Positions 1-64,000 of a stretch of DNA of 64,000 nt are shown here, piece after piece. A program made the translations under genes and the position numbers. Under the pieces are notes generated by a model that was given only the letters and a program-made list of their open reading frames with translations, was not told the DNA's origin and did not search any database. Source of the DNA: Hymenobacter oligotrophus (lineage in GTDB: Bacteria > Bacteroidota > Bacteroidia > Cytophagales > Hymenobacteraceae); the NCBI RefSeq assembly GCF_003574965.1, contig NZ_CP032317.1:558001-622000 (forward strand), in the 5' to 3' direction. How positions within the stretch are numbered: the stretch's first letter is position 1; each line of letters begins with the position of its first letter.

Positions 1-2
1 GG

Positions 3-932
3 TGGCACCTAGGGCGGGTGGGCGCGGCGCTGCTGTGCGTGGTGCTGCTGCTGGCTTTCGTGGGCGGCTGCATTTTCATTATCGGGGTGCAGGCGGCCAA
101 CATTTCCGAGCAGCTGCCCCAAATTCAGCAGAAGTTGCAGCAACTGTTGGCGCAGGCCCAGCAATGGATTCAGCAACAGTTTGGGGTAGCGCCGGCACAG
201 CAAATAAAGTTTGTGCAAGAGCAGGTGAGCAAGCTGGCGCAATCGGCCAACCGCTACCTCACCGTATCGCTCAAAAGCTTTGGGGGGCTGCTCAGCGGCT
301 TTGTGCTGGTGCTGCTCTACTTGTTTTTCCTGATTTGGGGCCGCGCCAAAATTCGCAAGTTTTTTCTGCAGCTCGCTCCCAACGAGCGCCGCGCCGAGGT
401 GGGCCAAATGCTCAACGAAATCACCAAAGTGGCGGGCCAGTACCTGTCGGGGCGCTTGCTCTCGATGCTTTTTTTGGCCGTCATTTACTGCGTGGGCTTT
501 AGCATTATCGGGCTGAAAAACGCCTTGCTCCTGAGTTTGATTGCGGTGCTGCCCACGCTTATTCCGTACGTGGGCGCGTTTGTGGGCGCGTTTTTTCCGC
601 TAACCATGGCGCTGGTCAGCGGCTCATCGGGGCAAATGCTGCCGGTGGTGGGCGTGCTGGTAGCCGCGCAAGTCATCGACAACAACATCATCGAGCCGCT
701 GGTCATGGGGTCGCGGCTCAACTTAAGCCCGGTGTTCACCATCGTGGCCATTGTGGTGGGCGAGTTGTTGTGGGGCATTCCGGGCATGATTCTGTTCGAG
801 CCCTTGCTGGCCGTAATCCGGATTGTATGCGCCCACGTGCCGGCCCTGCACCCCTATGCATTTCTGCTCGAAGACGAAGTGGCCGAGCCGCGCTGGGTGC
901 AGCGCCTCAAGCAGTTGGTGCATCGCACTTAG
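3..932 (+). CDS. AI-2E family transporter (5' partial)
   Basis: The reading frame is open to the left edge, so the true start lies outside the window; the first possible internal start is GTG at 18. It encodes about 309 residues against roughly 350-370 for the family, so some 40-60 N-terminal residues are probably missing. A membrane segment at the start is followed by a Gln-rich amphipathic soluble stretch (LPQIQQKLQQLL), then several membrane helices. The C-terminal family pattern is present: PTLIPYVGAFVGAFFPL, then DNNIIEPLVMGSRLNLSP and a final GIPGMILFEPLLAV helix. This is the PF01594 (PerM/YdiK/TqsA) fold, inner-membrane proteins tied to autoinducer export or other efflux. The substrate cannot be read from sequence. 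It converges on the thioredoxin gene at 982. Confidence 0.88.
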   Translation, partial: WHLGRVGAALLCVVLLLAFVGGCIFIIGVQAANISEQLPQIQQKLQQLLAQAQQWIQQQFGVAPAQQIKFVQEQVSKLAQSANRYLTVSLKSFGGLLSGFVLVLLYLFFLIWGRAKIRKFFLQLAPNERRAEVGQMLNEITKVAGQYLSGRLLSMLFLAVIYCVGFSIIGLKNALLLSLIAVLPTLIPYVGAFVGAFFPLTMALVSGSSGQMLPVVGVLVAAQVIDNNIIEPLVMGSRLNLSPVFTIVAIVVGELLWGIPGMILFEPLLAVIRIVCAHVPALHPYAFLLEDEVAEPRWVQRLKQLVHRT

Positions 933-981
933 CTGCTTGCTTGCCGCTTACCTAGGGCAGCGGACGGTGGCGTTGTTGGGG

Positions 982-1710
982 TTATTTTATGTTGTCGATG
1001 GCTTTTTGCATAAAACCGGCAATGTTGGGGTGCGACAGGGCATGAAACACCACTTTGCCTTCTTTGTCGAGCACCACGTTGGTTGGGAAGGCGCGCACCC
1101 CGTAGCGCTGCGCCAGGGCGCGGGCGCCGGCAATGTGGGCGTAGGCAAACGGGTTTTCCTTGATGAACTTTTGAACGGCAAACTTCTCGTCGAGAGCTAC
1201 GGCCAAAAACACCACGTCGGGGCGTTGGGCATTTTGCTCCACCAGGCGGTTTAGGTCGGGAATTTCGCGGCGGCAGGGCGGGCAACCAATAAACCAGAAG
1301 TTGAGCACCACTACCTTGCCCAACAGCTCCTTGCTGTCGTACTTCCGGCCGTTAATGTCCCACACCTTAAAGGGCGCCATGGCCTGGCCGGTTTTAAAAA
1401 ACGGACTTTCGTCGGGCGGGGGCATGCGGGCTATTTGGGCGGCACGCTCCTCGGCGGTTTGGGGCAACACCACAAATGCGGGGTTGGCCGGCGAGTAATT
1501 GGGCGCACCCGCCAGCTTAAACTCGCCCGATGCTACCATTGTGCTCCACACCTGGTAGGGCAAGCGCTGGCCTTCGGCATTGGTCACGACGGAGTTCTGA
1601 TCGACCCGAATGCGCTGCGGCGCGGCTGTTTTAACTAAAGGGGCATCTTGCGCGGCTACCACGCCGCAAGTAGCCAGCAGCAGGCCAAGCGAGAGTATAA
1701 GTTGCTTCAT
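982..1710 (-). CDS. Secreted TlpA-like thioredoxin-fold protein
   Basis: 242 residues. A signal peptide (MKQLILSLGLLLATCGVVAAQ) is followed by about 90 residues without a recognised domain, then a thioredoxin/redoxin domain from about residue 110. The active site is NFWFIGCPPCRREIP, a CPPC motif, and the cis-proline loop is AFPTNVVLD. Known family members act in the periplasm as thiol-disulfide reductases or in cytochrome c maturation. The N-terminal spacer is typical of Bacteroidota TlpA-like proteins. It appears to be a single-gene unit, convergent with the AI-2E-type transporter; a CCTAGG site lies in the gap at 951. The specific partner is unknown. Confidence 0.9.
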   Translation of the reverse strand: MKQLILSLGLLLATCGVVAAQDAPLVKTAAPQRIRVDQNSVVTNAEGQRLPYQVWSTMVASGEFKLAGAPNYSPANPAFVVLPQTAEERAAQIARMPPPDESPFFKTGQAMAPFKVWDINGRKYDSKELLGKVVVLNFWFIGCPPCRREIPDLNRLVEQNAQRPDVVFLAVALDEKFAVQKFIKENPFAYAHIAGARALAQRYGVRAFPTNVVLDKEGKVVFHALSHPNIAGFMQKAIDNIK

Positions 1711-1799
1711 TGATCAAAAAAGAACCATTGATAAATAGCGGGTTACGGCAAGCACGGCCTGCCACCCACAGCCTGCGGGTGCCTAGGTGGCAACGCCGC

Positions 1800-2252
1800 T
1801 TACGAGAGCAAGCGGGCCTGTTGCGCTGCTTTGATCAGGGCCGGGGCGTTTTTGAGCGTGGCCAGGGCTACCTCCTTGGCGGCTTGCTTTACCTCGTCGC
1901 GGTGAATGTCGCGGATTTCCTCCTGCACCAGTACGGTGAGGGCCTGCACGGCCTGGCTAAGTGCCTGCCGCCGCGGCCGCTCGGTGCGCAGCTCGGCCAG
2001 TGCCTCGGCCACCCGGGCCTGCATATGTTTGCGCCGGATGTGAAAAACCGACTCCTGCGCCAATTGCCGCTGCACGGAGTTGAGCAACGTAACTAGCGGC
2101 AGCAATTTGCAGGCACCGCTAACCATTACCCGGTTGAGCCGGTCGGGGTGGTGGGCGGTATCGGCGGGTGCAGCCAGCGCCGGCCCCAACTCGGGCGCGG
2201 GCCCAGGCTCGGGGGCGTCGTCGTAATGGTGAGGCTTATCGGCAGAAAGCAT
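1800..2252 (-). CDS. Hypothetical alpha-helical protein
   Basis: 150 residues with no family I recognise. The first 35 residues are rich in Pro, Ala and acidic residues and probably disordered. The rest is strongly helical and charged (QARVAEALAELRTERPRR, EEIRDIHRDEVKQAAKEVA) with no signal peptide or membrane segment, so it is probably cytoplasmic. ATG at 2252 is the only sensible start. It stands alone between the TlpA-like gene and a divergent small secreted protein. GC-rich third positions fit a real gene, but the evidence is composition and length only. Confidence 0.55.
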   Translation of the reverse strand: MLSADKPHHYDDAPEPGPAPELGPALAAPADTAHHPDRLNRVMVSGACKLLPLVTLLNSVQRQLAQESVFHIRRKHMQARVAEALAELRTERPRRQALSQAVQALTVLVQEEIRDIHRDEVKQAAKEVALATLKNAPALIKAAQQARLLS

Positions 2253-2512
2253 GGCCTAGGTGGCGGGGGCATAATTGCGCAGCCAAGGTAGCAAGCCCGG
2301 GCAACATTATGGTGCGGCACAAGCCCGCTGCAACAGCGCGTGCGGCGCTGCGCGGCCTCGGCTGCGGGCCCTAGGTAAGCGAGGCGGCCGGCACGGCAGG
2401 CAGCTCCGTGCTGGCACGGGTTTTCGGCATATAAGTATTGCAATGCTTGTATACAATAGCACGAATCCCTAGGTTGGCCGAACCGCTCCTTTGCCAGCAA
2501 CCTACTTAATCT

Positions 2513-2761
2513 ATGTTCAACGCTTTAATGCTTGCCGGTCTGCTTTGGGTTGGCGCGCCCGCGCCGACTGCCCGGCAAGCCCTCGTAAACAGGCCCGCCG
2601 CTACGGCGCAAACCGTGTATGTATGCATCAGCAAGTCGTCGGTGGCGTACCACGCTACCGACGATTGCGCCGGCCTGAACCGCTGCACGCACGAGGTACG
2701 TGCCATGGCCGTGGGTGCCGCGCAAGAAATGGGCAAGCGTGCTTGCCAGAAGTGCTACTAA
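2513..2761 (+). CDS. Small secreted Cys-rich protein
   Basis: 82 residues. A short hydrophobic N-terminus (MFNALMLAGLLWVG) looks like a signal peptide, followed by a compact domain with the order VYVCIS - YHATDDCAGLNRC - GKRACQKCY, with five cysteines and one histidine. I recognise this pattern from uncharacterised Bacteroidota proteins, where the paired cysteines plus His suggest a metal site or disulfides (inference). It has its own upstream region and ends just before a strong bidirectional terminator at 2794-2826. No function can be assigned. Confidence 0.78.
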   Translation: MFNALMLAGLLWVGAPAPTARQALVNRPAATAQTVYVCISKSSVAYHATDDCAGLNRCTHEVRAMAVGAAQEMGKRACQKCY

Positions 2762-2793
2762 CCCCGACACCAAAACGACCTAGGGCCAGGCAC

Positions 2794-2826
2794 AAAAAAG
2801 GGCGAACCGCTAGGTTCGCCCTTTTT
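2794..2826. terminator. Bidirectional rho-independent terminator
   Basis: A perfect 9-bp stem (GGGCGAACC, 2800-2808, with GGTTCGCCC, 2813-2821) has a 4-nt loop, an A-run before it and a T-run after it, so it can stop transcription from both sides. It separates the convergent genes ending at 2761 (+) and 2846 (-). CTAGG motifs sit in the loop and on both flanks. Confidence 0.9.
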
Positions 2827-2845
2827 GCTAGGTGCTGCGCAGCAA

Positions 2846-4024
2846 CTACATCACCAACTGGGGCAGTTGGGCGTCAAACAGCTTGGCAAACTCTTGCGGG
2901 CTCAAAATGTGGCCCTGCTTTTGGGCGTTGTTGGCCAGGTTGTAGCCCCACTCGGCGGCGGCCATGCGCTGCGCCGGGGTGCCGTGGTGCCCGTCGCTCC
3001 CAAACGAACAATCGCCGATGTTGAAGAACACATCCAGGAACAAGCGTACGCGCTTCCACTGCATGGCGGCGCCGCGGGCGTGCGAGAGGTAGTACGCCGA
3101 GTAGGCATCGGCCATTAGCTCGGTGCGGCGGGTTGCGGCGGGGCTTTCTTCCTCGCCAAATAAGTTAAGCTGAAACTGAATTTGGTGGCCAAACTCGTGG
3201 GCCAGAATGGCCTGCGGAGCCACGTCGCCGAAGCCGATGGCGGTGTAGCCTTCCATAATGCCGTCGCCCATCACGATTTTGTCCGGAATGGTGGCGAAGG
3301 GCGGGTAATCGAAGCCCTGGAGCGCGAAGGCGTTGAATGAGAAGATCGGGTGGTTGCCGTCGCGGTACTGCGGAATCTGATCGGCGAGCAGCGCTACAAT
3401 CTGGGCCAACGTAGCGGCGGTGGCTTTGTCTACGCCGTAAACCGCTTCGTACGTTTTGGCAATTTTGGCTTGGTCGAGCAGTACGTTGCCGTGCATGGCC
3501 ACCATCACCATCTGGCCCGATTCAACCGTCCAGAAACGACGCAGGTCCTTAAACGATTTGGTGAGGCGCTGGCTGTACTCGCCGTTTTGGCCGAAGGCCT
3601 GGTTGGCCGAGCTGTTCTCGAACACGAAAGAGTAGTACGAGGGCAGGTTCAGCATATCGTAGTTGAGCGCGTAGGTAATCACACGCCCGTTCCAGTCGAA
3701 AAGCTGCCCGTCGAGCCACCGGTTTAGGGGCGTGCTGTCGTCGCAGGGGGTAGGCTCAACGGCCAGCAGGCGCCGGGCCAGCTCACGGTACTGCGGATCG
3801 GTTTGCACCAGCAATGCCGAGCGTTGCTGCAATTTGGCTTCAACCCCGGCGGGCAACGAGGCCCGCAGCTCCTCAATACGCTCGATGGCAGCCGCCGTGG
3901 AGAGCTGGGCCGAAGAGGAGGCCGTAACCGCGGGCGCAATCGTGCTATCCGCTTCTTTCTGACAACCCGTGAGCAGCGTAAACGAAGCCGCTACGCAGGC
4001 CAACAAAAGCTTAACGTTTTTCAT
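2846..4024 (-). CDS. Lipoprotein, putative neutral zinc metallopeptidase
   Basis: 392 residues. The N-terminus is a lipoprotein signal with lipobox LLTGC (Cys about residue 21). The C-terminal half has a zincin site, AILAHEFGHQIQFQL, followed by a Glu/Asp helix (TELMADAYSAYYLSHA) and near the end HGTPAQRMAAAEWGY. That order (HExGHxxQ, then E..AD, then HGT..QR) resembles the YpfJ/PF04228 neutral zinc metallopeptidase layout, so a surface or periplasmic metalloprotease is the best guess. HEFGH fits HEXXH, so the two His ligands and the catalytic Glu are present. The N-terminal 150 residues are not recognised. Its substrate is unknown. Confidence 0.72.
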   Translation of the reverse strand: MKNVKLLLACVAASFTLLTGCQKEADSTIAPAVTASSSAQLSTAAAIERIEELRASLPAGVEAKLQQRSALLVQTDPQYRELARRLLAVEPTPCDDSTPLNRWLDGQLFDWNGRVITYALNYDMLNLPSYYSFVFENSSANQAFGQNGEYSQRLTKSFKDLRRFWTVESGQMVMVAMHGNVLLDQAKIAKTYEAVYGVDKATAATLAQIVALLADQIPQYRDGNHPIFSFNAFALQGFDYPPFATIPDKIVMGDGIMEGYTAIGFGDVAPQAILAHEFGHQIQFQLNLFGEEESPAATRRTELMADAYSAYYLSHARGAAMQWKRVRLFLDVFFNIGDCSFGSDGHHGTPAQRMAAAEWGYNLANNAQKQGHILSPQEFAKLFDAQLPQLVM

Positions 4025-4367
4025 ACAAACGGTTAGGAGGGTGAAATAATGGGTACAGAAAGGGTAGGCCGGTTGTGTGCCGTTGGCACAACCGGAAGCT
4101 TACAAATACTGGTGCGGTAGTCCTAAGGAAAGGATCAGTTGCTCTAAAGTATAATTAAATCTAAAAACTTCGCAGTTAAATATTATTTATATGGCTGTTT
4201 GGGATGCAAGCACCCGGTGTCGGTTCGGGTCTGCCGATGCGTGAAGTTTTGTTGCCTCGCAATTCGCCAAGCCTGGCCGAGCAGCCCCGTACGGCCCAGC
4301 TACGCCATTTGGGCATTATAATTGCCGCACGATAGGCGCGGCATGTCCGCATTCCATAGCTCCGCCC
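4025..4367. other. Intergenic region, no gene seen
   Basis: This 340-bp stretch lies upstream of the lipoprotein gene and holds its promoter by position. It is AT-richer than its surroundings around 4130-4195. A short open frame at 4176-4451 (-) has no family features and non-typical composition, so I do not call it. Confidence 0.5.
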
Positions 4368-4396
4368 AAAAGCCCAAGGTTTTGCCTTGGGCTTTT
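4368..4396 (-). terminator. Rho-independent terminator for the TonB-type receptor gene
   Basis: A 12-bp perfect stem (AAAAGCCCAAGG, 4368-4379, with CCTTGGGCTTTT, 4385-4396) has a 5-nt loop. On the minus strand it ends in TTTT. It lies about 180 bp beyond the stop of the receptor gene at 4578, on the far side of the large palindrome at 4451-4505. Confidence 0.65.
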
Positions 4397-4450
4397 GCTT
4401 TAGCCGTGTACCCGGGCCATTGCGGCCAAAGCCTCGTATTTGGCCATGCA

Positions 4451-4505
4451 CACCGCGGCCGAGCCCGGTACCCGTTGTGTGGGGGTACCGGGCTCGGCCG
4501 CGGTG
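4451..4505. repeat. Perfect 23-bp inverted repeat (long GC-rich hairpin)
   Basis: Left arm 4451-4473 begins CACCGCGGCCGAG and is the exact reverse complement of right arm 4483-4505; the loop is 9 nt (GTTGTGTGG). The arms are about 80% G+C, so the structure would be extremely stable as RNA or as a cruciform. It sits 73 bp beyond the stop of the receptor gene at 4578 and has no T-run of its own. It may be a 3' mRNA-stabilising hairpin or a repeated element; its copy number in the genome is unknown. Confidence 0.8.
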
Positions 4506-4577
4506 CAGGAGCGTATGTATAATGTGCTCGGTTAGGTGTTAGCTTATATGGCAGGAGAGGGGCGGCGCGCTGGGCGT

Positions 4578-7010
4578 TTAGCCTCCGGCCCGGTTCAGCT
4601 CTTCCAGGTTGGTGTTGCGGCGCTTGGCATCCACCTTGGCGCCTTGGCTAAAGTTGTAGCGTACCGTAAGGCCCACGCTGCGCCAGCGGAAGTATTGGTT
4701 GAAATCGTTGATGTTGCCGTTGATGTTGGTGCTAAAGCGGTACCGGTAGCCCTTAAACAGGTCGTTTACGTTCAGGCTCACGTCGAGCTTATCCTGCCGG
4801 AAGCTGCGCTTTAGGGCCAGGCCCACCCAGTGCATTGGCTCGATCTGGTACAGGCCCGAGGCGGTGGGCCCTAGGTAGCGCGCCTCCACCTCCAGCCGCA
4901 CTTTGTGCGGCAGCAGCAGGGTGTGGTTGCTTTGCAGCATGTAGTACAGCTGCTCGTTGGTCAGGAAGCCGTTCACGTCGTTGGTGCTGAACTTGCGGTA
5001 CGAAACCACCACGGTGTTCTGCGTATCCCACCACTTGGCCAGCTTGGCGGGGGCCACGCCCGTAAGCCCGATGATGTGGCCGGTGTCGAGGTTGTCGGTG
5101 GTGTAGACGGTGGTAGCCGCCTCCGCGTCCAGAATGGGTATTTCGGAAATGACACCGGTTTGGTAGTCGTAATTCAGCGAGAGGCTGTACGTTTTTTTGT
5201 AGGTGTGCGCCACCCGGAACGCGTGCGTGTACTGCGGCCGCAAAAACGGGTTGCCTTCCTCCCAGGTGTACGGGTCGCGGTAAAAGCGGAAGGGGTTGAG
5301 GTTGCCGTAGTTGGGGCGGGTGAGGCGGCGGCTGTAGCTGTAACCAATGTCGTAATCCTTGTTTACCTGCTGCTGCACAAACACGCTCGGGAACAGGTTG
5401 AGGTACTGCCGCCGCGTTACCTGCCCCGTGGTGTACGACTCGCCCCGCGAGCGGGTATTTTCCAGGCGCAGGCCGGCCTGCAGCTTCAGCCGCTCCGAGG
5501 CCTTGCCGCTCCAGTTGGCATAGGCCGCCTGAATGCTTTCGCGGTAGAAAAAGTGGTTGGTGCGCAACGGGTCGAGCACCAGTGCCCCGTTGTTGAAGTA
5601 AAAGCGCGAGTCGTTATCGGCCGTTACCTGGCTAAGCTTAAAGCCGGTTTCGATTTTGTGGCCTCCCGCCAGCGGCTTGGTAAAGTCGACTTTGGCGGCG
5701 TAAATGCGCAGGTCGGCGAGGGTGTTGGTGTACAGAAAATCCTGCGTGCGGCGGTTGGTGCCCAGGTCGGTAAAAAAGTTGAAAAAGTCGGCCTTGCCGC
5801 GGTTGTCGATCCGTACCGCGTCGAGGTCGGCCGTGAGGGTAGTGCCCGCGCTATCGAGGTTGCCGATGTAGTGCAGGTTGCCGGTGTAGTTGGCGTTGCG
5901 CGAGCGGCTAATGTTGTCGGCGTCGATAAAGCGCGTGGGTTCCTCCGGCGAGTTGCCCAAGTACGTATCCGTCAGGAAATCCGACACGCCCTTGCGCGGC
6001 GTGTAGTTAGCCATAAAGCCCACCGTGTGCCGCTTGCTCAGGTTGTAGTCGGCACCTAGGCGCACCACCGCCGGGTTTACCGAGGTGAAGTTGCCGGTGG
6101 CCTGTTGGTTGAAATACGTGGTGTTTTGCTCGCCGTAGAACACGCGCGTAAAGGTGGCATCGCGGCCGCCCACCCGGCGTGAGCCGTCCACCGTCAGAAA
6201 GCCGTTCCACCGCTCGCGCTTCAGGTTTAGGCTGGCGCCGTAGGTGTGGCCAAATTGCTTGAAATTGTAGTTGCCGCTGCCGTACACGCTGCCGTTGAGG
6301 CCGCGTTGCGTGTTTTTCTTCAGGTTGAGGTTGAGAATGCCCGAAGTGCCCTCGGCGTCGTAGCGAGCCGGCGGGTTGGTAATGATTTCGATGTTTTTGA
6401 GGTTGGCGGCGGGCATGCTTTCGAGCAGGTTGCGCAAGTCGCGGCCCGAGAGGTACGTCAGGCGGTTGTCGAGCATCACCGTTACGCCGCTTTTGCCGTT
6501 GAGCTGAATATTGCCGTCTTGGTCGATAAACACCCCCGGCGACTTGGCCAGCACATCGAAGGCCGTGTTGGTGGCTGCCATGGCCGTGCCCTCCACCGAC
6601 ACCACCATGCGGTCGGCCTCCTGCACAATCGTCGGCCGCAGGCCCACAATGTTTACCTCGGCCAGCTGCTTGGCATCGGGCCGCAGCGTAAGCGTGCCGA
6701 AGTCCTTGCCGGGCGCGGCCGCCGTCAGCTCGAACGCGGGCGTTTGCAGCAGCAGGTAGCCCACCGAGGTAACGCGCAGCACGTACGCTCCCGCCGCGGG
6801 CGCTGGCAGCTGAAAGCGGCCGTTGGCATCGGCCACGGTGCCGCCTACGCTGGTGGTGCCGCCCGCCGGCAGCACGGCCACCGTGGCAAAGCCTACGGCA
6901 GCGCCCTTGTCGTCGGCAATCAGGCCGATGAGCGTGGGGGTTTGCGCCGCGCCCGTGCGGGCAAGCAGCAGCAAGCAGAGCAATAGCAATTGCGCGGAGA
7001 AGTTTTTCAT
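4578..7010 (-). CDS. TonB-dependent receptor-like outer membrane beta-barrel protein
   Basis: 810 residues from ATG at 7010; an upstream in-frame start adds 27 residues without signal character, so I prefer 7010, which begins directly with a signal peptide (MKNFSAQLLLLCLLLLA). Order: signal peptide; CarboxypepD-regulatory-like beta domain (about 25-105, LIGLIADDKGAAVGFATVAV); plug-like region (about 120-225) with DVLAKSPGVFIDQDGNIQLN and NPPARYDAEGTSGILNLNLK; then a long Tyr/Asn-rich OMP_b-brl_3 barrel (PF14905). Such proteins sit in the outer membrane and are presumed to import nutrients or act in surface export. No SusD partner is adjacent, so the substrate is not predictable. A second family member is at 55892. 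Confidence 0.9.
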   Translation of the reverse strand: MKNFSAQLLLLCLLLLARTGAAQTPTLIGLIADDKGAAVGFATVAVLPAGGTTSVGGTVADANGRFQLPAPAAGAYVLRVTSVGYLLLQTPAFELTAAAPGKDFGTLTLRPDAKQLAEVNIVGLRPTIVQEADRMVVSVEGTAMAATNTAFDVLAKSPGVFIDQDGNIQLNGKSGVTVMLDNRLTYLSGRDLRNLLESMPAANLKNIEIITNPPARYDAEGTSGILNLNLKKNTQRGLNGSVYGSGNYNFKQFGHTYGASLNLKRERWNGFLTVDGSRRVGGRDATFTRVFYGEQNTTYFNQQATGNFTSVNPAVVRLGADYNLSKRHTVGFMANYTPRKGVSDFLTDTYLGNSPEEPTRFIDADNISRSRNANYTGNLHYIGNLDSAGTTLTADLDAVRIDNRGKADFFNFFTDLGTNRRTQDFLYTNTLADLRIYAAKVDFTKPLAGGHKIETGFKLSQVTADNDSRFYFNNGALVLDPLRTNHFFYRESIQAAYANWSGKASERLKLQAGLRLENTRSRGESYTTGQVTRRQYLNLFPSVFVQQQVNKDYDIGYSYSRRLTRPNYGNLNPFRFYRDPYTWEEGNPFLRPQYTHAFRVAHTYKKTYSLSLNYDYQTGVISEIPILDAEAATTVYTTDNLDTGHIIGLTGVAPAKLAKWWDTQNTVVVSYRKFSTNDVNGFLTNEQLYYMLQSNHTLLLPHKVRLEVEARYLGPTASGLYQIEPMHWVGLALKRSFRQDKLDVSLNVNDLFKGYRYRFSTNINGNINDFNQYFRWRSVGLTVRYNFSQGAKVDAKRRNTNLEELNRAGG

Positions 7011-7169
7011 ACCGAAGTGCAGTTGGGAGAAGGAAGCCAAAAACCAAAGCGCGTTGCACCAACCGCGCCCAGAAACTGCAGCTTGGCCCAATGGTTACCG
7101 GCAGCGCGTAAAAAAATGCGCGGCCGGCCGTGTGGTTCGCGTTTGAGGCCGGGGCTCTATCTTCCGGCC

Positions 7170-7889
7170 ATGAAATCCGTGCTCGAGCTTGCTCCCGTGC
7201 TGTTGTTGCTGGGCCTAGGTATGGGCTATAGCTACCGGGCACGTAAGCTCACGGGGGCGGCGGTAGGGGTGGGCGGCCTGCTAGGCGTGCTCATTTACCT
7301 GGGAGTGGGATACCTAGGGCTGGGCTTGCTGGCACTTTTTTTCGCGCTCGGCACGGCGGCCTCGGCGTGGCGCGTGGCCGACAAACGCCGGCTGGGCTTG
7401 GCCGAGGAAAACCGCGGCCGGCGCCGTGCAGGCCAAGTGCTGGCCAACGCCGGCGTGGCGGGTGCCCTGGGGTTGCTAAGCTGGTTGTGGCCCACATTTG
7501 CGCCCCTAGGTGCCCTGATGCTGGCCGGCGCATTTGCCGCCGCCACCGCCGATACGCTGGCCTCGGAGCTGGGCAACGTGTACGGCAGCCGCTACGTGAA
7601 TGTGCTAACCCTGCGCCCCGATACGCGCGGCGAAAACGGCGTGGTAAGCATGGAAGGCACCTTGCTTGGTGCCGCCGGCAGCGCCGTGCTGGCCGCGGCT
7701 TACTGTTTCGTGCACGGTTGGGGGCCCTGGGCTGGTGGGCTGCTGCTGGCCGGCACCGCCGGCAACATCGCCGACTCGCTGCTGGGCGCTACCCTGGAGC
7801 GCCGCGGAGCCCTCTCCAACGACGCAGTAAACACCCTAAATACGCTGGTGGGCGCGTTGGTGGCCGGCGCTTGCGGGCTGCTATTTTAG
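7170..7889 (+). CDS. DUF92 family integral membrane protein
   Basis: 239 residues from ATG at 7170; a longer frame upstream lacks coding character. The product is almost all membrane helices, with the conserved DUF92/TIGR00297 segment ADTLASELGNVYG, then the Thr/Arg-rich TLRPDTRGENGVVSMEGTLL loop and a second Asp motif, AGNIADSLLGATLERRG. The family includes plant phytyl-phosphate kinase VTE6, and the Asp-rich motifs resemble CTP-dependent prenyl kinases, so a lipid-phosphate kinase role is possible (inference). It is divergent from the receptor gene at 4578, with a 160-bp gap. Confidence 0.85.
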   Translation: MKSVLELAPVLLLLGLGMGYSYRARKLTGAAVGVGGLLGVLIYLGVGYLGLGLLALFFALGTAASAWRVADKRRLGLAEENRGRRRAGQVLANAGVAGALGLLSWLWPTFAPLGALMLAGAFAAATADTLASELGNVYGSRYVNVLTLRPDTRGENGVVSMEGTLLGAAGSAVLAAAYCFVHGWGPWAGGLLLAGTAGNIADSLLGATLERRGALSNDAVNTLNTLVGALVAGACGLLF

Positions 7890-8027
7890 CCCCTGCAGCC
7901 CCAATGCCATCCGGCACCTAGGGTAGGTGGCCTTTCCTTCAGCGGCAAAGGCATGCGGCCAAATAGCGCAATGGTTGCCCTAAAGTGGCTAGCCGCCCGC
8001 ACCGGATGTGCCTAATAAAATTTACTC

Positions 8028-8076
8028 ACTTTGTATTGCAAAGTAGCTGCGGTTTATCTTGCTTTGTAACACAAAG
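8028..8076 (+). promoter_or_regulatory. Promoter with two inverted-repeat operator candidates
   Basis: Two related inverted repeats lie 100-170 bp upstream of the ABC operon: ACTTTG-TATTG-CAAAGT (8028-8044) and CTTTGT-AAC-ACAAAG (8062-8076). They overlap a plausible Bacteroidota promoter: TTTG (8030-8033), 21-nt spacer, TATCTTGC (8055-8062), one mismatch from TAnnTTTG. The pair suggests cooperative binding of a dimeric repressor such as a PadR/GntR-type protein (inference). No regulator gene is adjacent. Confidence 0.6.
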
Positions 8077-8193
8077 TGCTTTTTGATTAAGTGCTCTTTT
8101 CGACCGCAATTTCGGGTTATACATACACCGTCAGCGCGCCCGAAACCGACGCCTGTAGCCCACTCAACGTCTTCACCCGCCTGCCTCTTTGTT

Positions 8194-9105
8194 ATGGAAT
8201 TACGCATACGCAACGTTTCGAAAAGCTACGCCAACGGGGTGCACGCCCTGAAAGACGTTAGCCTGACCATTCCGGCGGGCATGTACGGGCTGCTGGGCCC
8301 CAACGGCGCGGGCAAAAGCACGCTCATGCGCACGCTGGCCACGCTGCAACAGCCCGATGCCGGCAGCATCCACCTAGGCGACATCGACGTGCTGCGCGAG
8401 CAGGAAGCCGTGCGCCAAACCCTCGGGTACCTGCCGCAGGAGTTCGGCGTGTATCCCAAAGCCCGGGCCGAAGATTTGCTGGATTACTTCGCCATTCTGA
8501 AAGGCATAACCAACCGGGCCGAACGCTGCCAGGTGGTGGAGGCCTTGCTGCGGCAAACCAACTTGTGGGAGGTGCGCCGGCAAAAGCTGGGCGGCTTTTC
8601 GGGCGGCATGCGCCAGCGCTTTGGCGTGGCGGTGGCCTTGCTGGGCAAGCCCCAGTTGCTGATCGTCGACGAGCCCACGGCCGGCCTCGACCCGGCCGAG
8701 CGCGTGCGCTTCCTCAACCTGCTCAGCGAGCTGGGCGAAAACAGCGTGGTCATCCTCTCCACCCACATCGTGGAAGACGTGGCCGAGCTCTGCACGCGCA
8801 TGGCCATCATCAACCAAGGCCGCATTTTGCTTGAGGCCGAGCCGCTGCAGGCCGTGCAGGAGCTGCAGGGCCGCATCTGGCGCCGCCTGGTGGCGAAAAG
8901 CGAGCTGCCGCAAGTGGAGCAGCAACACCACGTGATTTCGACTAAGTTGCTCAGCGGCTGCACGTTGGTGCACGTGTACAGCCCCGAAGACCCCGGCGCG
9001 GGCTTCGAGCCGGTTACGGCCGACCTGGAAGACGTGTACTTCAGCACCATGGCCGGGCACTTCGGCCAGGCCGTAGCCCCAGCCGCTCAGGCAGCCCGCG
9101 TATGA
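8194..9105 (+). CDS. ABC transporter ATP-binding protein
   Basis: 303 residues from ATG at 8194. Walker A is GPNGAGKST (residues 35-43), the signature is GGFSGGMRQR (FSGG in place of LSGG), Walker B is LLIVDEPTAGLDP and the switch is STHIVEDVAE. The C-terminal 80 residues form a regulatory-like extension. This is the CcmA/ABC-2 class of ATPase. Its stop overlaps the start of the next gene as ATGA, and the two following fusion permeases form its evident membrane partners, so all three are one transcription and translation unit. The substrate is unknown. Confidence 0.95.
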   Translation: MELRIRNVSKSYANGVHALKDVSLTIPAGMYGLLGPNGAGKSTLMRTLATLQQPDAGSIHLGDIDVLREQEAVRQTLGYLPQEFGVYPKARAEDLLDYFAILKGITNRAERCQVVEALLRQTNLWEVRRQKLGGFSGGMRQRFGVAVALLGKPQLLIVDEPTAGLDPAERVRFLNLLSELGENSVVILSTHIVEDVAELCTRMAIINQGRILLEAEPLQAVQELQGRIWRRLVAKSELPQVEQQHHVISTKLLSGCTLVHVYSPEDPGAGFEPVTADLEDVYFSTMAGHFGQAVAPAAQAARV

Positions 9106-12100
9106 TATTCTGGACGATTTACCGCTTCGAGCTCGGCTACCAGCTGCGCCGGCCGTGGCCATGGCTGTTTATGACCGTGCTGCTGGCGCTCAGCTTTTTG
9201 ATGACGCGCGACGGCTCGGTGGCTGCCGTGCTGTACTCCGAGTTTTATCTCAACTCGCCGTTTGCCGTGGCCAAAACCACGGTGTTTGGCGGCTTGGTGT
9301 GGCTGGTAATGGCCGCCGCCATTGCCGGCGACGCCGCCGCGCGCGACGTGGCCACCGGCATGCACCCGCTCACCTACACCACCCCTGTCAGCAAAGCACA
9401 GTACTTGGGCGGGCGGTTTTTGGCAGCGCTGGTGCTCAATGCTTTGCTGCTGCTGGCGGTGCAGGCGGGCATATTGCTGGGCGTGTACCTGCCCGGGGTT
9501 GATGCGGAGCTGATCGGCCCGTTCCGGCCCAGCGCCTTCCTCACCTCGTACGCCCTTATTGCCCTGCCCAACGCCCTGGCAGCCACCACCATTCAGTTTG
9601 GGCTGGCGGCCCGCAGCGGCCGCGCCATGGCCGGCTACTTCGGCAGCTTCCTGATCGTGTTCATGGGCTTCTTCGTGGCCTCGATGCTATTGTTCCGGCG
9701 CAGCCTCGGCTCGTTGCTCGACCCCATCGGCATCCGGTTTGTGGTGGAGGACATTGCGCACCTCTGGACGCCCGCCGAAAAAAACACGCGCCTGCTCGGG
9801 CTGGAGGAACCGCTGCTCAGCAACCGGCTGCTGTGGCTGGGCCTGGCCTTGGGCGCGGGCGTTGCCACTTACCTAGGGTTTCGGTTTGCGCACCGCGCCG
9901 AGGGCAGCTGGCTCAGCCGCTTTCGGGCGCGTTCGAAAGCAACGGCCCAAGTGCTGCCCGCCCGCCTTGGCATTGCGGCCAGCGCGCCGGTGGCCGTGCC
10001 GGCGGTGCGGCAGCGGTTTGGCCTGGCCACCCACTTGCGCCAGCTGCTGGCCGTGGCCGCGGCCTCGTTCCGGATGCTGGTGCTGAGCTGGGCCGGGCTG
10101 GCGCTGCTGGTAGCCATTCCGCTGCTTACGGTGCCGGTAGTGGTCGATCAGATGAGCTCGAACGACGTGCCGCTGCTGCCCGCCACCGCGTTGGTAGTGA
10201 AAGAGCTGACGGCCTCGCTGGCCGACGAGCTGAGCCGCTGGGTTGTCGTACCCTTTCTGATTGTGTACTTCGCCGGCGAGCTGGTGTGGCGCGAGCGGGA
10301 GGCCCGCCTCGACGAAATCACCGACGCGCTGCCCAGCACCGATTGGGTGTCGATGGCGGGCAAATACCTAGGGCTGAGCGCCACGCTGGCCTTGTTTATG
10401 GCCCTGCTGGCCTTGGCGGGCGTAGCGGCCCAAACCTTGGTGGGCCACCACCACTACGAGCCCGCGCTTTACCTGAAAACCATGTTCGGGCTGCAGTTGC
10501 CCGAGTACTTGCTCTTTGCGCTGCTGGCCTTGGCGGTGCACGCTGTGGTCAATCAGAAATACATTGGGCATTTGGTGGCCATTATGGCTTTTGTGTTCAT
10601 TACGCTGGCCTCGCTGTTCGGCGTCGAGCACAAGCTGCTGATTTACGGCGGCGGCCCCGGGTGGTCGTACACCGATATGCGCGGATTCGGGGCTTCCGTA
10701 GGTCCGTGGCTGTGGTTTAAGCTGTACTGGGCAGCCTGGGCGCTCCTGCTGGCGGTGGCGGCGCGGCTGCTGTGGCCGCGAGGCAAGCAAACTACCCTGG
10801 GCGCGCGCCGCCAGCTGGCGCGCGGCCGCTTTACGCCTGCCACGGCCGCAATAACCGCGGTGGGGGCGGGGCTGGCGCTGGCCCTAGGTGGGTTCATCTT
10901 CTACAACACCAACGTGCTGAACCGCTACACCTCCGCCGCCGACCGCTCGCGAAACGCGGCCGCCTACGAGCAGCGCTTCGGCCGCTACGCCCGGCGCCCG
11001 CAGCCGCGGGTGACGGCGGGCAACCTGCGCATCGAGCTGTACCCCGAGCGGCAAACGGCCGACATCCGGGGCAGCTACCGGCTCGTCAACCGCAGCGCCG
11101 TCGCCATCGACTCGGTGCACGTGGCCACCGCGCCGGGCGTCGAAACCACGGACCTTGCGTTCAACCGGCCGGCGGCCCGCGTACTGCACTCGCAGGAGCT
11201 GTACCACCAGGTTTTTGCCCTGCAAACGCCCTTGCAGCCCGGCGACTCGTTGCAGCTCCGCTTTCGGGTGCGCGTGGCGCCGCGCGGCTTCGGCGTGAAC
11301 GGCGTCGATAACTCGTTGGAAGCCAACGGCACCAATTTCAGCAACACCTGGCTGCCGGCAATTGGCTACCAGGAAAGCCGCGAGCTGATTGGGGCGGCCG
11401 AGCGCCGCGCCCACGCGTTGGCCCCGCGCCCCGTAATTGCCTCGCTCTACAACGGCGAAGCGCGTCAAAAGCTGGGCGGCGGCGGCGTTGCTTTTGAAGC
11501 CGTGATTGGCACCGCCGCCGACCAAACTGCTGTGGCGCCGGGCAAGCTGCGCCGCAGCTGGCAAGCAGGCGGCCGCCGGTATTTTCAGTACTCAACCGAT
11601 GCCCCCATCGGCGGCGAGTGGAGCATTTTTTCGGCCCGCTACGCCGTGCGGCAGTACCAGTGGCGCAACCCCGATGCCCCGGGGCAAGTGGTGGCTATTC
11701 AGCTCTTTCACCACCCGGGGCACACGGCGCACCTAGGGCGGGTGGTGGAGGGAGCCAAGGCTTCGCTGCGTTACTACAGCCAACAGTTTGGGCCCTACCG
11801 GCACAGCTACCTCAGCGTTGTGGAGCGGGCCGGCCTGGGCACGGGCATGCACGCCGATGCCGCCATGATTTCGCACGGCGAAGGGTTTACCCTCTGGAAC
11901 CCCGGCACTGCCCCCGGCAGCCACGACCACCCCTACGCCATTGTGGCCCACGAAATGGCCCACCAGTGGACGGTGCCGTACGCCGCCGTGGAGGGCGCCC
12001 CCATAATGTCGGAAAGCCTGGCTTGGTATTACGCCCTGAAAGCCGTGGAGCACGCCAAAGGTCCTGAAGACCTGCGCGCTTTGCTGGGCTACATGCGGCA

Positions 12101-12692
12101 ACCGTACCCGTTCCCGGTAATCCGGCGGGGCGAGCCGCTGCTGCGCGGCCTCGATCCGTACCTCTCGTACCGCAAAGGGCCCTTTGTGCTGTATGCGCTG
12201 AGCGAGTACCTAGGCGAGGCGCAGGTGAACGGTGCGCTGCGCCGCCTGCTCGAGAAACACCGCACCCCCGACGCGCCGCTGGCCACCACCCTCGATTTGT
12301 ACCACGAGCTACGGGCCGTAACGCCCGATTCGCTGCGGCCGCTGCTGCACGACTTCTTCGAGGTAAACACCTTTTGGGAGCTGAAAACCACGCAAGCCAC
12401 GGCCCGGCAAACCAAAGCCGGCACCTGGCAGGTAAGCCTCGCGGTGCAGGCCCGCAAAACCGTGGCCGACAGCGCCGGTGCCGTTAGCGCCGTGCCCATG
12501 AACGACTTGGTGGAGGTAGCGGCCTTTGCCGCCGACGGCAAGCCGCTGTACCAGCAACGGCACCGCATTCGCACGGGTGGGCAGCGCATCCTTATTGCGG
12601 TGCCCGGCAAGCCGGCCCGCGCGGGCCTCGACCCCAACCAACTGCTGCTCGATCTGAAACCCGACGACAACACCGCGCCGGTGCAGCCATGA
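9102..12692 (+). CDS. ABC-2 permease / M1-type metallopeptidase fusion (copy 1)
   Basis: 1196 residues. Residues 1-280 and about 320-610 are hydrophobic and hold two ABC-2-like membrane modules plus a last helix (GLALALGGFIFYNTNVLN). Residues about 640-1190 are M1-aminopeptidase-like and, by topology, likely outside the cytoplasm. The zinc site is AHEMAHQW (His950, His954) with the third ligand probably in PIMSESLAWYY; spacing is HEXXH-X16-E, two shorter than the usual X18. The GXMEN substrate-binding motif of true M1 aminopeptidases is not seen. Starts and ends overlap the neighbouring genes by ATGA. The family is annotated in databases as ABC permease/M1 aminopeptidase, but its job is unknown. 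Confidence 0.9.
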   Translation: MIFWTIYRFELGYQLRRPWPWLFMTVLLALSFLMTRDGSVAAVLYSEFYLNSPFAVAKTTVFGGLVWLVMAAAIAGDAAARDVATGMHPLTYTTPVSKAQYLGGRFLAALVLNALLLLAVQAGILLGVYLPGVDAELIGPFRPSAFLTSYALIALPNALAATTIQFGLAARSGRAMAGYFGSFLIVFMGFFVASMLLFRRSLGSLLDPIGIRFVVEDIAHLWTPAEKNTRLLGLEEPLLSNRLLWLGLALGAGVATYLGFRFAHRAEGSWLSRFRARSKATAQVLPARLGIAASAPVAVPAVRQRFGLATHLRQLLAVAAASFRMLVLSWAGLALLVAIPLLTVPVVVDQMSSNDVPLLPATALVVKELTASLADELSRWVVVPFLIVYFAGELVWREREARLDEITDALPSTDWVSMAGKYLGLSATLALFMALLALAGVAAQTLVGHHHYEPALYLKTMFGLQLPEYLLFALLALAVHAVVNQKYIGHLVAIMAFVFITLASLFGVEHKLLIYGGGPGWSYTDMRGFGASVGPWLWFKLYWAAWALLLAVAARLLWPRGKQTTLGARRQLARGRFTPATAAITAVGAGLALALGGFIFYNTNVLNRYTSAADRSRNAAAYEQRFGRYARRPQPRVTAGNLRIELYPERQTADIRGSYRLVNRSAVAIDSVHVATAPGVETTDLAFNRPAARVLHSQELYHQVFALQTPLQPGDSLQLRFRVRVAPRGFGVNGVDNSLEANGTNFSNTWLPAIGYQESRELIGAAERRAHALAPRPVIASLYNGEARQKLGGGGVAFEAVIGTAADQTAVAPGKLRRSWQAGGRRYFQYSTDAPIGGEWSIFSARYAVRQYQWRNPDAPGQVVAIQLFHHPGHTAHLGRVVEGAKASLRYYSQQFGPYRHSYLSVVERAGLGTGMHADAAMISHGEGFTLWNPGTAPGSHDHPYAIVAHEMAHQWTVPYAAVEGAPIMSESLAWYYALKAVEHAKGPEDLRALLGYMRQPYPFPVIRRGEPLLRGLDPYLSYRKGPFVLYALSEYLGEAQVNGALRRLLEKHRTPDAPLATTLDLYHELRAVTPDSLRPLLHDFFEVNTFWELKTTQATARQTKAGTWQVSLAVQARKTVADSAGAVSAVPMNDLVEVAAFAADGKPLYQQRHRIRTGGQRILIAVPGKPARAGLDPNQLLLDLKPDDNTAPVQP

Positions 12693-15600
12693 CGTTTCGA
12701 ACGATCTTCCGCTACGAGCTGCGTTACCAGCTGGGGCACATAACCACGTGGCTGTTTGGGGCGGTGCTGCTGCTGTTTCCGCTGCTGCTCACCAAAATCG
12801 GCACGCCCGCCGACGGCACCTACAACAACGCGCCCGCGTCCATTGCCTTTCTCACGGTGTTCAGCAACGTGGTGTGGCTGCTCATGGCCGGCGCCATCAG
12901 CGGCGACGCGGCCGCCCGCGACGTGCAAACCCGCATGCATCCCTTGCTCTACACCACCCCCGTAAGCAAGGCCGAGTACCTAGGCGGCCGGTTTGCAGCG
13001 GCGTTGGCGCTCAATGCTTTGCTGCTGCTGGTAGTGCAAGTGGGGTTGTGCCTGGGGTTTTACTCGCCCGGCTGGAAGCCCCAGTTTCTGGGGCCGTTTT
13101 TGCCGCTGGCGCACCTCACAGCCTATGCCTACCTAGGCTTGCCCATTGCCTTGGCCGCCACCGCCCTGCAGTTTACGCTGGCCACGCTCAGCGGCCGGGG
13201 CATGGGCAGCTACATCGGCAGCGCGCTGCTGTTCTTCGTCTCGCATTTTATCGTGATGATTGTGGCCAAGGCCGTGGGCTGGTGGGACTTAACCAAGCTG
13301 CTCGATATCGTGGGGTTTGCCAGCATCGTGGGCGGCGAAATGGAAACCTGGACGCCCGCGCAAAAAAACACGCAACTGATTAAGCTGGCGGGGCTGTTCG
13401 GCTGGAACCGGCTGCTTTGGCTGGGCATTGCCGTTGGCCTGCTGGCCTTCACGTACGTGCGGTTTGCGTTCGGGCACCCGGTGGCCGGCCGCGGTTGGCG
13501 CCCGTGGCTGGGCCGGGCGCGCGCCCAAGTGCCGGGCCCAACGCCTGCCGTGGCCGCCCCAGCAACTGCGCGCGCCGTGGTGGTACCGCAGGTAAGCCGC
13601 CCGTTTAGTTTCGGTACCGCTGTGCGCCAAACCTTGGCCGTGGCTTGGTCGTCGTTTGGGTACGTGGCGCGCAGCCGTATTGGCTTGCCGTTGGTGGCGC
13701 TTATTGCCCTAGGTTCGGCGCTGCTCGGGTCGGAGTTCATGGAGCAAAACACCATTCCGCTGTTCCCGACCACCCAACAGGTAATTGATTTTCTGACTAC
13801 GCCGCTCGGCAACGTCAAAACGCCGTGGCTCGTGCTGCCGCTGCTCCTCATGTACTTCGCCGGCGAGCTGGTGTGGCGCGAGCGGGAGGCCGGCCTCAGC
13901 GAAATTGCCGACGCGGCCCCCGTATCGGAGTGGGCCTTGCTAGTGGGCAAGTTCCTGGGCCTTGGGCTGCTGATTGCCACCTGGATGCTGATTCTGCTGC
14001 TGGGCGGAATGCTGCTGCAAGCCATTCTGGGATACAACAAGTTTGAAGTGGGCCTGTACCTAAAGGCGTTGTTTGGGCTGCAGTTGGCCGAATACCTGCT
14101 CTTTGCCATGCTGGCCTTGGTGGTGCACGTGCTCGTCAACCAAAAGTACCTAGGGCACCTGGCCCTGCTGCTCGTGCTGGGCTTTATGGGCTTTGCCGCC
14201 AAGCTCGGCGTGCACCACCACCTGCTGGTGTTCGGTACAGCGCCCGATTGGTGGTACACCGACATCCGGGGCTTCGGCAGCTCGCTCGGGCCGTGGCTGT
14301 GGTTTAAGCTGTATTGGGCGGCTTGGGCGCTGCTGCTGGCGGTGGCGGCCCGGCTGCTGTGGGCGCGCGGCAAGGAAAACAACCTAGGGCCGCGGCTGCA
14401 GGCAGCCCGCAGCCGCTTCACGCCCGCAACCGCCGCTACAACCGTGGCAGGAGCGGGGCTGGTGTTGGGCCTAGGTGGGTTTATCTTCTACAACACCAAC
14501 GTGCTGAACGAACACACCACGGCCGCCGACGAAAACGAGCACCGCGCGGAGTACGAGCGACGCTACGCCCGGTACGGCAACCGTCCGCAGCCGCAGTTGG
14601 CCAGCACCAAATTGCAAGTAGAGCTGTACCCGGAGCGACAGGCAGTAACAATACGGGGCAGCTACCGCCTCGTCAACCGCAGCGCCGTCGCCATCGATAC
14701 CATTCACCTGGCCACAGCCCGCGGTGCCGAAACCAGCGCCGTGTCGTTTGGGCGGCCGGCCAAGCAAGTACTGGCCGACGAGCCACACGGCCACCGCATG
14801 TACGCATTGCAACAGCCGCTGCAGCCCGGCGACTCGCTGCAGCTCAGCTTCCGGATAGATGGCAAGCCCAAGGGCTTCGGCAACAACGGCAGCAAAGCCT
14901 TGGTGGAGGCCAACGGAACCTACCTGATGAGCCAGGATGTGCTGCCCGCCATTGGCTACCAACCCCTGCGCGAGCTGCGCGAGGCAAGTGCCCGCAAGCA
15001 GCACGGCCTGGAGGCGCGCCCCGAAATTCCGTCGCTCTACGATGTAGCCGCCCGCCAAAAGTCGACGCGCGGCGACTGGACAACTTTTGAGGCGGTAGTG
15101 GGCACCGCTGCCGATCAGGTTGCCGTAGCGCCGGGCAAGCTGCGCCGCAGCTGGAAAGCTGGCGGGCGCCGCTACTTTCACTTCGTAACCGATGCGCCCA
15201 TTCAAAACCAGTCGGTGTTCTTCTCGGCCAATTACGCGGTGCGTAGTGTGCAGTGGCGCAGTGCCCAACTGCCCACCGCCAAACCCGTCGATATCAGCCT
15301 GTACTACCATTCCGGGCACACCAACAACGTCGAGCGCATGTTGCGCAGCGTACGCGCTTCGCTCGATTACTACACGGAGCAGTTCGGCGCCTATCCGTAC
15401 GGCCACCTCACCATCATCGAGCGGGCGGGCACCGAGGGCGAGCTGAACGCCGAGGCCAGCACCATCGACTACGGCGAGCAGTTTGCCCTGATGAACCCCG
15501 ATGCCAGCCCGCGCGGCTTTGATTTGCCGTACTACGTGCTGGCCCACGAGGTAGCGCACCAATTTGGCCTGGGCTTCGCGAGTGTTGAAGGCGCCCCGTT

Positions 15601-16342
15601 TTTGGCCGAGGGCTTGGCGGTGTACTCAGGCATGCAAGTGCTCGAAAAAAGCTACGGCTACGGCCACTTGCGCCGCTACCTCAGCTTTTTGCGCCAGTCG
15701 TACGAGGTGCCACGCTCCCGCGCCATGGTGCCCTTGCTGCGGGCCAACAATGCCTTCATGGGCTACCGCAAAGGCCCGTTGGCGCTGTACGCGCTCAGCA
15801 AATACATCGGGCAAGAGCAGGTAAACACCGCGCTGCGGCAACTGAAACTAAAGCACAGCCCCAAAGTGCCGCCGCTGGCTACCACGCTCGATTTGTACCG
15901 CGAGCTGCGCGCCGTTACGCCCGATTCGCTCCACTACCTGCTGCACGACCTGTTCGGGGCCAACACCTATTGGGAGCTGCAAACCAAGCAGGCCTCGGCC
16001 CGGCAAACCAAAGCCGGCACCTGGCAAGTGAGCCTGGAGGTGCAGGCCCACAAAGTAGTAATCGACAGCACCGGTGCCCGGCACGAACAACCCCTAAACG
16101 ACTGGGTGGAAATTGGGGTAATTGCCCCACGCGAGAAGGACGAAGACTACGGCAAGCCGCTGTACCTGCAAAAGCACCGCATCCGCTCGGGGCAACAAAC
16201 CATCAGCGTAACCGTGCCCCGCAAACCCGCCCGCGCCGGCATCGACCCATACCTGTTGCTGGTTGATTTGGATGGGGACAATAATGTGAAGGATGTGCAG
16301 ACTGCGGGGGCCATGGCAACCGCTAAAGCAACCCAACGGTAA
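12689..16342 (+). CDS. ABC-2 permease / M1-type metallopeptidase fusion (copy 2)
   Basis: 1217 residues, a full-length paralogue of the preceding gene with the same order: ABC-2 module, second membrane module, linking helix (FIFYNTNVL is identical), then an M1-like domain. The zinc site is AHEVAHQF (His953, His957) with LAEGLAVYSG supplying the probable third ligand, again at X16. GXMEN is absent. Long identical stretches such as YFAGELVWREREA and GPWLWFKLYWAAWALLLAV show a tandem duplication. The two proteins could form a heterodimeric transporter with the ATPase at 8194 (inference). A terminator follows at 16358. Confidence 0.9.
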   Translation: MTFRTIFRYELRYQLGHITTWLFGAVLLLFPLLLTKIGTPADGTYNNAPASIAFLTVFSNVVWLLMAGAISGDAAARDVQTRMHPLLYTTPVSKAEYLGGRFAAALALNALLLLVVQVGLCLGFYSPGWKPQFLGPFLPLAHLTAYAYLGLPIALAATALQFTLATLSGRGMGSYIGSALLFFVSHFIVMIVAKAVGWWDLTKLLDIVGFASIVGGEMETWTPAQKNTQLIKLAGLFGWNRLLWLGIAVGLLAFTYVRFAFGHPVAGRGWRPWLGRARAQVPGPTPAVAAPATARAVVVPQVSRPFSFGTAVRQTLAVAWSSFGYVARSRIGLPLVALIALGSALLGSEFMEQNTIPLFPTTQQVIDFLTTPLGNVKTPWLVLPLLLMYFAGELVWREREAGLSEIADAAPVSEWALLVGKFLGLGLLIATWMLILLLGGMLLQAILGYNKFEVGLYLKALFGLQLAEYLLFAMLALVVHVLVNQKYLGHLALLLVLGFMGFAAKLGVHHHLLVFGTAPDWWYTDIRGFGSSLGPWLWFKLYWAAWALLLAVAARLLWARGKENNLGPRLQAARSRFTPATAATTVAGAGLVLGLGGFIFYNTNVLNEHTTAADENEHRAEYERRYARYGNRPQPQLASTKLQVELYPERQAVTIRGSYRLVNRSAVAIDTIHLATARGAETSAVSFGRPAKQVLADEPHGHRMYALQQPLQPGDSLQLSFRIDGKPKGFGNNGSKALVEANGTYLMSQDVLPAIGYQPLRELREASARKQHGLEARPEIPSLYDVAARQKSTRGDWTTFEAVVGTAADQVAVAPGKLRRSWKAGGRRYFHFVTDAPIQNQSVFFSANYAVRSVQWRSAQLPTAKPVDISLYYHSGHTNNVERMLRSVRASLDYYTEQFGAYPYGHLTIIERAGTEGELNAEASTIDYGEQFALMNPDASPRGFDLPYYVLAHEVAHQFGLGFASVEGAPFLAEGLAVYSGMQVLEKSYGYGHLRRYLSFLRQSYEVPRSRAMVPLLRANNAFMGYRKGPLALYALSKYIGQEQVNTALRQLKLKHSPKVPPLATTLDLYRELRAVTPDSLHYLLHDLFGANTYWELQTKQASARQTKAGTWQVSLEVQAHKVVIDSTGARHEQPLNDWVEIGVIAPREKDEDYGKPLYLQKHRIRSGQQTISVTVPRKPARAGIDPYLLLVDLDGDNNVKDVQTAGAMATAKATQR

Positions 16343-16357
16343 CGGAGCATTATCAAC

Positions 16358-16394
16358 AAAAAAGCCCGGCAAGGTTTACTTGCCGGGCTTTTTT
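16358..16394 (+). terminator. Rho-independent terminator of the ABC/M1 operon
   Basis: A 16-bp perfect stem (AAAAAAGCCCGGCAAG, 16358-16373, with its complement at 16379-16394) has a 5-nt loop and ends in a T-run. It lies 15 bp after the stop of the second fusion gene. Confidence 0.92.
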
Positions 16395-16450
16395 GTTGCC
16401 TTCGGGACACTGGGTTTAGGCAGTCAGTTAATACAACTGTAGTCTTTGGT

Positions 16451-16540
16451 CGTCATGCTGAGCCTGTCGAAGCATCTTTACCGCTTCGTTGGATAGTGTC
16501 TGACGAAGGGTAGAGATGCTTCGACAAGCTCAGCATGACG
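16451..16540. repeat. REP-like palindromic element (GTCATGCTGAGC type)
   Basis: Left arm 16451-16477 (CGTCATGCTGAGCCTGTCGA and on to AGCATCT) is complementary to right arm 16514-16540 with one mismatch in 27. The inner 36 nt hold a second, weaker pairing (ACCGCTTCGT with ACGAAGGGT). I recognise this sequence type as a scattered intergenic repeat in Hymenobacter genomes. It lies between convergent genes, after a terminator. It may be a REP/MITE moved by a RAYT-type transposase encoded elsewhere; none is present here. Confidence 0.85.
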
Positions 16541-16568
16541 GTGTTTTGGGTATGCGTACTTAAAGCAC

Positions 16569-17219
16569 CTAGGCTTTCTTCTTCCACTTAATAGTGCATC
16601 CAATGGCTTTCGTCGAAGTAGTCTGCACGGGCTTACCGGCCATCAGCTGCGTCATGGCCGATTCTACATAGCGCTCCGTGGCGGCGGTGCCGTCCTCGGT
16701 GTTGTTGTCGATGGCGCCGATGTACGCCACCTTAAAGTCTTGGCCCGAGCGCTGCAGCACGTACACGTGCGGCGTGCGGGTGGCGCCAAAAGTACGGGCC
16801 ACGCTCTGGGTTTCGTCGAACAGGTACGGGAAGGCGTACTTCTTCTCGGTGGCGCGTTCCTGCATTTTCTCAAACGAGTCGCCGGGGGCAATTTGCGGAT
16901 CGTTGGGGTTGATGGCCACTACCGGGTAGCCCTGCGAGGCATACTTCTGGTGCAGGGCCATAATGCGCGATTCGTAGGCTTGGGCGTAAGGGCAGGTGTT
17001 GCACGTAAACACCACGATGTAGCCTTTGGCGCCGGCGTTGCTGCTCAACGAAACGGTTTTGCCATCCACGTTCTTCAGCTTGAAATCCATGGCTTTGTCG
17101 CCCACCTTGTAACCTTCGTCGGGGCTGGGGCCTGGGCCGGGGGTGCGCATGTAGCTGCTAAAGCCGACGATCAGGGCCAGCACTAGCAGCAGGGGCAGGA
17201 GGTACGCTGCTTTCTTCAT
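16569..17219 (-). CDS. Membrane-anchored AhpC/TSA-type thioredoxin-fold protein
   Basis: 216 residues from ATG at 17219, chosen because an N-terminal membrane anchor or signal (KAAYLLPLLLVLALIVGF) begins there; a longer frame upstream is uncharged leader sequence. The redoxin domain has VVFTCNTCPYAQAYESR, a CNTC site, and the cis-Pro loop TRTPHVYVL. The family is close to 'redoxin domain' proteins of Bacteroidota with peroxiredoxin-like folds. It follows the TlpA-like gene at 17260 by 40 bp on the same strand, so the two are probably co-transcribed. Its TAG stop lies inside a CCTAGG site. Confidence 0.88.
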   Translation of the reverse strand: MKKAAYLLPLLLVLALIVGFSSYMRTPGPGPSPDEGYKVGDKAMDFKLKNVDGKTVSLSSNAGAKGYIVVFTCNTCPYAQAYESRIMALHQKYASQGYPVVAINPNDPQIAPGDSFEKMQERATEKKYAFPYLFDETQSVARTFGATRTPHVYVLQRSGQDFKVAYIGAIDNNTEDGTAATERYVESAMTQLMAGKPVQTTSTKAIGCTIKWKKKA

Positions 17220-17259
17220 GGGTTGTTTGGGTTGTGAGAGGTGAACAACAAAGACGGAC

Positions 17260-17751
17260 CTAGGGCCGCACAAACGGGCGGAGGGCCTGCGTCAGCTCGG
17301 CTTCGGTAAGCGGCTGCTCGAACGAGGTGCGCAGCTTGCGCCGGTTGTTGATGAGCAGCGTAAACGGCAACGCACCCGACCACTTCGGGTCTACTTTATC
17401 AATGTAAGCATTAGCGTCGGTTTCGTTGAGCAGCCACACGGTGGAGGCCAGGCGTTGCTGCTTCACAAAAGGCTTTACCTTCTGCTCGAGCTTCGACGGA
17501 AAGTCGAGGCTCACGAGTAGCACCCGCACTTTTTGGTTGGCGTAGCGCGCCCGTACCTTCTCGAAGTGCGGCAGCTCCTCGATGCAGGGTTTGCACCACG
17601 TAGCCCAGAAGTTGATAACGTAAGTAGTATCGGTGGGCCGGGCCAACACCCGCTGCAGCGCGGGCAGCTTCACTACCGAAACCTTTTGGGCCCAGGCCGG
17701 AGCGGCACCTAGGCACAAAAGCAATAAAACCAAAACGCGCAAGTGTTTCAT
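17260..17751 (-). CDS. TlpA-like periplasmic thioredoxin
   Basis: 163 residues from ATG at 17751 (a TTG two codons upstream is less likely). The signal peptide is KHLRVLVLLLLCLGAAPAWA. The thioredoxin active site is NFWATWCKPCIEELPHFEKV (CKPC), and the cis-Pro loop is probably ALPFTLLINN. It is probably a thiol reductase of the TlpA/ResA type and pairs with the redoxin at 16569 in an apparent two-gene operon. Its TAG stop is built into a CCTAGG site (17259-17264). Confidence 0.88.
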   Translation of the reverse strand: MKHLRVLVLLLLCLGAAPAWAQKVSVVKLPALQRVLARPTDTTYVINFWATWCKPCIEELPHFEKVRARYANQKVRVLLVSLDFPSKLEQKVKPFVKQQRLASTVWLLNETDANAYIDKVDPKWSGALPFTLLINNRRKLRTSFEQPLTEAELTQALRPFVRP

Positions 17752-17973
17752 GGGCAAGTGCCTAGGTGGCGGCAGCAGTTAGTGCAACGAACAAGACACC
17801 GCACCGGCGAAAGCGTTGCGCGGGGGCGGGTATGTATATCCTTTCGCAATAATATTAATGCATTGGTTGCCTACCCAGGCCACTTAGTCACGGCCCTGCA
17901 AACCGATGCGCGCACCTAGGGCGTATAGCTGAGGCGGGCCCTAGGGTGGCCCCGCTGCTTTCAGGTTGTATTT

Positions 17974-18894
17974 ATGCGTGTAGTTCGTTGGATGAAGATG
18001 CTGGTTGCACTAACCGGCCCCCTGTGGTTGCTGGTAGCCAACGATGAGGCCCTGGCCCGGCCCAGCCGCCGCACCGCCGACGTGGCCTACGTAGCCGCCA
18101 ACGCGCCCGATTACGATGCGGAGCGGCACCGCCTTGATGTGTATGCGCCGCGGCGCAAAGCCGGGGCTAGCTACCCGGTGGTGGTATTTATTCATGGCGG
18201 CAACTGGAACAGCGGCCGCAAAGAGATATACCGCTTTGTGGGGCGCCGCTTGGCCAAGCAGGGTGTGGTAGCGGTAGTTATTAACTACCGCTTGGCGCCG
18301 CAGGTGCAAGTGCCGGCCATGGCCAACGACTGCGCCCGCGCCGTGCGCTGGACCAAAGAGCACATTGGGGAGTTCGGCGGCGACCCTGGGCGCATTTACC
18401 TGATGGGCCACTCGGCCGGGGGCGGACTGGCCGCCCTGCTCGCTACCAACGATGCGCTGTTTGCCCAGCTCGGCCTGCCGCAAAACCCCGTGCGCGGCGT
18501 CATCCTGAACGACCCCGCCGGGCTGAACATGTACGCGTACCTACAGAAAAAGCAGTACCCCGACGATTCGCAGTACGTGGTGGCCTTCGGAACTGCACCC
18601 GCGGGTTGGCGGCAGGTGTCGCCGTACTACTACCTCACGCCCAAAAGCCCGCCTTTTCTTGTCTTCGTCGGCGGCGAAACCTATGGCTCCATTGCCAGCA
18701 GCAGCGAGGAGTTTCGGCAACGGCTAACGGAGCTGGGTCACCAGCCGGGCTTTACCGTGATGAAGGGCAAAAAGCACGTGCCCATGGTGCTGCAGCTCTA
18801 TTGGAAAAACAACATGATTTACCGGCAACTGCTGCCCTTTGTGGGCGCTAAGCCGCAGCCCGAGCACCTGGGCACTGCCCAAGGCCAACCCTAG
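17974..18894 (+). CDS. Secreted alpha/beta hydrolase (BD-FAE/esterase type)
   Basis: 306 residues. A signal peptide (MKMLVALTGPLWLLVANDEALA) precedes an alpha/beta hydrolase domain. The oxyanion region is VVFIHGGNWNSG, the nucleophile elbow is MGHSAGGGLAALLA, the Asp is probably in PFLVFVGGETYG, and the His is KKHVPMV. This matches BD-FAE/Abhydrolase_3 esterases acting on acylated substrates such as feruloyl or acetyl esters. The residue at the acid position reads Gly-Gly-Glu, so the acid may be Glu (inference). Its TAG stop lies inside a CCTAGG site. It converges on the M1 aminopeptidase gene. Confidence 0.88.
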   Translation: MRVVRWMKMLVALTGPLWLLVANDEALARPSRRTADVAYVAANAPDYDAERHRLDVYAPRRKAGASYPVVVFIHGGNWNSGRKEIYRFVGRRLAKQGVVAVVINYRLAPQVQVPAMANDCARAVRWTKEHIGEFGGDPGRIYLMGHSAGGGLAALLATNDALFAQLGLPQNPVRGVILNDPAGLNMYAYLQKKQYPDDSQYVVAFGTAPAGWRQVSPYYYLTPKSPPFLVFVGGETYGSIASSSEEFRQRLTELGHQPGFTVMKGKKHVPMVLQLYWKNNMIYRQLLPFVGAKPQPEHLGTAQGQP

Positions 18895-18906
18895 GTGCTC
18901 GGCGCA

Positions 18907-21501
18907 TTACTGCACCAGCTTCTCGGCCCGAAACACGTCGTCGGCGGCTTGCAGCAGCTTAGCGCGCAGCTTGGGGTTGAAGTTGGGGTGCGCTTTGAGG
19001 AAGCTACGGACCGTGGCCGCCGCACTGGCGCTCTGGTAATTACCTAGGGTGGCCTGCAGCCAGGAGTAAGGGAAGAAAATGTCGCCGGTTAGCTGAATTT
19101 CTTCGAGCAGCTCGAGGCTTTGGGGCAGGTACTTTTCGGAGGTGCGCTGGCGCAAGGGGTGGTGCAGCGCACCTAGGGCCGAGAGCACCCAGGCTTCTTT
19201 TTCGCGGTTCTGCTCGTCGCGCAGCGAGGCGAAAAACGCATCGCGCGTAGCAACGTCGGGCGAGAGGGCAGGCATCAGGAACTGCAGCCGCTTTTGGCGA
19301 TCGGGGTTTTTGATGCGGGCCAGTTGCTTGGTCAGGATTTGCGGATCGGCGGCGTAGTCGCGCACGGCCAATGCTTGGGTCAGCGCGGTGTAATCGTCTT
19401 CGGTAAGCGTAACGCCCGCAGGGGCCTGTTGCGTGCTCCAAACATGGTACAGGCGCTCTTGCGCCGGCTGGCTTAGCGCCACCGATTGGTAGCTTTTGAA
19501 CAACAGCTTGCGGACGTTGCCCGAGCTGTTCTGCTGCATCGTGCGCCACAAGTCAGCCTCGAGGGCCGGAGCTAGGGCAGTGCGCTCCGCGGGCTTCAGC
19601 AGCTTCCAGTAAATATCGGAAAGCTGGCCCGTGAGTAGCTTCAGGTTTAGTTCTTCATTTTCGAGGGGCAGTTGTTGGCGGTAGAGGTCAAGCAGTTGGC
19701 GCGGAGGCAGCACCCGGCCGTTCAGCATGTTCTCGTAAAGGCTGATATAGGCCGATGCCCTAGCCACCGGGTTCGGCAGCTTGCCTAGGTTGGGCAGCAG
19801 CTGCTTATCAACGGGGAAAACCCCGTAGCCCAGGCCCGAGGAGTTGAACAACACAAACGCCGGAGCTGGCTGGCCGGCCACTTCCGCTAGCTGCACCTGC
19901 CGCTGGTTCATGTTCACGGTCAGCTCCTTGCTGGTGCCGTTGGGGTATACCAGCAGCACCTCAAACACCTGCGGCCAGAGGCGGTCGGAGCCGTCTTCGG
20001 CGCGCTGCCTGAGTTCGAGCTGGCTGATTTTACCTGCCTGGGTTTGCAGCTTGTAGTCGATAACGGGGCGGCCGGGCTGGTTTACCCACACCTGGTTCCA
20101 GGCCTGCAAACCGGCGGGCGTGCGGCGGTCGAGAATGCCGATGAGGTCGGGCCAGGTGGCGTTGCCGTGGGCGTAGGTGCGCAGGTACTCCTGCAAGCCC
20201 GCCCGAAACGCCTCTTCGCCCATCAGCCGCTCCAGCTGCCGCATCATTATGGGCGCTTTGTGGTAAATGATATTGCCGTAGAGCGAGCCGGCATCCTGCA
20301 GGTTATCCAACTCCTGCCGAATGGGATTGGCGCCCTGGGTGCGGTCGATACCGTAGGCGGCAGGGTAGTGGTCGGTCACGAATTTGAGGTCGTAGTTGGA
20401 GTTGGCTACGGCCACCTGCGTGATTTTATCGGCCATGAAGTTGGCAAACACCTCCTTCATCCACACGTCGTTAAACCACTGCATCGTCACCAAGTCGCCA
20501 AACCACATGTGGGCGGTTTCGTGGGCGATGAGCGAGGAACGGGCAATCTGCTGATCCTGCGTGGCGCCTTCGTCGAGGAACAGCGTGCTGGCCTTGTAAT
20601 CGATGGCGCCCACGTGCTCCATGCCGCCGTACTGAAAGTCGGGAATAGCCACGAAATCGAACTTACGGAAGGGGTACGGAACGCCCGTGTACGCCTCCAT
20701 GAACTTCAGCGCATCGGCATGAATCTGGAAAATCGGACCTAGGCTAAGCTGCAATTTGCTTGCATCGGTTTCGCGGTGCAGCAGCTGCATGGTGCGCCCG
20801 CCCGCCTCGCGCGACAACCGCGTGAACTTGCCGGCCACAAACGAGAACAAGTAAGTGCTGATGGTATCGGAAGGGGCGAAGCGGTAGGTTTTGGTGCTGC
20901 CCGCCACGGTTGAATCCTGCACCGGTCCGTTGGCCAACGCTTGCCAACCGTTCGGCACCGTTAGCTGCAACTGAAAACTGGCTTTCAGGTTGGGCTGATC
21001 GAACACCGGAAACACCGTACGGGCGCGGTCGGGTACCAGCAGCGTGTACACGAAATCGTCGGAACGGTTCAGCGACAAATCACCGGCTACAAACTCGATC
21101 TGCACCGCGTTACGGCCGCGCTTGAGGGCCTGCGCGGGCAGCACCACGTGCTCGTCGCGGTGGTCGATGGCAACCTCCTTGCCGTTCACTACCACGCGCC
21201 GGAGGTGGTCGGTTTTCTCCTTGAAGTCGAGCTGCACGGGCTGGCTGGCGTCCGACAGCTTAAACGACACCACCTCCGAAGCCACCACCGGCTCGGCTTT
21301 GCGCTCGGGTATGCTTAGCTGCAGTTGGTACCCTAGGTTGCTGATGAGCCGTTTGCGCTGCTCGGCCAACTGAAGCGAAACGCCCTTTGCCACGGGCACA
21401 GTCGTAGCGGTGGTTGGCGACAGGTTTTTTTGGCAGGCAGTAGCAAGCAAGGCAAGCATAAACCAGCTTGCCTGTTCATATTTACCGAAACGCGTGTTCA
21501 T
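18907..21501 (-). CDS. M1 family aminopeptidase lipoprotein
   Basis: 864 residues. The N-terminus has a lipobox (LLATAC). The M1 catalytic core is complete: substrate motif YGGMEHVGAI (GGMEH in place of GAMEN), zinc site AHETAHMWFG (about residues 326-335), and third ligand DVWMKEVFANF at the standard X18 spacing. The C-terminal half is a helical ERAP1-like domain. It should remove N-terminal residues from peptides at the cell envelope. It is a single gene, divergent from the 5-oxoproline operon with a 50-bp gap, so the two promoters must overlap. In contrast to the fusion proteins at 9102 and 12689 it keeps the full aminopeptidase signature. Confidence 0.93.
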   Translation of the reverse strand: MNTRFGKYEQASWFMLALLATACQKNLSPTTATTVPVAKGVSLQLAEQRKRLISNLGYQLQLSIPERKAEPVVASEVVSFKLSDASQPVQLDFKEKTDHLRRVVVNGKEVAIDHRDEHVVLPAQALKRGRNAVQIEFVAGDLSLNRSDDFVYTLLVPDRARTVFPVFDQPNLKASFQLQLTVPNGWQALANGPVQDSTVAGSTKTYRFAPSDTISTYLFSFVAGKFTRLSREAGGRTMQLLHRETDASKLQLSLGPIFQIHADALKFMEAYTGVPYPFRKFDFVAIPDFQYGGMEHVGAIDYKASTLFLDEGATQDQQIARSSLIAHETAHMWFGDLVTMQWFNDVWMKEVFANFMADKITQVAVANSNYDLKFVTDHYPAAYGIDRTQGANPIRQELDNLQDAGSLYGNIIYHKAPIMMRQLERLMGEEAFRAGLQEYLRTYAHGNATWPDLIGILDRRTPAGLQAWNQVWVNQPGRPVIDYKLQTQAGKISQLELRQRAEDGSDRLWPQVFEVLLVYPNGTSKELTVNMNQRQVQLAEVAGQPAPAFVLFNSSGLGYGVFPVDKQLLPNLGKLPNPVARASAYISLYENMLNGRVLPPRQLLDLYRQQLPLENEELNLKLLTGQLSDIYWKLLKPAERTALAPALEADLWRTMQQNSSGNVRKLLFKSYQSVALSQPAQERLYHVWSTQQAPAGVTLTEDDYTALTQALAVRDYAADPQILTKQLARIKNPDRQKRLQFLMPALSPDVATRDAFFASLRDEQNREKEAWVLSALGALHHPLRQRTSEKYLPQSLELLEEIQLTGDIFFPYSWLQATLGNYQSASAAATVRSFLKAHPNFNPKLRAKLLQAADDVFRAEKLVQ

Positions 21502-21550
21502 CGGGCCAGATCAGTACCTAGGGAATAAGTAAAAGTAAGTTGCAGGGCCG

Positions 21551-22288
21551 ATGAATGAACACACCACTCCCGAGCCGCAACCCGCCGTACAGCTGTACCC
21601 GCTGGGCGATGCGGCCGTGGTGATTGAGTTCGGTAAGAGCATAAGCCCCGCCACGCACGAGCGGGTGCAGGCGTTTTGCAACCGGCTAGAGCAACAGCCG
21701 TTTGTAGGGTTGGTAGAGTACGTACCCGCCTTTACCACCGTAACCGTGTACTACGACCCGTGGCGGCTGCGCCAGCAAGCCGCCACGCCCTACGATGCCG
21801 TGCTGCAACAACTGGAGCAGCTGCTGCGCCGCACCAGTATTGCAACCGAAAAGCCGGCCCCGCGCGTGGTGGAAATACCCGTATGCTACGGCGGTGCATA
21901 CGGCCCCGACCTCGATTGGCTTTCCAAGCACCTAAGCCTGCTGCCCGAGCAAGTAATAGCCCTGCACGCCGCCCCCCAATACCTGGTGTACATGATTGGG
22001 TTTGCGCCGGGCTTCCCGTACCTGGGCGGGCTCGATGCGCAATTAACCGCCCCGCGCAAAGCGCAACCGCGCCCGTTGGTGCCCGCCGGCGCGGTAGGCA
22101 TTGCCGGCCAGCAAACCGGGGTGTACCCGCTGGCCACGCCGGGCGGTTGGCAGCTGATCGGGCGCACGCCGTTGCGCTTGTTTCGTCCCGAGGCCGAGGT
22201 GCCCAGCCTGCTGCAAGCCGGCGACCGGGTGCGCTTTGTGCCGATATCCGCCGCCGAATACCAGCGCCTCCAGCAGCATGAGCTTTAG
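21551..22288 (+). CDS. pxpB: 5-oxoprolinase subunit B (KipI family)
   Basis: 245 residues. It carries the KipI/CT_C_D pattern: LYPLGDAAVVIEFG near the N-terminus, VEIPVCYGGAYGPDLDWL, then YLVYMIGFAPGFPYLGGLD and the Gly-rich VGIAGQQTGVYPLATPGGW. With PxpC it forms the subunit pair that works with PxpA in ATP-dependent hydrolysis of 5-oxo-L-proline to glutamate. It is first in a tight operon; its stop overlaps the pxpC start by 11 bp. Confidence 0.95.
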   Translation: MNEHTTPEPQPAVQLYPLGDAAVVIEFGKSISPATHERVQAFCNRLEQQPFVGLVEYVPAFTTVTVYYDPWRLRQQAATPYDAVLQQLEQLLRRTSIATEKPAPRVVEIPVCYGGAYGPDLDWLSKHLSLLPEQVIALHAAPQYLVYMIGFAPGFPYLGGLDAQLTAPRKAQPRPLVPAGAVGIAGQQTGVYPLATPGGWQLIGRTPLRLFRPEAEVPSLLQAGDRVRFVPISAAEYQRLQQHEL

Positions 22289-23294
22289 CATCCTCAGCCC
22301 CGGCCTGCTCACCACCGTGCAAGACCTAGGCCGCGTGGGGTACCAAAAGCAAGGCATCATCGTGAGCGGCGCCATGGATGCAACGGCCCTGCGCCTGGCC
22401 AACCTGCTGGTGGGCAACCCCGAAAACACCGCCGGCCTGGAGCTAACCTTGCTGGGGCCCAAAATTCGCTTCGAAACCGACCAGCTAATTGCCCTTGCCG
22501 GCGCCGATCTGTCACCTGCCGTCGATGGTGAGCCGGTGCGCATGTGGCGGCCGGTGCTGGTACGTGCCGGGGCGGTGTTATCGTTCGGAGCACCTAGGGC
22601 GGGCAGCCGGGCCTACCTGGCCATAGCCGGCGGGTTGGCGCTGCCGCCGGTGCTCGGCAGTCGCTCTACGTACCTGCGCGCCGGTTTGGGCGGGCTGCAG
22701 GGCCGGGCTTTGCGCAAAGGCGATGCAGTGCCGTGTGCCAAACCAAACGCCCGCGCCGCCAAGTTGATGCGGGTGCTGGCAACCAATGCCGATGCCCTAG
22801 GTCGGCGGTGGGCCGAGGCGGCGTGGGCACCCGATCCGGCCCTGCTGCCGCGCCACGAAAGCAGCCTCGAAATACGCGCCACAACGGGCCCCGAGTACCA
22901 CCTGTTTTCGGCCGAAAGCCAAGGGCACTTGTGGGAGCAGGAATACAGCCTCAGCACCGAGTCGGACCGCATGGGGTACCGTTTGCTTGGGCCCCAATTG
23001 GTGCTCGAAAATCCGCAGGAGCTGCTTTCGAGTGCCGTTACGTTTGGCACGGTACAAGTGCCCGCGGGCGGCTTGCCGATTGTGCTGATGGCCGACCACC
23101 AAACCACCGGCGGCTACCCGCGCATTGCCCAAATCATCACGGCCGATTTAGCCCGGCTGGCGCAGTTGCCCCTAGGTGGTAAAATCCGATTTCGGGAGGT
23201 TACTTTGGCCGAAGCGCAGCAGCTATACCTGCAGCACGAGCAACAAGTCCGCGCCCTGCGCGAGGGCATTCACCTGAAACTGCAGCATCCATGA
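22278..23294 (+). CDS. pxpC: 5-oxoprolinase subunit C (KipA/biotin-dependent carboxylase-like)
   Basis: 338 residues from ATG at 22278, which overlaps the pxpB stop and begins right at the family N-terminus, [19 protein letters not shown]. The AHS2 domain is shown by [19 protein letters not shown], the [13 protein letters not shown] segment and the C-terminal [19 protein letters not shown]. PxpB and PxpC act together on the 5-oxoproline ring. Its stop overlaps the pxpA start by ATGA, so translation is coupled. Confidence 0.95.
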
Positions 23295-24073
23295 GCGCAA
23301 GCTTTACCGTTGATCTGAACTGCGACCTAGGCGAAAGCTTCGGCGCCTACCACCTCGGCACCGACAAAGCCATCTTGCCCTTCGTTACCTCGGCTAACAT
23401 TGCCTGCGGTTTTCATGCCGGCGACCCCGCCGTGATGAAGCGCACCGTGCGCCTGGCCCTGCAGCACAACGTAGCCATTGGTGCCCACCCTGGCCTGCCC
23501 GACCTTGTAGGCTTTGGCCGCCGCGAAATGGCCGTTTCGGCCGAAGAAGCGCACGATATGGTGGTGTACCAGTTGGGCGCACTCGATGCGTTCGTACGGG
23601 CCGAAGGCGGCCGCATGCACCACCTGAAGCCCCACGGTGCGCTCTACAACATGGCCGCCGTAAACGCCGCCCTCGCCGAAGCCATTGCCGAAGCCATGTA
23701 CCGCGTAAACCCCGAGCTGGTGCTCTACGGCTTGGCCGGTAGCGAGCTGATTCGGGCCGGCGAAAAGCTAGGCCTGCGCACCGCCCACGAGGTGTTTGCC
23801 GACCGCACCTACCAGCCCAACGGCACCCTCACGCCCCGCCGCCAACCCGATGCGCTCATCACCGATTCGCAACTGGCCATTCGGCAGGTAGTGCGCATGG
23901 TGAAGGAGGGCAAAGTGCGTGCCCAGCAAGGCCCGGATGTGGCCATGCAAGCCGATACCGTGTGCATCCACGGCGACGGGGCGCATGCCGTGGCGTTTGC
24001 GCAGCAAATCAGGCAGGTATTGCAGCAAGAGGGCGTACAAGTTCGGGCCGCGCAGCACCCCGCCACCGCATGA
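23291..24073 (+). CDS. pxpA: 5-oxoprolinase subunit A (LamB/YcsF family)
   Basis: 260 residues. The LamB/YcsF signature is clear: [19 protein letters not shown], then [43 protein letters not shown] and the C-terminal [10 protein letters not shown]. This is the catalytic partner that, with PxpB and PxpC, opens the 5-oxoproline lactam using ATP. It removes a toxic product of spontaneous Gln/Glu cyclisation. The stop overlaps the transporter start by ATGA. Confidence 0.96.
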
Positions 24074-25254
24074 GGCAGCGCTACAACTGGGGCGTGCTGC
24101 TAGGTGCCGCCTTCCTGATGGCTACCTCGGCGGTGGGGCCAGGTTTCCTTACTCAAACAACGGTGTTTACCGAGTCGTTGGGCGCGAGCTTTGGCTTTGT
24201 CATTCTCACGTCCATCCTCATCGACCTAGGCGTGCAGCTGAATATCTGGCGCGTAATTGCCGTTTCGGAGCGGCGCGCGCAGGATATTGCCAACGCCGTG
24301 CTGCCCGGCCTAGGCGCCGTCATTTCGGTGCTGATTGTACTCGGCGGCCTGGCCTTCAACATCGGCAACGTGGCGGGCGCGGGCCTGGGCTTGCAGGTGC
24401 TCACGGGCATCTCGGCCGAGGTGGGCGCAGCTATATCGGCGGCGCTGGCCATCGGCATTTTTCTGGTGAAAGAAGCCGGCCGGGCCATGGACCGCTTCGC
24501 GCAACTCATGGGCTTGCTGATGATTCTGGTAATTGTATACGTAGCCGTTACCTCGGCCCCGCCCGTGGCCGAAGCGGCGCTGCGCACCATAGCCCCTAAC
24601 CGGTTCGACCTGATGGCCATTGTTACGCTGGTGGGCGGTACCGTGGGCGGCTACATCACCTTTGCCGGCGGCCACCGCCTGCTCGATGCCGGGGTGAAGG
24701 GCCAAGCCGCCTTGCCGCAGGTTACCTCCAGCGCCGTGTCGGGCATTACGGTGGCGTCGGTTATTCGGGTGCTGCTGTTTTTGGCTTCGTTGGGTGTGGT
24801 CAGCAAAGGGCTGGCGCTGGATGCGGCCAACCCGCCGGCCTCGGTGTTTCGGCTGGCAGCGGGCAACCTAGGGTACAAACTATTTGGCGTGGTGATGTTT
24901 GCGGCGGCTATTACGTCGGTTATCGGCTCAGCTTACACGTCGGTGTCGTTTCTGAAGTCGTTTCATGCCAGCATCGGACGCCACGAAAACCGCGTCATCA
25001 TGGGGTTTATTCTGCTCTCCACGGTGGTGTTTGTGCTCATCGGTAAGCCTGTGAAACTGTTGGTGTTGGCCGGCGCCGTCAACGGGTTTATTCTGCCGAT
25101 TACATTGGCTACCATTCTGGTAGCTGCTTACCGGCGCAACGTGGTGGGGGAGTACCGGCACCCGTGGTGGCTTACGCTGTGCGGCGTGCTGGTGGTGTTG
25201 GTGATGAGCTGGATGAGCGCCGCGGTGTTTGTGGAGCAAGTGCGCGGCTTGTAG
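24070..25254 (+). CDS. NRAMP-family divalent metal/H+ symporter-like protein (YcsG type)
   Basis: 394 residues from ATG at 24070, which overlaps the pxpA stop. Eleven or so membrane helices are visible, with the NRAMP opening [11 protein letters not shown] in helix 1 and a helix 6-like [12 protein letters not shown]. The usual metal-binding DPGN of helix 1 is replaced by GPGF, so the transported substrate may not be Mn or Fe. In Bacillus subtilis ycsG lies with ycsF-kipI-kipA, the same gene set, so this is a conserved partner of 5-oxoprolinase. It may bring in 5-oxoproline or a related acid (inference). Confidence 0.88.
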
Positions 25255-25344
25255 CCGCGTGCGCAGGCACCTGGCGCAGGTTTTTTGGCCAGCCGGTGTA
25301 ATGTTTTTTCGCAGCGGGCGACTAATAAGCCAAACCTCACCGCT

Positions 25345-25845
25345 ATGCCGCTGGTAGCCTCGCCCGATTTCGTCGAAACAGTAGCCCAGTACCGGCCGAT
25401 GCTTTGGCGCGTGTGCCGGTTGTACTGCCCCGCTTCGCCCGACGACCAGCGCGACTTGTACCAAGAGGTGGTGCTGCAGCTGTGGCAGGCCTGGCCGCAG
25501 TACCAGGGCCGCGCCAAGCTCAGCACCTGGCTCTACCGCATTGCGCTCAACGTGGCCATTTCGGCCTTGCGCCGCGAGCAGCGCCGCCCTGCCTCCAGCG
25601 GGCTGGATGATGCCGCTCAGGAGCTAGCCTCGCCGGGTGCCAGCGGCCCCGAAGCAGACGAGCTAGAACAACTTTACGCAGCAATCGAGCGGCTTTCCGA
25701 TGTGGACAAAGCCCTGGTGCTGCTGCGCCTCGAAGAACGTCCCGACGACGAAATAGCCGACATCCTGGGCATCACCGTGAACAACGTGCGCGTGAAAATG
25801 CACCGCGCCCTGCAACGCCTACGTCAACTACTACCCCCGCAGTAA
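25345..25845 (+). CDS. ECF-type RNA polymerase sigma factor
   Basis: 166 residues from ATG at 25345. Region 2 is ASPDDQRDLYQEVVLQLWQA with STWLYRIALNVAISALRRE, and region 4 is LEERPDDEIADILGITVNNV with the HTH and VKMHRALQRLRQLL. It should direct RNA polymerase to a small regulon. The membrane protein gene begins 3 bp after its stop, so the pair is co-transcribed and the second product is its likely regulator. Confidence 0.94.
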   Translation: MPLVASPDFVETVAQYRPMLWRVCRLYCPASPDDQRDLYQEVVLQLWQAWPQYQGRAKLSTWLYRIALNVAISALRREQRRPASSGLDDAAQELASPGASGPEADELEQLYAAIERLSDVDKALVLLRLEERPDDEIADILGITVNNVRVKMHRALQRLRQLLPPQ

Positions 25846-25847
25846 CC

Positions 25848-26453
25848 ATGGACCTCGACCGCCTCAGCCGCAACTGGCAGCAACAGCACGTGGCTGCCCC
25901 CAACACGGCCACTCCCATAGCCACCGTGGGTAGTACGCTCAGCTTTCCGGTGGCGCAAATGCAGCGCAACGCCCGGGCCGAGCTCATTGGCGCGGTGCTG
26001 TTTGGCGTACCCTTGTTGATTTGGGTGTTCTCGCTTGACTGGCGCTACGCGGCTTGGGCGGGCAGTTGGCTGGGCGTTTTGCAGCTTGCAACCCTGCTGT
26101 ATCACTACCGGCAGCTGACCCTGCTGCGGACCATGCGCGGGCACCTAGGGGCTTTGCGCTCTGAGCTGCCGCAGCACATTGCCCAGCTGCGCCAGCTGCT
26201 GCGCTTAAACTACCAGTTGGGCATGTGGCTCACGGCCGTGGTTTGCGGGCTGGTGCTGGCAGGCGTGGCGTATTACGCAGCGCCGGGGCTGCCCCCCGAG
26301 GCACTAAACCGCTTTTGGGCGTGGTTGGTACTTACGCTGGCCGCCAGCTTGGCCCTCGTGCACCTGTGCCTGCGCTGGCACCACAAACACGCGTACGGCC
26401 ACCATCTGGCACGCCTCGAAAGCACACTGCACGATTTAGAAAACGAAGCGTAA
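25848..26453 (+). CDS. Four-helix membrane protein, putative anti-sigma partner
   Basis: 201 residues. About 60 N-terminal polar residues (MDLDRLSRNWQQQH) are followed by two membrane helices (IGAVLFGVPLLIWVF; AWAGSWLGVLQLATLLY), a helical loop and two more helices (MWLTAVVCGLVLAGVAYY; WLVLTLAASLALVHL). No zinc-type anti-sigma HXXXCXXC motif is present. Its position 3 bp behind an ECF sigma gene argues for a regulatory role, but that is inference from context only. Confidence 0.7.
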   Translation: MDLDRLSRNWQQQHVAAPNTATPIATVGSTLSFPVAQMQRNARAELIGAVLFGVPLLIWVFSLDWRYAAWAGSWLGVLQLATLLYHYRQLTLLRTMRGHLGALRSELPQHIAQLRQLLRLNYQLGMWLTAVVCGLVLAGVAYYAAPGLPPEALNRFWAWLVLTLAASLALVHLCLRWHHKHAYGHHLARLESTLHDLENEA

Positions 26454-26506
26454 GGGCCTTGGCCGAAGTGGGCAACTCCGGCCAGCGTTGACTTCGTCGC
26501 ACTGCG

Positions 26507-26581
26507 TCAGCCGAAACGCGCGCTGGCAAAAAGGCCGCCAAGGCAAGTCGCTGCCAGGGTTAAAATCAGCAGCGGAAGCAT
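26507..26581 (-). CDS. Possible 24-residue hydrophobic peptide
   Basis: An ATG frame 2 bp after the stop of the PorP/SprF-like gene encodes MLPLLILTLAATCLGGLFA and four more residues before the stop, a single membrane-helix-like peptide. The tight spacing suggests translational coupling. At this length chance is a real alternative. Confidence 0.25.
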   Translation of the reverse strand: MLPLLILTLAATCLGGLFASARFG

Positions 26582-26583
26582 GT

Positions 26584-27555
26584 TTACCAGAAGCGGTTGG
26601 TGCACACTGCTTGCGCTTTCTTCTTGATGCGCAGCCCGAGCAGAATTTCGTGGCTGCCCCCGTGGTAGCCCGCCAGCTCCGAGAGGCCGGCGTCGTAGGA
26701 GTAACCTAGGGTAAACTGCTCGTAGCTGAGGCCTGCCATGGCCACCACCGCATCGAACGCGCGCCACGACACGCCGGCCCACAGCAAATCCTGGTACTTC
26801 ACCTTGGCGTTCAGGTCCACGGAAAGCGGCGAGGGGTTCACGGCTTTCACCAGCACCGAAGGCACAAACGACCAGTCGCGGCTCAGGGGCACGCGCACGC
26901 CGCCCGTCAGGAAGTAGTGGCGCTTGAGCACGTTGCCCGGCGCGCCCCCCTCCAGCTGATTGGGGCCGTAGGCAAAGTTGAGGCGGTTGCCCAGCAGCTG
27001 CGCCCCCGATACCCCCACGTAAAAGCGCGAGCTGTACACCCACAAACCTACGTTGGCATCGGGCACGCGCGAGGAGGCGCTCGGAGCCACGGTGGTGGGG
27101 TCGAAGAACTGCAGCTGCGAGCCATCGACGGCAAACTGCTGCAAGCCCACCGTGGCACCTAGGGCGGCCCGCAAATCGGGGCGCAGCACCAGGTTGTAGG
27201 CGTACGAGGCGTAGATGCCGGTGCGGCTGGTAGGCCCGGTTACATCGCGGTAGATAATGCCCCCGATGGCATGAAACGGCCGGCGCCGATCGCGCAAGGT
27301 GCGCTTGCTGGTGCTGCGCCACTTGCCCAGCGAGGAGTTGGCCGTGAGGTAGTACGTTTTGGGGGCACCCTCCAGGCCGGCCCACTGCGTGCGGTGGCTG
27401 CCCTTCACATCGATGTAATCCTCCACGCCCGTGGCGCCGGGGTTCAGGAGGTAGCTGTTCTGCATGTATTGGCTGTACTGCGCCTGTTGTTGGGCCAAAG
27501 CCGGCGCGGCGGCCAGCAGCAGCGGCAGGAGCAGTAGCGGTAGAGCTCTTTGCAT
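26584..27555 (-). CDS. PorP/SprF family type IX secretion membrane protein
   Basis: 323 residues. A signal peptide (QRALPLLLLPLLLAAAPALA) is followed by the family N-terminus QYSQYMQNSYLLNPGATG and a beta-rich outer-membrane barrel with GRxxF-like strands (YVGVSGAQLLGNRLNF; EQFTLGYSYDAG) ending in LGLRIKKK. In Flavobacterium SprF is needed for secretion of SprB by the type IX system. The gene lies 72 bp downstream of a giant protein with a gliding-motility-type C-terminus, the same arrangement as sprB-sprF, so it is probably that protein's dedicated secretion partner. Confidence 0.93.
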   Translation of the reverse strand: MQRALPLLLLPLLLAAAPALAQQQAQYSQYMQNSYLLNPGATGVEDYIDVKGSHRTQWAGLEGAPKTYYLTANSSLGKWRSTSKRTLRDRRRPFHAIGGIIYRDVTGPTSRTGIYASYAYNLVLRPDLRAALGATVGLQQFAVDGSQLQFFDPTTVAPSASSRVPDANVGLWVYSSRFYVGVSGAQLLGNRLNFAYGPNQLEGGAPGNVLKRHYFLTGGVRVPLSRDWSFVPSVLVKAVNPSPLSVDLNAKVKYQDLLWAGVSWRAFDAVVAMAGLSYEQFTLGYSYDAGLSELAGYHGGSHEILLGLRIKKKAQAVCTNRFW

Positions 27556-27627
27556 AACCGAAAGGTTTTTGAAGCCTATGCCCGAGAAATGCAGCCCGGC
27601 TGCGCGGGTGGCAGCCGGGTGCGCGGG

Positions 27628-30600
27628 TTAATACAGAATGGTAATGGAGCCGCTGTACGAGCGGCCCAGCGGACCCTTCGTGACCACGACGTAGTAGTAG
27701 GTGCCCACCGGGGCAGGCTGCCCGTTGATGTCGCCGCGCCACTCGTTGGAGCGGCCGTAGTTGTTGGCCGAGAACACCCGGTTGCCCCAGCGGTTGAACA
27801 CGCTCACGGTGTTCTCCGGAAACTGTTCGATAAACTCAATCTGCCAGGTGTCGTCGCGCCCGTCGCCGTTGGGCGTAAAGGCGTTCGGAATGCGAATGGG
27901 CGGGCGCACCGTAACCGTTACCTGGTCGCTATCGGCGCAGCCTCCGGCCCCGGCCGAGAGCGTGTAGGTGGTGGTAACGGTGGGCGAGGCCAGCGGCCGC
28001 AACGAGTCGCCGGCAACAAACGTGAGGCCCGCGGCCGGCGTCCAGCGCACGGGGTAGTTGCCGTCGGCACGCCCATCGAGCCGCACCGAGGTGCCGGCCA
28101 GTATCTCCTTGTCGGGTCCGGCATCCACATCAACCGGCGGCTGAATACGCACCGGTATGCCGTTGGACACCGCTGTAACTGCTTGGGCGCACACGTTGGT
28201 GGTGCGCAGGCGCAGCGTTACGGTTTGGCCTTCGCGCAGGGTGGTGCTGGTAAACACCGGCCCCGTAGCACCGGGTACGTCGGTGCCGTTTACTTGCCAC
28301 TGGTACTCGGGGGCTGGGCCGGGGTTGGTTACGTTGGTAAGGCTGAAGGTAAGCGGCGCACCTAGGCAAACCGGCCCGCCCGGCTGCACGGCAATGGCGA
28401 GGGTAGGCGGCGGGGTGGCCGTGCGCGTTACCGTAACGCTAGCAGTGGCAGGGCCCGTGGTGCACAACCCGGCGGTTGGCGTAACCTCTACGCGCACCAC
28501 GTCGCCGGTGGCAACCGTGCTGCTCGTAAAGGTGGGGCCGGTCGCCACCGCTGTGTTGTTGACAAACCAGCGGAACGTGGGCGTGGCACCCGCGTTGGTG
28601 GCCACCGCCGTGAACGTGAGGGGCGTACCGGGGCATTGCACCGGCGGCTGCGCTACGGTTACCGTGGGCGTTACCAGCGGCTGCACCCGTATGGTAACCA
28701 CGTTCGAAACAGCCGTAGCACAACTGCCCGTACCCGAAGTAACCCGGCGGCGGAAGTACGTGGTGGCCGACAGCGCGCCGGGCGCAAACGTCTCGGCGGT
28801 GGCCCCGCCAACGGCCGTCCAGTTCACGTTATCCGCCGACGACTCCCACTGGTACGCAAAGGTGCCCGTGCCGCCGCTCGCTCCGCTTGTGTTGCTGAGC
28901 TGCGCCGGAGCCGTGCCGGCGCATATTTCCTGATCGGCGCCAATACTGCCCGCTACCAGCGGCGGCAGCACCGTGATGATAACCGTATTGGAGGGCGCGG
29001 TGGTGCAGCCGCCCGAGGTAACCTGGCGGCGGAAGTAGGTGGTAGCCGTGAGCGGACCTAGGGTAAGCGATTCGTTGTTGGCCCCCGGAATGACCGTCCA
29101 GGTGTTGTTGTCAGTCGACGATTCCCACTGGTACGTGAACGTGCCGGTGCCGCCGCTGGCCGGAGCCGTGCTGGTAAGCGGAGCCGGGGTGGCACCTAGG
29201 CAAATGGTTTGGTTAGCGGCAATAGCGCCAGGCGTCACGGCGGGTAGCACGGTTATGGTAACCGCATTAGAAGGCACCGGTCCGCAGGCTCCTGAGCGGG
29301 CCTGCCGGCGGAAGTACGTGGTGGCCGACAGCACCCCGGGCGCAAACGTCTCGGCGGTGGCCCCGCCAACGGCCGTCCAGTTCACGTTATCCGCCGACGA
29401 CTCCCACTGGTACGTGACGGCGCCACCGCCGCCCGTGGCCGGAGCCGTGCTGGTAAGCGGGGCAGGCGTAGCGCCCGCGCACAGCGTTTGACTCGCAGCA
29501 ATACTGCCGGGCACCAACGCTGGCAACACCGTTACCAACACCGAGTTGGAAGGCGTGCTGGAGCAAGTGTTGGAACTCACCCGCCGGAAGTAAGTAGAGG
29601 TTGTAAGTGCGCCAGGCGCAAAGTCGGCATTGTTAGCGCCCGGTATGGCCGACCAGGTTGTGTTGTTGGTTGAGGCCTCCCACTGGTACGTAAACGTGCC
29701 CGAACCGCCCGTGGCCGGGGCCGTGCTGGTAAGCGGAGCCGGAACGGAGCCGGCACAGATGGTTTGGTCGGCGGCGATGCTGCCCGGACCTAGGGCCGGC
29801 AACACCGTTATGGTAACAGCCGAAGTAGTCACTGGGCCGCAAGGGCCCGAGGTAACCTGGCGGCGGTAGTACGTGGTGGCCGTCAGCGGGCCGGGCGCAT
29901 ACTCAGCGCCGTTGGCGCCGGGAATGACCGCCCAGGTGGTGTTGTCCGCTGATGATTCCCACTGGTACGTGTAGCTGCCTGTGCCGCCGGTAGGCGCCTG
30001 GGTGCTCGTGAGCGGGGCCGGCGTAGCACCTAGGCACACGGTTTGGCTGCTGCCAATGCTACCGGCCGCCAAGGCCGGCGCCACAGTAATAGTTACCACG
30101 TTGGAAACCACCGGAGCACAGCCGCCCGAACTCGCCTGACGCCTGAAATAGGTGGTTGCGTTCAGTGGGCCTGGGGCAAACGTAGGTCCGGTAGCGCCGC
30201 CTATGGCCGCCCAGGTAGTGTTATCCGCTGATGATTCCCACTGATACGCAATGGTGCCGTTGCCGCCGCTGGCCGGCGTGGTGCTGGTAAGCGGAGCCGG
30301 CGTGCCACCGGCGCAAAGTGCCTGATCGGCGGCGATAGTGCCCGCCAAGAGGGCCGGCAAAACGTTGATGGTAACAATGTTGGAGGGCGGAGCAGGGCAA
30401 GGGCCCGAAACGACCTGGCGGCGGAAAGAAGTAGTAGCCGTGAGCGGACCTAGGGTAAGCGTCTCGTTGTTGGCCCCCGGAATAGCTGTCCAGGTATTTC
30501 CGTTATCCGACGACGACTCCCACTGGTACGTAAACGTGCCCGTGCCGCCCGTGGCCGGCGCTGTGCTCGTGAGCGGAGCCGGCGTAGCACCGGCGCAAAT

Positions 30601-32502
30601 GGTTTGGTTGGTGCCGATACCGCCCGCATTCAACGCCGGCAACACCGTAATAGCCACCGAAGCGGTAGCCCGCGGGTCGCAGTACGGATTCGTCGATCCA
30701 TCGGGCAGCAGTAGCTGCGCGCTCCGCCGGAAGTAAGTAGTGCCAACGGGCAGGTTGGCCGGCGGCTGATAAGTAGCCCCGGTAGCGCCAGCAATAGCCG
30801 TGAAGGTGGTATTGTCCGTCGACGATTGCCACTGGTACACCACTGGCAAGCCGGCGTCGCTGGTGGCCGCGGCGGTGCTGGTAAGAGGTGCTGGTGCTGT
30901 TCCGGCGCACACAGTTTGCGGGGCTGCTATACTACCGGGCTCGGGCAGGTTGGGTACCCGAATGGTACCCCGGGTTTCGCGGCAAAAACAGTCGTTGGTA
31001 ATGCGCAGCGTAACGGTGTAGTCGCCGGGGGTAGCGTAGGTATGAACAGGGTTTTGCTGATTTGATTTGGTGCCGTCGCCAAAGTCCCAGGAGTACACCA
31101 AGTTGTTGGCCTGAACAGCGAAGCTGGCCTGGAAAGATATCTGCCGGCAAGCCGTAATCTGGGCGCCAATTCCGGCCCGCAGCAACGAGCTTTGGTTGAA
31201 GTTGGGCAAGCCCAAGCCGCCGCGGCGCCCGCCCAGCGATAAACTGTCGTCGGCGTAGCCAATGGCTTCGCCCAGCGAGTCAGGGTAGGCAATAAAGCCA
31301 ATGGCCTTTTCGTTTTCGCGGGCCACGTAAATCTTGCCGTCGGGGCCGGCCTGCATCGAGCCCAGGTTGACGGCGGTAGTTTGCTTCAACGGAATTGAAA
31401 CCTTACTACCCGGCACGTTGGTGGCCGTCAAATCAAACTGCAGCAGTTGGGGCGGGGTAAGCACGGTAGCGTAGAGGCGGCTCCGGCCGGGCGAAAACTC
31501 TACGCCGTAATAGCGACCCACGCCGCTGTCAATCACGCGCGGGTTGCTGACCTGCCCGGTGGCCGCGTCGAACGCAAATAGCTCAACCGTGCTGCTGTTG
31601 TCGCCGAGGGTTTCGCTGTAGCGCGCTACGGCCAGCTGCTCGCCATCGGGCGTTACTTTCATTTGCCCACGGTACCCCTGTGGCCCCGCGTGCACGGAGC
31701 CTACCACCGAAACGACGGGGTTGGGCTGCACACCAGCCGGCGTTACCTGGTACGCCAGAAAAGCGTCGCCGCGGTTTTCGTTGCCGGAGGTGGCGGGGCC
31801 GTAGCCGTGCACGATAACCCAGATGTCGCAGCCGTTTTTGTGCTGCACCGCGGTCATTTTTTCGGCGGTGCCGCGTGTCAGGAGCGTGTTTTTGGTGGCG
31901 GCAACCACTTCGCCCTGCCCACCGGCCGGAATCACAATTTCGGAGTAGCTGAGGCCTTTAGGGCCGCCCTGGGCATCCTGCGTGAACAGGTAGTAGGTGC
32001 GCGGGGCACCCGGCGCCACAATCCCCGGCTTGCGAATGGCCAGGGGGCCATCGGTACCTAAGCGGTTGCCGCCCAAGCCAGTGCCGTTGGGCATAATGCT
32101 GTGGTTGCGGCTCCACACGGTATCACCGTTGCTGTAAAACAGCAGGGCGCCGTTGCCGTCCGACATCACGCCCGAGCCGGCCGGAGCTACCATTTGCCCG
32201 TCGGTGAGCACCTTGGGCGGAATGGAATCGGTGGCCTGGTTGAAATCCAACCCGGCCTTGTAGCCGAAGTACCAGTTGTTGATGTACTTCTCGTCTTCGC
32301 TGCACTCGGGCGGGGGCGTGGGTGCTTGCGCATGGGCCGTAGTGGCCGCAGCGCTTAGCAGCACGAGCAGCGCCAGCAACCGCCAACCCGCCGATAGCCC
32401 CTGCCTTAGCCGGTGCCGCCTGCGGCGTGGGGCGTGGGGCGTGGCTGGGGGCAAAAACGTGCAAGCATCCGAGTGGGCAGGGTGGTAGAGCGCTGCGGAC
32501 AT
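27628..32502 (-). CDS. Giant T9SS substrate: PKD domain, eight tandem repeats, gliding-motility C-terminal domain
   Basis: 1624 residues. After a signal peptide (LLALLVLLSAAATTAHA) comes a beta-propeller-like region (about 60-440), a PKD domain (SWDFGDGTKSNQQNPVHTY), eight Ig-like repeats of about 92 residues, further PKD/Ig-like modules and a terminal domain with IPNAFTPNGDGRDDTWQIEF, SVFNRWGNRVF and PVGTYYYVV. That end is the CHU_C/TIGR04131 type IX sorting domain. The protein is probably exported to the surface as an adhesin. The repeats share CAGxxPAPLTST, YQWESSxDN and TTYFRRQ. The next gene down is its likely SprF-type partner. Confidence 0.93.
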   Translation of the reverse strand: MSAALYHPAHSDACTFLPPATPHAPRRRRHRLRQGLSAGWRLLALLVLLSAAATTAHAQAPTPPPECSEDEKYINNWYFGYKAGLDFNQATDSIPPKVLTDGQMVAPAGSGVMSDGNGALLFYSNGDTVWSRNHSIMPNGTGLGGNRLGTDGPLAIRKPGIVAPGAPRTYYLFTQDAQGGPKGLSYSEIVIPAGGQGEVVAATKNTLLTRGTAEKMTAVQHKNGCDIWVIVHGYGPATSGNENRGDAFLAYQVTPAGVQPNPVVSVVGSVHAGPQGYRGQMKVTPDGEQLAVARYSETLGDNSSTVELFAFDAATGQVSNPRVIDSGVGRYYGVEFSPGRSRLYATVLTPPQLLQFDLTATNVPGSKVSIPLKQTTAVNLGSMQAGPDGKIYVARENEKAIGFIAYPDSLGEAIGYADDSLSLGGRRGGLGLPNFNQSSLLRAGIGAQITACRQISFQASFAVQANNLVYSWDFGDGTKSNQQNPVHTYATPGDYTVTLRITNDCFCRETRGTIRVPNLPEPGSIAAPQTVCAGTAPAPLTSTAAATSDAGLPVVYQWQSSTDNTTFTAIAGATGATYQPPANLPVGTTYFRRSAQLLLPDGSTNPYCDPRATASVAITVLPALNAGGIGTNQTICAGATPAPLTSTAPATGGTGTFTYQWESSSDNGNTWTAIPGANNETLTLGPLTATTSFRRQVVSGPCPAPPSNIVTINVLPALLAGTIAADQALCAGGTPAPLTSTTPASGGNGTIAYQWESSADNTTWAAIGGATGPTFAPGPLNATTYFRRQASSGGCAPVVSNVVTITVAPALAAGSIGSSQTVCLGATPAPLTSTQAPTGGTGSYTYQWESSADNTTWAVIPGANGAEYAPGPLTATTYYRRQVTSGPCGPVTTSAVTITVLPALGPGSIAADQTICAGSVPAPLTSTAPATGGSGTFTYQWEASTNNTTWSAIPGANNADFAPGALTTSTYFRRVSSNTCSSTPSNSVLVTVLPALVPGSIAASQTLCAGATPAPLTSTAPATGGGGAVTYQWESSADNVNWTAVGGATAETFAPGVLSATTYFRRQARSGACGPVPSNAVTITVLPAVTPGAIAANQTICLGATPAPLTSTAPASGGTGTFTYQWESSTDNNTWTVIPGANNESLTLGPLTATTYFRRQVTSGGCTTAPSNTVIITVLPPLVAGSIGADQEICAGTAPAQLSNTSGASGGTGTFAYQWESSADNVNWTAVGGATAETFAPGALSATTYFRRRVTSGTGSCATAVSNVVTIRVQPLVTPTVTVAQPPVQCPGTPLTFTAVATNAGATPTFRWFVNNTAVATGPTFTSSTVATGDVVRVEVTPTAGLCTTGPATASVTVTRTATPPPTLAIAVQPGGPVCLGAPLTFSLTNVTNPGPAPEYQWQVNGTDVPGATGPVFTSTTLREGQTVTLRLRTTNVCAQAVTAVSNGIPVRIQPPVDVDAGPDKEILAGTSVRLDGRADGNYPVRWTPAAGLTFVAGDSLRPLASPTVTTTYTLSAGAGGCADSDQVTVTVRPPIRIPNAFTPNGDGRDDTWQIEFIEQFPENTVSVFNRWGNRVFSANNYGRSNEWRGDINGQPAPVGTYYYVVVTKGPLGRSYSGSITILY
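28672..30937 (-). repeat. Eight tandem ~280-bp coding repeats
   Basis: Eight consecutive units of about 92 codons lie inside the giant protein gene. Each starts at a G-[ST]-I-[AG] turn and ends near TVLPAL. Identity between units is high at DNA level, so recombination or copy-number change is likely. Five CCTAGG sites fall here (29057, 29195, 29789, 30029, 30449), all read as CTA-GGT (Leu-Gly), at places where sister units mostly encode other residues. Assembly from short reads could collapse this region. Confidence 0.9.
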
Positions 32503-33103
32503 AGTAGGGCAGGTAAGTAGCCGGACAGATGAGTGGGTGTTGGCGAAAAACTACCACTCGCTGCCCTTGCGGATCAGAGCCTGATAGTCAGCTGCTGCAG
32601 AAACGAAAAGCGCTGCCACCGGCGTCCCTAAGCTACACACTGCCCGTCAGGTTTATGCAATGTAATGTTTAAATAGTGCCAGCTAAGGCGAGGGCGCAGG
32701 TAGCCTGTAAATGATTTGCAATAAGCCCGTTTGGTTGCCTTGGCCAAAAGAAAGACAGCCGGAAAAGGCTCTGCTAAAATGGCTTTTTTAGGCGCCGTAG
32801 CATCACGCTGGGCGAAGGCTATTTCGGCATATACCCTAACGAGCAAATCATGTACGCTAGTGCATGGCCGGCACCGGGCAGCTACAAGTTGCAGTAGGGG
32901 TGGCGGGCTGCCCCGCGGTAGGTATCGGGCATGGTGGCGTTGAGCTGGTTTTTAAATAGCTAACAACGCCTGGGCCATTGGGTTATTTCAGCCGTATAAC
33001 CACACAGCTACTTACCCCCGCCGAGGGGCAGCTATTTATTAACCGGGCCTTATCTGCGGCAGCAACGGTGTGCACCTGCTGCTGTGTTAACTAGTCAGAA
33101 CCA
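32503..33103. other. 600-bp intergenic region with a possible gene remnant
   Basis: No intact gene is recognised. An open stretch at 32781-32897 (+) without a start codon reads ITLGEGYFGIYPNEQIM and ends SAWPAPGSYKLQ-stop. That looks protein-like and may be the tail of a decayed gene. Competing frames at 32628-32846 (-) and 32731-32943 (+) lack coding character. No CCTAGG site occurs from 30455 to 33190. Confidence 0.4.
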
Positions 33104-33529
33104 ATGAAAGCCGACTACGCCAACTTTGCCAACCCCGTGGCCGAAGTGTGGGCCGATGCCTTGGGCTTCGCGGTGCTGCGCTGGAAACCAGGCCCTAGGT
33201 CGTTTCCGGAATTTCAGGAAGCTATGAACGCCCTGCTGTGCCTAATTCGCACCCTGGGTACCGGAAAGGCCTTGGCCATCCTGACAGGCATGGCCCCGAT
33301 TACGGCCGAAGAATACCAGTGGGTACTCACGCACTGGCTACCGCGGGCCGTGGTGCAAGGGCAGTGCCGGTACGCCGCCCTCGTAAACCCCACCGATGAT
33401 ATTGATTGGCAGAGCGAAGTCTCGTCGCGCTACTACACCAGCCTGCCGCCCGAGTACGAAACCTTTGCCGACGAAGAAGCAGCCCGCGACTGGCTGGTGC
33501 GGCAAGTAGTTATCCAGTCGCGCTACTAA
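33104..33529 (+). CDS. STAS/SpoIIAA-like domain protein, hypothetical
   Basis: 141 residues, no signal peptide. The layout (a beta strand AEVWADALGFAVLRWKPGP, then a helical segment, then ALAILTGMAPITAEEYQWVL, and a late DEEAARDWL helix) resembles SpoIIAA/STAS-like proteins common in Hymenobacter, which often have no known partner. The assignment rests on secondary-structure order and the closing 'F.dee.A..WL' motif only. It converges on the membrane protein gene at 33561, 31 bp away. Confidence 0.6.
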   Translation: MKADYANFANPVAEVWADALGFAVLRWKPGPRSFPEFQEAMNALLCLIRTLGTGKALAILTGMAPITAEEYQWVLTHWLPRAVVQGQCRYAALVNPTDDIDWQSEVSSRYYTSLPPEYETFADEEAARDWLVRQVVIQSRY

Positions 33530-33560
33530 CGGGTGCGCTGGCGCGGCTAAGATGGCGCGC

Positions 33561-34778
33561 TTAATAATTGCCCGTAGCGCCGCCGCCGCCAGCGTGGCCC
33601 CCGCCGAAGGCAAAAGCCGGCTCGGCGGGCGCGGCCGGTTTGTTCAGCTGCACCGTTACCAGCGCCTCCAGGTTTAGCGGGTCGTTTTCCTGAATGGGAG
33701 CCGCCGTGAGGCCGTGCTTGGGCTGGCGCAGGTAGCGCAGGCAAACGGCCGCAAGCACCACCAGCGCGGCGCCACCTAGGGTAAGGGCAGCCTCAAGGGG
33801 CAGCACCGAGCGGTAGTGGCGCACGGTGTAGAGCGAAAACGCAAACGTGAGCAAGCCCACATGCAGCAAAATGCGGTTGTGCTTGCGCAGCCCCAGCACC
33901 ACGTAAGCCACCGGAATAGCCGCCGTGAAAAAGTAGAACAGCGGAGCAAACGCAACTTGCACGGAAGCGGGCAAGTTGTTGAGCGCCGCGTTGGCCTCGC
34001 GAACCACCAGGTAGTTGCCGCCCAGGTAGCCCGTAACAAGCGCCAGGGCCGAAGTAAGCCGAATGCAGGTGCGATAATACAAGTAATCGGGGCGCAGCTT
34101 CAGTTGCTGCAGCACCACATACGCAGCGCCCGAAACCAGCATCAGCACGAAGGGCAGCACCACTTTACCCAGGGCAAATTGCAGCGCGAAGGTGGCCACC
34201 ACCAGCAGCGCGGTGCCGTAGCAAACGGCAGCCACCAGGGCATCGGCGTAGCGCACCACGGCGGCAAACAGCAGCGCCACTACCGGCACGAGCAGCAGCC
34301 AAAACAAACCCCGCCCGATGAGCACATCGTCGAAGATGGGCAGGCCGAGGATGTGGCCGTAGAACAAACCTAGGGCCGTGAGAAATGAACCCAGGGCAAA
34401 GTAGAGCAGGGCATTGTCGGAGCCGGAGTGGTAGAGGCGGGAGTTGCGGATAAAAGCATCGAGCGCCACAATTGTTACCGCGCCCATGAGCAACGAATCG
34501 ACGAGCAGCACGCTTTCGAACGTTACTACCCGGGTATCGGCCAGGCCGCTGCCGAACATCAGCAGAAACAAGCCCCCGGCCATGAAGCAGCCGAACCACG
34601 TGAACAGAAACAAGCCAACCTTGATGAAGAAGTTGGGCTGGTAGAAATCGAGCGGATAGGCCTGCACGATGGACGTGGCCTGCGCCTCGGTTAGCAGGTT
34701 CGTTTTCAGCCAGCGGCGGGCACGGCGGCGCACCTCCTGGTTGAAAATCCACTCGGGGTTATAAGCCTTCGGATTCAT
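33561..34778 (-). CDS. Polytopic membrane protein with Gly-rich tail
   Basis: 405 residues. A cytoplasmic N-terminus with a helix resembling the DUF2157 opening (RRRARRWLKTNLLTEAQATS) is followed by about ten membrane helices, a soluble linker (DPLNLEALVTVQLNKPAAPA) and the tail FGGGHAGGGGATGNY. Similar GGGxxGGGG tails occur on DUF2207 and TPM-type membrane proteins. It overlaps the DUF2157 gene upstream by 20 bp, so the two are translationally coupled and probably form one complex. The function is unknown. Confidence 0.78.
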   Translation of the reverse strand: MNPKAYNPEWIFNQEVRRRARRWLKTNLLTEAQATSIVQAYPLDFYQPNFFIKVGLFLFTWFGCFMAGGLFLLMFGSGLADTRVVTFESVLLVDSLLMGAVTIVALDAFIRNSRLYHSGSDNALLYFALGSFLTALGLFYGHILGLPIFDDVLIGRGLFWLLLVPVVALLFAAVVRYADALVAAVCYGTALLVVATFALQFALGKVVLPFVLMLVSGAAYVVLQQLKLRPDYLYYRTCIRLTSALALVTGYLGGNYLVVREANAALNNLPASVQVAFAPLFYFFTAAIPVAYVVLGLRKHNRILLHVGLLTFAFSLYTVRHYRSVLPLEAALTLGGAALVVLAAVCLRYLRQPKHGLTAAPIQENDPLNLEALVTVQLNKPAAPAEPAFAFGGGHAGGGGATGNY

Positions 34779-35772
34779 GGCCGCGTACGATTTTCTTGAG
34801 GTTTTTCAGCAGCCAGATTACCCCCGCCGCCGAAGCCGGGAAGTAAACCATAGCGCAGTAAACGGCCGCGATAGATAGTATGGTGCTGTCGAGCGCGGCA
34901 ATCAGCTGAATAAAGGTGTAGGTAACGGCCACGTAGCCGTACAGCGCCGCTAGCAGCACAAACAGGTACGAGTGGCTGCGCCGGCCGTACTGCCACAATC
35001 CGGCACTAAAAGCCAACAGCAAAACCACCCCAAGCGCAGCGGGTAAATGGGCCGTATCGTCGCTGCGGAACAGCGAAGTAAGGGCAGCCAGCAAGGCCAG
35101 GTTGCTGCCCATCAGCACGTAGGTGTAGGCAAAGTGCGGCTTGCGGTGGTAGCGCTCCGAGGCCAGGCCGGCCGCCATCAGGGCCATGCCCAGCAGCACG
35201 GCAATGACATCGAGGTAAGGCGCCGAAAAGTCGTTTTGCTTGAACATGTCGGCCGGGGCGGCGGCAATGCCTACCCAGGCCGCCAGCGCCGTGATGCCCA
35301 TGGCCAGTACGCCCCGATGATCGAAGCGGTAGGCGCAGTAGAAAAACAGCAGCGCGGGGAGCAGCGGTATCAGCCCGTAGCGCGAGCCAAACACCGTGTA
35401 CTGCGCCTGCAGGTAGCCTTCGAGCGTAAGGAAAGTAAGGCAGCCGAGCAGCAGGGCGTAGTCGGCAAACACCGAAATCCTAGGTGCTTCGGCCCAGGTA
35501 AACGGCTGCCGGCGCCAGTAGGCATAGCCAAACCCCGCGGCCGATACCGCCGCAATGGCTCCTACGATTACGGCGTGGCTGATGCTGTCGAGGTTTTGGT
35601 AGATGTAGATGCCTAGGCCCGTGCTAAGCAGCGTAACACCCAACGAAAGCAAAGCGCGCAGCTCGAAGTACAGCGAAAAGGGCTTGGTGCGCTCGTGCTG
35701 GGCCAAAGCCTCGGCATGCTCGGGCGTTACGATTTGCCGCTCTTGCAGCGAGGGTAATATGGTGGGGTCCAT
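34759..35772 (-). CDS. DUF2157 domain membrane protein
   Basis: 337 residues. The N-terminal DUF2157 block (LQERQIVTPEHAEALAQHE, then a first helix LLSLGVTLLSTGLGIYIYQN) is followed by about nine more membrane helices and a short basic tail (NLKKIVRGHESEG). DUF2157 proteins are widespread and uncharacterised inner-membrane proteins. It is the first gene of a two-gene unit with 33561 and is divergent from dinB, with a 130-bp shared promoter region. Confidence 0.85.
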   Translation of the reverse strand: MDPTILPSLQERQIVTPEHAEALAQHERTKPFSLYFELRALLSLGVTLLSTGLGIYIYQNLDSISHAVIVGAIAAVSAAGFGYAYWRRQPFTWAEAPRISVFADYALLLGCLTFLTLEGYLQAQYTVFGSRYGLIPLLPALLFFYCAYRFDHRGVLAMGITALAAWVGIAAAPADMFKQNDFSAPYLDVIAVLLGMALMAAGLASERYHRKPHFAYTYVLMGSNLALLAALTSLFRSDDTAHLPAALGVVLLLAFSAGLWQYGRRSHSYLFVLLAALYGYVAVTYTFIQLIAALDSTILSIAAVYCAMVYFPASAAGVIWLLKNLKKIVRGHESEGL

Positions 35773-35902
35773 GGATAAGTTTATCGATAAGGGCCTCGGG
35801 CGAGGGCAAGCAAATTGGGAATAATATAGGTGTTTTTGGATGCTTTGCCGATGTAGCGGCGCGCGGGCTGATTCTGTAACTTCGTAACCTCGACAACAGC
35901 AC

Positions 35903-36985
35903 GTGGAAGCGGCCGAAGCACAGCGGAAGATTATTCACCTAGACATGGACGCGTTCTATGCCTCGGTGGAGCAGCGCGACAACCCCGTGCTGCGCGGCCA
36001 GCCCGTGGCCGTAGGCGGCTCGCGCCAGCGCGGCGTGGTGGCGGCGGCCAGCTACGAGGCGCGGCAGTTTGGCGTCCGCTCGGCCATGCCCTCGGTGGTA
36101 GCGCAGCGCAAATGCCCGCACCTAGTCTTCGTAAAACCGCGCTTCGAGGTGTACAAGGAAGTGTCGCGGCAAGTGCGGGCCATTTTTGCCGAGTACACCC
36201 CCCTGATCGAGCCCGTGTCGCTCGACGAAGCCTACCTCGACGTAACGCACAACCTCAAGCAAATGGCCTCGGCCACGCGCATCGCCGAGCAAATTCGGGC
36301 CAAGATTTTCGAGCAAACGCAGCTCACGGCCTCGGCGGGCGTGTCGTACAACAAGTTTTTAGCAAAGCTGGCCTCCGACTACCAAAAGCCCAACGGCTTG
36401 TTCGTCATTAAACCACACGAGGGGCTGGGGTTTGTGGAGCCGCTGAAGGTGGGCGACTTCCACGGCATTGGGCCCGTTACGGCCGCACGCCTCAACCAGC
36501 TAGGCATTTTTACCGGGGCCGATTTGCGGCAGCAGTCGGAGCAGTGGTTGCGGCAGCATTTCGGCAAGGCCGGCTCGTACTACTACGCCATTGCCCGCGC
36601 CATCGACCACCGCCCCGTGGTAGCCGACCGCGTGCGCAAATCCGTAGGCTCCGAAAACACCTTCGAGCAAGACCTAACGGAGTACGAGGAGTTGGTGGCC
36701 AGTTTGCAACCTTCCATCGACGAAGTATGGGAGTACTGCCAGCGCACCGAGGTGCTGGGCCGCACGGTTACGCTCAAGGTTAAGTACGCCGATTTCCAGC
36801 TCATCACGCGCAGCCGCACCAGCTTCGCGCTCATCAGCTCGCAGGCGTTGCTGGAGCGCATTACGCTCGAACTGCTCGCAGCCCTGTTGCCCATGCCCAA
36901 AGGGGTACGCCTCCTAGGTGTTTCGCTTTCCAACCTCGACAACACCGACGAGCTGGTGGGGCGCCAACTGGTGCTGGAGCTGTAA
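35903..36985 (+). CDS. dinB: DNA polymerase IV (Y-family)
   Basis: 360 residues. I chose GTG at 35903 because it keeps the conserved IIHLDMDAFYASVEQ start, which the next ATG (35945) would cut. Catalytic acidic residues are in DMDAFYASVE and SLDEAYLDVT. The little-finger region includes SVGSENTFEQDLTEYEELV. This enzyme copies damaged DNA with low fidelity and is usually SOS-induced, though no LexA box is obvious upstream. It is monocistronic. Confidence 0.95.
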   Translation: MEAAEAQRKIIHLDMDAFYASVEQRDNPVLRGQPVAVGGSRQRGVVAAASYEARQFGVRSAMPSVVAQRKCPHLVFVKPRFEVYKEVSRQVRAIFAEYTPLIEPVSLDEAYLDVTHNLKQMASATRIAEQIRAKIFEQTQLTASAGVSYNKFLAKLASDYQKPNGLFVIKPHEGLGFVEPLKVGDFHGIGPVTAARLNQLGIFTGADLRQQSEQWLRQHFGKAGSYYYAIARAIDHRPVVADRVRKSVGSENTFEQDLTEYEELVASLQPSIDEVWEYCQRTEVLGRTVTLKVKYADFQLITRSRTSFALISSQALLERITLELLAALLPMPKGVRLLGVSLSNLDNTDELVGRQLVLEL

Positions 36986-37019
36986 GCCACCTAGGGCGCA
37001 CCAACGCTCGCGGAAACAG

Positions 37020-39017
37020 TTACTGCACCAGAATAAGGGCCGAGGTAGTGGGCAACTGCACCGGCGCTTGCTGCACTTGTAGTTGCCCGAGGCCTTGCTC
37101 GGCGTTTAGCTCGCTGCCGCGCAGCATCACCGTGTAAGCCCCTGCCGGAATGCTCATCGCAGCGGCCGTGCGGTTGCCGTTGAAGAGCACCACAATGTTC
37201 TTCCATTTGTCGCCGCCCGCGTTGTCGCGCAGGCGGTAGCCGATGGTACCGGCGGGCATGTTCGGCAAAAACTCCAGGTGCTGCTGAATGAGGGCCTGCG
37301 TGGGCAATCGGAAGGCCGGGTGGTTGCGGCGCATGGCCAGCAACCGCCGATGAAACTCGTAGACGGAAGCATACCGGGCTTTGCGGCTCCAGTCGATTTG
37401 GTTTACGCTATCGGGTTGGTTGTAGGAGTTGTGCGAGCCGCCTTTGGTGCGCAAAAACTCATCGCCGATGGGCAGAAACGGCACCCCTTGCGAGGTGAAT
37501 ACAATGGCATGGCTCAGCAAGGCCATGTTGATGCGCTCGGCCTCGGTAGTGCCGGGGTTGGCTACCTGCAGCTTGTCCCATAGCACGCGGTCGTCGTGGC
37601 AGGCCACGTAGTTGATGCTTTGCTCGGGTGCAGCGGCCCAGGGCGCCTGGGAGTAGTTTACCAGGGCGTAGTTTAGCTGCGGGTGGCGCGTGGCGGCTAC
37701 AATGCCAAACTTCACGCTTTCCTCGAGGCTGGGTTGGCCGCTGGCAAAGCCGCGCTCGGCTTGCCGTGCGTAGTGGCCCTTCACGCCGTCGCGCAGCTCA
37801 TCGCCGAAGGCAGCCACGCGCTCAAGCTGCAGCACGTTGGCTTTCACGGCACGTTGGCTTTCGGGCAAGGGGCTGGGGCCAGCGGCCCAGCCTTCGCCGT
37901 ACACGTAAATGCTGCGGTCTTGCGTATCCAAGGCGGCGCGTACGGCCCGCATGGTTTCGAGGTCGAGAATGCCCATGAGGTCGAACCGGAAACCATCGAC
38001 GTGGTACTGCTGCGCCCAATACGCCACCGACTCCACAATCAGCTTGCGCACCATGGGGCGCTCCGAGGCTACCTCGTTGCCACAGGCGCTGGCGTCAGCA
38101 AATTTGCCGTTGGCGGTTTGGCGGTAGTAGTAGCCGGGCACCAGTTGCTCGAAGGGGTGACGGCCTGCATCGGCCGTGTGGTTGTACACCACATCGAGCA
38201 CCACGCGTAGGCCCTGTTGGTGCAGCGCTTGCACCATTTGCTTAATTTCGAGGATGCGCGCCGCGGGCGCGGCTGCCGCCGAAGCATAAGAGCCCTCTGG
38301 CACCGTGTAGTGCAGCGGGTCGTAGCCCCAGTTGAAGGGGCGCTTTTCCGTGGGCAAGCTTTCGTCGATGGAGGCAAAGTCGTTGGTGGGCAGCAGGTGC
38401 ACGTGCGTAATCCCGAGCTCGGTGAGGTGGTCGAGGGCGGTGCGTACGCCGTTGGGGCCGTGGGTGCCGGTCTCGGCAAAGCCCAGGTACTGCCCTTTGC
38501 GCCGCACTCCCGATTGCGGATGCGTGCTCAGGTCGCGCACGTGCACCTCGCCAATTACAATGTCGGTGGCTTTACCTAGGGCCGGGCGCTGGTCGCGGCT
38601 CCAGTTGGCGGGGCTGGCATTGGCAGGGTCGAGCCAGGCACCGCGTTGTCCATTTAGGCCTACTGCGTGTACATACGGGTCGGCCACTTCGGCCATGGTT
38701 TTTCCGGCAATGGTGGCTTGCACGGTGTAAAAACCGGTGGTGTTGGCCGGCAGGGTATAGGTCCAGGTGCCGCCCTCGGCTTTGCGCATGGCATAAGTAG
38801 TCCGTGCTTTGCCGCCGGTGCCCGCATTGTAGAGGCGCAGCTGCAGGCTTTGGGCCGTGGGCGCCCACACCTGCAGGGTGCCCTGGCCTTTGCTGAAGGT
38901 GAGGCCTAGGTCGGCGCCGTTGTAGGTAGGGTAGTGGGCGTAGTCGGGCACCGACTGAGCAACCACGGCTGGGCCGCTGCCGAGGGCGAGCAGCAAAAGC
39001 AACAAAGGGCGAATCAT
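37020..39017 (-). CDS. pulA: Type I pullulanase (GH13), secreted
   Basis: 665 residues from ATG at 39017, which opens a clean signal peptide (IRPLLLLLLALGSGPAVVA). A CBM48-like N-terminal module (GQGTLQVWAPTAQSLQLRLY) precedes the GH13 barrel. The motifs are: pullulanase marker YNGADLGLT, region I VLDVVYNHTA, region II GFRFDLMGILD with the nucleophile Asp, region III YGEGWAAG with the acid Glu, region IV YVACHDDRVLW. It cuts alpha-1,6 links in pullulan or amylopectin. No other starch gene is adjacent. Confidence 0.93.
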   Translation of the reverse strand: MIRPLLLLLLALGSGPAVVAQSVPDYAHYPTYNGADLGLTFSKGQGTLQVWAPTAQSLQLRLYNAGTGGKARTTYAMRKAEGGTWTYTLPANTTGFYTVQATIAGKTMAEVADPYVHAVGLNGQRGAWLDPANASPANWSRDQRPALGKATDIVIGEVHVRDLSTHPQSGVRRKGQYLGFAETGTHGPNGVRTALDHLTELGITHVHLLPTNDFASIDESLPTEKRPFNWGYDPLHYTVPEGSYASAAAAPAARILEIKQMVQALHQQGLRVVLDVVYNHTADAGRHPFEQLVPGYYYRQTANGKFADASACGNEVASERPMVRKLIVESVAYWAQQYHVDGFRFDLMGILDLETMRAVRAALDTQDRSIYVYGEGWAAGPSPLPESQRAVKANVLQLERVAAFGDELRDGVKGHYARQAERGFASGQPSLEESVKFGIVAATRHPQLNYALVNYSQAPWAAAPEQSINYVACHDDRVLWDKLQVANPGTTEAERINMALLSHAIVFTSQGVPFLPIGDEFLRTKGGSHNSYNQPDSVNQIDWSRKARYASVYEFHRRLLAMRRNHPAFRLPTQALIQQHLEFLPNMPAGTIGYRLRDNAGGDKWKNIVVLFNGNRTAAAMSIPAGAYTVMLRGSELNAEQGLGQLQVQQAPVQLPTTSALILVQ

Positions 39018-39074
39018 AGGGCCAAGGTCGGGAGTTGGCCGCACGAATCACAAACCGGTATACCTAGACCTAGC

Positions 39075-39716
39075 TCACGCCGCGCGGCGCACGCGGACTT
39101 TGGTAGCAGTAGCGCGTTTGGTTTTGGGCTTTTTGCGCCGCCGTACGGGCCGGCTCAGGCGTTCGGCTTTGCGCACAGCGCGGGCCTCGAGGCGCTGGGG
39201 CATGCGCTGCATCAGGCGGGTGCGCACAAACTGCGCCAGCTGCGACAGCGGAATGGAGTGGGCCGTGTTCAGCAGCTTGGTGATGTCGCGGCGGCGCAGC
39301 AGGCCCACGTGGTACAGCCCTAGGTCGGTTAGAAACTCCTTAACCTCGGTAAGGCGCAGCAAGCCCGCCACCGCGCCGCGCTGCACGGTGGCATTGTAGC
39401 CCGCGGCGCGGTGCGGCCGCAAGCCCTCGGGCGTAGCTACCAGCACGCCTACCCACTCGGGCACTAACGGCAACAGCTTTTCGAGGTGCTTTTCGGTGAC
39501 AACGAAGGTTACCAAATCGTAGGCGTTGGCGTAGCAGGGCAGCTGTTTGGGCACGCGCTGCAGGGTGTCGTTGTCGCCTTTTACCTCGAAACCGTGCATG
39601 TAGTGCTCCGTGATGTGCACCACATCGGCGCGGGTGGTGCTGGTGGGCAGCTCATCCACGTACACGCCGCCTTGCAGCAGCGGGTAAAGCATTGCTCGAA
39701 TTTCGGGGTCGTTCAT
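39075..39716 (-). CDS. sce7726 family protein
   Basis: 213 residues from ATG at 39716, where the family N-terminus MNDPEIRAMLYPLL begins; the longer frame upstream is not protein-like. The core RADVVHITEHYMHGFEVKGDNDTLQRV has the D...E.K arrangement of a PD-(D/E)XK-like fold, and the rest is helical. The C-terminus is a basic Arg/Lys tail that may bind nucleic acid. Members of this family are often near mobile or phage DNA, but the activity is not established. Confidence 0.8.
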   Translation of the reverse strand: MNDPEIRAMLYPLLQGGVYVDELPTSTTRADVVHITEHYMHGFEVKGDNDTLQRVPKQLPCYANAYDLVTFVVTEKHLEKLLPLVPEWVGVLVATPEGLRPHRAAGYNATVQRGAVAGLLRLTEVKEFLTDLGLYHVGLLRRRDITKLLNTAHSIPLSQLAQFVRTRLMQRMPQRLEARAVRKAERLSRPVRRRKKPKTKRATATKVRVRRAA

Positions 39717-40198
39717 CAGTCGGCAGCGTAGGGCGGACCTAGGGCTACGTGCTGGAGCAGTGTGCCAGCAGCACCGCAAAGGTACGCGCTTGTGCTCCAA
39801 CCCAGCCGCGTCGGGAAAGGCGGAAATAAGATATATCTAATAATTCCTATGTAGCTGCCGGGCGGCGAAGGTGCTAGGAGGTGCCAAAACTACCCAAAGC
39901 TGTTGCCGACGAGCCAGCCGGGCAAGACAGCCAACTTAAGGGGTTTTATTGAGACTAATGCAATCAAAAACTGTAAATATTTTATTTTTTGAAATCTAAA
40001 ACCAATCACATTCCCGGATTCGTAAAGGCCTCAACAAACCGAACAGCAATTTGTTTAGCCGGGGTAAATAGCACGCCTGTGTTGGGCCGTGTGGTTGGGT
40101 AAAGTTCTGCGACTTGCCGCTAGTAGGACTTTGTGTGGATGCGTTGCCTTGGGATGAACTGCCGATTCGGTTGATCTTTCACCCCAACCAACACCTTA
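39717..40198. other. 480-bp intergenic region, promoter-bearing by position
   Basis: This gap separates two divergent genes. It is notably AT-rich at 39945-40020 (TATTTTATTTTTTGAAATC). No gene, hairpin or exact promoter match is convincing, though the subtilase must be driven from here. Confidence 0.5.
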
Positions 40199-42922
40199 AT
40201 GACCAAATCTTTATCCGCGCTGCTCGTGGCTTTGCTGGCGAGCGGCAGCTCCTTCGCCCAAGCCTTGGTCGACCCTGAAATCCGGGCGGCGTTGCAGTCG
40301 AACCCGGTTGCTCAGGTAATCATCACCTTCAAAGGCGAAGGCGCACCCCAAACCACGCAACTCAGCCTGTTGCGACAATTGGGGCTTACCAAGGGCGTCA
40401 CTTTCCGGTCGTTGCCCATCGTGGGCAGCCTAGCCACTGCAGCTCAGGTGCAAGCCTTGGCCGAGCGCCCCGAAATCCGATCCATCTACCTAAACAAACG
40501 CCTTAAGTACTACAATTACGACGCAACCAACCTCACGGGCGTGAAGCGCCTGCGCACCGATGCCAACCTGATTGCCCGCAACAACGGCATGCCGGTTTCG
40601 GGCAAAGGCATTGGGGTGGTAATCAACGACAGCGGGGTCGACGGCACCCACGACGACATCAAATCGGGTACGCACTTGGTGCAAAACGTGCTGGGCTCCA
40701 TCAACCTGAACGCGGTTGATGCCATGCTGCCCGTTACGTACCTCGAGAACGTGCCCAACACCGACAACAACTCGGGCCACGGCACGCACTGCGCCGGTAC
40801 GGTGGGCGGCAACGGCGCCAAATCGGGCGGCAAGTACGAGGGCGTAGCGCCCGGCGCGTCGCTGATTGGCTACGGCTCGGGCGCCGCGCTGCTGGTGCTC
40901 GACGGCATTGGCGGCTTCGACTACGCTATTACGCACCAGGCGCAGTACAACATCCGGGTAATCAGCAACTCGTGGGGTTCCTCGGGTAAGTTCGATCCGG
41001 AGCACCCCATCAACCTTATTTCGAAGAAGGCCTACGACCGCGGCATGGTGGCCCTGTTTGCGGCCGGCAACGAGGGCCCCGGCTCCGATACGCACAACCC
41101 CTACGCCATTGCACCGTGGGTAATTTCGGTGGGCGCCGGCGACAAATACGGCAAGCTGGCCGATTTCTCGTCGCGCGGGGTGAAAAACGAAGGCGGCACG
41201 TTTGCCGTCGATGGCCAAACCTGGACGTACCAAAACCGCCCTACGCTGGTTGCCCCGGGCGTTGACATTGTATCGACGCGGGTTATCGGACCGGTTGCAA
41301 GCCTAGGTGCTCAGATGGACATTGAGCAGCTAGAGCCGGCGCACGTGCCGTTTTACACGCACATGAGCGGCACCTCCATGGCTACGCCGCACGTGGCCGG
41401 CGTGGTGGCCCTGATGCTGGAAGCCAAGCCGTCGTTGTCGCCGATGCAGGTAAAGCAGATACTGGAGAAGACGGCTACCAACATGCCCAACCGCGAACCG
41501 TGGGAAGTTGGAGCCGGCTACGTAAACGCCTATGCCGCCGTCGACCATGTTTTCCGCGGCTCGGTGTTTGGCGCACCCCTGAACCTGACGCGCACTTTCA
41601 ACAGCAGCGTGAACGCGCAGCTGAGCGCTACGCCGTTCAGCATCAACTACAACCCGCTGATTGCGGCGGCCAACCAGCAAACCTTTCAGGTGGGCTCGGG
41701 GGTAACCAGCCTCGAGGCAAAAGTTACTGCGGGCGGGGTATCGGGCCTTACCGGCAACCCCATCAACCTGGTGCTTATCGACCCCAACGGCACGCGCTAC
41801 ACCTCGGGCATCAGCGCGGCGTTTGCTTTGTACCAAGATAGGGGCGTGGCCGTAGCGGCGCCCAAGCCCGGCACCTGGACGGTGCTGCTCGAGGGCCTGC
41901 GCGGCGTGGCGCTGCCCGAGAACATTTCGGGTACCATCCGTATGCTCACCACCAGCGGCACCACCGGCCTAGGTGATATTGCCGGCCACCCGGCCGAGGC
42001 AGCCATCAAAACGGCCGTGGCCGCGCGCCTGGCTGATGGCCTGAGCGGGGGCTACAAGCCCAACGAGCTGCTCACGCGCCGCCAGCTGGCCGATTACCTG
42101 CTGATGGGCCAGGCCGTGCGCCAATACCTGCCCACCACCGGCACCAGCAGCTTCACGGATGTGCAAGGCACCGACCTGCTGCTGGCCGAATCGGTAACGG
42201 GCCGCGGCGCCGCCCTGCGCGACCGTGACCACAAATTCAGGGGCGTAATGCTGCCCACGGCTACTGGTATTTTTGCCCCCGCCTCGGCAGTAAACCGCAC
42301 CAGCCTGGCCTACTCGTTGGTGCAGAGCCTAGGGCTGGAAGAAGCCGCCCTGGCCCGCAACGGCAAACCCCTGACCATAGCGGTTGATGGCAAATACATT
42401 CCGGTAGATGATGCCGCCCAAATTCCAGCCGGCCTCGAAGGCTACGTAAGCGTGGCACTCGAGCTGAACCTGATCAATGCCTACTACAGCGTAACACAGG
42501 GTCCTTTCGACCTGACGCCCACCTTGCACGCCGCTTTTAAGCCAGCGCAGGCGGTTACCCGCGGCGAGTTTGCCGTAATCGTAACGCGCACCTTCACGCA
42601 GTGGGATGCCCTGACGCAGCCAGCCGCAGCCGCTCGCAGCGGCGCTCAGCCAGCGGCCACCCAGCCAAGCGAGGCCGCAGCGGCTTACCCCAACCCCTTC
42701 TCGGGCAGCACCACCATCAGCTACACCGTGGCCGAGGCTGGCTACGTAACGGTGGAGGTGTACAACGTGCTGGGGCGCAAAGTGAGAACGCTGGTGTCGG
42801 AAGCCCAGCAGCCGGGCAGCCACCAGGTTAAGTTTGATGCCAGCAGCCTCACGCGCGGTTCGTACGTGTTCAAGGTGAAAGCCGGCAGCAAGCTCACCTC
42901 CAAGCAGCTGCTGGTGCAGTAG
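40199..42922 (+). CDS. Subtilisin-like (S8) protease with SLH-like segments and T9SS sorting domain
   Basis: 907 residues. Order: signal peptide (LSALLVALLASGSSFA), I9-like propeptide, S8 domain with Asp in VVINDSGVDGTHDD, His in NNSGHGTHCAGT and Ser in HMSGTSMATPHVAG, a beta-domain (about 450-580), then about 200 residues resembling S-layer homology motifs (HPAEAAIKTAVAARLADG; YKPNELLTRRQLADYLL; FKPAQAVTRGEFAVIV), and a Por-type sorting tail (YPNPFSGSTTISYTV to SKQLLVQ). It should be secreted by the type IX system. SLH motifs are unusual together with such a tail. It has its own terminator at 42944. Confidence 0.92.
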   Translation: MTKSLSALLVALLASGSSFAQALVDPEIRAALQSNPVAQVIITFKGEGAPQTTQLSLLRQLGLTKGVTFRSLPIVGSLATAAQVQALAERPEIRSIYLNKRLKYYNYDATNLTGVKRLRTDANLIARNNGMPVSGKGIGVVINDSGVDGTHDDIKSGTHLVQNVLGSINLNAVDAMLPVTYLENVPNTDNNSGHGTHCAGTVGGNGAKSGGKYEGVAPGASLIGYGSGAALLVLDGIGGFDYAITHQAQYNIRVISNSWGSSGKFDPEHPINLISKKAYDRGMVALFAAGNEGPGSDTHNPYAIAPWVISVGAGDKYGKLADFSSRGVKNEGGTFAVDGQTWTYQNRPTLVAPGVDIVSTRVIGPVASLGAQMDIEQLEPAHVPFYTHMSGTSMATPHVAGVVALMLEAKPSLSPMQVKQILEKTATNMPNREPWEVGAGYVNAYAAVDHVFRGSVFGAPLNLTRTFNSSVNAQLSATPFSINYNPLIAAANQQTFQVGSGVTSLEAKVTAGGVSGLTGNPINLVLIDPNGTRYTSGISAAFALYQDRGVAVAAPKPGTWTVLLEGLRGVALPENISGTIRMLTTSGTTGLGDIAGHPAEAAIKTAVAARLADGLSGGYKPNELLTRRQLADYLLMGQAVRQYLPTTGTSSFTDVQGTDLLLAESVTGRGAALRDRDHKFRGVMLPTATGIFAPASAVNRTSLAYSLVQSLGLEEAALARNGKPLTIAVDGKYIPVDDAAQIPAGLEGYVSVALELNLINAYYSVTQGPFDLTPTLHAAFKPAQAVTRGEFAVIVTRTFTQWDALTQPAAAARSGAQPAATQPSEAAAAYPNPFSGSTTISYTVAEAGYVTVEVYNVLGRKVRTLVSEAQQPGSHQVKFDASSLTRGSYVFKVKAGSKLTSKQLLVQ

Positions 42923-42943
42923 TTAGCTTGTTGGCTCGTAACC

Positions 42944-42980
42944 AAAACGCCCTGCTCCACTTTGGAGCAGGGCGTTTTTT
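42944..42980 (+). terminator. Rho-independent terminator of the subtilase gene
   Basis: A 16-bp perfect stem (AAAACGCCCTGCTCCA, 42944-42959, with its complement at 42963-42978) has a 3-nt loop and a T-run to 42980. A CCTAGG site follows at 42989. Confidence 0.92.
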
Positions 42981-43022
42981 CGCTAGGGCCTAGGTAGGCA
43001 AAGGTTATGCAACAGCCGGCAC

Positions 43023-45341
43023 CTAGGCGGGTAGCATAATTACAAACTCGGTGAATTGTCCTTCTTTGCTTGCCACGCTGAGGCCGCCGCCGTGGCCTTT
43101 GGTTACGATGTCGTGGCTGAGCGAGAGGCCGAGGCCGGTGCCTTCGCCCACGGCTTTGGTAGTGAAGAAGGGCTCGAACACGCGTTGCCGCACGGCCTCG
43201 GGCATACCCGTGCCGTTGTCGCGCACGCGCACCTCCACGCCGGTTGGGGTGCGCCGCGTGCTGATGCGTACTTCGGGCTGGTAGCCGTTGAGGCTCGCGT
43301 GCTGGCGCTTGCGCACGGCAAAAAAGGCGTTCGTGAGCAAATTCAGCAGCACGCGCCCTAGGTCTTGGGGCACGGCATGCACCTCGCCCAGGCTGGCATC
43401 GAAATCAGTGGTGAGCGTAGCCCGAAAATCGGGGTCTTGCGTTTGCACGCCCTCGTAAGCCAAGCGCAGGTACTCGGCGGCCAAAGCGTTCAGGTCGGTG
43501 GCTTCGCGCTGGCCGGTGCCCGAGCGGGAGTGCTCCAGCATGTCCTTGATAATCGAGGAGGCGCGCAAGCCGTGTTGGCTGATTTCCTGCAGGTTTTTCT
43601 TCAGGCCCGCCAAAATTTCCTGCTGCAACTGCTGCCCGTTTTGGGCCGGGGCCGGCTGCGGCATGCCGTCGATCATGTGGGTGCTTACCTCGGCAAAGCG
43701 CTTCATGAAGTTGAGCGGGTTTTGCAGCTCGTGCGCAATGCCCGCCGACACCTCGCCCACAAACGCCCACTTTTCGGCGGCCACCAGCTGGTTTTGGGTT
43801 TGCTGGAGCTGCGCCAGGGTGCGCTTGTTGATTTGCAGCTGGCGGTACAAAAACACGCCCAGCCCCGACACCACCACCACCACCGTGAACAACGCAATGA
43901 TCAGCAGGCGGTTGCGCTGACGCAGGTTGAGCTCCTGCAGGGCCCGTGCTTGCTGCAGCGCGGCAATGCGGGCGTTCTGGGCTTGTTCCACCCGCTCGCC
44001 TTCGTACTGCGCTACCAAAAAGGCGCTTTGCTCTTGGTGCATCGAGTCGGTAAGGGCCAGGTACATGTGGGTGTACTCGCGCACCTTGGCGGGCTGCTGG
44101 TGCTCCACATAAAACCCGATGATGTCGCGCAGGACGCGGTAGCGCAATATCTTGAGGCGGCCGGCCGTGGCTTTGTTGTAGGCCAAGCGCCAGTGCTGCT
44201 CGGCCGGGCCGGCTTGGCCCATGGCCTCGTAGTACTTGGCCCAGGTGGCATCGAGCAAAAATTCGCCGGGCCGCCCCGAAATGCGCAGCTGCAACGAATC
44301 GGCCAGGTGCTGAGCCTGCTGGAGCATGGGTAACACCTCGCGCGCCTGGCCCATGGCAATGAGCACGGCGCTTTTTTGCACCAGCCCGTAGGCAAGGCAA
44401 GCAGCCTTGTTGGAAGGTACTTGCTTGCGGCCAACTTCCTCCAGGTTCAGGTTGGCGTAGCGCAGCGCGTTGTCGTATTCACCTTCTTGCAAATACACCT
44501 TCGAGAGCGACTGCACGGTGTAAAAGCGCTGCAGGCCTTCCACGCCATACTGGTCTTCGAGAGCCATAGCCTGGCCTAGGTATTGAAGGGCTTTCTGGGG
44601 GTTGCCCCAGTCGGCGTAGAGCGAGCCGGCTACCATCAGCTCGTTTACATAATACTTCGGGTCGAACTGCTTGAACAGGTCGGCGGCGCGCAACGCGTAG
44701 CTGATGGCTTGGTTGTAGGCACCCATGTGCCGGTAGTAGCCACTGATTACCAGGTAGCAAGCGGCCGTATTCTCGAGGGAGTTGTGCAAGCGGTAGTAAG
44801 CCAGCTTGTCGCGGAAGTACGCAAAGCGCTCCTGCGATTGGTGCAGGCGGTTGTAAAGCGGTGCCAAATCGATGAGTAGGCGCGGAACGGGGTGTTCGAG
44901 CCGATCGAACTCGGCAACGGCTTGCTTGAGTACCTCTAGGGCCTGCTGGTCGTGGCCGCCTTTTTGCCAAAGCCCCACCCCGCGGCGCAGCAGCCGGTAG
45001 GGCGTTTCGTCGATGAGTTGGGTGCGGGCGTTGAGCGTCAACAGCTCATCAACCAATGGCAGCAGTTTTTCGCGCCCTGTAGCCTCGGTTATCTCCAGCA
45101 AATCAAGCAAATGCACCATGGCGCGGATGCGCGCACTGTCGGTTTTCAGCTGCGGCAGCGTGTTGTGCAACGAGTCGTAATTGGCCGTCCAGTAGGTTCG
45201 GGAGGCCTGTGCCGGCAACGCACAAAAAAATTGAATCAGCAGAGTACCGAAAACACAAAATGCAATAGTGCGCACAAACAGGTGGGGTAGCAGTACTAGA
45301 GGGCGAAAGCAGGCTAACTTTTGCCGACGGCTGTAACACAA
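43023..45341 (-). CDS. TPR-containing sensor histidine kinase
   Basis: 772 residues. A signal or anchor region (LFVRTIAFCVFGTLLIQFF) precedes a long region of TPR-like helices, probably outside the inner membrane. A single helix (LLIIALFTVVVVVSGLGVF) leads to a coiled coil and kinase core: H box GIAHELQNPLNFMKRF, N box LLNLLTNAFFAVRKR, G1 VRDNGTGMPE, F FFTTKAVGEG, G2 GTGLGLSLSHDIV. No response regulator is adjacent. Its TAG stop is inside a CCTAGG site. The signal sensed is unknown. Confidence 0.92.
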   Translation of the reverse strand: MCYSRRQKLACFRPLVLLPHLFVRTIAFCVFGTLLIQFFCALPAQASRTYWTANYDSLHNTLPQLKTDSARIRAMVHLLDLLEITEATGREKLLPLVDELLTLNARTQLIDETPYRLLRRGVGLWQKGGHDQQALEVLKQAVAEFDRLEHPVPRLLIDLAPLYNRLHQSQERFAYFRDKLAYYRLHNSLENTAACYLVISGYYRHMGAYNQAISYALRAADLFKQFDPKYYVNELMVAGSLYADWGNPQKALQYLGQAMALEDQYGVEGLQRFYTVQSLSKVYLQEGEYDNALRYANLNLEEVGRKQVPSNKAACLAYGLVQKSAVLIAMGQAREVLPMLQQAQHLADSLQLRISGRPGEFLLDATWAKYYEAMGQAGPAEQHWRLAYNKATAGRLKILRYRVLRDIIGFYVEHQQPAKVREYTHMYLALTDSMHQEQSAFLVAQYEGERVEQAQNARIAALQQARALQELNLRQRNRLLIIALFTVVVVVSGLGVFLYRQLQINKRTLAQLQQTQNQLVAAEKWAFVGEVSAGIAHELQNPLNFMKRFAEVSTHMIDGMPQPAPAQNGQQLQQEILAGLKKNLQEISQHGLRASSIIKDMLEHSRSGTGQREATDLNALAAEYLRLAYEGVQTQDPDFRATLTTDFDASLGEVHAVPQDLGRVLLNLLTNAFFAVRKRQHASLNGYQPEVRISTRRTPTGVEVRVRDNGTGMPEAVRQRVFEPFFTTKAVGEGTGLGLSLSHDIVTKGHGGGLSVASKEGQFTEFVIMLPA

Positions 45342-45853
45342 TTACTTATTGGCAAGCCGGGACAAAAACTGCAATCGGTAAAGAAGGCAGAAAGCAAAAT
45401 CGGGTACAAAATAGAAGAATTGGCAACAACTCGGGCCGCGGGCGCCCGCCAAGCGGGGCAAAGGCCTTGGGCTCGGGCACAGGCCACCGACGGGCAGTTG
45501 CACACCTAGGGCGGGTTGGCCAAGTTTAGGTGCGCAACAGGCACAAGCTAGGTGTGCTAACTACGTGTACTTAGTGATTGTGTAAAAATTTGTAAATGAG
45601 TTTTTTAATAATGGCATCGTAAACTATGGCCTGAAGCTTGCGGCATGGCCGAAGAGTAAGCTGCACGGAACCGTGCCCTAGGTGACCGGGGACGGCTGAG
45701 CGCTGGGCAACCACAGCTTAGTGCCGGCCGATTGAACCGACAGCGCGCGGCATGCGTTCGGGGCCTTAAGTTTTGGCTGATGACGCTTACTATCAACGGA
45801 TTAGTTGCCGACCAGCCGCACACGCATACCTTGCTTACATCATCCTTCGTACC
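45342..45853. other. 510-bp divergent intergenic region
   Basis: It lies between the kinase and the DUF305 lipoprotein and must hold both promoters. An AT-rich tract occurs at 45560-45620. Three CTAGG-type motifs cluster at 45508-45555 and 45679. No gene is convincing here. Confidence 0.5.
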
Positions 45854-46618
45854 ATGCGCATGAAAACCAGCCACTACCTGTTGCTTGCCTCGTTGGCCAT
45901 TGCGGCTGCCTGCACCCGTACCGATCAGGTTCGCTCCACGCCCGAACGGGTTATCGACCGGGATAGTGTGTCGGCCGGCGTGGCTATTGCAGCCGATACG
46001 GCGGCGCCTGCAACAGCTTCGTTTACGGCAGCGTCGGGTTCGGCCCCCACTTCGGGCAAAAGCACCCTCAATCCGGCCGTGGTAGAAGCTTCGGCTAGCC
46101 TTACCGTGGCGCTCAACCGCGACGCGCAGCGCCTCTCGGCGGTGCGGGCCACCGGCAACGCCGACCACGATTTTGCCGCCATGATGGCCGAGCACGCCGT
46201 GGGCGCCGTCGACCTAGCCCGCCTGCATCTGCGCGACGGCAAAAGCCCCGAGCTGCGCAGCCTGGCCGAGCGCATTGTTGCCGAGCGCCCCGCGCAGGCC
46301 GAGCGGTTGGGCCTGATGGCCAAGCGCCTGGCCGACGCCAAACCCACCTACAACCCCCAAGATGCCACCGACGCTTATAAGGCCCGCCTGATTGGCGTGA
46401 TGCGCATTATGAAGCAGCCGCTGGTTTCGTCGGAAAAAATCGACGTGGATTTTGCTCGCATGCTGCGCATTCATACGCAAAGCGGTATTGCGCTTACCAA
46501 CGCCGTTATTGCCCACGGCCGCGACGCCGAGGTGAAAAAGCTGGCCCAGCGCCTGGCTTCGGAGCAAACCGCCTCGATGGCCGAAATCGATACGTGGCTG
46601 CAGCGCAACGAGCAGTAG
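45854..46618 (+). CDS. DUF305-type lipoprotein
   Basis: 254 residues from ATG at 45854 (ATG at 45860 is also possible); the lipobox AIAAAC follows about 18 residues later. A low-complexity linker (about 25-75) leads to a two-part helical domain with DHDFAAMMAEHAVGAVDLA and a second, similar block VDFARMLRIHTQSGIALTN. This paired H...M/H pattern is that of DUF305 ferritin-like proteins, some of which bind metals. A small lipoprotein gene lies 106 bp downstream. Confidence 0.8.
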   Translation: MRMKTSHYLLLASLAIAAACTRTDQVRSTPERVIDRDSVSAGVAIAADTAAPATASFTAASGSAPTSGKSTLNPAVVEASASLTVALNRDAQRLSAVRATGNADHDFAAMMAEHAVGAVDLARLHLRDGKSPELRSLAERIVAERPAQAERLGLMAKRLADAKPTYNPQDATDAYKARLIGVMRIMKQPLVSSEKIDVDFARMLRIHTQSGIALTNAVIAHGRDAEVKKLAQRLASEQTASMAEIDTWLQRNEQ

Positions 46619-46724
46619 GGCACCAGCCCTAGGTGCAGGCTCGGCAGCTCGGCCTAAACAACAAGCCCGCTACGGCGTAAGCCAGAAGGAAACCACACCA
46701 CCTTTTTGCCTTCGGGCCAACGCC

Positions 46725-46976
46725 ATGAAACGTACTTTTTTGCTGCCGGCTGTGCTGCTCTGCGGGCTTATGAGTGCCTGCAACAGCGGCTCTGACCAGG
46801 CCAGCTCCGATGCCGAAAACCCCAACACCGAAGCTGCCGCCAGTGCCGGTTCCACCAGCGGCAGCGGTACCACCGCAAGCGCCGCCAAGGGCGTAACGCG
46901 CGACTCGACCAGCGCCGACGGCCTAGCCGACGAAGCCGCCAGCGGCGACAAGAAGACGGGCATCGATCCGAACTAG
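46725..46976 (+). CDS. Small Ser/Ala-rich lipoprotein
   Basis: 83 residues. The lipobox LMSAC follows a signal (KRTFLLPAVLLCG). The rest is low-complexity Ser, Ala, Gly, Thr and Asp and is probably disordered. It belongs to no family I can name. Its Thr-Arg-Asp-Ser motif echoes the linker of the DUF305 lipoprotein just upstream, so the two may be related in use. Confidence 0.65.
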   Translation: MKRTFLLPAVLLCGLMSACNSGSDQASSDAENPNTEAAASAGSTSGSGTTASAAKGVTRDSTSADGLADEAASGDKKTGIDPN

Positions 46977-46997
46977 CCCACGCCCACCTGCAACGCC

Positions 46998-47049
46998 AAG
47001 CCCGCCGGCTGGCCCTGTACCTCCTGAGTACGGGCCGGTCGGCGGGCTT
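46998..47049. terminator. Imperfect convergent hairpin
   Basis: AAGCCCGCCGGCTGGCCCTG (from 46998) pairs with the run ending GGTCGGCGGGCTT (47049), with a few mismatches and a 7-nt loop. It lies between convergent genes ending at 46976 (+) and 47067 (-). No T-run follows, so terminator status is tentative. Confidence 0.5.
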
Positions 47050-47066
47050 CGCGTACAAACCAGGCC

Positions 47067-47954
47067 CTAATCGTGGGCGGGCAGCAACAGCACCGGCACT
47101 GGGCTCAGCTGCATCAGTTGGTCGGTGATGCTGCGGTGAAACATTTGGCCGAGCACGCTGTGGCGCCGCGCCACCAGCAAAAGCAACTCGGCTTGGGTAG
47201 CGGCCACGGCTTGCAGCAAGCCCTGCGCCGTGGAGAGGTGCTGAAACGCCCGCGTGTGCACCTGCCTGGCGCCAGCGCAAAGGCCGCTTTGCTCCACTTG
47301 GTGGCGGGCGGCCAGGCAGTAGTCGTCGGTTTCGACAACGGAAACGTTGACCACCGTGAGGTCGGGCTTGAGCTCGGCGAGCAACTGCCGGGCGCCGGCG
47401 GCCGTTTCGTCGAGCCGGAACGGGTCGCCATCGGCGGCTACGGCTACGCGGTTGGGGCAGCAGGTGCCGCGGTAGGTTTCGGGCACCAGCAGTACCGGAA
47501 ACCGGCCCGAACGCAAGATGGCCAGCGCGGGGCCGCTGAGCTCGGCTACCTCGGTGGCGGCCCGCCCCACCACAAACAGCGCGGGTTGGTAGCGTTGGGC
47601 GAGGTCGAGGGCTATTTCGGGCTGCAGGTTAGGCACCAGCTCTACGCTGGTGGGCACGTGCACCTCGTCGGCCAGCGCGTTGAGCGCCATCAGTAGTTCG
47701 CCGTCGCGCTCGTGCGAATCGCGAAGCCAAGTGGGGTTGGTGGCGTCGTCGCCGTCGCCGTCGTTGCCGGGCACGGCCGCTTGGCGCACGTGCAGCAGCA
47801 CCAGCTGCGCACCCAAGGGCGCCGCCAGCTCGGCTGCGTAGCGTACGGCCCGGTGCGCCGCCGGAAAAAAGTTGGTGAGCACGAGCAGCGACAGCGGCGT
47901 GCCAAGGGGCGCGACTGGATTGGTGAACTGGGGTTGTGCGGTGGGTTGGGGCAT
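47067..47954 (-). CDS. Universal stress protein, two Usp domains
   Basis: 295 residues with two tandem UspA-like domains. The first opens PLSLLVLTNFFPAAHRAVRY and the second RVAVAADGDPFRLDE. Each ends in a nucleotide-loop-like region: first VVGRAATEVAELSGPAL, second ARRHSVLGQMFHRSITDQL, which is followed by PVPVLLLP. The G-2x-G-9x-G(S/T) ATP signature is degenerate, so ATP binding is uncertain. It is 37 bp downstream of a paralogue at 47992, and the two likely share a transcript. Confidence 0.88.
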   Translation of the reverse strand: MPQPTAQPQFTNPVAPLGTPLSLLVLTNFFPAAHRAVRYAAELAAPLGAQLVLLHVRQAAVPGNDGDGDDATNPTWLRDSHERDGELLMALNALADEVHVPTSVELVPNLQPEIALDLAQRYQPALFVVGRAATEVAELSGPALAILRSGRFPVLLVPETYRGTCCPNRVAVAADGDPFRLDETAAGARQLLAELKPDLTVVNVSVVETDDYCLAARHQVEQSGLCAGARQVHTRAFQHLSTAQGLLQAVAATQAELLLLVARRHSVLGQMFHRSITDQLMQLSPVPVLLLPAHD

Positions 47955-47991
47955 GGCAGGTAGGGCTTGGCCAATGAGGCGCCTAGGTGGA

Positions 47992-48825
47992 TTAGCGGGT
48001 ATGCAGCACCAGCACCGGCACGGGGCTGTGGCGCATTACCTGCGCCGTAATGCTGCGGTGGAACAAGCCGCCAAAAAAGGAGTGGGGGCGAGCCAGCATC
48101 ACCACTGCATCGGCCTGCAAATCGGCTATGGCTTGCACAATACCTTCGGCGGGGTCTTCGTCGCGCACCTCGTACAGGCGGTTGTCGGACACTTGCTCGA
48201 ACAGCCCGGCGCGCCGCACGTGCGCCAAAGCGGTTTGCGCGTGCGCGGCCGCCAGCGGCCCGCCCCCCGACACGTGCACCACCGCCGGCTCGGCCCGCAG
48301 GGCAGCAAACAACGCTTTGGTATTGGCCGATGCTTCGTTGAGTTCGAAAGCGTGCCGATCGGCAGCTACCAGCACCCGCACGGGGATTTGGGTTTCGGCC
48401 AGCTGCTCGGGCACCAGCAGCAACGGAAAGTGCACCGCCCGCAACGACGGCAGCGCCAAATTGCTCACGAGCCGGTCGAGGATGTTGTTGGCGTGCTCGC
48501 GGCCCGCTATCAGCAGCCACGGGTGGTAGCGCTGCACGGCATCGGCCACTACCTCCGGAATGGTGTTGGCGGCCACGGCTACCTCGGCAGGCACGGGCAG
48601 CGCCTTGGCCAGCTGCTGCAAATGCTCTGTTACCTCTTGCTGGCTTTGGTAGTAGGCTTCTACGGGCACCGTAACCAGCGCCGTTTCGCTTACCAGCAAA
48701 GGGTCGTGGTAGAGATGCAGCAGCACCAGCTTGGCCGAGAGTTGCTCAGCCAAGCTGGTGGCGTAACGCAAGGCCACTTCGGCGCCCGGCGAAAAATCCA
48801 TCAACACAACAAGGGAAGGAGACAT
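47992..48825 (-). CDS. Universal stress protein, two Usp domains (paralogue)
   Basis: 277 residues from ATG at 48825, where the Usp beta strand SPSLVVLMDFSPGAEVALRY begins; an upstream TTG adds only unrelated residues. Two Usp domains are present. The second ends RPHSFFGGLFHRSITAQVMR followed by PVPVLVLH, nearly the same as its neighbour's. The two genes are a tandem duplication. Usp proteins respond to starvation or redox stress. Confidence 0.88.
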   Translation of the reverse strand: MSPSLVVLMDFSPGAEVALRYATSLAEQLSAKLVLLHLYHDPLLVSETALVTVPVEAYYQSQQEVTEHLQQLAKALPVPAEVAVAANTIPEVVADAVQRYHPWLLIAGREHANNILDRLVSNLALPSLRAVHFPLLLVPEQLAETQIPVRVLVAADRHAFELNEASANTKALFAALRAEPAVVHVSGGGPLAAAHAQTALAHVRRAGLFEQVSDNRLYEVRDEDPAEGIVQAIADLQADAVVMLARPHSFFGGLFHRSITAQVMRHSPVPVLVLHTR

Positions 48826-48931
48826 AGGCGTGGTTGGTTGGGAGGAGAGGGAAATCAAGCAACGAGCAACCAAGCGCGGAGCAGCACCTGCCAATACCCT
48901 AGGTGGCGTAGCCGGAGCGCGGGTTAGCGAG

Positions 48932-49351
48932 CTAGGCAGCGAGCCGGATAGGGCGGCGGCGCGGCGCCACCGGTTGCGGACGGTGGAGGTTGTGGTGCTG
49001 CAGCATCACGGCTAGGTTGGTGGTTTTGGCTTTCAGCTCTTCGGCTTGGGGGCGAGGGTAGTGTGCATCGAGCGTTTCGGCCAAAACTTGCTGCCACCGG
49101 CCAAACACGGCCAGCAAGTGCGGCAGGGGTTGCTGGCGCGGAAACGGGCGCCCTTCGTAACAGGCACCCTGCAGTGCACTTTCCCAAAACCAGTACACCT
49201 CCTCGGGTTGGGGCACCCGCGTAAGGCCAGCCGGCTCGCCAAACAAGGGGCGCAGCATGGCATCGAGGCCGATACGCCGGTACAAATCGTGCACGAAGGC
49301 TTTGCAGTGGGCGGCGGGGCGCGGGCCCACGAGCGCGGCTAAAGCAGGCAT
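48932..49351 (-). CDS. Group III truncated haemoglobin-like protein
   Basis: 139 residues from ATG at 49351. The order LYRRIGLDAMLRPLFGE, then YWFWESALQGACYEGRPF, then LLAVFGRWQQVLAETLDAHY matches the truncated haemoglobin III layout (A/B helix, E-F region, G helix with F..W). Where the proximal haem His is expected ('P..kkH.dLP') the sequence reads FPRQQPLPHLL, so the His looks replaced by Gln or shifted; haem binding is therefore uncertain. The Arg-rich C-terminus is atypical. It sits upstream of the two stress protein genes on the same strand. Confidence 0.6.
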   Translation of the reverse strand: MPALAALVGPRPAAHCKAFVHDLYRRIGLDAMLRPLFGEPAGLTRVPQPEEVYWFWESALQGACYEGRPFPRQQPLPHLLAVFGRWQQVLAETLDAHYPRPQAEELKAKTTNLAVMLQHHNLHRPQPVAPRRRPIRLAA

Positions 49352-49974
49352 GGCAACTGTTTTAGTGAAACTACACGCGGAAGTAAAGCAGCCGAACCTA
49401 GGCCAGAAGCAGGCTCGCGGCAGCGCCAACAGCAAGGCGCTGCGCAAAAGAAGAAAGCAAGACCGGGCGCACCCTGCGCACAGGTGCTGAAGTGGGGCGA
49501 GGCCTCTTAACAAATATGGTGTTTGCAGAATACTAATGCACTGATTTATGTCATTTTATTGACAATAAATTTCCTTGGGGTTGCACTGTGGCCGCTCAGG
49601 CAGCACTGCTTGCGCTTGGGGTAGCTACCCACCTCAGACGCTTCAAACCCGCTGCCGCAATTCTGTTGTTCGGGCGCTGCTTTGGGGCGTAGTGCTGATG
49701 GGCGCAGTGGCCTTGCTGCCGGCGATGCGCGGAGCACCTAGGCGGCTCGCGCTGCCCATTTATATGCGCTAGGCCACCAGCGCGGGCAGGGGGGCACACT
49801 CCGCACGTACCCCGATGCATATGGCCCCGACCCGGTGCTGGCGCGCCAATGGGTTACGTTGTTGCGGGAGCGCAACCTCGAGCAGTGGGGCGAATTTGTG
49901 AAGAAAGTAGTTGATTTTCAGGGATGCAGCCTCTATCTTATGGGTAGTTGTTTCACCCAAAACCACCTACGGCT
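49352..49974. other. 620-bp intergenic region, no gene called
   Basis: Several short frames overlap here, including a hydrophobic run (LLWGVVLMGAVALLPAMRG, about 49673-49730) that could be a decayed membrane gene. None has a supported start or family. An AT-rich tract at 49508-49580 may hold the promoter of the truncated-haemoglobin-like gene. Confidence 0.4.
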
Positions 49975-50202
49975 ATGCAAACGAATCTGGGAACTTTGGA
50001 TCGGGAAATTCGGCTGGCAGTGGGCTGTGTGCTGATCTTGCTAGCTATTTTGCCCATTGGCGCCAGCCAGTCGGTGTTGGTGCTGTTGCTCGTGTTCGGT
50101 GGCCTGTTCCTGCTAACCGCCGGCGCCGCATATTGCCCCATGTACGCCATCCTCGATATTTCGACGGAAGACGGCCGCGACGAGCTGGAGGTAACGCCCT
50201 AG
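49975..50202 (+). CDS. DUF2892 (YgaP-type) inner membrane protein
   Basis: 75 residues from ATG at 49975. The pattern N-L-G-x-x-D-R-x-I-R at the start (MQTNLGTLDREIRLAVG), two membrane helices (LAVGCVLILLAILPIGA; LVLLLVFGGLFLLTAGA) and C-P-x-Y-x-x-L after helix 2 match DUF2892. These small proteins often lie with rhodanese or thioredoxin genes; a thioredoxin gene converges on it at 50306. Its TAG stop lies inside CCTAGG. Confidence 0.88.
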   Translation: MQTNLGTLDREIRLAVGCVLILLAILPIGASQSVLVLLLVFGGLFLLTAGAAYCPMYAILDISTEDGRDELEVTP

Positions 50203-50305
50203 GTAGCGGCTGGCAGTTACCACCAAGGCAGCACGCGCATTGCCTGAGGCAATGCGTGCCGGCCACCCGCCCGCGGTACGGCCAAAGTTTCCTGCGCGCC
50301 CCAGT

Positions 50306-50902
50306 TTACCGCTGCTGCTTGCGCAAAAACTTCAACATCGCGGGGTTGTCGTACTGCGCCATGCCCTCGTGCCGCGACACAATGTCGCCGTTGGGCGCGA
50401 TGATGAACGTGGTGGGAATGGATTGCGTGTCGAAAACCCTGGGTACGTTGCCATCCAGCGTGTAAACCGGCATCGTAAAGCCGCGCCTAGCCACAAACTT
50501 GCGCACCTTTTCGGGGCTGTCATCCACGGAAACCAGGGCCAGCGAAATGCGGTCGGTGCCGGGTTGTAGTTGCTCGTGCAGGCGTTGCAGGCTGGGCATT
50601 TCGGCCACGCACGGCGGGCACCAAGTGGCCCACAAGTTCAGCACCACCACGCGGCCCCGCAACTCACCTAGGGTGGTGCGGCGGCCGTCGAGGGTGCGCA
50701 GGGGCAACGTGTAATCGGCCTTGGCTGCGGACGTGGGTGGAGTTTCGGGCAGGGTAGGCGCTAGCAGGCCGGTAGCCAGCACTGCTTGCTGCACTCGCCC
50801 GATTAGCTCGGTGTGCCAGCCCGTGAGGTACAGCGCCAGCGGCACGGTAACGAAGGCCGAGCGACGCAGCTGCCGCCATAAGGTTGTAAGCAAATGGTTC
50901 AT
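50306..50902 (-). CDS. Membrane-anchored TlpA-like thioredoxin
   Basis: 198 residues from ATG at 50902. An N-terminal anchor region (VTVPLALYLTGWHTELIG) leads to a TlpA/ResA-type domain with VVVLNLWATWCPPCVAEMP (CPPC) and cis-Pro SIPTTFIIAPNG. It is the fourth thioredoxin-fold protein in this window and likely works on thiols or cytochrome maturation outside the cytoplasm. It lies downstream of the kinase gene at 51014 on the same strand, with a CCTAGG-bearing inverted repeat between them. Confidence 0.92.
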   Translation of the reverse strand: MNHLLTTLWRQLRRSAFVTVPLALYLTGWHTELIGRVQQAVLATGLLAPTLPETPPTSAAKADYTLPLRTLDGRRTTLGELRGRVVVLNLWATWCPPCVAEMPSLQRLHEQLQPGTDRISLALVSVDDSPEKVRKFVARRGFTMPVYTLDGNVPRVFDTQSIPTTFIIAPNGDIVSRHEGMAQYDNPAMLKFLRKQQR

Positions 50903-50980
50903 CGACACCCTTAAAGTTACGAAGCCGAATAGCGCCGCCCCAGCACCGCAGTGGTTCCTAGGTACAAGGCAGCTTGTTTG

Positions 50981-51021
50981 CCACCTAGGGCGCGCGCAGA
51001 AGACCGCAGCGCCCTAGGTGG
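50981..51021. repeat. Inverted repeat made of two CCTAGG sites
   Basis: CCACCTAGGGCGC (50981-50993) and GCGCCCTAGGTGG (51009-51021) are perfect reverse complements with a 15-nt loop. The right arm includes the TAG stop of the kinase gene. A third CCTAGG lies at 50957. There is no T-run, so it may act as a weak terminator or as a paired recognition site. Confidence 0.85.
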
Positions 51022-51580
51022 TTGTGCTTGGTGTGGCAGCCAACAGCAACCGCTGTACCTGCGCCTGCAAATCCTGCAACGAGCCCGCGTTGCGCAGCAC
51101 GGCATCGTAGTGCGTGTAGTTATCCAAAGCGGTTTCGCTGGGGTGGTTGTCGTCGCGGGTGCCGTCGCCGCGTTGCTGCAGCGGGTCGCCCTCCACGCGC
51201 CACACCACACCGCCGCGGCTCCGGATGGCCTCGGCTTCGTCGGGGAAGCGCAAATCGGCCACCACCACGGGTTTGTCGGCGGGCAGGGCGGCCAGCAGGG
51301 CTTCAATCCAAACCTGCGGGCGCCAGGTGCGCAACGCGCCGCCTACTTGCTGCAGCAGTTCGCCGCGCGTCAGGCCAAAAACCGGCAGCAGTTCGGCCTT
51401 GCCTTCCTGGGTATAGTAGGGTTGCGTAGGCTCGGACGCCAACGCGGCGCTAACCGCCTTAATACCATCGCCAAAGGCCAGTATTTGCCAGTTGCGCTCG
51501 GGCTGCATGGCCCGAACCAGTTCGGCTACGGTGTTTTTGCCGCTGCCACGCTTGCCCGCAAGGCCAATCAGCTGAAGCAT
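51014..51580 (-). CDS. Phage-type deoxynucleoside monophosphate kinase-like protein
   Basis: 188 residues from ATG at 51580. The P-loop is LIGLAGKRGSGKNTVAELV. The lid/substrate regions include TRGELLQQVGGALRTWRPQV and ADKPVVVADLRFPDEAEAI, with the phage-type VVxDxRFxxE pattern. It resembles dNMP kinases of bacteriophage origin (T4 gp1-like fold) rather than housekeeping Adk or Tmk. It is divergent from a phage RecE-type nuclease at 51757. Its TAG stop is part of a CCTAGG palindrome. Confidence 0.72.
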   Translation of the reverse strand: MLQLIGLAGKRGSGKNTVAELVRAMQPERNWQILAFGDGIKAVSAALASEPTQPYYTQEGKAELLPVFGLTRGELLQQVGGALRTWRPQVWIEALLAALPADKPVVVADLRFPDEAEAIRSRGGVVWRVEGDPLQQRGDGTRDDNHPSETALDNYTHYDAVLRNAGSLQDLQAQVQRLLLAATPSTTT

Positions 51581-51756
51581 AAGGAGAGTAGGGGAGAAGT
51601 GCTGGGAAAACAACTGCAAGAGGCAGTCCGCCGGGCTTTATTCTGCCGGGCAAGCTGCAAAGTTGCGCAAGCCCAGCCGAATTTGTTGCAGCCCAACCGC
51701 AGCGTACCGCGCCCACACAACCCAGCCGGCGCAAGCGTAGTACATTGCACTACGCT

Positions 51757-52506
51757 ATGCCCGATAACACCCCCTTTCGCCGCCCCGACCTGCTGCGCCT
51801 TTCGTACGACGATTACCGCGCCCTGCCCGCCATTGCCAACTCCGATCTTTCGAAGCTGCGCGACGCGCTCAACGGCCGGCCGCGGCGCGAATCGGGAGGC
51901 AACTCGGCCCTGAGCTTCGGCACGGCATTTCACACGGCCCTGCTCGAGCCCGATCAGTACGTGCCCAGCTACCCCGTGGTAAACGACACGCTGGTGTGGT
52001 GGCTGGTGGAGGGCGTGCGCCTGCGCGACGACCTGCGCGAAATGATTGACAACGGCGTGGCCGAGCCCAGCTGCGTGTATACCGAGCCCATTACCGGCAC
52101 CATGTGCAAGCTGCGCGCCGATTTAGTGTACGACGTGCCCGGCGAGCCTTACACCATCATCGACTTCAAAACCACCATCGCCCGCGACTACCACCACTTT
52201 GTGGCGCAGTGCTCGGGCTACGATTACGACCGCCAGGCCGCGTTTTACTCCGATGCGCTGCGGGCGGAACGCTTCTTGCTGGTGGGGGTGCAGAAGGTAG
52301 AGCCCTTCCACGTGTTTGTGTTCGAGGTACCGCCCCACATGCTCGAAGAAGGCCGCGCCAAGTACCTGCGGTTGCTACGCCTGCTCGACCCCAGCAAGCT
52401 GCCCGATTACCTGCACCCCTCCGTGCGCGAGGTGGTGTTGGAGCTGGGCCACACCCCGCCCGAGCAAGAAGACGACCCCGACCCCACCCCCGAAATGCCC
52501 GCTTAA
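51757..52506 (+). CDS. PDDEXK-type (RecE-like) exonuclease
   Basis: 249 residues from ATG at 51757. The opening YDDYRALPAIANSDLSKL and SFGTAFHTALLEPDQY are typical of the PF12684 'PDDEXK-like' group, with the H in AFHTALLEP. Catalytic residues are in LRADLVYD and IIDFKTT, followed by the Q-x-x-x-Y motif RQAAFYSDAL. Such enzymes degrade dsDNA from ends for single-strand annealing in phages. No RecT-like annealase is adjacent. It may be a domesticated phage gene. Confidence 0.82.
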   Translation: MPDNTPFRRPDLLRLSYDDYRALPAIANSDLSKLRDALNGRPRRESGGNSALSFGTAFHTALLEPDQYVPSYPVVNDTLVWWLVEGVRLRDDLREMIDNGVAEPSCVYTEPITGTMCKLRADLVYDVPGEPYTIIDFKTTIARDYHHFVAQCSGYDYDRQAAFYSDALRAERFLLVGVQKVEPFHVFVFEVPPHMLEEGRAKYLRLLRLLDPSKLPDYLHPSVREVVLELGHTPPEQEDDPDPTPEMPA

Positions 52507-52563
52507 CCCGCTGCTTCGTCAGCGGGGAGCGTTGCACTCACCCAACTTCTCATCAGTACCACG

Positions 52564-53319
52564 ATGCTTAAGCGAGATTTTCTGAAGAACGGTTTGCTGA
52601 CGGTTGTTGGCGCCATGGTAAGCCCCAGCTTGCTGGCCCACGCCCGCGACGAAAAGCTGTTGCGCGAAGCCCGCGCCACGCCCATTGCCGATGGCCCCTT
52701 TACGCTGCCGCCGCTGCCCTACGCCAACGATGCGCTGGAGCCGCACATCGATGCGCGCACCATGGAAATCCACCACGATGCGCACCACAAAACCTACGTG
52801 TCGAAGCTAAACGAAGCCGTGGTGGGCAAGCCGCTCGAGAAAATGTCGTTGGCGCAGCTGCTGGCCTCGGCCAGCAAGCAGCCCGATGCCGTGCGCAACA
52901 ACGCCGGCGGCCACTGGAACCACTCGTTTTTCTGGCAGCTGATGGCCCCCAAGGGCAGCGGCCAGCCCACCGGCGAACTGGCCGCGGCCATCGCCAAAGA
53001 CTTTGGCTCGTTCGATAAATTCAAGGAGGAGTTTACCAAGGCTGCCACCGGCCGCTTCGGCTCGGGCTGGGCCTGGCTGATCCACGACAAGAAAGCCAAC
53101 AAGCTAGCCATTACCTCCACGCCCAACCAGGACAACCCCCTGATGGACCTGCCCGGCATTCAGCGCGGTACTCCCATTATCGGTCTCGATGTGTGGGAGC
53201 ACGCCTATTACCTCAAATACCAAAACAAGCGCCCCGACTACGTATCCGCTTTCTGGAACGTGGTAAACTGGAGCGAAGCCGGCAAACGCTTCGACGAAGC
53301 CCGCAAAGCCAAAGGCTAA
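52564..53319 (+). CDS. Fe/Mn superoxide dismutase with N-terminal export signal
   Basis: 251 residues. The first 35 residues ([18 protein letters not shown]) look like a signal peptide, so the enzyme is probably periplasmic, unlike most SODs of this family. Metal ligands are His in the first helix ([13 protein letters not shown]), His in [13 protein letters not shown] and Asp and His in [12 protein letters not shown]. The GGHWNH and FGSGWAWL motifs are family-wide; the DNPLMD segment is closer to Mn types but metal choice cannot be fixed. It is monocistronic with a terminator after it. Confidence 0.93.
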
Positions 53320-53344
53320 ACCGCAATGCTACAGCCCTAGGTAA

Positions 53345-53376
53345 AAAGCCGCCCTCGAGCTATCGGAGGCGGCTTT
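53345..53376 (+). terminator. Terminator of the superoxide dismutase gene
   Basis: AAAGCCGCC (53345-53353) pairs with GGCGGCTTT (53368-53376) around a 14-nt, partly paired loop. It lies 25 bp past the stop; only three T residues follow. A CCTAGG site lies just upstream at 53337. Confidence 0.7.
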
Positions 53377-53445
53377 GCTGCTTTAGTACTGATGGTCTTA
53401 TTGCAATGTTGAATTATTAATCAGAAAAATATTTATCAATAATTA

Positions 53446-53475
53446 TTTGCATTAAAAATCAAACTCCATACTTTG
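53446..53475 (+). promoter_or_regulatory. Promoter of the asnA leader
   Basis: TTTG (53446-53449), a 19-nt spacer and TACTTTGG (from 53469) closely match the Bacteroidota promoter TTTG-N19..21-TAnnTTTG, with one position off. Transcription would start near 53482, about 25 nt before the leader peptide ATG. Confidence 0.7.
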
Positions 53476-53505
53476 GCAACACCAAACGCAATCAAAGCGC
53501 TTCTC

Positions 53506-53580
53506 ATGCTTCAGTTCGCCAATAGCTTCAATAATCAAAATCGGAATAATCAATTCCGACGAGGAAGGCTATTGGTCTGA
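53506..53580 (+). CDS. Asn-rich leader peptide of the asnA attenuator
   Basis: A 24-codon frame from ATG (53506) to TGA (53580), too short for normal gene finding. It reads MLQFANSFNNQNRNNQ and then eight more residues. Six of 24 codons are Asn (AAT at 53521, 53530, 53533, 53539, 53545 and 53548), an extreme share, with CAA Gln codons between. It lies before asnA and ends at the arms of a terminator system, which fits a peptide whose translation senses charged tRNA-Asn. The peptide itself is unlikely to have another role. No strong Shine-Dalgarno is seen, as is normal in this phylum. Confidence 0.8.
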   Translation: MLQFANSFNNQNRNNQFRRGRLLV

Positions 53581-53642
53581 TGTACAGACGTAAAATCATT
53601 AACTGATTTCAATAAGCCTTCCAAATCCGGAAGGCTTTTTTT
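53519..53642 (+). promoter_or_regulatory. Transcription attenuator for asnA (segments 1-4 and terminator)
   Basis: Segment 1 (53519-53529, CCAATAGCTTC) pairs with segment 2 (53564-53575, GAAGGCTATTGG, one bulge). Segment 2 (53563-53570, GGAAGGCT) can instead pair with segment 3 (AGCCTTCC, 53615-53622). Segment 3 (53614-53622, AAGCCTTCC) pairs with segment 4 (53629-53637) followed by seven T residues (53636-53642), a terminator. A further hairpin (53541-53559, TCGGAAT/ATTCCGA) sits inside 1:2. Stalling at the Asn codons would cover segment 1 and free segment 2 to block the terminator; full translation to TGA would cover segment 2 and allow termination. This is the classical trp-type logic, inferred from base pairing. 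Confidence 0.85.
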
Positions 53643-53779
53643 CGCCCATACGCGGCCGTTTCAGGGTTTAATACACCGAAAAAAACATAGCGGTTTTTCG
53701 GCCTGGCGAAGCCTTGTCTGTGCATTTATAATTCCGAAATACAAACCAATTTCTTAAATCCAAAAACCACACATCTCGC

Positions 53780-54817
53780 ATGGAAACAACCCTTGCCCCC
53801 GCCAAAGCCCTGAGCCCCGCCGCGCTGCTCCAAACCGAAGAAGCCATCGGCTTCGTGAAGGACACGTTTGCCCGCGAGCTAGCCCGGCAACTGCAGCTTA
53901 CCAAGGTGTCGTCGCCGATAGCAGTGCTCGACGGCACCGGCATCAACGACGACCTGAACGGCGTGGAGCGGCCGGTGTCGTTTCCCATCAAAGCCCTGGC
54001 CGAGCGCCGCGCCGTGGTGGTGCACTCCTTGGCCAAATGGAAGCGCCTGCGCCTGATGGAGCTGGGCATACCCGCGGGCCGCGGCATTCTCACGGACATG
54101 CGCGCCCTGCGCCCCGACGAAGATTACTCGCCCATTCACTCGATTTACGTCGATCAGTGGGATTGGGAAAAGCACATTTTGCCCGAGCAGCGCACGGTGG
54201 CTTTTCTGAAGGAAACTGTGGAAAAAATTTACGACGCGCTGCGCACCACCGAGCTGCGCGTGGCCGAGGAATACGCCGACGTGCTGCCCGTACTGCCCGA
54301 GCAAATCACCTTCATCCATGCCGAAGAGCTGTTGCAACGCTACCCCACGCTCACCGCGAAGGAGCGCGAAACCGCCGCGGCCCGCGAGTACGGCGCAGTG
54401 TTTATTATGGGTATTGGCGGCGAGCTGAGCCACGGCGAAATACACGACGGGCGCGCCCCCGACTACGACGACTGGAGCACCGAAACCGCGCCCGGCCTGC
54501 GCGGCCTCAACGGCGACATCGTGCTGTGGCATCCGGTGCTGCAATCGGCCTTCGAGGTGTCGTCGATGGGCATACGGGTGGATAAAGCAGCATTGCGGCG
54601 CCAGCTGGAGCTACGCAGCTGCCCCGAGCGAGCGGCCCTAGGTTTCCATAGCCTGCTGCTCGAGGGGCAACTCTCCGAAAGCATTGGCGGCGGCATTGGG
54701 CAGTCGCGGGTGTGCATGTTTATGCTGCGCAAGGCGCACATCGGGGAGGTGCAGGTAAGCATCTGGCCCGAGGCCGTGCGGCAACAGCTAAGCAGTGCCG
54801 GCGTGGCGCTGCTGTAA
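53780..54817 (+). CDS. asnA: Aspartate-ammonia ligase (asparagine synthetase A)
   Basis: 345 residues, near the E. coli length of 330. It shows the AsnA pattern: an N-terminal helical stretch (EEAIGFVKDTFARELARQL), VSSPIAVLDGTGINDDLNGV, then HSLAKWKRLRLMELGIPAG, SIYVDQWDWEK, the class II synthetase-like GELSHGEIHDGRAPDYDDW, SSMGIRVD and the closing GGGIGQSRVCMFML. It makes asparagine from aspartate, ammonia and ATP. The gene lies 137 bp downstream of a terminator within its own leader, which carries an Asn-rich peptide, so its expression probably follows asparaginyl-tRNA supply. It is followed by a terminator at 54838. Confidence 0.96.
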   Translation: METTLAPAKALSPAALLQTEEAIGFVKDTFARELARQLQLTKVSSPIAVLDGTGINDDLNGVERPVSFPIKALAERRAVVVHSLAKWKRLRLMELGIPAGRGILTDMRALRPDEDYSPIHSIYVDQWDWEKHILPEQRTVAFLKETVEKIYDALRTTELRVAEEYADVLPVLPEQITFIHAEELLQRYPTLTAKERETAAAREYGAVFIMGIGGELSHGEIHDGRAPDYDDWSTETAPGLRGLNGDIVLWHPVLQSAFEVSSMGIRVDKAALRRQLELRSCPERAALGFHSLLLEGQLSESIGGGIGQSRVCMFMLRKAHIGEVQVSIWPEAVRQQLSSAGVALL

Positions 54818-54837
54818 AGAATTGGGTGGTTGGGGGG

Positions 54838-54875
54838 AAACCCGTACACCGGCCTGCGCTGGTGTGCGGGTTTTT
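54838..54875 (+). terminator. Terminator after asnA
   Basis: AAACCCGTACACCGGC pairs with GCTGGTGTGCGGGTTT with two mismatches, followed by a T-run. It lies 20 bp after the asnA stop; a CCTAGG site follows at 54881. Confidence 0.8.
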
Positions 54876-55057
54876 GCGTCCTAGGTGGTCATTATCAGTG
54901 CTTTGCAAGGCAGCAACTCGGCTGGCCACACCCCCAAGCCTGACCGGGGTGCATAGGCCGGCAAGGGCTGCCAACAACCCCCGGCTGCAAGCTTTATTAA
55001 ACGAAGCCGGCCTTGCAGCCGTAGTAAGCAGCCAAGCTAACCAATGCTACCATAGCT

Positions 55058-55798
55058 ATGAATCAACCTCAGTCCTCTTCGAACCAAGGCGCGCAAACCG
55101 GCGCCCACTCGCAATCCGATAACAACACGCAAGCCGGCGGCTCGCTGCTCAACCAAGCCCAAAACTGGCTTAGCCAAGGCCGCGACCTGGTAGGCCAGCT
55201 GCCCGAACCGGTGCGCAACGTAGGCACCAATTTGGGCTCCAGCATCGGCCGCCTCAGCACCACGCAAAAAGTACTGGGCGGCGCCCTGCTGGCCGTGGGC
55301 GTAGGTTACCTAGCCACCCGCGGCCGCACCGGCAGCCAGCGTGGCACGGCGGCTACCCTGCAAGAGCTGCTGCTGTTCGTGAACGACCGCATCGAAGGCT
55401 ACCAGCGCGCCGTGGATGAAAGCACCGACGCCGAGCTGCGCGGCTACTACAAGCAGCTGGTAAGCCAGAGCCAGCGCTTTGCGGGCATCCTGAACGACTA
55501 CCTGCGCGAAGAAGGCGGCGGCCGCGAAACCAAAACCACCATCAAGGGCAAGTTTTACCGCGCGTTTATGGAGGCCAAAGCCGCCGTTACGGGCTACAAC
55601 GAAAACGCCATCCTGGGCTCGAACATTTACGGCGAGGAGTGGGCCATCAAAGCCTACAAAGAAGCCCTGGCCGACCAAACCCTTACCGGCGAGCTGCGCC
55701 AGGAGGTACAGCGCCAGTACGATCAGTCGCTGAAAACCTACGAGCGCCTCAAGCAGCTGAAGCAACAAGGCAGCAACAGCGGCTCGAGCCACTCGTAA
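55058..55798 (+). CDS. PA2169/DUF2383 family ferritin-like protein with N-terminal linker
   Basis: 246 residues. The N-terminus (about 1-60) is polar and low-complexity (SSSNQGAQTGAHSQSDNNTQ), followed by a hydrophobic helix (VLGGALLAVGVGYLATRG). From about residue 105 the four-helix DUF2383 domain begins: LQELLLFVNDRIEGYQRAVD, then LRGYYKQLVSQSQRFAGIL, then ENAILGSNIYGEEWAIKAYK. These proteins resemble ferritin-like bundles and are stress-linked, but metal binding is not proven. It converges on the receptor gene at 55892 across a strong terminator. Confidence 0.85.
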   Translation: MNQPQSSSNQGAQTGAHSQSDNNTQAGGSLLNQAQNWLSQGRDLVGQLPEPVRNVGTNLGSSIGRLSTTQKVLGGALLAVGVGYLATRGRTGSQRGTAATLQELLLFVNDRIEGYQRAVDESTDAELRGYYKQLVSQSQRFAGILNDYLREEGGGRETKTTIKGKFYRAFMEAKAAVTGYNENAILGSNIYGEEWAIKAYKEALADQTLTGELRQEVQRQYDQSLKTYERLKQLKQQGSNSGSSHS

Positions 55799-55814
55799 GC
55801 TAGCCGTTGCGGCG

Positions 55815-55884
55815 CCCTAGGTGCCCGAAACAAAAACACCCCGCCTGCTGCCAGGCGGGGTGTTTTTGTTTCGGGCACCTAGGG
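55815..55884. terminator. Perfect 33-bp inverted repeat, bidirectional terminator with CCTAGG ends
   Basis: Left arm 55815-55847 and right arm 55852-55884 are exact reverse complements with a 4-nt loop (CTGC). Each arm contains a CCTAGG (55816 and 55878), a run of five A/T and a GC-rich core (CACCCCGCCTG). It serves the convergent genes ending at 55798 and 55892. A 33-bp perfect terminator is unusually long and is closed at its base by the repeated motif. Confidence 0.92.
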
Positions 55885-55891
55885 TTATGGC

Positions 55892-58408
55892 TTAGCCGTT
55901 GCCGCCGTCGCCTTGTTTCTGGTCGTCGTTGCGGATGCTCTTTTTCGGGCGGGCCGGCTTGGTGTCGAGCTTGCCGAATTGGTAATTGAAGCTCAGGCGA
56001 ATTTGGCGGTTGTAGAAGTACGAGTTGTTGCTAAAATCGAAGCGGTCGGTGGCGAGCTGGCTCCGGAACACCAACTTGCGGTTGAATGGGTTTACCACGC
56101 CCAGCGTGAGGCTGGCTTTCTTATTGAACAGTTCTTTTTTGGCGGCAAGGGTGTAGGTGCGGTAGCCGGGGGTGCGGCCCTGCAGCGCCACGCGCCGCGA
56201 GTTAAACAAGCCCGAGAACTGCGCACTCCAGCCCTTGTCAAAGGTCCAGCTGCTGGTGAGGTTGCCGTTGTACATCACCCCGCCGTTCGAGAGACCTAGG
56301 GCTTGGCTGCGCAGCTGCAGGTAGTACACGTTGATGTTGCCGTTGAGGCTCCACTTGGGCGTAATCTTCGTCGAGCCGAACGCGCTGAGGCCGTAGGTGG
56401 CGTTGCGCGCCACGTTCAGGAACGTGCTGTACAGCACGCGCGTGGTGTCGTCGGTGGGCAGCACGGTGTTGCTCGGCACCAACCGCGACACGCTTTCGAT
56501 GGCGTTGTTGGTTTGCCGGAAGTAGCCCGAAAAGTTGATGGTGCTTTTGTTGATGAAGGTGCTGTAAGCCAGCTCGTACGCATCGGTCAGCTCCGGGTCG
56601 ACTTTGGGGTTGCCCGACGAGATGTTGCGCCGGTCGCTCAGGTTCACGTAGGGGTTCAAAAACCAAATGCCCGGGCGCTGAATGCGGCGCGTGTAGCTCA
56701 GCTTCAGCTTGTTGTCCTTGTTGAGGTCGTAGGCGGCCTGCACGCTCGGCACCACGTTGGTGTAGTCGGTGCGCAGCGAAATGTTGTCGGTAATAAAGTC
56801 GCCGTCGATGCGGGTATGCTCCACGCGGGTGCCGGCTTTCAGCGTTAGTTTCTTACCCAGGGCAAAGCTGTAGGTAGCGTAGGTAGAGTACACATTTTGG
56901 TCGTAGCGGAAGGCGTTGGAGCGCGACGGAATGGGCAGCAGCCCGCGGCCATCGAGGCTGTCGGAGGCCACCAGGTAGTCGCTCGAAACGCGGCGCAAAA
57001 TGCTCTTCAGGCCGAGCTCCAACGTGCCGGTGCTATCCACGGGCTGAATGTAATCGAGCTGCAGCGTGGCCTCGCGGTTGCGGTTGTCGTTCGAGCTGGT
57101 TTCGTGGTAGTCGATAAACTCCTCGCGGCGCTGATCGAGGTCGTAATCGGTGTTGCCTTTGTTTTGGCTGTAAAGCGCCAGCACGCTTAGCTCTTGCTTG
57201 GGTTTGGCCATGGTGCGTGTGTAGCCAAAGTTCAGATCGAAGTTGGTGTTCTGCTCCTGCGTCACGATGTCGCGCGTAAAGATGTCGTTCACCTTCGGGC
57301 CGATGTAGGCGGTGCGCTGGTTGCGGTCGTTGGTGTAGCCAAACAAGTTGCCGCGGCCGCTGATGTTGAAGGCATCCTTGGGCGTGAGGTCGTACTCAAT
57401 GCCGAGCTGCGCAAATGCCCCGCCGCCCAGGTTGGTGAAATTGCCGCTCTGCTGCAGTGTGCTGCGCCCTTCGGTGGGCAAAAACTCGGTGCGCACGGAG
57501 GCGTTGCGGGCCACGTTGTAAAACATGTTGGTGCCCGCGTTGGTGTTCAGGCCCAGCTTGCCGCGGCGCGTGTTTACGGTGCTGCTCAGGAAGGCGCCCC
57601 GGTTGGATGCAGCACCGTTGACGGAGCCGTTTACGCCCTCCAGGTTGCTCTTTTTCAAGATGATGTTCACCACGCCGGCCGTGCCCTCGGCGTCGTATTT
57701 CGACGAGGGCGAGGTAATCACCTCCACCGATTTAATCTGATCGGCCGGAATCTGGCGCAACGCATCGGCCAGGTTGTTGGCCAGAATGGTGGAAGGCTTG
57801 CCGTTTACGAGCACCCGAATGTTGCCCGAGCCGCGCAACTGCAAATTGCCGTCAATATCGACGCTGAGCAGCGGAGCTTTTTGCAGTACATCGGCCGCGG
57901 TGCCGCCGTTGTTGGTGATGTCCTTGTCGGCGTTGTACACAATGCGGTCGATCTTGTTTTCCACCAGCTCCCGTTCGCCCACCACCTTCACCTCGCTAAG
58001 CTGTTGCGCCGCCGCTGCCAGGCTGATGTTGCCTAGGTCGACGTTGGCATCGGCCGTGGCAAACACCACATGCTCCATCACTTTGGCCTGAAAGCCCACA
58101 AAGCTGACATTGAGCTTGTAGGTACCTGCCCCGATGTTGCTAAGAATGAAACGGCCCTTCTCGTCGCAGGTACCACCGCCTATGGCTTTGTTTGTCGCTA
58201 CGTCGATAAGTCCAACATTGGCAAATTCCACCGGTTGGTTGGTGGCCGCGTTGATTACCGTGCCCGTAAGCCGGCCGGTGCCGCGGTTGGGCTTGGCCAC
58301 TTCGGCGGTAGCGGGGGCGTTTTGGGCTGCTGCTGGCCGAAAAAGCGGCGCGGTGGTAAGCAAGCCCAGCATCAGCAACGAGCGGCCGTTAGTAAACAGT
58401 AGCTTCAT
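55892..58408 (-). CDS. TonB-dependent receptor-like outer membrane beta-barrel protein
   Basis: 838 residues, a distant paralogue of the gene at 4578. A signal peptide (FTNGRSLLMLGLLTTAPLF) is followed by a CarboxypepD-regulatory-like domain (RLTGTVINAATNQPVEFANV), a plug-like part with DVLQKAPLLSVDIDGNLQLR and SPSSKYDAEGTAGVVNIILK, then a Tyr/Arg-rich barrel (KLSYTRRIQRPGIWFLNPYV). It ends in a polar Lys/Gly/Asp-rich tail. PF14905 type; substrate unknown. An inverted repeat (58485-58500) in its upstream region may be an operator. Confidence 0.9.
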   Translation of the reverse strand: MKLLFTNGRSLLMLGLLTTAPLFRPAAAQNAPATAEVAKPNRGTGRLTGTVINAATNQPVEFANVGLIDVATNKAIGGGTCDEKGRFILSNIGAGTYKLNVSFVGFQAKVMEHVVFATADANVDLGNISLAAAAQQLSEVKVVGERELVENKIDRIVYNADKDITNNGGTAADVLQKAPLLSVDIDGNLQLRGSGNIRVLVNGKPSTILANNLADALRQIPADQIKSVEVITSPSSKYDAEGTAGVVNIILKKSNLEGVNGSVNGAASNRGAFLSSTVNTRRGKLGLNTNAGTNMFYNVARNASVRTEFLPTEGRSTLQQSGNFTNLGGGAFAQLGIEYDLTPKDAFNISGRGNLFGYTNDRNQRTAYIGPKVNDIFTRDIVTQEQNTNFDLNFGYTRTMAKPKQELSVLALYSQNKGNTDYDLDQRREEFIDYHETSSNDNRNREATLQLDYIQPVDSTGTLELGLKSILRRVSSDYLVASDSLDGRGLLPIPSRSNAFRYDQNVYSTYATYSFALGKKLTLKAGTRVEHTRIDGDFITDNISLRTDYTNVVPSVQAAYDLNKDNKLKLSYTRRIQRPGIWFLNPYVNLSDRRNISSGNPKVDPELTDAYELAYSTFINKSTINFSGYFRQTNNAIESVSRLVPSNTVLPTDDTTRVLYSTFLNVARNATYGLSAFGSTKITPKWSLNGNINVYYLQLRSQALGLSNGGVMYNGNLTSSWTFDKGWSAQFSGLFNSRRVALQGRTPGYRTYTLAAKKELFNKKASLTLGVVNPFNRKLVFRSQLATDRFDFSNNSYFYNRQIRLSFNYQFGKLDTKPARPKKSIRNDDQKQGDGGNG

Positions 58409-58777
58409 GGGTAGCTGGCTTAAGAGTGGTATTGGTGTACTTCAGGCCAACTGACAGAGCTAGCAGATCATGGTTGCATACAAATACGAAAATATTCGTA
58501 ATTAATTCGTTTGTGCATGTTAACCAGCACAACAGTCTTCAATAAGTTAGCCGCGGGCGCTAAATGCTGAGTACGCGGCTGCTAGGCCGAACAGTCGGGG
58601 TCGGCAAGCCAATAATTTCCATAAGGCGTAATAAACTCACCAAGCGTTGCACCGGGCACATAAAGCTGGCGCGTCGCTAGGTGGCATTAGCGGCCGGTAC
58701 GAAAACAGCCGGCGTTGCAGCTACGGAGGAGTATTCCGCAACCGCAACGCCGGTTAGCAACACAGTGCGCTCTGGCC
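58409..58777. other. 370-bp intergenic region with two inverted repeats
   Basis: TACGAA-AATA-TTCGTA (58485-58500) lies in an AT-rich tract upstream of the receptor gene, a plausible regulator site. A second pairing, CCGGCGTTGC (58709-58718) with GCAACGCCGG (58744-58753), lies beyond the stop of the monooxygenase gene and may end that transcript although no T-run is clear. No gene is seen. Confidence 0.55.
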
Positions 58778-59803
58778 CTAGGCCAACACCTGAATAACAG
58801 CCTCCGAGAAACGCTCCATTTCCTCGAGTTGCGGGCTGCACTGCAGCAGGAACAGGTCAACGCCCACTGCCTCAAACTGCGCAACACGCTCAGCAATCTG
58901 ATCTGGCGTGCCCGTGAGGCCCGAGCGGAGGCCGCGGTTCGAGACGGAGTAATCCTGCAGCGAAACCTGCTTTTCGAGCTGCGTGCCGGCCAGCCACTGC
59001 TGGTAGTTTTTGTAGCCGGCAGCCGAGCCGTTCACGTTGGTGATGCGCTCCAGCTCTTTCTTCACCTCCTGCTCGGTGTTGCGCACAATGCTGTACGCCG
59101 CCACGCCGAACTTCATCGGCGGTAAACCGAGCCGGTCGCGGCGCTCCTGTAAGTCGCGGATGCGGCGGCCGATGGCCTCTGGCTCGTCGCCGTGCATTAC
59201 GTAACCATCGCACTGGGCGGCAATCAGGTTTTTGGCGGCTTCCGATTCGCCGCCGGCGTACAGGAACGGCCGCGGGCGCGACACCGGCTTGGGCTGCAGA
59301 ATGGAATCGGTAACCTCGTAGTACTTGCCCTTGAAGGAGAAGTGGTCTTGCTTCCAGAGGTTGTCGACTACGTGCAGCCACTCGGCGGTGCGGGCGTACC
59401 GGTCGTCGTGCTGCTCAAAATGCACGCCGTACTTCTTGGCCTCGTCCTGCCACCACGACGACACCACGTTCAGCGACAAACGGCCGCCGCTGATGTGGTC
59501 GATGTTGGCGGCCTGTTTGGCCAGCAGCGCCGGCGAGTGGAAGGTAGGCCGCACGGCCACCATCAGCTCGAGCGTTTTGGTAACGGCTGCCAGCGCCGCG
59601 GCCGTGCTCCAGGCATCGAGCGAAGGCGCTTCTTCGCCTTTGATGTCGTTGAGGTTCAGCTCGGCGATAAGCGAGAGGTCGTAGCCGAGTTCTTCCGAGC
59701 GTTGGGCCAGCGTTTTCATGTAGTCCCAATCGGCGCGCATGTTTTCGTCTTCAACATTGCGCAGCCACCCGCCAAATACGGGCATCCAATATCCGTAACG
59801 CAT
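58778..59803 (-). CDS. LLM-class flavin-dependent monooxygenase (SfnG/SsuD type)
   Basis: 341 residues. It has the bacterial luciferase-like fold: MRYGYWMPVFGGWLRN, LEAVTKTLELMVAVRPTFHS-like core (here TKTLELMVAVRP), IDHISGGRLSLNVVSSWWQ, HDDRYARTAEW, KGKYYEVTDSILQPKPVSR and LTGTPDQIAERVAQFEAVGV. This pattern is closest to the dimethylsulfone/alkanesulfonate monooxygenases, which use FMNH2 from a separate reductase to release sulfite. The start ATG overlaps the stop of the ATP-grasp gene (TAATG), so the two are coupled. Control by an upstream SAM riboswitch supports a sulfur role. Its TAG stop is in a CCTAGG site. Confidence 0.88.
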   Translation of the reverse strand: MRYGYWMPVFGGWLRNVEDENMRADWDYMKTLAQRSEELGYDLSLIAELNLNDIKGEEAPSLDAWSTAAALAAVTKTLELMVAVRPTFHSPALLAKQAANIDHISGGRLSLNVVSSWWQDEAKKYGVHFEQHDDRYARTAEWLHVVDNLWKQDHFSFKGKYYEVTDSILQPKPVSRPRPFLYAGGESEAAKNLIAAQCDGYVMHGDEPEAIGRRIRDLQERRDRLGLPPMKFGVAAYSIVRNTEQEVKKELERITNVNGSAAGYKNYQQWLAGTQLEKQVSLQDYSVSNRGLRSGLTGTPDQIAERVAQFEAVGVDLFLLQCSPQLEEMERFSEAVIQVLA

Positions 59804-60786
59804 TATGCCAGGGCTTTTTCGGTGGCCAGTTTCAGTTCTTGCTCGAGGTAGTCGACAAACAGCGCGTAGGGGTCAAAGCCAACCACGTTCACGGCATCGG
59901 CCACGAAGTTTGACAGCGCGTTGATGTCGTAGAACAGCACGTCGCCGGTGCGGTCGTCGACGAGGTACTCGATGCCGCCCACGTCGATTTTGGCCGCGGC
60001 TACCAGGCGCTCCACGGCCTCAATAACTTCGGCGGGCGGCGTGGTAGCTTCTACCTGAATGCCTTTCTTGGGGGCTTGGGCAAGGCAGAACTCGCCTTCC
60101 GCTGCGGGCTCGTCGGGAATCTGGCAGATTTCGGCTGGGCACAGGTTGAAGCTGGTGCCGGTGGTGTACACCTTCATGGCGTACAGGAACTTGCCGTTCA
60201 GCGTCTCGACGCGGGTGATATGGCCGCCGCGCGGCGCTACAAATTCTTGCACCAAGGCGGTTTGGTCGATGCCTAGGTCAATCTGGCCGTTATCAACGGC
60301 GGCTTGCAGGCCTTCGGGCGTATCAAAGCGCACGATGCCGGCGCCGCTGCCGCCGATGTTCACCTTAACCACCAACGGGAAGCTCAACTCCTTGGCGGCA
60401 TCCGGAATGCGCGACACGTGGTTCACCACCCGCGACTTCGGAAACTTCAGCCCCAAACCAGCCAACAAATCGAGCTGCCGGGCTTTGTTGGTTTCGATGC
60501 CCGAGGCCACCGTGCCGTTGATGACGCGCACACCTAGGCGCTCCAAGTGCGTGAGGAAGCCTGCCGTGTGGAAGATGCCTTGGCCGTGCCCGCGCAGGTA
60601 AGCCGAGGAGCTCATGCGGTTGATTACCAACGCGTACGGGCTTTCCGATTCCGAAGGGTCGAATAGGTGGTGCGCGGCGTCGATTTTCTCGTAGGGTAGC
60701 CCGCGGCGGTCGAGCTCGGCGAAGAGCGGCTTAAACCATTCGGGGTGCTCGTAATAAATTCCTATGGGCTTGGGGTATTGTGCCAT
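59803..60786 (-). CDS. RimK-like ATP-grasp ligase
   Basis: 327 residues from ATG at 60786; an upstream frame adds 27 residues of no clear character. The ATP-grasp order is seen: KPIGIYYEHPEWFKPLF, NRMSSSAYLRGHG, INGTVASGIETNKARQLDLL, FPLVVKVNIGGSGAGIVRF, ALVQEFVAPRGGHITRVETL and the Mg/ATP-binding FYDINALSNFVADAVN. These enzymes join a carboxylate to an amine or thiol. It is first in a two-gene unit with an LLM monooxygenase, so it may act on a sulfur-containing substrate (inference). The closest characterised relative is not clear. Confidence 0.85.
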   Translation of the reverse strand: MAQYPKPIGIYYEHPEWFKPLFAELDRRGLPYEKIDAAHHLFDPSESESPYALVINRMSSSAYLRGHGQGIFHTAGFLTHLERLGVRVINGTVASGIETNKARQLDLLAGLGLKFPKSRVVNHVSRIPDAAKELSFPLVVKVNIGGSGAGIVRFDTPEGLQAAVDNGQIDLGIDQTALVQEFVAPRGGHITRVETLNGKFLYAMKVYTTGTSFNLCPAEICQIPDEPAAEGEFCLAQAPKKGIQVEATTPPAEVIEAVERLVAAAKIDVGGIEYLVDDRTGDVLFYDINALSNFVADAVNVVGFDPYALFVDYLEQELKLATEKALA

Positions 60787-61280
60787 GTGTAGCAGAAATG
60801 AAGAAGATGTGTGTCGGGAGGAAAGGCCGCTGCAACGAGCTGCCGGGCTGGTTATCGGCTGAAACACCTAGGTGGCCTTGCGCGGGGCGCAGCCGTGAGC
60901 CGGCAAGCGCCCCGCGTCCGAGCCATGCCGGAGCGGCGCAATGCCCGCGTCGCAAAGCGGTGCATCGGGCAACCAGAAGTAAGAAAGTGTGCTGCTGCGC
61001 CCCGCAGGCTATCCAACGAAAAGCCTAGGTATCAAAAGGCTATGCAAACCAACGGCAGCGCGATTAAGGCTGGCTGGGGCAGCATAGCCGCGCACTACGC
61101 CCTAGGTGCCAAAGCACCTAGCAGCTAAGCAGCAAGCAAGGGAGTGGGGTATGGAGCCGGCTCAACAACAACACGCCGCAACTGCCAGGCCCAGGCAGCA
61201 ACACTGCGCCGGGCGCAGGCTGGGGGCGGTGGTAGCAGAACGAAAAGCGGCGGTGCGGGTAGTTGAAGCCACGGCTACTT
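60787..61280. other. Long 5' leader between SAM riboswitch and ATP-grasp gene
   Basis: About 490 bp on the minus strand without a convincing gene. It holds a GC-rich hairpin (CGCGGGGCGC, 60881-60890, with GCGCCCCGCG, 60907-60916), a paired CTAGGTGC-CAAA-GCACCTAG (61102-61121) and CCTAGG at 60868, 61024 and 61101. A 17-codon frame on the minus strand near 61084-61030 (MLPQPALIALPLVCIAF) is possible but weak. Confidence 0.45.
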
Positions 61281-61381
61281 GTTTTTATATGGTCAGGACT
61301 TGGCACCGTTCCCGGGAGTAACCCCGTGGGTGGTTGCCGGCGCTTCAGGGAGCCTGTCTCTCCACGCCTCTGTATAAAAAC
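61281..61381 (-). ncRNA. SAM-I (S-box) riboswitch
   Basis: On the minus strand the RNA runs from a P1 stem (GTTTTTATA, 61381-61373, pairing with TATAAAAAC, 61289-61281) through GTGGAGAGACAGGCTCC, CTGAAGCG, CCGGCAACC and GGTGCCAAGTCCTGACC. These are the S-box conserved core, including the GGCAACC and GGTGC..A.TCC blocks and the K-turn region. It lies upstream of the ATP-grasp/monooxygenase genes. S-box RNAs turn genes off when S-adenosylmethionine is plentiful. The expression platform is not obvious. Confidence 0.9.
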
Positions 61382-61410
61382 AATCCTTTGGTCGGAAAGA
61401 ATTGGTGCTG

Positions 61411-61443
61411 CAAAGGTATAGCAGCGTTTCCCGAAAACACAAA
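61411..61443 (-). promoter_or_regulatory. Promoter of the SAM riboswitch transcript
   Basis: On the minus strand TTTG (61443-61440), a 21-nt spacer and TACCTTTG (61418-61411) match the Bacteroidota consensus TTTG and TAnnTTTG exactly. The start point would be near 61404, some 20 nt before the riboswitch P1 stem. Confidence 0.82.
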
Positions 61444-61487
61444 TATTCTTCGCAACGAACCGCCCTGGCCGTTGGGTTTTCGGCAAC

Positions 61488-61531
61488 AAAAAAGCCGCGA
61501 AACGGCCAATTGCTCGGTGCGTTTCGCGGCT
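61488..61531 (-). terminator. Terminator of the S1/P1-nuclease-like gene
   Basis: AGCCGCGAAAC (61493-61503) pairs perfectly with GTTTCGCGGCT (61521-61531). On the minus strand the stem is followed by a T-run (A-run at 61488-61493). It lies 21 bp after the stop of the gene at 61552 and upstream of the riboswitch promoter, so it insulates the two units. Confidence 0.88.
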
Positions 61532-61551
61532 GAAAAGGCGGCTAAAAAGCC

Positions 61552-62571
61552 CTAGTTGGCCGGAAATTCGGCGAAGGAGGAAAAGTCGACGAGCTTGCCT
61601 TTCTGAATCAGTTTCAGCTCGGTTTGCAGGTTTTTTTGGTTGCTTTTGGTGGTGTATTCGCTGTCGAGCTTCGTGAGGTCGGGCTTGCCGGCGTTAACCC
61701 AAGCGGTGTACCAAAAATTAGCCGTGGTTTGGGCGGCGTTGCGCATCTGGCGCTCAATCATGTTGTTGAGCGCCTTGTGGTAAGCGGCCGAGTAGGTAGG
61801 CGTGTGCACCCAGCTATTGAACACGTTTTTCTTCACCTGACCATCGGCATTCAGCACGTAAAGCGCCTCTTTGGGCGTTTCGGCCGATAGCTTTTTCTCG
61901 ATGGTCAGCATCGTGTCGATGGCGGCGTGGCTTTGGGCGATAATGCGCCACGATTCGGCCACGGGGTCCTGGATCAGCTTTGGCTCGGCGAGCTTGAAGT
62001 TGTAGTTTTTGCCAAACTGCTCGGGCAGCTGCGACTCGTAAAAAGCGTGAATGCCGCGTTGGCCGGTGCGCTGGCCGTCGTGGTTGGAGGAGGTGTGCAG
62101 CGGCTGGTGCGCATCGCCGATGTAGTGGCCCAGGTCGGCGGCCAGGAACAGGATTTCGTCCTTGCGCTGGTTTTTCATGGCCGTGGTCAGTTTGGCCAGC
62201 ATGTCCTGCATGTACCACGGCAGGCGGCCGTGCTTGTCGAGGGTTTCGGCGTCGTATTTCTTGTAGGCGTCGGCCGCGGCTTGCGGAATGTCGGCCACGG
62301 GCCCGTACTCCTCCAGGTCGATGTAATGGCGCGGAAACTCGGCTTTGTCGTTGATGCTGTACTTGCGCGAATCGGGAATAACCGATTCCGTCACCACGTA
62401 ATCGATGTGGTTGTAGAAAAACGTGCGCATGGCAGCCGGCAAGGCCAGCACGGCCGCGCGGTTGATGCGTTGGTGGCCCCAGTTGCCCCAAGCAAACAGC
62501 AACGACGGAGCGGCGAGCAGCAGGGCCGTAGCCAATACCAAACGGCGGTTACGGCGGCTAAAATTGAACAT
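61552..62571 (-). CDS. S1/P1 nuclease- or zinc phospholipase C-like secreted protein
   Basis: 339 residues from ATG at 62571, which opens the signal peptide (RRLVLATALLLAAPSLLFA). The mature protein begins WGNWGHQRINRAAVLALP, placing Trp as the expected mature N-terminal zinc ligand. Later comes DLGHYIGDAHQPLHTSSNHD, with the family GD.HQPLH block shared by S1/P1 nucleases and zinc-dependent phospholipase C. The overall length and the C-terminal Lys-rich tail differ from plant S1 enzymes. It should be an extracytoplasmic zinc hydrolase; nuclease versus phospholipase cannot be decided from sequence alone. Confidence 0.82.
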   Translation of the reverse strand: MFNFSRRNRRLVLATALLLAAPSLLFAWGNWGHQRINRAAVLALPAAMRTFFYNHIDYVVTESVIPDSRKYSINDKAEFPRHYIDLEEYGPVADIPQAAADAYKKYDAETLDKHGRLPWYMQDMLAKLTTAMKNQRKDEILFLAADLGHYIGDAHQPLHTSSNHDGQRTGQRGIHAFYESQLPEQFGKNYNFKLAEPKLIQDPVAESWRIIAQSHAAIDTMLTIEKKLSAETPKEALYVLNADGQVKKNVFNSWVHTPTYSAAYHKALNNMIERQMRNAAQTTANFWYTAWVNAGKPDLTKLDSEYTTKSNQKNLQTELKLIQKGKLVDFSSFAEFPAN

Positions 62572-62892
62572 ATGTGGTGTATGCGTAAATAAACGAAAAG
62601 GCAAAGGTCAGGCCCCGGCGGGTATCGGCCAAATGTCGGCCATATATTACGGCGCACCGATTGATAACGTGTTGTTTGGTAAGGGCTTGTGTTGTTGCTA
62701 AATGCCTTATGGGCGCTGCTGCCGTGCCCAGCAGTACAGGCGCGGCACCTAGGGATAAGTCAATTGCGAACCGAGCGGCAGCCTGCAGTTTTTGGCGGCC
62801 GGGCCGGTGGTAGCTGCGCCGGCGCGCTTATATTTCTACGCATTTTGGCGGCCGCAGCACCGCCCGTACTTTCCGATTTCACAAGCCGCCGT
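62572..62892. other. 320-bp divergent intergenic region
   Basis: It lies between the S1/P1-nuclease-like gene and the symporter and must hold both promoters. A CCTAGG site is at 62749. No additional gene or clear operator is seen; GC-rich GGCGGCC blocks recur at 62797 and 62848. Confidence 0.45.
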
Positions 62893-64000
62893 ATGCGCAA
62901 CGATCTAGCTCTTATCGACCTGCTGGTCTTTCTTGTTTACCTCGTGGGTGTGTCGTTGTACGGCTACTACATCTACCGGCGCAAGCAGCGGGCCGAGGCC
63001 GATTCCAAGGACTTTTTCCTGGCCGAAGGCTCGCTCACGTGGTGGGCCATTGGCGCGTCGATGATTGCCTCCAACATTTCGGCCGAGCAATTCATCGGCA
63101 TGTCGGGAGGCGGCTTTGTGCAGGGCATTGCCATTGCGGCCTACGAGTGGGTGGCGGCGCTCATCCTGATTTTTGTGGCGGTGTTCTTCATGCCCATTTA
63201 CCTGCGCGAGAAGATTTACACCATGCCGCAGTTTCTGGAGCAGCGCTACAACGCCACGCTTAGCCTGATTATGAGCGTGTTCTGGCTGTTTCTCTACGTG
63301 CTCGTCAACCTCACGGCCATTTTGTACCTAGGGGCGCTGGCCATCAACAACATCGTGGGCGGCGAGAGTTTTCACCTGATCCTGCTGGCTTTGGCCGTGT
63401 TTGCGCTGCTGCTGACCCTGGGTGGCATGAAGGTGGTGGGCTACACCGACGTGGTGCAGGTAACGGTGCTCATCGTGGGCGGCCTGGCTACCACGTACAT
63501 CGCCCTCACGCTCGTCAGCCAAAAGTTTGGCCTCGGCAACGATGTGCTGGCCGGCTTTTCGGCCATGATGAACGACGCCGACGACCACTTTCACATGATC
63601 TTCGAGAAACCCGGCCCCAACGCCCCCGCGGCCGAAACCGCGCGGTACCTGGCGCTGCCGGGCCTGGCCATGTACGCCGGCGGGCAATGGGTGGCCAACC
63701 TCAACTACTGGGGCTGCAACCAGTACATTACGCAGCGCGCCCTAGGTGCCGACCTCAACACGGCGCGCACGGGCATCCTGTTCGCGGGTTTGCTGAAGCT
63801 TATCATGCCCATCATCGTGATGCTGCCGGGCATTGCGGCCTACGTGCTGCACAAAAACGGCGGCCTGCAAGCCGAAATGGCCTCCACCGGCGCCTTCAAC
63901 CCCGACAACGCCTATTCGGCCATTCTTGCCTTTTTGCCCAACGGCTTGAAGGGCATGGCGTTGGCCGCCCTCACGGCCGCCATCGTCGCCTCGCTGGCCG
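62893..64000 (+). CDS. Sodium/solute symporter (SSS family, 3' partial)
   Basis: The window ends inside the gene after 369 codons. ATG at 62893 begins MRNDLALIDLLVFLVYLVGV, a first membrane helix. The family patterns follow: DSKDFFLAEGSLTWWAIGAS, SNISAEQFIGMSGGGF, GGMKVVGYTDVVQV and QWVANLNYWGCNQYITQRAL. This is the SGLT/SSS (TC 2.A.21) fold with a sugar-transporter-like GYTDV..V and N.WG..Q. It probably imports a sugar or related solute with sodium. The remainder lies beyond the window. Confidence 0.92.
   Translation, partial: MRNDLALIDLLVFLVYLVGVSLYGYYIYRRKQRAEADSKDFFLAEGSLTWWAIGASMIASNISAEQFIGMSGGGFVQGIAIAAYEWVAALILIFVAVFFMPIYLREKIYTMPQFLEQRYNATLSLIMSVFWLFLYVLVNLTAILYLGALAINNIVGGESFHLILLALAVFALLLTLGGMKVVGYTDVVQVTVLIVGGLATTYIALTLVSQKFGLGNDVLAGFSAMMNDADDHFHMIFEKPGPNAPAAETARYLALPGLAMYAGGQWVANLNYWGCNQYITQRALGADLNTARTGILFAGLLKLIMPIIVMLPGIAAYVLHKNGGLQAEMASTGAFNPDNAYSAILAFLPNGLKGMALAALTAAIVASLA

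Follow-up and report, generated by a model that had tools for sequence, protein, structure and literature searches.

In the 64,000-nt stretch of DNA analysed here (the window), asnA is preceded by a short frame rich in Asn codons and by a terminator hairpin. This raises the question of whether asnA is regulated as in the trp, his, leu and thr systems, the leaders of which (trpL, hisL and others) are ribosome-mediated attenuators. Judging from the comparison of relatives and from modelled folds, the region is very probably a ribosome-mediated transcription attenuator by which asnA is controlled according to how much charged Asn-tRNA is available.

Layout of the asnA leader region

The features of the region are as follows.

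53446..53476, + strand: promoter-like site TTTG-N19-TACTTTGG (read from the sequence; TAn2-3TTG is similarly placed in relatives)
53506..53580, + strand: predicted leader peptide, MLQFANSFNNQNRNNQFRRGRLLV and stop (ATG at 53506, TGA at 53578-53580)
53519..53529, + strand: segment 1, CCAATAGCTTC (pairs with 53564-53575; helix 1:2 covaries in 58 relatives)
53541..53559, + strand: hairpin within the leader frame that takes in parts of Asn codons 12, 14 and 15 or the whole of them (folding)
53563..53575, + strand: segment 2, GGAAGGCTATTGG (i.e. GGAAGGCT(ATTGG) from 53563; its spacing to the last Asn codon is conserved)
53593..53609, + strand: small hairpin in the interval between segments 2 and 3 (folding; 81.5% of cells paired in relatives)
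53610..53622, + strand: segment 3, CAATAAGCCTTCC (core AGCCTTCC, 53615-53622; 2:3 duplex of -18.1 kcal/mol in the window)
53614..53642, + strand: terminator hairpin 3:4 with U tract (terminator scan, 53614-53637, and folding; kept in 58/58 relatives)
53629..53637, + strand: segment 4, GGAAGGCTT (3' arm of terminator 3:4)
53780..54817, + strand: asnA, aspartate--ammonia ligase (TIGR00669, 405.9 bits, cut-off 292.8, E 1.3e-121)

Direct reading and translation of the window DNA placed the leader of 24 codons, its six AAT codons, segments 1-4 and the terminator where the original prediction had put them. The Asn codons are numbers 6, 9, 10, 12, 14 and 15 of the leader, all of them AAT (53521, 53530, 53533, 53539, 53545 and 53548), and the leader is thus enriched in codons of the amino acid made by its target gene, a recognised mark of amino-acid attenuators. 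The promoter-like spacing that had been claimed is also present, with TTTG at 53446-53449 followed by 19 nt and by TACTTTGG at 53469-53476. Seven T had been claimed after the terminator stem (53636-53642); the T run is there, but only five of the seven follow the stem and two lie within it. By sequence and predicted pairing, the antiterminator and the intrinsic terminator are mutually exclusive. The leader folds at -47.2 kcal/mol, against a shuffle mean of -28.2 (sd 3.6, z -5.3), and none of 200 shuffles was as low.

A scan for E. coli-type sigma-70 promoters gave no promoter. Of the 58 relatives described below, 43 have the sequence TAn2-3TTG, which we take to be a Bacteroidota-like promoter consensus, 12-45 nt 5' of the leader ATG, versus 8% of shuffles. 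Within the window genome asnA is found at one place, as are asnB and asnS over their family cut-offs.

Conservation, coding signal and pairing in relatives

AsnA was found in all eight genomes of the genus and in 67 of 204 of the family; further afield, it was present in 14 of 194 genomes sampled from the order and in 21 of 395 sampled from the phylum. Of the 67 family loci, 8 are from the genus of the window and 50 from a second genus of Hymenobacteraceae, 58 together. When these relatives were compared, as the original prediction had proposed, all 58 asnA loci of the two genera proved to keep an Asn-rich frame, segments 2, 3 and 4, and the terminator. Each frame carries 5-11 Asn codons (345 AAT and 108 AAC in total), and in 47/58 leaders the last Asn codon starts 15 or 16 nt from the first base of segment 2 (range 4-19). 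At L073 the leader frame reads through the terminator, while at L009 and L038 its stop codon directly adjoins segment 3. The Asn leader is absent from the nine other asnA loci of the family, which belong to two further genera and encode AsnA proteins 57-62% identical to that of the window. Nor was it found at other asparagine genes, i.e. at any of 29 asnB loci (29 of the 33 places over the cut-off, with the region taken at L269 off by 72 nt) or any of 13 asnS loci examined. Frames that contain Asn but are weaker, at L012, L014 and L204, are not counted as Asn leaders here. Taken as sequence comparison, the conservation at asnA and the absence from asnB and asnS strongly support the reading of the region as an Asn attenuator.

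A covariance model built from the 58 leaders and run on the 204 family genomes gave 69 hits. Of these, 63 are strong (E 4e-14 or better): the 58 asnA loci plus five hits in genomes where AsnA had no match (see below). Two of the six weak hits (L253, L258) are Thr/Ile leaders; at the other four (L254-L257) no Asn-rich frame was seen.

That the frame is translated is predicted from its signature of selection. In equal-length pairs among the 58 relatives pN is 0.19 and pS 0.47, giving a pN/pS of 0.40 compared with 1.20 and 0.97 in the other two frames, a contrast that is descriptive as the pairs are non-independent; by this measure the leader frame is under protein-level selection. Specificity for Asn was examined with all twenty residues by requiring at least five of one residue in 12 together with a terminator, across 205 non-redundant loci, three short upstream regions being excluded. 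In the two genera Asn passes at 57 of 58 loci and every other residue at none, the one miss presumably being L073, with its frame ending past the terminator. Elsewhere Asn passes at 11/144 (including L089, from Hymenobacter gummosus) and each other residue at 2/144 at most. Similarly, 76 of the 217 real upstream regions of asnA (a set with some redundancy) had an ATG frame with at least five Asn in 12 residues together with a terminator, versus 2 of 2111 dinucleotide shuffles of upstream regions.

The original prediction had proposed a check for covariation of segments 1-4. Helix 1:2 does covary: 85.1% of its cells are paired, both sides have changed at four of its eight pairs, and the 29 cells changed on both sides compare with 7.7 in shuffles (0/500 as high) and at most 5 for slid partners. 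Further pair types in this helix are no more numerous than in shuffles (167/500), and two of the eight pairs often fail; on this comparison segment 1 is the weakest part of the attenuator. In helix 2:3, 98.5% of cells are paired and two pairs have changed on both sides (36/500 shuffles as high), while 3:4 is paired in 94.1% of cells and shows no covariation above that of shuffles. Near-invariance of 2:3 and 3:4 would be expected if segment 3 has to fit two partners, but taken alone it does not count as evidence. Most of the invariant bases are located in the competing arms and the Asn-coding hairpin, within which, by eye in the alignment, changes of AAT to AAC are accompanied by CTA to CTG. 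The small hairpin at 53593-53609 has zero both-side changes among relatives. RNAalifold, applied to the alignment of the 58 leaders, returned mainly the terminator and two small hairpins, and no pair with changes on both sides.

Predicted switching and rival explanations

The following steps are proposed for the attenuator. When asparagine is plentiful, the ribosome would pass the Asn codons and move onto segment 2, so that 3:4 pairs and the transcript ends some 160 nt from its predicted start. If charged Asn-tRNA became scarce, the ribosome would stall at the Asn codons over segment 1, and segment 2, thereby freed, would pair with segment 3, blocking the terminator and allowing asnA to be transcribed. 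Should there be no translation, 1:2 would form and the terminator would stand. In this scheme the stall, the termination and the asparagine response are inferred; how the predicted pairings depend on ribosome position was computed as follows.

In folds of the window leader with a modelled ribosome, P(terminator) is 0.97 without a ribosome and 0.97 with one at the stop codon, and drops to 0.00-0.10 when the A site holds Asn codon 6, 9, 10 or 12. With Asn codons 14 or 15 in the A site it returns to 0.97, because the model allows segments 1 and 2 to re-pair behind the ribosome. Across the 58 leaders, full-length equilibrium folds without a ribosome have the terminator as default (P>0.8) in 55; once a ribosome is placed on the stop codon, P(terminator) exceeds 0.8 in 45. 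With the first Asn codon in the A site, mean P(terminator) is still 0.74. Only 32/58 leaders switch fully in these equilibrium folds, a full switch being defined as P(terminator) <0.5 at some Asn codon and >0.8 with the ribosome on segment 2.

Nascent RNA was also folded for the 58 leaders, with the transcript ending at segment 3 and the 2:3 antiterminator scored out of 8 pairs. The mean score is 7.1-7.6 pairs with the ribosome before the last Asn codon and 6.7 at that codon, then 2.8 two codons further on and 0.1 three codons further on; in long frames, 13-14 codons past it, the score climbs once more. A ribosome at the stop codon leaves 2:3 with a mean of 3.6 pairs, since segment 2 is free again where frames are long. 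Most relatives form 2:3 even when no ribosome is present, at a mean of 6.2 pairs, which makes segment 1 look weak in many of them, and stalling gains two or more pairs of 2:3 in only 14/58.

Three other explanations of the region may be weighed against this evidence. A superoxide dismutase gene ends at 53319 on the same strand, 295 nt upstream of the terminator stem, and the stem could be its ordinary terminator, with the Asn-rich frame nearby owing to chance. This has a negligible probability in view of the conservation in 58/58 loci, the coding signal, the residue control and the Asn frame that is found ahead of asnA in related genomes. An aptamer-type riboswitch for asparagine or another ligand, to which the short frame would be incidental, would account for the strong structure and the terminator, but sits poorly with protein-level selection on the frame and with invariant bases that lie chiefly in the competing arms and the Asn-coding hairpin. 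Rfam likewise has no family at gathering score for the leader element, and we consider a riboswitch very improbable.

The Asn run could instead be a nascent-chain arrest or slow-translation sequence, in which case the switch would sense something other than Asn-tRNA, for example general translation speed. The peptide is indeed conserved past the Asn run (e.g. LFRDWKAIAP and similar), and some tandem second leaders (see below) have Pro-rich ends (NNNSPPPGGED). The conserved residues after Asn are, however, encoded by the hairpin and segment 2, so that constraint on the RNA can explain the conservation of the peptide. The distance from Asn codons to segment 2 is held at 15 or 16 nt in most leaders though leader length varies, and the product of the target gene makes asparagine, and we therefore regard an arrest sequence as improbable and sensing of Asn-tRNA by attenuation as the preferred reading.

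Distribution, asnA-less genomes and known systems

Some asnA genes of Flavobacteriales are preceded by Asn leaders. An Asn-rich leader with a terminator stands before asnA in Vaginella massiliensis (L114), a Myroides strain (L115) and a Bacteroidales bin (L095), these being three of 75 non-Hymenobacteraceae loci within 80 loci listed of at least 591. Sampling of the Myroides family gave seven further loci (L179-L183, L186, L187), which with Myroides itself makes 8/23 asnA loci, and in the Vaginella family sample 1/18 passes, namely Vaginella. At L095 and L180-L183 two successive Asn-rich leaders, each with its own terminator, precede asnA. The second of these often ends in a Pro-containing sequence (SPPG, SPPPGGED), and at L182 and L183 its frame extends through its terminator. 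Among 16 hand-examined attenuators outside the 58, antiterminator pairing beats 95% of mononucleotide shuffles in 14. It is weak in the second leader of L182 (p 0.46) and not significant at L023 (p 0.057), which has a long Asn-rich frame and a long branch in the AsnA tree. Automatic choice of the terminator gave p 0.07-0.11 at 4/18 loci (L023, L182, L186, L187), and terminators set by hand gave 0.013 for L186 and 0.030 for L187.

A tree of AsnA was made by a quick method from 146 rows, with the two genera thinned to nine rows and eleven duplicates dropped; it omits the nine leader-less family loci and other short loci. One group of 35 rows (SH-aLRT 97) holds most of the attenuated genes together with 18 unattenuated ones, while the placement of L182, L183 and L023 near this group is unsettled. 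Going by well-supported branches, the single-leader type must have changed at least twice and the tandem type at least three times. One old origin of the attenuator, followed by losses, is possible.

The five strong covariance hits in genomes without AsnA (G458, G509, G521, G525 and G527) deserve separate mention, as AsnA was found neither in these genomes nor in their 5 kb loci (L248-L252). The upstream neighbour is the same as in the window; that of L248, where the attenuator lies at 3976-4121 on the minus strand, is 68% identical to the window protein of 51745-52506 (BLAST, one of the five). Two of the five attenuators have six Asn codons and the others seven or eight. Across the promoter stretch these five loci have a mean pairwise identity of 0.69; the value is 0.86 for the leader frame and 0.82 for the terminator, then 0.49 for the spacer behind the terminator and 0.79 for the hairpin region that follows.

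A hairpin with the conserved inner motif GGYTYGGCGGCCG is found 43-119 nt past the end of AsnA at 21 distinct asnA-bearing loci of one genus, 12 of which belong to the set of 31 formed by L001-L010 and L030-L050. The five asnA-less genomes are of the same genus and carry this hairpin as well. In all, the GGYTYGGCGGCCG hairpin occurs at L040 (2539-2585) and 25 other loci. Its lower stem shows, by eye, changes on both sides between groups, and the L040 copy has no Rfam match near threshold. The full motif is absent from 1,084,258 bases of other DNA (the window and L259-L348, with 800 kb from two genomes of that genus), in which a shorter form occurs once, in a different context. Retention of attenuator and hairpin around a fast-changing spacer suggests selection on a transcript that lacks asnA. 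This conservation is the ground for supposing that the attenuator also controls a small RNA, i.e. the former 3' end of the asnA mRNA, asparagine-controlled and outliving its gene. We hold this to be rather unlikely; the plain alternative is a relic in slow decay, with an ordinary terminator.

In comparison with known systems, Rfam release 15 has no family at gathering score for the leader element in the window and 13 loci, the best sub-threshold match being Phe_leader (27.7 bits vs 55, E 0.01). The T-box gave no match at gathering score in the window or the 13 loci, nor at E<=1 in 53440-53780, and the same holds in the window for Bacteroid-trp (RF01692; none at E<=1 in 53440-53780). A SAM riboswitch (RF00162, 68.3 bits) lies elsewhere in the window, at 61282-61380 on the minus strand. 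Leaders of trp, his, leu and thr share with that of asnA the codons for the product amino acid, the U tract and, as predicted for asnA, the competing pairings 1:2, 2:3 and 3:4; the asnA leader differs in its Asn codons, in the hairpin overlapping them, and in the tandem arrangement of some relatives. T-boxes bind uncharged tRNA directly, and in Clostridium acetobutylicum they reportedly control asparagine and Asn-tRNA genes. Such an Asn T-box also makes control of asparagine genes dependent on tRNA-Asn, whereas the asnA leader instead has a frame predicted to be translated. Bacteroid-trp functions as a Trp leader motif and belongs to the same phylum, with Trp in place of Asn. It is listed in PMC2864571.

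Two of the weak covariance hits (L253, E 1.2e-4; L258, E 8.7e-4) are Thr/Ile-rich leaders upstream of a bifunctional aspartate kinase/homoserine dehydrogenase gene, with an attenuator-like GGAAGG/CCTTCC. They resemble the asnA leader in coming from the same bacterial family, in the GGAAGG at the leader end and in a CGCCTTCC/GGAAGGCG terminator, and differ in their Thr and Ile codons and in their target. Tandem attenuators that respond to different signals, ATP and proline, are described for the mgtCBR leader of Salmonella (PMC3641672). Like the tandem asnA loci this leader has two short frames, one of them rich in Pro codons, but its frames answer different signals while both tandem asnA leaders are Asn-rich. 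Clues of leader-peptide attenuation at amino-acid operons are given for Flavobacterium psychrophilum, asparagine being absent from the main text (PMC9723704); leader-like short frames are mentioned for Bacteroides (PMC7366714), and asparagine does not appear among the actinobacterial attenuators described in PMC1262725. An asparagine attenuator of asnA was found neither in Rfam nor in searches of the open-licence literature. The proposed mechanism is of the trp/his/leu kind, and it is for the asparagine specificity that no earlier report was found, priority being unproven.

If the proposed reading is true, asparagine would join the list of amino acids for which ribosome-mediated attenuation acts as a sensor, and the Bacteroidota would gain an asparagine-sensing RNA. 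The distribution of the attenuator would offer a natural set of cases on how attenuators change, double up and persist past the loss of their gene, and with the tandem pairs one could test directly what a cell gains from sensing one signal twice in series.
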